From Butyrivibrio sp. (lineage in GTDB: Bacteria > Bacillota_A > Clostridia > Lachnospirales > Lachnospiraceae), in contig JAILOW010000109.1 of assembly GCA_024690635.1 (NCBI GenBank), forward strand, positions 1 through 15,425: a DNA stretch of 15,425 nucleotides, in the 5' to 3' direction. Every line of letters starts with the position of its first letter. Positions within the stretch are counted from its first letter, which is position 1. The position numbers and the translations under genes were made by a program. This document shows positions 1-15,425 of this stretch, piece after piece. The notes beneath the pieces were generated by a model. It saw nothing but the letters and a program-made list of their open reading frames with translations. It did no database searches and was not told where the DNA came from.

Positions 1-366
1 GCTAAGGGTTATTGCGTTGACGCAAGCCAGAATACAGAAGAGCAGCAGCTTGCTGGACTTAAGTTTATTGAGTACATCTCATCCGACAGCTATTCACAGG
101 AAACACAGGCTAAGAGACTTGGACAGGCTCTTCCTTTCAAGAACTGCACAGCAACCATCGAGAGCCCTCTTGGAAGGTCTACAGCAGACTACATTTCCGC
201 AGGAAAGACACTTGATTTCTACGGAACACCCAGCCTTTGCCCTTCAGACATCTGGTATGAGTGCGGCGCTTTTATGTGCGAATACCTTACAGGTGCCTGC
301 GACAGAGAAAAGCTTGCGGCTAACATTGACGCATATTGGGGAAATCAGGAACCCAGACAGTACTGA
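1..366 (+). CDS. Sugar ABC transporter solute-binding protein, C-terminal part (partial)
   Basis: An open frame enters from the left edge and stops at TGA 364-366, giving the last 121 residues of a protein. The sequence (helix-forming segments, then YISAGKTLDFYG, SDIWYECGAFMCEYLTG and a final AYWGNQ) reads like the C-terminal lobe of an extracellular family 1 sugar-binding protein. Two CUT1-type permease genes follow directly, which supports the call: in these transporters the binding protein captures an oligosaccharide outside the membrane and delivers it to the permease pair. The start, signal peptide and lipobox lie outside the window, so the substrate cannot be judged. Assignment rests more on context than on a diagnostic motif. 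Confidence 0.8.
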   Translation, partial: AKGYCVDASQNTEEQQLAGLKFIEYISSDSYSQETQAKRLGQALPFKNCTATIESPLGRSTADYISAGKTLDFYGTPSLCPSDIWYECGAFMCEYLTGACDREKLAANIDAYWGNQEPRQY

Positions 367-378
367 TAAATAAAAAGG

Positions 379-406
379 ATCGGGGAGGGACATCCTCCCC
401 GATTTT
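379..406 (+). terminator. Intra-operon hairpin (attenuator) between binding protein and permease
   Basis: A perfect 10-bp stem, ATCGGGGAGG paired with CCTCCCCGAT around a 5-nt loop, is followed by a TTTT run. It starts 12 bases after the binding-protein stop and ends 14 bases before the permease start. A GC-rich stem with a short T run looks like a leaky terminator or 3'-end stabiliser. Such elements commonly make binding-protein mRNA more abundant than permease mRNA in ABC operons. Whether transcription reads through is not shown by the sequence. Confidence 0.75.
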
Positions 407-420
407 ATGAAAGGTCATTT

Positions 421-1305
421 ATGAAAGGCAAGAGAAAAACACTTCAGAACGTCAGGGAGTTTGCACTTTTCGGACTTCCTTCAACCTTCATATGGTTTTC
501 CGTGGTCATAGTGCCATTTGCCTACGGACTGTGGATCACCTTTACGGACTGGAACGGTCTGGCTATGAAGATAAACTACATAGGACTTGAAAACTACAGA
601 CATATCCTTACGGATCCCGCATTTATGGGAGCCTTTTGGAAAACAGTGGTTTATGCTCTTTTTACTGTACTGCTCAGTAACCTTTTGGGATTTATCCTGG
701 CGCTGGTGGTAACAAGCGGAATAAAGGGACAGAATCTTTTCAGGACCGGATTTTTCACTCCCAACATCATCGGAGGTATCATCCTTGGTTATATCTGGAA
801 TTTCATCTTTACCTTTGGTATCACCAAGCTTGGAGAACTGACGGGTATAGGATGGCTTGAAACATCCTGGCTTACCAATCCCGTAAGGGCACTTATAGCC
901 CTTATCATTGTAAGCGCCTGGCAGATGAGCGGCTATCTGATGGTTATCTATATAGCTGGACTTACAGCGGTTCCTTCAGAACTTATGGAGGCTGCAAAGG
1001 TGGACGGAGCAACAGGGCTTCAGACCGTTGTACAGGTAAAGCTTCCCATGATCAGAGGCACAATTGCGATATGTGTATTCCTCGCCATCTCAAGATGCTT
1101 TATGTCTTTCGACACCAATCTTTCCCTTACAGCCGGAGGACCTTATAAATCAACAGAGCTGATAGCTTACAAGATCTATCAGACCGCCTTTACGAGTATG
1201 GACTTTGGTGAAGGTCAGGCACAGGCTATTATCCTGTTCATAATCGTATCTGTGATTTCACTCCTTCAGGTTTACTTTACAAGAAAAGGGAGGGTAGATG
1301 CATGA
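421..1305 (+). CDS. Carbohydrate ABC transporter permease, MalF/UgpA type
   Basis: This 294-residue integral membrane protein is one half of the channel of a CUT1-type (MalFGK-like) sugar importer. It has a first membrane span at about residues 15-37, several further hydrophobic segments, and the EAA loop at residues 190-209 (E-A-A-K-V-D-G-A then a KLP ending), which docks the cytoplasmic ATPase. It lacks the large extra domain of enterobacterial MalF and has the usual length for the family. The ATG at 421 is preceded by GAAAGG (409-414). The gene lies between the binding protein and the second permease and overlaps the latter by 4 bases. No ATPase gene is present here; CUT1 systems in Firmicutes often share one MsmX-like ATPase encoded elsewhere. 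The substrate is unknown; nearby glycosidases suggest a plant oligosaccharide, by inference only. Confidence 0.93.
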   Translation: MKGKRKTLQNVREFALFGLPSTFIWFSVVIVPFAYGLWITFTDWNGLAMKINYIGLENYRHILTDPAFMGAFWKTVVYALFTVLLSNLLGFILALVVTSGIKGQNLFRTGFFTPNIIGGIILGYIWNFIFTFGITKLGELTGIGWLETSWLTNPVRALIALIIVSAWQMSGYLMVIYIAGLTAVPSELMEAAKVDGATGLQTVVQVKLPMIRGTIAICVFLAISRCFMSFDTNLSLTAGGPYKSTELIAYKIYQTAFTSMDFGEGQAQAIILFIIVSVISLLQVYFTRKGRVDA

Positions 1306-2132
1306 CAAGCGTAAAGAGAAGAAAAACTATCATTTTTGTGCTGACCCTGATAGTGCTGATCCTTTTCATGGTTCCGTTCTATATGCTGGTGGTAAACTCT
1401 TTTAAATCTACAGCCCAGTTTATCAAGAGTCCTTTTTCAGTGCCAAAAGAGCTCAAAATAGACAATTTCACCACCGCCATAGAGCGAATGAACTTTGGAA
1501 GATCGCTTTTTAATACCGCATTTATAACCGTTGCTGCGGTTGTGTTCAATCTCATAGTGTCCTCAATGACGGGATACCTTTTTGCCAGAAAAAAATGGAA
1601 GATCAACAAGATCATTTTTATGGCTTTTCTGGCTTCCATGGTGGCTCCTTTTCAGGTGTATATGATCCCTCTTGTAAAGATATATGCCGGACTTTTGGGA
1701 CACTCCAACTCACTTCCCATGGTTGCGTATATTGCAGTGGGACTGAACGTACCTTTTGCGGTATTTCTTTATTCGGGCTTTGTGGAGGGAATCCCTTCCG
1801 AACTTGATGAGGCGGCTCTTATTGACGGCTGCAGTTTTACAAGAACATTTTTCTACATCATCATGCCGCTTTTAAAGCCTATCATCATCACGGTTACAGT
1901 CTTTGTAGCCATGGGCGTTTGGAATGACTTTCTTATGTCATCGCTCTTTCTTACAAAGAACGACACCAAGACTCTTGCTATTGCCATAAAGACATTTCTG
2001 ACTAACCACTCCGCGGAGTACGCTCCAATGATGGCGGGCCTTCTTCTTAGTGTGCTTCCTGTGCTGATATTCTACCTCATCGGCCAGAAGTACATTATAG
2101 AAGGCGTAATCGCAGGAAGTGTTAAAGGTTAA
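1302..2132 (+). CDS. Carbohydrate ABC transporter permease, MalG/UgpE type
   Basis: This 276-residue protein is the second permease of the sugar importer. The EAA loop is at about residues 170-189 (E-A-A-L-I-D-G-C, then an IMPLLKP ending), the MalG-type ATPase docking site. The N-terminal span is at about residues 10-30 and further spans follow. It ends in a short cytoplasmic tail (I-I-E-G-V-I-A-G-S-V-K-G) typical of this subfamily. Its ATG overlaps the upstream TGA as ATGA, indicating translational coupling and equal production with the first permease. The operon ends just downstream at an A/T-rich hairpin. Length and motifs are normal for the family. Confidence 0.94.
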   Translation: MTSVKRRKTIIFVLTLIVLILFMVPFYMLVVNSFKSTAQFIKSPFSVPKELKIDNFTTAIERMNFGRSLFNTAFITVAAVVFNLIVSSMTGYLFARKKWKINKIIFMAFLASMVAPFQVYMIPLVKIYAGLLGHSNSLPMVAYIAVGLNVPFAVFLYSGFVEGIPSELDEAALIDGCSFTRTFFYIIMPLLKPIIITVTVFVAMGVWNDFLMSSLFLTKNDTKTLAIAIKTFLTNHSAEYAPMMAGLLLSVLPVLIFYLIGQKYIIEGVIAGSVKG

Positions 2133-2171
2133 TTTAATTATCAGTATCTTAATTTTTTTATGTTATTTCGT

Positions 2172-2223
2172 AAAAAATACTAAAATTATGGTTTGCTTTC
2201 AATCGTAATTTTAGTATTTTTTT
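2172..2223 (+). terminator. Terminator after the sugar ABC operon
   Basis: A perfect 17-bp inverted repeat (2172-2188 and 2206-2222) encloses a 17-nt loop and ends in a run of seven Ts. The stem is almost wholly A/T, unlike the GC-rich stems elsewhere in the window. It has A-runs on one side and T-runs on the other, so it could act in both directions. Its position 40 bases after the permease stop fits operon termination. Confidence 0.75.
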
Positions 2224-2225
2224 GA

Positions 2226-2252
2226 TTAATTTATGTATTTTTATGACGATAT
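2226..2252 (+). promoter_or_regulatory. Candidate sigma-28 (SigD/FliA-type) promoter of the chemoreceptor gene
   Basis: GACGATAT at 2245-2252 matches the SigD -10 consensus GCCGATAT at 7 of 8 bases. TTAA at 2226-2229, exactly 15 bases upstream, matches the -35 element TAAA at 3 of 4. The downstream gene is a chemoreceptor, a classic sigma-28 target. The same bases contain TATAAT at 2250-2255, so a sigma-A promoter with a poor -35 is an alternative. Confidence 0.5.
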
Positions 2253-2266
2253 AATTATTGAGGTAT

Positions 2267-2294
2267 ATTAATATGTCCAAAAAAGGACATTAAT
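2267..2294 (+). promoter_or_regulatory. Leader hairpin touching the chemoreceptor SD
   Basis: The arms ATTAAT-AT-GTCC (2267-2278) and GGACATTAAT (2285-2294) pair over 10 bp with a 2-nt bulge and an A6 loop. The right arm ends on the base before the SD GGAGGT (2295-2300). The structure could limit ribosome access or protect the 5' end. Function is not established by the sequence. Confidence 0.4.
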
Positions 2295-2306
2295 GGAGGT
2301 GTGGAG

Positions 2307-3947
2307 ATGAGACAGAGTTTTTCGGTAAAACAGAAGATTTTGGCTATTGCAATTGTGCCGACAGTTGCCCTTACGGCCATTATGCTGTTTGTAGGCATAA
2401 TGTTCCTGAAATCCGGAATGGAGGGCGAAATAGTAAAAGGCCTGATGTCATCGGCTTATACTTACAAGGACATTGCAAGCCATCTTACTGACAGAGAAGC
2501 CGGAGACAATGAGAATGAAACAGTTTTAAAACAAAGTACCGGATATGATTTTACCTGGTTTGAGGGAGACACCAGAAAGAATTCATCCCTTGGCAGCACG
2601 GTTATAGGAACAAAGGCTGCTGACGTAGTTATAAAAGAAGTAATAAACAGCGGACATACATATAGCTCAACCAATACACAGGTTGCGGGAAAGCCCTACT
2701 TTGTGGCATATGTTCCCGTAAAGGATGAAAATGGCAAGGTTGTTGCCATGGCATTTACCGGTGTTTCAAGGGAATCGGTACAGTCCAAGATCAAAAGCTC
2801 GATATCAGTAATGCTTTTGATCGGAATATTGTTCCTGATCGCTGCAGTTACGGTAGCTTATATTGCAGCAAGCGGAATGGCCAAGGCAATAGGCGTTATG
2901 AATACATGCATCAAGCACCTTTCAAACGGTGAGTTTGTAAAGGCAGACAAATACTTAAACAGAAACGATGAGATCGGTGTAGCTCTTAAAAACACCAACT
3001 TCCTTATTGACACTCTCGAGGAGATCGTGGGTAGTATCAGAAAATCAGCCGATCAGGTTACATCTTCTTCCGAAGAGGTATCGGATATGGCAAATCAGAT
3101 CTCACAGACTGCAGAAGATGTATCAAACGCAGTTCAGGAGATCGCATCAGGAGCAACCCAGCAGGCAGAAGAAATACAGTGTGCGTCTGAAAACGTCGGA
3201 AGGATCGGTGATGCTGTAGGAGACGTTCAGTCATCAACAAGCAATCTGGACGGTCTTGCAGGCAAGATGAAGGAAGCATCACAGGTTTCAAGTCAGTCTC
3301 TTGCATCACTCCAGGATTCATCAGCTGAGATGACACAGAAGATCGATGAGATCTCCGGAACCATTCAGAAAACTCAGGAAGCGGTTGATAATATTTCATC
3401 CAAGGTTGAGGGTATCACTTCAATTGCAACACAGACAAACCTTCTTTCACTTAATGCTTCTATTGAGGCTGCAAGAGCAGGCGAGGCAGGAAAAGGCTTT
3501 GCGGTAGTTGCGGGTGAGATCGGCAAACTTGCCGAGGATTCAAGAAGAATGGCTGATGAGATCAAAAAAGAGATGGAAATTCTTCTTGAGCAGGCCAATG
3601 CAGCGGTTCTTGCTGCAGATGATGTTAAGCAGGGAAATCTTGAGCAGCAGATGGCTCTTGGAGAAACCATTACTTCCATAGGCGGAATGCTTGAAGATAT
3701 CAACTCCACAGTAGGCGGTGTTCATGTTATCAGCAGAGGCGCAGACCAGTGTGAGACATCCAAGAATGCAGTGGTTGATACCATGAGTGCTCTTTCAGCT
3801 ATTTCAGAGGAAAATGCAGCTTCTTCTGAGGAGACAGGTGCATCCATGCAGGAGCTTTCAGCAACAGTTACAACTCTCGCAGGAAATGCAAATGACCTTA
3901 GAGGCGTTGCAGAGCAGCTTAAAAAGGATATTGAGTTCTTTAAATAA
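2307..3947 (+). CDS. Methyl-accepting chemotaxis protein with a periplasmic-type single Cache sensor
   Basis: This 546-residue chemoreceptor passes ligand binding outside the cell to the CheA-CheW array inside. A membrane span (about residues 10-34) is followed by an extracellular sensor domain of about 120 residues with the single-Cache signature ([14 protein letters not shown], later [19 protein letters not shown]). A second span lies at about 166-188, then a HAMP-like stretch and a long coiled-coil signalling domain. The highly conserved hairpin tip ([20 protein letters not shown], then [13 protein letters not shown]) is at about residues 371-404. A late [14 protein letters not shown] segment is typical of the adaptation region. 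ATG 2307 is chosen because the SD GGAGGT ends 6 bases before it; GTG 2301 directly abuts the SD. The gene stands alone between two terminators. The ligand cannot be told from sequence; related sensors often bind small organic acids or amines. Confidence 0.95.
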
Positions 3948-3995
3948 TTAACTTAACGGACTGCTAATATAGTTAAAGCGAATATATAAGCATAA

Positions 3996-4032
3996 GGAAT
4001 CGGGTAGGTGTAAAGCCTACTCGATTTCTTTT
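3996..4032 (+). terminator. Terminator after the chemoreceptor gene
   Basis: A 13-bp stem (3996-4008 with 4016-4028, allowing one G-U pair) around the loop TGTAAAG is followed by TTTCTTTT. It lies about 50 bases after the chemoreceptor stop and separates that gene from the next transcript. Confidence 0.8.
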
Positions 4033-4087
4033 ACTGTAAGAGTTATATTAGAAAAAGTGGTGAATCATTAAATAAAAAAACATATAA

Positions 4088-4105
4088 GGTAACCCTGGGG
4101 GTACT
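4088..4105. promoter_or_regulatory. 18-bp dyad operator candidate, copy 1
   Basis: GGTAACC-CTGG-GGGTACT is an imperfect dyad of two 7-base half-sites spaced by 4 bases. The right half is identical to, and the left half matches at 5 of 7 bases, the near-perfect dyad at 9157-9174. It ends immediately before the -35-like hexamer of the promoter driving 4153-9132, the position used by activators that contact RNA polymerase. The binder is unknown; the LuxR-type regulator encoded at 4858 is a candidate. Confidence 0.6.
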
Positions 4106-4133
4106 TTGTCTGTGAATATATTGCAGATAAAAT
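4106..4133 (+). promoter_or_regulatory. Promoter of the thioredoxin-like/LuxR/C11 operon
   Basis: TTGTCT (4106-4111, 4 of 6 to TTGACA) and TAAAAT (4128-4133, 5 of 6 to TATAAT) are separated by 16 bases. The pair directly follows the dyad and sits 20 bases before the first start codon. The transcript leader would be very short, so SD GGAGGA (4141-4146) lies near the RNA 5' end. Confidence 0.55.
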
Positions 4134-4152
4134 TACAATCGGAGGAAAAAGT

Positions 4153-4845
4153 ATGTTTAAAAAGATAAAAAATATGGTTGTAACAGCGTTGGCGGTACTT
4201 GGAGTTCTTTTTATTATCCTGATTCTTCTTCCCGATTACGATGAGGAGGAAGCTGTAGCTGCCGAAGATACTGTGGAAGCAGTGCAGGAGAAACCGGTTG
4301 AGGAAAAAGAAGAGGCTAAAGAAGAGGAAAAAGTAGAAAAAGAAGAAGCCGAAGCTGCGGATGAAAGCGAAAACGAGGAGAACGCAGTAACAGTTAATAT
4401 CCCTCAGTCAGAGCTTTCAGAGGATGCACTGACCTTCAATACAGTATCTCTTGAGGGAGATAAAGCTTCCCAAGATATTTTTTCCGGCTACGACATCACC
4501 ATCGTTCATGTGTGGGGAACATACTGTGACCCCTGTATAGAGGAAATGGGAGATTATGCATCACTTTACAAAGAACTTCCTGAAAACGTAAATCTGGTGG
4601 GAGTAGTATGCGATGTCTATGACGGCATAGACAGGAATGTTTCAGATGCAGAAGGTATATTAAAGGACGCAGACGCAGAGTTTTTGAACTTAAGGACAAG
4701 CGATGATCTCTACGGCTTAACTTCTTCTCTTCAGTCTGTCCCTGCGACGTTTTTTGTGGACGGTAAGGGACATATGATAGGAAGCATGCTCTACTCAGAA
4801 GGAGCAGACAAGATCAAAGACAGGCTTTCAAAATATCTTAAATAA
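4153..4845 (+). CDS. Membrane-anchored thioredoxin-like (TlpA/redoxin type) protein
   Basis: This is a 230-residue protein. Residues 1-27 form a basic N-terminus and one membrane span with no lipobox. Then comes a very acidic Glu/Ala/Lys-rich linker (about 28-82), predicted to hold the catalytic domain away from the membrane. The C-terminal half is a redoxin fold: strand VHVWGTY, active site C125-D-P-C128, then VNLVGVVCDVYDG, and the conserved cis-Pro region SVPATFFVDG with P197. Such proteins exchange thiols and disulfides on exported partners. It heads the operon with SD GGAGGA. The downstream C11 peptidase carries a related anchor (residues 15-32 here align without gaps to 16-33 there, 11 of 18 identical) and many cysteines, so it is a plausible client. 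CDPC is less common than the CxxC loops of well-studied TlpA proteins; reductant versus oxidant cannot be decided. Confidence 0.85.
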   Translation: MFKKIKNMVVTALAVLGVLFIILILLPDYDEEEAVAAEDTVEAVQEKPVEEKEEAKEEEKVEKEEAEAADESENEENAVTVNIPQSELSEDALTFNTVSLEGDKASQDIFSGYDITIVHVWGTYCDPCIEEMGDYASLYKELPENVNLVGVVCDVYDGIDRNVSDAEGILKDADAEFLNLRTSDDLYGLTSSLQSVPATFFVDGKGHMIGSMLYSEGADKIKDRLSKYLK

Positions 4846-4857
4846 CGGGGCGGAAAT

Positions 4858-7230
4858 ATGGACTACATCAAAGTTCCGAAGGTTTATGAAAAACTAAAAA
4901 AAGCGGAAGAATTCTTTTCGCCCGTTATAATGACCGCAGGTTCGGGCTGGGGAAAAACAGCGGCTGCGGAATATTACTACAGGAGAAAAAGCCCGAAGAT
5001 CCTTTGTTGCAGGGACGGAAATCTTACACAGATGCCGTCTTCCGATTCTTTTCGCACAAGTGTTGTGATAATAGAAGATCTGCAGTGGATTTTTGAAAAT
5101 GAATCCATTCGTTATCTGAAAGAGATCCTCAGAAAACCGGGGATCCAGGTTGTGATGCTCACAAGAGGTGAGGTTCCTCGCTTCCTTGCGGCAGAAGAGA
5201 TGGATCTTGATTTTGTGAGGATCCAGGAAAGAGACTTTGCTTTCGGCATAAAAGAGGTTGAGGAATTTTTTGAAAAGAAGAAAGTTCCCATAACTTCTGA
5301 GGATGCAGAGCTTGTGACCCGGGCTTCTCAGGGGTATGTCAGGGCTGTTTACAGCTTTGCTGCCCGTATGGATGGCGGTAAAAGATTCTCAAAAGAAATA
5401 GGATCCGCTGTATGGCAGGATATGTTTCATTTGTGGGACGGACAGCTCTATGATCAGTGGTCTGATGAATTTGTCAGGTTTGCGCTGGCGGTATGCCGCT
5501 ACGAGGATTTTACCGCAGAGATGGCAGAGCAGCTGACAGGGAACAAAAAGATCTCAAGTGTGATCGAGTATTGTCGCAGCACCACCAGTCAGCTTAATGT
5601 CCTGGAAAACGGCCGGTATGCGCTGAGAGAAGAAACGAGAAAGTTCTTTTGCTGGAAACAGGAGCTTACCTGGTCAGAAACAGATATCTGTGAGAACTAC
5701 CGCAAGGCTGCGGGCTATTATGAGATGCATGATGATATCTCAAATGCTCTTAGATATTACAAAAAAGCCGGGGCTACGAATCTGGTAAAAGAGCTTCTTA
5801 TACGAAATGCCTATACCCATCCCGGTACAGGTCACTATGTGGAGACCAGGGACTATTATTGCGAACTGTCGGAAGAGGAGCTAAAGGACTCTCCCGTATT
5901 GATGGCGGGAATGAGCATGCTCTACAGCCTGATACTTCTTCCTGAAAAATCCGAGAAGTGGTACGGAGAGCTCCGGGACTACTACCTGGATAAAAAGAAC
6001 GGAAGGGACTTAAGGCGCGAAGCAGGGGCAAGGCTTGCATATCTTGATATAGGACTTCCCCACAGAGGTGCCAAAGGAATACTTGGCATAATGAAGAATG
6101 TCTTTTCCATGCTGCAGAGCGGGGAGATCGTGCTGCCTGAGTTTGCGGCAACCGGAAATATGCCATCTATCATGAATGGCGGACTGGATTTTAGCCAGTG
6201 GTCTAAAAATGATGTTCAGATAGCAAGGTTTATGGGTAAACCTGTGTCCACCATATTGGGAAGCTTTGGAAAGGGGCTTGTTACCCTTTGCCTTGCAGAG
6301 AGCGGATTTGAAAAGGGAACTATGCCTGCCTATGAGGTGCTGACAAGGTGCTGCGACGGCTTTGATGCCGCATCCCACGGAGGAACCATTGAGATGTGCT
6401 TCGTTTCTGTGGGAATACAGATAAGACAGCACCTGGTGGAAGGTCAGCTCCCTTCTGCAAAGAGGATACTGGATTCCTTCAGGGAAAAGGCAACACTTGA
6501 AGAGGCAACTCAGCTGACGCCCAATATCGAAGCGCTTACAACGCTTCTTTCGCTGTTTTCGGGGACAGGAGAGCAGGTTGATAACTATCTAAAGACCGTG
6601 TCGGATGCCAGAGTTTTCTTTTGCATAACTGACAGATACAGACAGATGGTTAAACTACGCTGCCTGATTGCCAAAGGGCTTTTGGATGAAGCCTTTGATC
6701 TGTCGTCGTTTTTGACAGGGTATTTCAGCTCTTACAACAGGCCGTTTTTGTGGATAGAAAACGAAGTCCTTAAGGCGATAATCTTGTACCGCCTGGGAGA
6801 TGAGCACTGGAAGGAGCATTTGCGTGATGCCATGAAGCGCTCATCCGAATATCATTTCGTCAGGATCTTTTCACTGGAGGGGGCTGTGCTTTTGCCTCTT
6901 TTAAAGCAGATGAAGGAAGAGGACGGTTTTGGCGATCTGAAGGAAGAATTTGTTTCCTGCATTTATAAAGAGTGCATCAAGGTGGCTTCAAGCTATACGG
7001 ACTACATGAAGTATATTCCAAAAGAGAACATTTCTTTTACCAACAGGGAATCCCAGGTGTTGTCCTTATTGTGCGCGGGAATGCCAATGGAAGAGATCTG
7101 CGAAACTCTTGGGATCACTTATGATGGCCTTAAGAAACACAACAGGAATATATATAAAAAGCTCGGTGTAAAGGGTCGTGCGGAAGCAGAGCGAAAGGCG
7201 GCTCAGCTTGGCATTGTACACCGGGGATGA
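4858..7230 (+). CDS. Large ATP-binding LuxR-family regulator (MalT/LAL-like)
   Basis: This 790-residue predicted signal-transduction ATPase has a C-terminal DNA-binding domain. The P-loop G28-S-G-W-G-K-T34 and a Walker B-like VVIIED (69-74) are followed by a LTRGE-type strand end. Helical-repeat sequence of the kind found in MalT-type regulators fills the middle. A LuxR/GerE helix-turn-helix occupies residues 727-790 (FTNRESQVLSLLCAGMPMEE, then a recognition helix with Y-D-G-L-K-K-H and NIYKKLGVKGRAEA). Only about 35 residues separate Walker A from Walker B, much less than in MalT. SD-like GGGGCGGA precedes ATG 4858, 12 bases after the thioredoxin-like gene, in one operon. In this family an inducer and ATP trigger self-assembly and activation of nearby promoters; the dyads at 4088 and 9157 are candidate targets (inference). 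Confidence 0.9.
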   Translation: MDYIKVPKVYEKLKKAEEFFSPVIMTAGSGWGKTAAAEYYYRRKSPKILCCRDGNLTQMPSSDSFRTSVVIIEDLQWIFENESIRYLKEILRKPGIQVVMLTRGEVPRFLAAEEMDLDFVRIQERDFAFGIKEVEEFFEKKKVPITSEDAELVTRASQGYVRAVYSFAARMDGGKRFSKEIGSAVWQDMFHLWDGQLYDQWSDEFVRFALAVCRYEDFTAEMAEQLTGNKKISSVIEYCRSTTSQLNVLENGRYALREETRKFFCWKQELTWSETDICENYRKAAGYYEMHDDISNALRYYKKAGATNLVKELLIRNAYTHPGTGHYVETRDYYCELSEEELKDSPVLMAGMSMLYSLILLPEKSEKWYGELRDYYLDKKNGRDLRREAGARLAYLDIGLPHRGAKGILGIMKNVFSMLQSGEIVLPEFAATGNMPSIMNGGLDFSQWSKNDVQIARFMGKPVSTILGSFGKGLVTLCLAESGFEKGTMPAYEVLTRCCDGFDAASHGGTIEMCFVSVGIQIRQHLVEGQLPSAKRILDSFREKATLEEATQLTPNIEALTTLLSLFSGTGEQVDNYLKTVSDARVFFCITDRYRQMVKLRCLIAKGLLDEAFDLSSFLTGYFSSYNRPFLWIENEVLKAIILYRLGDEHWKEHLRDAMKRSSEYHFVRIFSLEGAVLLPLLKQMKEEDGFGDLKEEFVSCIYKECIKVASSYTDYMKYIPKENISFTNRESQVLSLLCAGMPMEEICETLGITYDGLKKHNRNIYKKLGVKGRAEAERKAAQLGIVHRG

Positions 7231-7248
7231 GGGGAAAGGAGCAGTATC

Positions 7249-7515
7249 ATGAAGTGGAAAAAAGGCGTGGAAATAACCCGTGGAAGAGGGACATGGGTAA
7301 GCCTTGGTGATCTGAAAAAGAAGATCAAAAAGGAAGATGAAGAGATACTAAAGCTCATGGAGGCCGGAACTACGGATGACGATGAGCTCATAAAAAAGCT
7401 TTCTAAGCTCTCCGGAAATGACGAGATCGCTACTGGATTCAGACTTGCTCAGTTTGTTGAGGATTACGGAGATTTCATTGCTGAAGGGAAAAAGCCGGAT
7501 GTATTCGGTATATAA
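7249..7515 (+). CDS. Small charged protein of unknown function
   Basis: I do not recognise this 88-residue protein. It has no signal peptide, membrane span or cysteine. A basic start (MKWKKGVEITRGRGTW) is followed by a Lys/Glu-rich helical stretch (DLKKKIKKEDEEILKLMEAG, about 21-40), a second predicted helix, and the tail FVEDYGDFIAEGKKPDVFGI. AAAGGAG (7235-7241) lies well placed before the ATG. It begins 18 bases after the regulator stop and ends 15 bases before the peptidase start, so it is almost surely co-transcribed and cytoplasmic. A role as a partner of the regulator or as an accessory factor is possible, but nothing in the sequence proves it. Confidence 0.75.
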   Translation: MKWKKGVEITRGRGTWVSLGDLKKKIKKEDEEILKLMEAGTTDDDELIKKLSKLSGNDEIATGFRLAQFVEDYGDFIAEGKKPDVFGI

Positions 7516-7530
7516 AGGCTGGACTAAAAG

Positions 7531-9132
7531 ATGAAGAGTGGAAAACTAAAGAAATTTATAATCGGGGTACTTGTGGTACTGGGGCTTTTGTTTCTTTTGA
7601 TCATGCTACTTCCTGAGGATGACGAAGAAACAGAAACAGCGTCAAAGCCTGAACAAACGGAGGCGCCAGCGGCCACAAGCAGCGGTGTTGCGAAGGTGTC
7701 TGTGGGCACAAACGCAAAATCCGCTACCATTATGGTGTATATGAACGGTTCGGACCTTGAGTCGGAAGGGGGCGAAGCTTCAAGTGATATAGCCGAGATG
7801 ATCGACTCCGGAATAGGAGATAATGTCAACGTTATCATTCAGACCATGGGTACCAGGGAGTGGCAAAGCTATGGAATTGCATCCGACAGATCACAGACTT
7901 ACAAACTGACAAACGGAAAACCCGAACTTATCAGGGATGATCTGGGACAGCTTGACTGTACCTCCAAGGATACTCTTTCAGAGTTTATCGGATTTTGTAA
8001 AAGCAACTATCCTGCAGACAGATATATGTTCCTTTTCTGGGATCATGGCGGTGGCCCTGTTTACGGCTTTGGCTACGACGAATGGCAGGATGAAAACTCA
8101 TCTCTTACTATTGGTGAGATGTCAAAAGCTTTTTCCGAAAACAAAGATGTTCACTTCGACATCATCGGAATGGACTGCTGTATCATGGCCAGCATGGAAA
8201 CCTGCTATGCCTTTGCACCATACTGCAAATACGCTCTTTTGTCCGAGGATTTCGAATCGGGACTTGGCTGGAGCTACAAGGGGTGGATGAAGGCCTTTGA
8301 AGAAAATCCCGGAATATCTACACCTCTTCTTGGAAAGTATATTGTGGATGACATCATTTCGGAAAATGAAGAGAATATTGCGGGTGATTCTGCCTGTATA
8401 GCTCTTTTTAACGTATCCACCGCAAAGAATCTCTTTACTGCATGGAAGGCCTATGCCTATAAGAACGAGGCAGCTCTTTTGAACAAGAATTACAGCAGAA
8501 GCCACAGAGCCAAGGGCAGGGGTTTTTGGGATCTGTGGGGAACGGATGAAAGCGATGTGACACTTTCCGATTATTACATCAGTGATATTCTGGCTCTTAT
8601 GGAGAGTGTAGATGACCAGAGCGATGAGGCCAGGAGCCTTATGTCTGCGCTGAAGGCTGCTGTTGCCTATTATGGACATACCTCTGATAAAAACGAGCTT
8701 ACAGGTCTTGCTGTGTCGCTTCCTTATGGTGATTCAGATTTTTACGATCAGTTAAAGGACGTATATAAAGAGATAGAGCTGGATGACGAGTACATTGACT
8801 GGCTTGGCTCTTTTGTATCGGAATCAGGTTATGAGGATTATTTCGACTTTGGAGGATTTGAGGACAGCTGGGGAGGCTGGGGAACCTATGAGCAGGACTA
8901 CGGCTGCAACATCAGTAACGGCGGATCCTGTGAGTACGGCTATGCATATGATTATGACGATGCCGAGGATGACTGGATCTACGACTACGAAGAAAAGATG
9001 TGGTACCTGTATGATGACGATGTTCTCTATCTGTACGATGATGAGACAGATACCACCTTCTACTACGATGAAGACGAGGACAAGGTCTATTACTACGACG
9101 AAGAAAAGGATGACTGGTACGAGGCGGAGTAA
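7531..9132 (+). CDS. Membrane-anchored C11 (clostripain-family) cysteine peptidase with Tyr/Asp-rich tail
   Basis: This 533-residue peptidase has an N-terminal anchor (span about residues 9-28, ending LLPEDDEE), a short Ser/Ala/Thr linker, then the C11 domain. The domain starts at ATIMVYMNGSDLESEGG; the catalytic His is H172 in FWDHGGG and the catalytic Cys is most likely C217 in MDCCIMASME (C216 is adjacent). C11 enzymes cleave after Arg or Lys and often mature by self-cleavage. The order His then Cys and their spacing fit the caspase-like clan. The domain is predicted to lie outside the cell. After it come a Gly/Trp-rich stretch, a cysteine pair (C459, C467) and a repetitive acidic-aromatic tail (480-533). 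The SD is weak (AAAGG about 11 bases upstream), which suggests coupling to the upstream gene. No clear terminator follows. The substrate is unknown. Confidence 0.92.
   Translation: MKSGKLKKFIIGVLVVLGLLFLLIMLLPEDDEETETASKPEQTEAPAATSSGVAKVSVGTNAKSATIMVYMNGSDLESEGGEASSDIAEMIDSGIGDNVNVIIQTMGTREWQSYGIASDRSQTYKLTNGKPELIRDDLGQLDCTSKDTLSEFIGFCKSNYPADRYMFLFWDHGGGPVYGFGYDEWQDENSSLTIGEMSKAFSENKDVHFDIIGMDCCIMASMETCYAFAPYCKYALLSEDFESGLGWSYKGWMKAFEENPGISTPLLGKYIVDDIISENEENIAGDSACIALFNVSTAKNLFTAWKAYAYKNEAALLNKNYSRSHRAKGRGFWDLWGTDESDVTLSDYYISDILALMESVDDQSDEARSLMSALKAAVAYYGHTSDKNELTGLAVSLPYGDSDFYDQLKDVYKEIELDDEYIDWLGSFVSESGYEDYFDFGGFEDSWGGWGTYEQDYGCNISNGGSCEYGYAYDYDDAEDDWIYDYEEKMWYLYDDDVLYLYDDETDTTFYYDEDEDKVYYYDEEKDDWYEAE
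8968..9129 (+). repeat. Tyr/Asp decapeptide-like repeats at the C11 peptidase C-terminus
   Basis: Residues 480-533 of the peptidase fall into five units of 9-10 residues: WIYDYEEKM, WYLYDDDVL, YLYDDETDTT, FYYDEDEDKV and YYYDEEKDDW. Each starts with two or three aromatic/aliphatic residues ending in Tyr, followed by Asp/Glu. The aromatic-then-acidic alternation could form a beta-ladder, bind calcium, or attach to wall or glycan. It is not a repeat I can name. The DNA copies have diverged, so it is an old or selected repeat and not a fresh slippage product. Confidence 0.7.
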
Positions 9133-9156
9133 GTAACAGCATGAAAAAACAGGCAA

Positions 9157-9174
9157 AGTACCCATAGGGGTACT
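9157..9174. promoter_or_regulatory. 18-bp dyad operator candidate, copy 2 (near-perfect)
   Basis: AGTACCC-ATAG-GGGTACT has two perfectly matched 7-base inverted half-sites with a 4-base centre. It is the better copy of the element at 4088-4105. From the dyad end to the -10-like hexamer is the same distance in both (9174 to 9197 and 4105 to 4128). As RNA it could form a 7-bp hairpin, so a weak terminator role for the C11 operon is an alternative, but no T run follows directly. Confidence 0.65.
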
Positions 9175-9202
9175 ATACTTTCTTTCCACCAAAACATAGA
9201 AT
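9175..9202 (+). promoter_or_regulatory. Candidate activator-dependent promoter of the LURP-one-like gene
   Basis: TAGAAT (9197-9202, 5 of 6 to TATAAT) lies 16 bases after ATACTT (9175-9180), a poor -35. The layout exactly copies that at 4106-4133. A weak -35 abutting a dyad fits dependence on an activator. The start codon is about 77 bases downstream of the -10. Confidence 0.5.
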
Positions 9203-9278
9203 CTTTTTTGACGATAAATCATAAACAGTTTGTGGATTTGCATAATTGCAAGCAAATCTGATGGAGGAGAAAAAAGAA

Positions 9279-10187
9279 ATGGGATTTTTTGACATGTCAA
9301 CAGGCGGCAATATGGGATTTGCCAGCGTAAAGAATACCAGGAATTTCACCGATATGGATCTTTACAACATGCTCTCAGACATTAACGTTACCTTTGGTAA
9401 GCCCATCATGGGTGATATAAACGGAACTCCCGCAGTAATGTATAAAAACGTTACACCTAGCTTTGACGTTTTCTGCAGAGTTCACAAGAGCAACGTTATC
9501 ATGGGAAAGATCGGCGCTGACGGAGTCAGCAGTGCTACAACCGCACTTAACATGGGAGTGGATATGTTCCTCGGACACAAGGACGAGGGTGCTTCCAAGG
9601 CTGATCGTGCAGTTGACGAGTTACTGGGGGTTATCAAGAAGCTTGAGAATGGCGAAGCGGTTTCAGAGTCTGAGGGGACTAGTGCTATCAACACATCGAC
9701 CGGCGAAGAGATAAGGATGTACATGCAGCAGAAGGCTATCTCCTTAAAGCCTAAGTTCGATATTTTTGATCAGAATAAAGTGACTTTGTATCACGTTGAG
9801 GGCGACCTTGCACGCCTTAACTATTCCATTCAGAAGAACGGCGTTGAGGTTCTTAAGCTTAAGAAAAAGCTCATAGCTCTTTTGCCTGAATATACTATTG
9901 AAAAGAACAAGGTCACAATTGCAAAGATCAAAAAGAAATTCAAGCTCACAAAGCCTGAACTTAACGGAACAGTATACGATAAGGAGCTTAAGATCGGCGG
10001 GGATATCCTTGGATTCGATTATAACTTAAGCCTTGGCGGAAAAGAGATCGCTCACGTTGATACAGATCGTACCGTATGGTCAGACTGCTATCGTATCACA
10101 ATTTTGGATGAGGGCTATCAGGACGTTATCGCAGCTCTTGCCATCATCTGTGACATGGCGCAGGACAAGGAAAACAGCAATAGCTAA
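9279..10187 (+). CDS. Two-domain protein with LURP-one/Tubby-like C-terminal domain
   Basis: This is a 302-residue protein. Residues 147-302 match the LURP-one-related (LOR, YxjI-like) pattern: MYMQQKAISLKPKFDIFDQN, a second strand set with LYHVEGDLARLNYSI, then KKKLIALLPEYTI, AKIKKKFKLTKPEL, a GGDILGFDYNLSLGGKEIAH repeat and the closing helix ALAIICDM. This fold is a 12-strand barrel around a central helix, shared with Tubby and scramblases; its bacterial role is poorly known and probably membrane- or scaffold-related. Residues 1-145 are a separate domain I cannot name (MGFFDMSTGGNMGF start, FTDMDLYNMLSDINVTFGKP, later Gly-rich SSATTALNMGVDMFLG). There is no signal peptide or membrane span, so the protein is cytoplasmic. 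ATG 9279 follows GGAGGAG by 9 bases; the in-frame TTG 9246 has no SD. It has its own promoter with the shared dyad and ends at a good terminator. Confidence 0.82.
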   Translation: MGFFDMSTGGNMGFASVKNTRNFTDMDLYNMLSDINVTFGKPIMGDINGTPAVMYKNVTPSFDVFCRVHKSNVIMGKIGADGVSSATTALNMGVDMFLGHKDEGASKADRAVDELLGVIKKLENGEAVSESEGTSAINTSTGEEIRMYMQQKAISLKPKFDIFDQNKVTLYHVEGDLARLNYSIQKNGVEVLKLKKKLIALLPEYTIEKNKVTIAKIKKKFKLTKPELNGTVYDKELKIGGDILGFDYNLSLGGKEIAHVDTDRTVWSDCYRITILDEGYQDVIAALAIICDMAQDKENSNS

Positions 10188-10196
10188 AACTATCCG

Positions 10197-10233
10197 AAAA
10201 GAGTTGGTGTTTTTGGACACCGGCTCTTTTTTT
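10197..10233 (+). terminator. Terminator after the LURP-one-like gene
   Basis: AAAAGAGTTGGTGT and ACACCGGCTCTTTT pair over 14 bp with two G-U pairs around the loop TTTTGG, and the stem runs into TTTTTTT. It begins 10 bases after the stop codon and is a strong intrinsic terminator. Confidence 0.88.
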
Positions 10234-10264
10234 CTTTGCTGTGAAGGGGTATAGTAGGGGAGAG

Positions 10265-10284
10265 CCCGGGGGACGGGGGTAGTG
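10265..10284 (+). repeat. REP-like element, single arm (copy A)
   Basis: CCCGGGGGACGGGGGTAGTG matches the left arm of the palindrome at 11831-11850 at most positions (its reverse complement differs from the right arm of that palindrome at 2 of 20 bases). No opposite arm is visible, so this copy cannot form the long hairpin. It lies between the terminator at 10197 and the GH39 start, where a promoter would be expected. Confidence 0.6.
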
Positions 10285-10318
10285 GATCATTTTTAGAATG
10301 TAACTGTTGGGAGTGCAT

Positions 10319-11821
10319 ATGAAAACAAATAAGCTGAAGGTTGACCTTAATAACAGGGTAAGATTTAACAACAACGTGGACTACTGCGTCGGAACAGGGC
10401 GCCTTGGTCTTGCGCTTACAAAAGAGTATCTGGAAGAACTTGAATATGTGCAAAAGGCGATTGGTTTTTCCTATATCAGAGGTCACGGCCTCTTTTCCGA
10501 TGATGTTTCCATATATCATGAATATGAAGAAAACGGCGAAGTAAAGGTTGAATACAACTATACCTATGTGGACAGGATCTTTGACTGCTTTTTAAAGCTT
10601 GGTATAAGGCCGTATCTGGAGCTTGGATTTATGCCCGGGCAGCTTGCAAGCGGAGATCAGACTGTATTTTACTGGAAAGGAAACACCACTCCGCCCAAGG
10701 ATTACAAAAAATGGACGGATATGGTGACAGCTCTTTTGACCCATCTGATGAAAAGATACGGGGACGAAGTGATGGACTGGCCTATCGAAGTCTGGAACGA
10801 GCCCAATCTCCCCGGCTTTTGGTACAAGGCGGATATGGACGAATACTTTAAGCTGTTCAAGGAAACTTATCTTGCCATAAAGGCTCTGGATAAGCGCTTT
10901 ACCGTGGGAGGTCCTGCTATCTGCGGCGTAAAGGATGCGGAGTGGACAGAAGCCTTTTTGAAATTCTGCAAAAAAGAAGGGATCCGTCCCGACAGGATAA
11001 CAAGGCATCACTATACGGTGGATTTCCCCGAGAGGATCGGGCACTACGACTATTCAAAGCTTGAGGACTCCGAGATGCGTTTTGCAAATCTTCAGTCCAC
11101 AAGGGATATCGTGGATTCTTTTGAGGAGTTTAAGGGTCTGCCTATCCATCTTACGGAATTCAGTACTTCGTACACTCCAAAGGGTGTTATCCACGATACA
11201 AATATCAATGCCGCTTATCTTGCAAGGCAGCTTTCAAGGCTTGGGGATGTGAATGAGGCATACTCATACTGGACCTTTGGAGATGTATTTGAAGAGCAGG
11301 GAGTTCCCGAGTCTCTTTTCCACGGCGGATTTGGAATGGTGGCAGCAGGCTGTATTCCTAAGCCCGTGTTTTGGACCTTCAAATTCTATAAAGAGCTGAA
11401 GCTCTTTGGAAAAGACTGTGTGTACAGGGACGATAACAGCGTGGTGGCAAAGTCAGATAAGGGCTTTGCGGGAATTCTTTGGAATATTGATGAAGAGGAT
11501 AGAAATATTGAGCTTACAGTCAAAGCTATTGAAGATGGTGAATATACGCTTGTTACAAAGACAGTTGACGAAGTATGCTGCAATCCATTAAAGATATGGC
11601 ATGATATGGGCGAGCCCGCATATCCCACTGATGAAGAGACTGCTCTTATCAAGAGTGCTTCCATGCCTCTTTTGGGTAGTGATGTTGTCAGATCCCAAAA
11701 CGGCGCTTTGGATATTTCCGTACAGGTAAGGAAAAATGCGGTAGTATATTTTGAAGTTACAAAAAGAAAGTTCACACCGGATAGAGGATATGACTACGAT
11801 AAGGTGATAGCCTTCCACTGA
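10319..11821 (+). CDS. Glycoside hydrolase family 39, beta-xylosidase-like
   Basis: This 500-residue cytoplasmic enzyme has no signal peptide. It is predicted to release xylose from the non-reducing end of imported xylo-oligosaccharides. The GH39 TIM-barrel pattern is clear: FSYIRGHGLFSDD near the start, RPYLELGFMPGQLASGDQTV, the acid/base glutamate E161 in WPIEVWNEPN, a following DEYFKLFKETYLAIKALD helix, RITRHHYTVDFP, and the nucleophile E280 in LPIHLTEFSTSY. A YSYWTFGDVFEE strand and a C-terminal beta-sandwich complete the usual two-domain form and the length is typical. ATG 10319 follows GGGAG by 5 bases; TTG 10307 upstream in frame has no SD. It is a single gene, convergent with the GlsB-type gene. 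Intracellular location fits the upstream ABC importer. Some GH39 members have other activities, so the substrate is not certain. Confidence 0.92.
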   Translation: MKTNKLKVDLNNRVRFNNNVDYCVGTGRLGLALTKEYLEELEYVQKAIGFSYIRGHGLFSDDVSIYHEYEENGEVKVEYNYTYVDRIFDCFLKLGIRPYLELGFMPGQLASGDQTVFYWKGNTTPPKDYKKWTDMVTALLTHLMKRYGDEVMDWPIEVWNEPNLPGFWYKADMDEYFKLFKETYLAIKALDKRFTVGGPAICGVKDAEWTEAFLKFCKKEGIRPDRITRHHYTVDFPERIGHYDYSKLEDSEMRFANLQSTRDIVDSFEEFKGLPIHLTEFSTSYTPKGVIHDTNINAAYLARQLSRLGDVNEAYSYWTFGDVFEEQGVPESLFHGGFGMVAAGCIPKPVFWTFKFYKELKLFGKDCVYRDDNSVVAKSDKGFAGILWNIDEEDRNIELTVKAIEDGEYTLVTKTVDEVCCNPLKIWHDMGEPAYPTDEETALIKSASMPLLGSDVVRSQNGALDISVQVRKNAVVYFEVTKRKFTPDRGYDYDKVIAFH

Positions 11822-11825
11822 CAGA

Positions 11826-11878
11826 GTGGACCTGGGGGACGAGGTTAGTGATACACTAACCCCGTCCCCCAGGTTCAT
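11826..11878. repeat. REP-like palindrome between convergent genes (copy B)
   Basis: The 20-base arms at 11831-11850 (CCTGGGGGACGAGGTTAGTG) and 11854-11873 pair with a single A-C mismatch around a 3-base loop, and the pairing continues a few bases outward to 11826 and 11878. It fills the gap between two convergent genes, a favoured location for REP elements. It lacks a T run, so it is not a classic intrinsic terminator but could stabilise both 3' ends. It is the only complete palindrome of the three copies in the window. Confidence 0.75.
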
Positions 11879-11886
11879 CCGGCTTT

Positions 11887-12123
11887 TTACTTAAAAAGCT
11901 TTCTTCCTGCCCAGATGCAGATGCAGGCGCCTACTGTTGAAACGATAAGGCTTCCAACCCATCCGTTGGCAGAAAGTCCGAGAAGATTAAATACCAGGCC
12001 TCCTACAAATCCTCCTCCGAGACCAAGAAGAATATTCTTGAGTGTGCCGGAATTCTCATTCATGATCCTGCTGGCAATAAAGCCTGCAACGGCACCGATA
12101 ATAAGTCCTATAATGATTCCCAT
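11887..12123 (-). CDS. Small GlsB/YeaQ/YmgE-family membrane protein
   Basis: This 78-residue, very hydrophobic protein has three predicted spans and Gly-rich helix-packing motifs: MGIIIGLIIGAVAGFIASRI, then LKNILLGLGGGFVGGLVF, then WVGSLIVSTVGACICIWAG with a short RKLFK tail. This is the transglycosylase-associated family, linked to general stress in many bacteria but with no proven molecular activity. The start is taken at the ATG whose complement is 12121-12123, since GGAGGA lies 8 bases before it on this strand; the ATG 39 bases further upstream has no SD. It is a single gene with its own promoter, converging on GH39. Confidence 0.88.
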   Translation of the reverse strand: MGIIIGLIIGAVAGFIASRIMNENSGTLKNILLGLGGGFVGGLVFNLLGLSANGWVGSLIVSTVGACICIWAGRKLFK

Positions 12124-12180
12124 TACTTTTTTCCTCCATTCATTATTCGTTTTCCCATACATGATGAAAATACAAAATAT

Positions 12181-12210
12181 ATGATATTACTATTTTTACA
12201 TTCAGGTCAA
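12181..12210 (-). promoter_or_regulatory. Promoter of the GlsB-type gene
   Basis: On the minus strand TTGACC (complement of 12205-12210, 5 of 6 to TTGACA) and TATCAT (complement of 12181-12186, 5 of 6 to TATAAT) are 18 bases apart. The leader would be about 50 bases. This is a good housekeeping-type match. Confidence 0.6.
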
Positions 12211-12226
12211 GGAGAGGCGGTAAAAA

Positions 12227-12264
12227 GGGGCGAGGAAAGTGGACCGCTAACCCCGTCCCCAAGG
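12227..12264. repeat. REP-like element, degenerate palindrome (copy C)
   Basis: CGCTAACCCCGTCCCCAAGG at 12245-12264 matches the right arm of the palindrome at 11854-11873 at 18 of 20 positions. A decayed opposite arm (GGGGCGAGGAAAGTGG, 12227-12242) is still recognisable. It lies between the divergent promoters of the GlsB-type gene and the GH16 gene. Confidence 0.65.
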
Positions 12265-12284
12265 ACCATTTTTGCCTGCATATG

Positions 12285-12293
12285 TGTTATAGT
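12285..12293 (+). promoter_or_regulatory. Candidate extended -10 promoter of the GH16 gene
   Basis: TG-T-TATAGT (12285-12293) fits an extended -10 element; no good -35 is seen 16-18 bases upstream, where the REP-like copy C ends. It is followed by SD AAGGAG (12310-12315) before ATG 12324. Confidence 0.35.
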
Positions 12294-12323
12294 TTTTTTA
12301 GCAAGAAATAAGGAGAGAATATT

Positions 12324-13649
12324 ATGAAAAAGAGCCTGATCAAAAAACTGGGTATTACCGCCATAACTGCGGCGCTTATAGCGGGGCTTTTGCAAGGATG
12401 CGGACAGACGCAGAATGGGGAACAGCCTTCTGAAGGAGAAAGCATAGTAGAGGAAGAGGCAGCAGGTGAAGCGGAAGGAAATGCCGCAGATGAAACTGCC
12501 ACCTCTGATGATGAGCAGTATAACCTGGTTTTTGAAGATGAATTTGACGGGGATAAGCTTAACACCGACGACTGGAACGTTGAGACTCATGAGCCCGGCT
12601 GGGTAAACGCCGAACTTCAGAGGTACACCGCACTTGATGAAGGAAACATCGAGGTAAGCGACGGCACGCTAAAGATAAAGCCCCATATAGAAAAGGTAAC
12701 GGGCGAAGATGGTGAGAGCGAAGAGATCACTTCCGGAAGGATCACCACTCAGAACAAGCACGACTTTACCTACGGACGATTTGAGGCAAGAGCCAAGGTC
12801 CCCACGGGCAAGGGATACCTTCCCGCATTCTGGCTTATGGCTACGGATGAGGGACTCTACGGACAGTGGCCCAAGTGCGGCGAGATAGATATCATGGAGG
12901 TTATGGGACAAGATACCTCAAAGAGTTATCACACAGTTCACTACGGCTACAGCTCAGGAGACGGACACAGACAAAACCAGGGGATAAAAGCTATAGACGC
13001 AAACGGTTTCTCGGATGATTTCCATGTTTACAGGATCGACTGGGAACCAGGAAAAATGACCTGGTATGTGGACGATGAAGAAGTATATACTACCTCCGAC
13101 TGGTATACTGGAACGGATGATGACAATCAGATCACTTATCCTGCGCCCTTTGATCAGGATTTTTATATCATACTCAATCTGGCTGTCGGCGGAAGCTGGG
13201 TGGGATATCCCGGTGATGCCGAAAAGGCAGAGATGAACGACAAGGCTTATGAGATAGATTATGTAAAGGTCTATCAGAAAGACCCTGAGGTTTATAAGGC
13301 AGCAGAAAACGAGGCGGTAAGACCTACAGGTGATGTGACCTTCAGAGAGCCTGACGCAGACGGTAACTATGTGAACAATTCTTTGTTTACCGAGGATATC
13401 GGTCTCGACCGCTCTGACAAAGCTGATCCCGATAACTGGAAATTCCATTTTGAGTCCGATGCTTTTGGCTCAAAATATGAGCTTTCAGATGAGGGCATCA
13501 CGCTGATCCCCAAAACAGGCGGCTCGGTGTTCTACGCTGTTCAGCTAAAGCAGGAGAATATCCCCATGTACAGAGGTTGGGAGTATGAGCTTAGCTTTGA
13601 TGCATACTCAACGGAGGAAAGAGAGATCACCGTTGATGTGGAAGCTTAA
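12324..13649 (+). CDS. GH16 beta-glucanase (laminarinase/lichenase type) lipoprotein, truncated binding module
   Basis: This 441-residue exported lipoprotein has a signal peptide with lipobox LLQG-C26 and an acidic linker (about 27-62). The GH16 domain runs from about 63 to 325: LVFEDEFDGDKLNTDDWNVE, the catalytic strand GEIDIMEVMG with E187, D189 and E192, then WYVDDEEVYTT and NLAVGGSWVG. The E-x-D-x-x-E layout is that of beta-1,3- and beta-1,3-1,4-glucanases. A carbohydrate-binding module follows (about 353 on; FHFESDAFGSKYELSDEGIT, then YAVQLKQENIP and YELSFDAYSTEEREITVDVEA). It stops abruptly at TAA 13647-13649, well short of a complete module. Homologous sequence continues in another frame to 13959, so the tail is broken. 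SD AAGGAG supports ATG 12324. The catalytic domain is complete and probably active. Confidence 0.9.
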   Translation: MKKSLIKKLGITAITAALIAGLLQGCGQTQNGEQPSEGESIVEEEAAGEAEGNAADETATSDDEQYNLVFEDEFDGDKLNTDDWNVETHEPGWVNAELQRYTALDEGNIEVSDGTLKIKPHIEKVTGEDGESEEITSGRITTQNKHDFTYGRFEARAKVPTGKGYLPAFWLMATDEGLYGQWPKCGEIDIMEVMGQDTSKSYHTVHYGYSSGDGHRQNQGIKAIDANGFSDDFHVYRIDWEPGKMTWYVDDEEVYTTSDWYTGTDDDNQITYPAPFDQDFYIILNLAVGGSWVGYPGDAEKAEMNDKAYEIDYVKVYQKDPEVYKAAENEAVRPTGDVTFREPDADGNYVNNSLFTEDIGLDRSDKADPDNWKFHFESDAFGSKYELSDEGITLIPKTGGSVFYAVQLKQENIPMYRGWEYELSFDAYSTEEREITVDVEA

Positions 13650-13959
13650 TCAGGACGGAGTGCTTTTGGAGGAGGGAAAGAACTACAGGCTCTCATTCAA
13701 GGCAAAAGCCAGCATTGAGAGAAATATTGCATATTCCCTTCAGGAGTATGAAGGAGAGTGGACCAACTACAGCGGCACAGAGGATCCTGTGGCTATAGGA
13801 ACGGACTGGAAGACCGTAACATGCGAATTTAAAATGGAATATCCAACCGATAACAGCGCGAGGTTTAACATAACCTTTGGATCTGTAGGCGGTGAGAGGA
13901 TCTCCGAAAAACACGACGTTTACATCGACGACATAGTGCTTGAAGAAATATCAGGCTGA
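13636..13959 (+). pseudogene. Out-of-frame carbohydrate-binding module remnant of the GH16 gene
   Basis: In the +1 frame relative to the GH16 gene, sequence reads WKLNQDGVLLEEGKNYRLSF, then KAKASIERNIAYSL, DWKTVTCEFKMEYPTDN, ARFNITFG and DVYIDDIVLEEISG. This is most of a CBM4/9-type beta-sandwich module, including its last strand. Its first part repeats, at homologous positions, the module already begun in the GH16 frame (YAVQLKQENIP, YELSFDAYSTEEREI). Two tandem modules therefore seem to have been joined by a deletion near 13636-13647 that lost the frame. The ATG at 13636 has no SD and lies inside the GH16 gene, so separate translation is unlikely. A sequence error would not explain the repeated part. 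Confidence 0.7.
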
Positions 13960-13960
13960 T

Positions 13961-14788
13961 TTATCCGAAAGGATTGTAAAATCTGCTTCCGTTTATATGT
14001 GTAAGTGTAAGAGAAGCAGCAAATAAAAGCATACAGACAGCAATGCTGATGTAGTCAAGGACCTGGAATTTTTGCGCCATATACCAGGTCCTTTTTTTGT
14101 TTTTGCCAAAGCATCTAAGCTCCATGGCATTTGAAATGATCTCAATCCTGTCCATGCTGCTGAGGATCAGAGGAACCAGAATGGAAGAGGCGGATTTAAG
14201 GCGGTTTATAAGAGATGCCTTTTTGCTAAGCTCAATGCCTCTTGCCTGAGAAGCCTGGCTGATATCGTGGTACTGCTTTTGAATATCAGGTATGTAGCGA
14301 AGCGCAAGGGCCACGGAATAGGAGATGGAGTAGCTGACTCCAATCTTATTAAGTGAAGCCGCAAATTCGCTGGGATTGGTGGTGCATACAAACAAAAGAA
14401 CAAAAGGTATGGTTGCCAGATACTTCAGAATATAATTTAGCTGGAAAAAGAGCTGCTCGGCTGTGGGAGCAAAATATCCGGAAAGCCCGAAAAGATATGT
14501 ACAGCTTCCGTAAACCTCAGTTCCGTGGTGGGGTGAGAAAATATATACCAGCACTGTGTTCAGTATCAGAAAGACAATGGTGAACCACAGCATAAAGGTA
14601 ACATCCTTGAGCCTTATCTTTCCCACGGGGAAAAGAGCTATTCCGAGCACTGACAAAACCAGTAAAAGCCTGGTGTCATAGGTGGTCATGGCTGCAAGAC
14701 TCCATAAAAGAAGGCAGATCAGCTTGGTGGCTCCCGTAAGGGAGTGAATGGGAGATTTTTTTTCAATATAATTAAATAGATTGTTCAT
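13961..14788 (-). CDS. ecfT: Energy-coupling factor transporter transmembrane protein EcfT
   Basis: This is a 275-residue membrane protein. EcfT couples ATP hydrolysis by the EcfA ATPases to a substrate-binding S component in vitamin or metal uptake. Hydrophobic spans are clear at about residues 20-37, 42-56, 64-87 and 123-145, with one near the C-terminus (about 246-266). Between them is the long cytoplasmic coupling region with two arginine motifs, [11 protein letters not shown] and [10 protein letters not shown], that contact the ATPases. The second motif has Cys where Gly is usual. Length fits the family. The start overlaps the upstream ATPase gene by 17 bases, with GGGAG a rather long 13 bases before the ATG, which suggests coupled translation. 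No S component is in view, so the substrate is unknown. The stop is 1 base from the end of the convergent GH16 remnant. Confidence 0.9.
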
Positions 14789-15425
14789 GTTTTCTTACAT
14801 TCTCCCTTTCGTAGTCTATAAAGCTCTGCACAAATCCTGTTTTGTCTTCGATGCCGCAAAGACCGGCAAGATGGAAGAGACTGGTCTCTTTAAGGCTTGC
14901 CCTGTCCACGATGTCTTTATCCGTAAGGACTGCGGCGCAGCTTTTATCTGCTATGATCTGTCCGTCTGAAAAGACAATGCTTCTGTCAGCATATTCCAGC
15001 ATCAGATGCATGTCGTGGGTTATCATGACAATCGTGATACCACGCTCATTCAGTCCCCTTAAAAACTCCATGATGCTTGTATAATTTCTGTAATCCTGTC
15101 CGGCGGTGGGCTCATCAAGGATGATCATCTCCGGCTCAAGTACCAGGATGGAACAGATGGTAACTCTTTTTTTCTGACCGTAGCTAAGGGCTGATATAGG
15201 CCAGTTACGCATTTTGTATAGTCCGCATATCTTAAGGACTTTTTCAACTCTTTCCTTTACTTCATCCTCGGGAACACCGCGAAGCCTAAGGCCCAGAGCA
15301 ATCTCGTCAAAGATCATGACTTTGGAGATCATCTGATTGGGGTTTTGCATCACATATCCCACATGCTCGGCTCTTTCCTTTATTGAAAGAGCAGTAAAGT
15401 CCATGCCGTTAAAGATGATCTCTCC
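14772..15425 (-). CDS. Energy-coupling factor transporter ATPase (partial, N-terminus outside window)
   Basis: The frame is open to the right edge; the ATG at 15402-15404 is internal because GEIIFNG reads upstream of it. Seen in order: Q-loop region [13 protein letters not shown] with [12 protein letters not shown], the ABC signature [11 protein letters not shown] (Tyr replacing Gly), Walker [14 protein letters not shown], and the H-loop [17 protein letters not shown]. The Walker A motif lies beyond the window. The [11 protein letters not shown] form and the [19 protein letters not shown] stretch look like the second half of fused tandem ECF ATPases, so the full gene may encode two ABC domains. 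It lies directly upstream of ecfT and overlaps it by 17 bases. It energises uptake together with EcfT. Confidence 0.92.

Follow-up and report, generated by a model that had tools for sequence, protein, structure and literature searches.

A conserved, putative operator–promoter module of a MalT-like STAND regulator in Butyrivibrio sp. and related species

Two 18-bp dyads in a 15,425-nucleotide stretch of Butyrivibrio sp. DNA (contig JAILOW010000109.1 of assembly GCA_024690635.1; the whole stretch is hereafter called the window) belong to a real, conserved operator–promoter module that recurs in related species. The dyad is conserved, its distance from a downstream −10-like hexamer is fixed, its sites are linked to a luxR gene and few in each genome, and in three genomes both the dyad and the recognition helix of the regulator are altered. 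From these sequence comparisons, the MalT-like STAND regulator of 4858–7230 very probably uses the dyads as its operators; it would activate its own operon and one or few further genes. The features concerned are as follows.

4088–4105, forward strand: dyad 1, GGTAACC-CTGG-GGGTACT, proposed operator of the trx–luxR operon
4128–4133, forward strand: −10-like hexamer TAAAAT, downstream of dyad 1
4153–4845, forward strand: membrane-anchored thioredoxin-like protein (AhpC-TSA; StoA/ResA-like, below NCBIfam cut-offs; N-terminal hydrophobic segment)
4858–7230, forward strand: LuxR-type STAND ATPase, 790 aa, proposed dyad binder (P-loop, TPR sensor, GerE)
7249–7515, forward strand: p88, an 88-aa partner with a PqqD/RRE-like predicted fold
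7531–9132, forward strand: clostripain-family (C11) peptidase (N-terminal hydrophobic segment; acidic/Tyr-rich C-terminal tail)
9157–9174, forward strand: dyad 2, AGTACCC-ATAG-GGGTACT, proposed operator of the LOR gene
9197–9202, forward strand: −10-like hexamer TAGAAT, downstream of dyad 2
9279–10187, forward strand: LOR/Tubby-like domain protein, second target (Pfam match below cut-off)

At both sites the first base of the hexamer lies 23 bases after the last base of the dyad (hexamer offset 22), which confirms the original prediction of two dyads with an identical 7-4-7 layout and hexamer distance (4088–4105 with 4128; 9157–9174 with 9197). The −35 matches, also predicted to be poor, are TTGTCT at site 1 (4/6, with a 16-base spacer) and TATACT at site 2 (3/6). 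Matches to AGTACCC-N4-GGGTACT with at most three mismatches number 3 in the window against 0.25 expected, and none of 200 shuffles reaches 3, in agreement with the view that chance similarity is unlikely. In a matrix built from relatives only, the two sites rank first and second in the window (scores 29.4 and 23.4; 21.5 and 11.7 for their own reverse strands), and the third match (7957–7974, three mismatches) lies inside the C11 gene, and its reverse strand is the best remaining place (14.9). An Rfam search of the window at gathering scores returned no matches, and in a plasmid collection 12 records matched weakly and in part, all with coverage below 80%.

Dyad 1 is followed by the genes for the thioredoxin-like protein, the LuxR-type ATPase, p88 and the C11 peptidase, and dyad 2 by the LOR gene. 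The LuxR-type ATPase is encoded in the first transcript, as had been proposed; its gene begins 12 bases after the thioredoxin-like gene. The protein has an N-terminal NOD ATPase with a P-loop near residue 30, a MalT-like superhelical/TPR sensor and a C-terminal GerE helix-turn-helix (residues 726–779; 42.5 bits against a cut-off of 23.5), which is the architecture of STAND/LAL regulators. Its recognition helix comprises residues 755–769, and its nearest kin, among matches with a named source, are mostly Lachnospiraceae proteins. The thioredoxin-like protein (4162–4266) and the C11 peptidase (7543–7647) share a similar N-terminal hydrophobic segment plus acidic stretch (43% over 35 residues). 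The C11 tail (8870–9132) is long, Tyr/Asp/Glu-rich and repeat-like, and the L001 homologue has the same tail. The MCP gene is followed, at 3990–4040, by a strong hairpin (z −6.1) whose 3′ arm is T-rich; it is probably the MCP terminator, and a loose terminator scan did not list it.

The layout was compared over 20 sites from 14 genomes including the window, chosen on the dyad and some of them after the layout had already been seen; L054, with three mismatches to the core, is among them, and the variant dyads of G113, G249, G027 and G659 are outside the set. The hexamer TANANT is at offset 22 in 17 of the 20 sites and at 21 in one, and the other two have TAATAT or TATTAT at 22; in 2000 shuffles of the set, at most 5 TANANT occurred at any offset. 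With −35 matches of 2–4 of 6 across the collected sites, and with a site that adjoins or overlaps the −35 region at a fixed distance from the −10 (17/20 at offset 22), this is the arrangement of a class II activator site.

In L001 (JAIKWO010000147.1, a Lachnospiraceae MAG with luxR at 64% identity), dyads stand before both the thioredoxin gene and the LOR gene with equally distant hexamers, and the whole genome, G001, has three places with the oriented pattern, the third on a different contig, ahead of a gene for a small lipoprotein. Equivalents of dyad 1 are upstream of trx in G001, G081 and G136, and equivalents of dyad 2 stand upstream of LOR in G001 and, in G081 and G136, upstream of the lipoprotein gene that precedes LOR. 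In locus L046 of G136, luxR is split at about 7900–9600 by an insert of ~1.7 kb whose reverse-strand ORF is transposase-like by reading, and both nearby dyads are intact.

The family set comprises 397 genomes, nine of which have luxR at ≥47% identity. The exact oriented pattern, RGTANCYNNRRGGGTACT, occurs in 23/397 genomes, namely 6/9 with close luxR and 17/388 others; the 6/9 share holds by construction, because the pattern was first drawn from the loci of those six genomes, so it is not an independent count and the corresponding Fisher values overstate. The 17 unlinked matches are no more than background, because a reversed-pattern control matches roughly a hundred family genomes (counted by eye), far above the 23 of the pattern. 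TANANT 19–25 bases downstream was found at 0/17 of these matches, all of which were dropped as sites; this "none of 388" is limited to the exact pattern, because the latter misses the sites of genomes with distant luxR. In the six close-luxR genomes, by contrast, every site, read towards its gene, has TANANT at 22 (once 21). The original prediction would have failed had the motif been found in genomes lacking the regulator; the exact dyad pattern does occur in genomes without a close luxR, there always without the hexamer layout, and in eight congeners without full-length luxR, 0/12 core matches have the hexamer. An ORF of ≥100 aa holds 13/17 unlinked matches and also 5/12 luxR-linked sites, by a mechanical test that makes this a weak comparison of coding and non-coding DNA. 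A stem-loop resembling GGTAACTGTGAGGGTACTGA...GTTACGAAA recurs in genomes without close luxR (L065, L066, L070, L076 and L077, centre about 1509); its loop is the part that matches the dyad pattern, and it is apparently a repeated element in its own right.

Extending the search to 392 genomes of the order added four close-luxR genomes (G600, G482, G659 and G636). These lay outside motif building, and in three of the four, all except G659, a site stands directly before luxR. In 13 luxR genomes, the dyad plus hexamer pattern with up to three mismatches gives 15 matches, 0–3 per genome, in 10/13 genomes: six with no mismatch, four with one, three with two and two, both in G249, with three. At the same tolerance of three mismatches, the number of matches to the reversed control is equal, 15; 13/15 of the real matches have 0–2 mismatches, and the control is available as this total. 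Of the two G249 matches, the one on C7, with a poor hexamer, is probably due to chance, and the other is a TACAC-type dyad.

Genomes with more distant luxR (36–41%; G310, G354, G209 and G037) carry the core TANCC-N4-GGGTA followed by GGTTAC, at an equal hexamer distance, directly before luxR. To the right of the dyad, L052–L056 of these distant relatives have a conserved GGTTACAA that is absent from the close group and is possibly an extra contact. Among the 30 of 33 listed core matches that were read, a hexamer is present at core offset 24 in five (G636, G354, G037, G600 C7 and G209 C55), all directly before luxR, and the other 25 were not counted as sites; the three unread matches include G310 C72, the luxR-promoter site of L052.

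In all, 21 loci with near full-length luxR (≥36%) were looked at, the partial 36% matches of G072 and G429 being outside the tally. A canonical dyad stands before luxR or a trx–luxR gene string in 11 loci, a variant dyad stands in the same position in three (G113, G249 and G027) and a variant dyad precedes an upstream lipoprotein-like fragment in one (G659). Four loci have a dyad just 3′ of luxR (G278, G104, G332 and G354 C17; the downstream gene of G104 is not clear), and G291 and G167 (luxR 40%) have no dyad at luxR. Sites linked to luxR appear at new places, most often at the regulator's own promoter. At locus L129 (G249 C123), the gene behind a TACAC-type dyad (4474, minus strand, with TATAAT at 22) is open-ended and codes for a protein of 1460 or more residues that looks secreted; no target of this type was seen at the other sites.

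The recognition helix varies partly with the dyad. A helix of the form [ST]Y[DEN]GLKKHN[RK]N accompanies canonical TACCC dyads in 10/10 close genomes, the window included, with Y755 and GLKKHN kept. In G249 the helix is TANGLKKHN (Y755 to A), with two TACAC dyads at hexamer offsets 21 and 22; in G659 it is SMNGLKKHN (Y755 to M), with one TACAC dyad at offset 22; and in G113 it is SYDTVKKYN, with two TCCAC-type dyads, one imperfect, and TATGAT at the usual hexamer position. These variant dyads were sought after the canonical site had been found missing, and at most loci a relaxed scan picks up dyads that occur by chance. Further TACAC matches, in G659 (C43) and G600 (C3), have no hexamer and were discarded as chance. 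Changes in the helix and in the dyad are not always coupled: G027 has the variant dyad CCACC...GGTGG with its hexamer in place, and G310 keeps the canonical core with a nearly identical helix. G291 (luxR 49%, canonical helix) has no site at luxR, nor genome-wide at three mismatches. In this small sample of three co-changing genomes (G113, G249 and G659) and two misfits (G291 and G027), the co-change points to the LuxR protein as the reader of the dyad.

In the proposed mechanism, arrival of a signal would cause the regulator to bind ATP and oligomerize, by analogy with MalT, after which the C-terminal LuxR-type helix-turn-helix domains would bind the 7-4-7 palindrome. Given the probable transcription start, the palindrome would extend from about −52 to −35, with its centre at about −43. 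Because the −35 box is missing or poor, the regulator is proposed to recruit RNA polymerase to the TANAAT hexamer. The activated genes would be its own operon, thioredoxin–luxR–p88–C11, and one or few others, in the window the LOR gene; most of these others encode membrane or exported proteins. The earlier reading of the dyads as sites of the encoded LuxR-type regulator in an activator position is supported, with binding and the direction of regulation inferred from sequence.

The signal may involve p88. This protein was found in 10 of 25 genomes searched, in one copy each, always beside luxR, and all ten genomes bear luxR. Its predicted model has a beta-beta-beta-alpha-alpha-alpha winged fold (pLDDT 82) of the PqqD/RRE kind. 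Identity to PqqD/RRE proteins is 9–14%, Foldseek with the model gave a best E of 0.017 and none under 0.001, and searches of Pfam and NCBIfam gave no PqqD family match up to E 1 and nothing meaningful. Eight of the window proteins were scanned, and no RiPP enzyme was recognised in this set. The RRE-like predicted fold suggests a route for a peptide or protein signal to the regulator. A closed peptide circuit is a doubtful elaboration. In it, the exported C11 peptidase would make or trim a peptide, p88 would capture it and pass it to the STAND regulator, and the regulator would in turn activate its own operon along with surface-protein genes via the −43 palindrome; if true, the RiPP leader-binding fold would have a signalling role beyond the synthesis of RiPPs.

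Negative autoregulation is common, and the LuxR regulator might bind the dyads as a repressor that blocks the −35 region until it is removed by a signal. The dyad abuts the −35 position, and a repressing LuxR-type ATP-binding regulator, SCO6993, is reported (PMC9628970). This reading is nevertheless unlikely: repression does not need a fixed hexamer spacing, which is base-exact in nearly all sites, the −35 matches just 2–4 of 6, and MalT is an activator (PMC10427625, in excerpt). That the dyads instead serve a repressor of the CsoR/CstR type, for metal or persulfide, is very unlikely, even though the CsoR type 2 consensus of Streptomyces, ATATACCCCTNAGGGGTATAT, resembles them (TACCCC...GGGGTA; PMC3902906, in excerpt), CsoR-family genes are present in 14/17 genomes examined and a thioredoxin gene is among the dyad targets. 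The CsoR sites described in that excerpt are TAC-N9-GTA, whereas the dyads here have eight bases between and a degenerate distal half; a CsoR-family gene was undetected in site-bearing G136 and G636 (draft genomes may miss genes); and 7/8 congeners without full-length luxR have CsoR, yet no core match with hexamer.

The DNA binder could also be p88, whose predicted fold is winged-helix-like and which was found only beside luxR, or an unlinked regulator coevolving with luxR; G027 and G291 depart from the helix–dyad rule. This reading is highly improbable, as the dyad co-changes with the luxR recognition helix in three genomes, and p88 is rejected because it was undetected in five site-bearing genomes (G104, G332, G278, G354 and G037). 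With CsoR undetected in two site-bearing genomes and p88 in five, luxR is the sole tested candidate common to all. RNA hairpins such as terminators are scarcely credible as a general explanation: dyad 2 does lie 25 bases after the C11 stop, passes the loose terminator scan and folds with z −2.3, but dyad 1 has no T run and the preceding MCP gene has a stronger hairpin at about 3994–4030 (z −6.1), the distal half is degenerate (TANCC), and a hairpin would need no hexamer at +22. An alternative sigma factor −35 element is not favoured, the palindrome being two-fold symmetric and upstream of the −35 position for a 17-base spacer.

The module of the MalT-like STAND regulator is a variant on known STAND/LuxR regulators, and no study of the regulator, the dyad or the gene set was found in the literature accessible in full text, to which most subscription papers do not belong. 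Large STAND/LuxR regulators are common and, to our knowledge, few have known operators. MalT, the best known of them, uses several asymmetric sites. A single palindrome with a nearly base-exact layout and natural operator changes that partly follow the helix is a first step towards a specificity code of a Lachnospiraceae regulator, and the short target list points to the regulator's function. The lux box of LuxR has a half-site sequence that differs from that of the dyad.

The NCBIfam MalT model scores 74.9 bits against a cut-off of 537, so the regulator is not MalT proper, and the first genes that follow the sites include no maltose gene. A single fixed-distance palindrome is used here, whereas MalT promoters have several MalT sites, four in malPp800 (PMC10427625, in excerpt). 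With CsoR type 2 operators (PMC3902906, in excerpt) the dyads share TAC ... GTA around C/G tracts, and they differ in the eight, not nine, bases between and in CsoR being undetected in two site-bearing genomes. The position is a known one for LuxR, whose lux box is centred at −42.5 and which acts in positive feedback (PMC7585371, in excerpt). Like the lux box, the dyad is an imperfect palindrome of similar size, for which the same position and positive feedback are proposed; unlike in quorum-sensing LuxR, a STAND ATPase and a TPR sensor replace the signal-binding domain.
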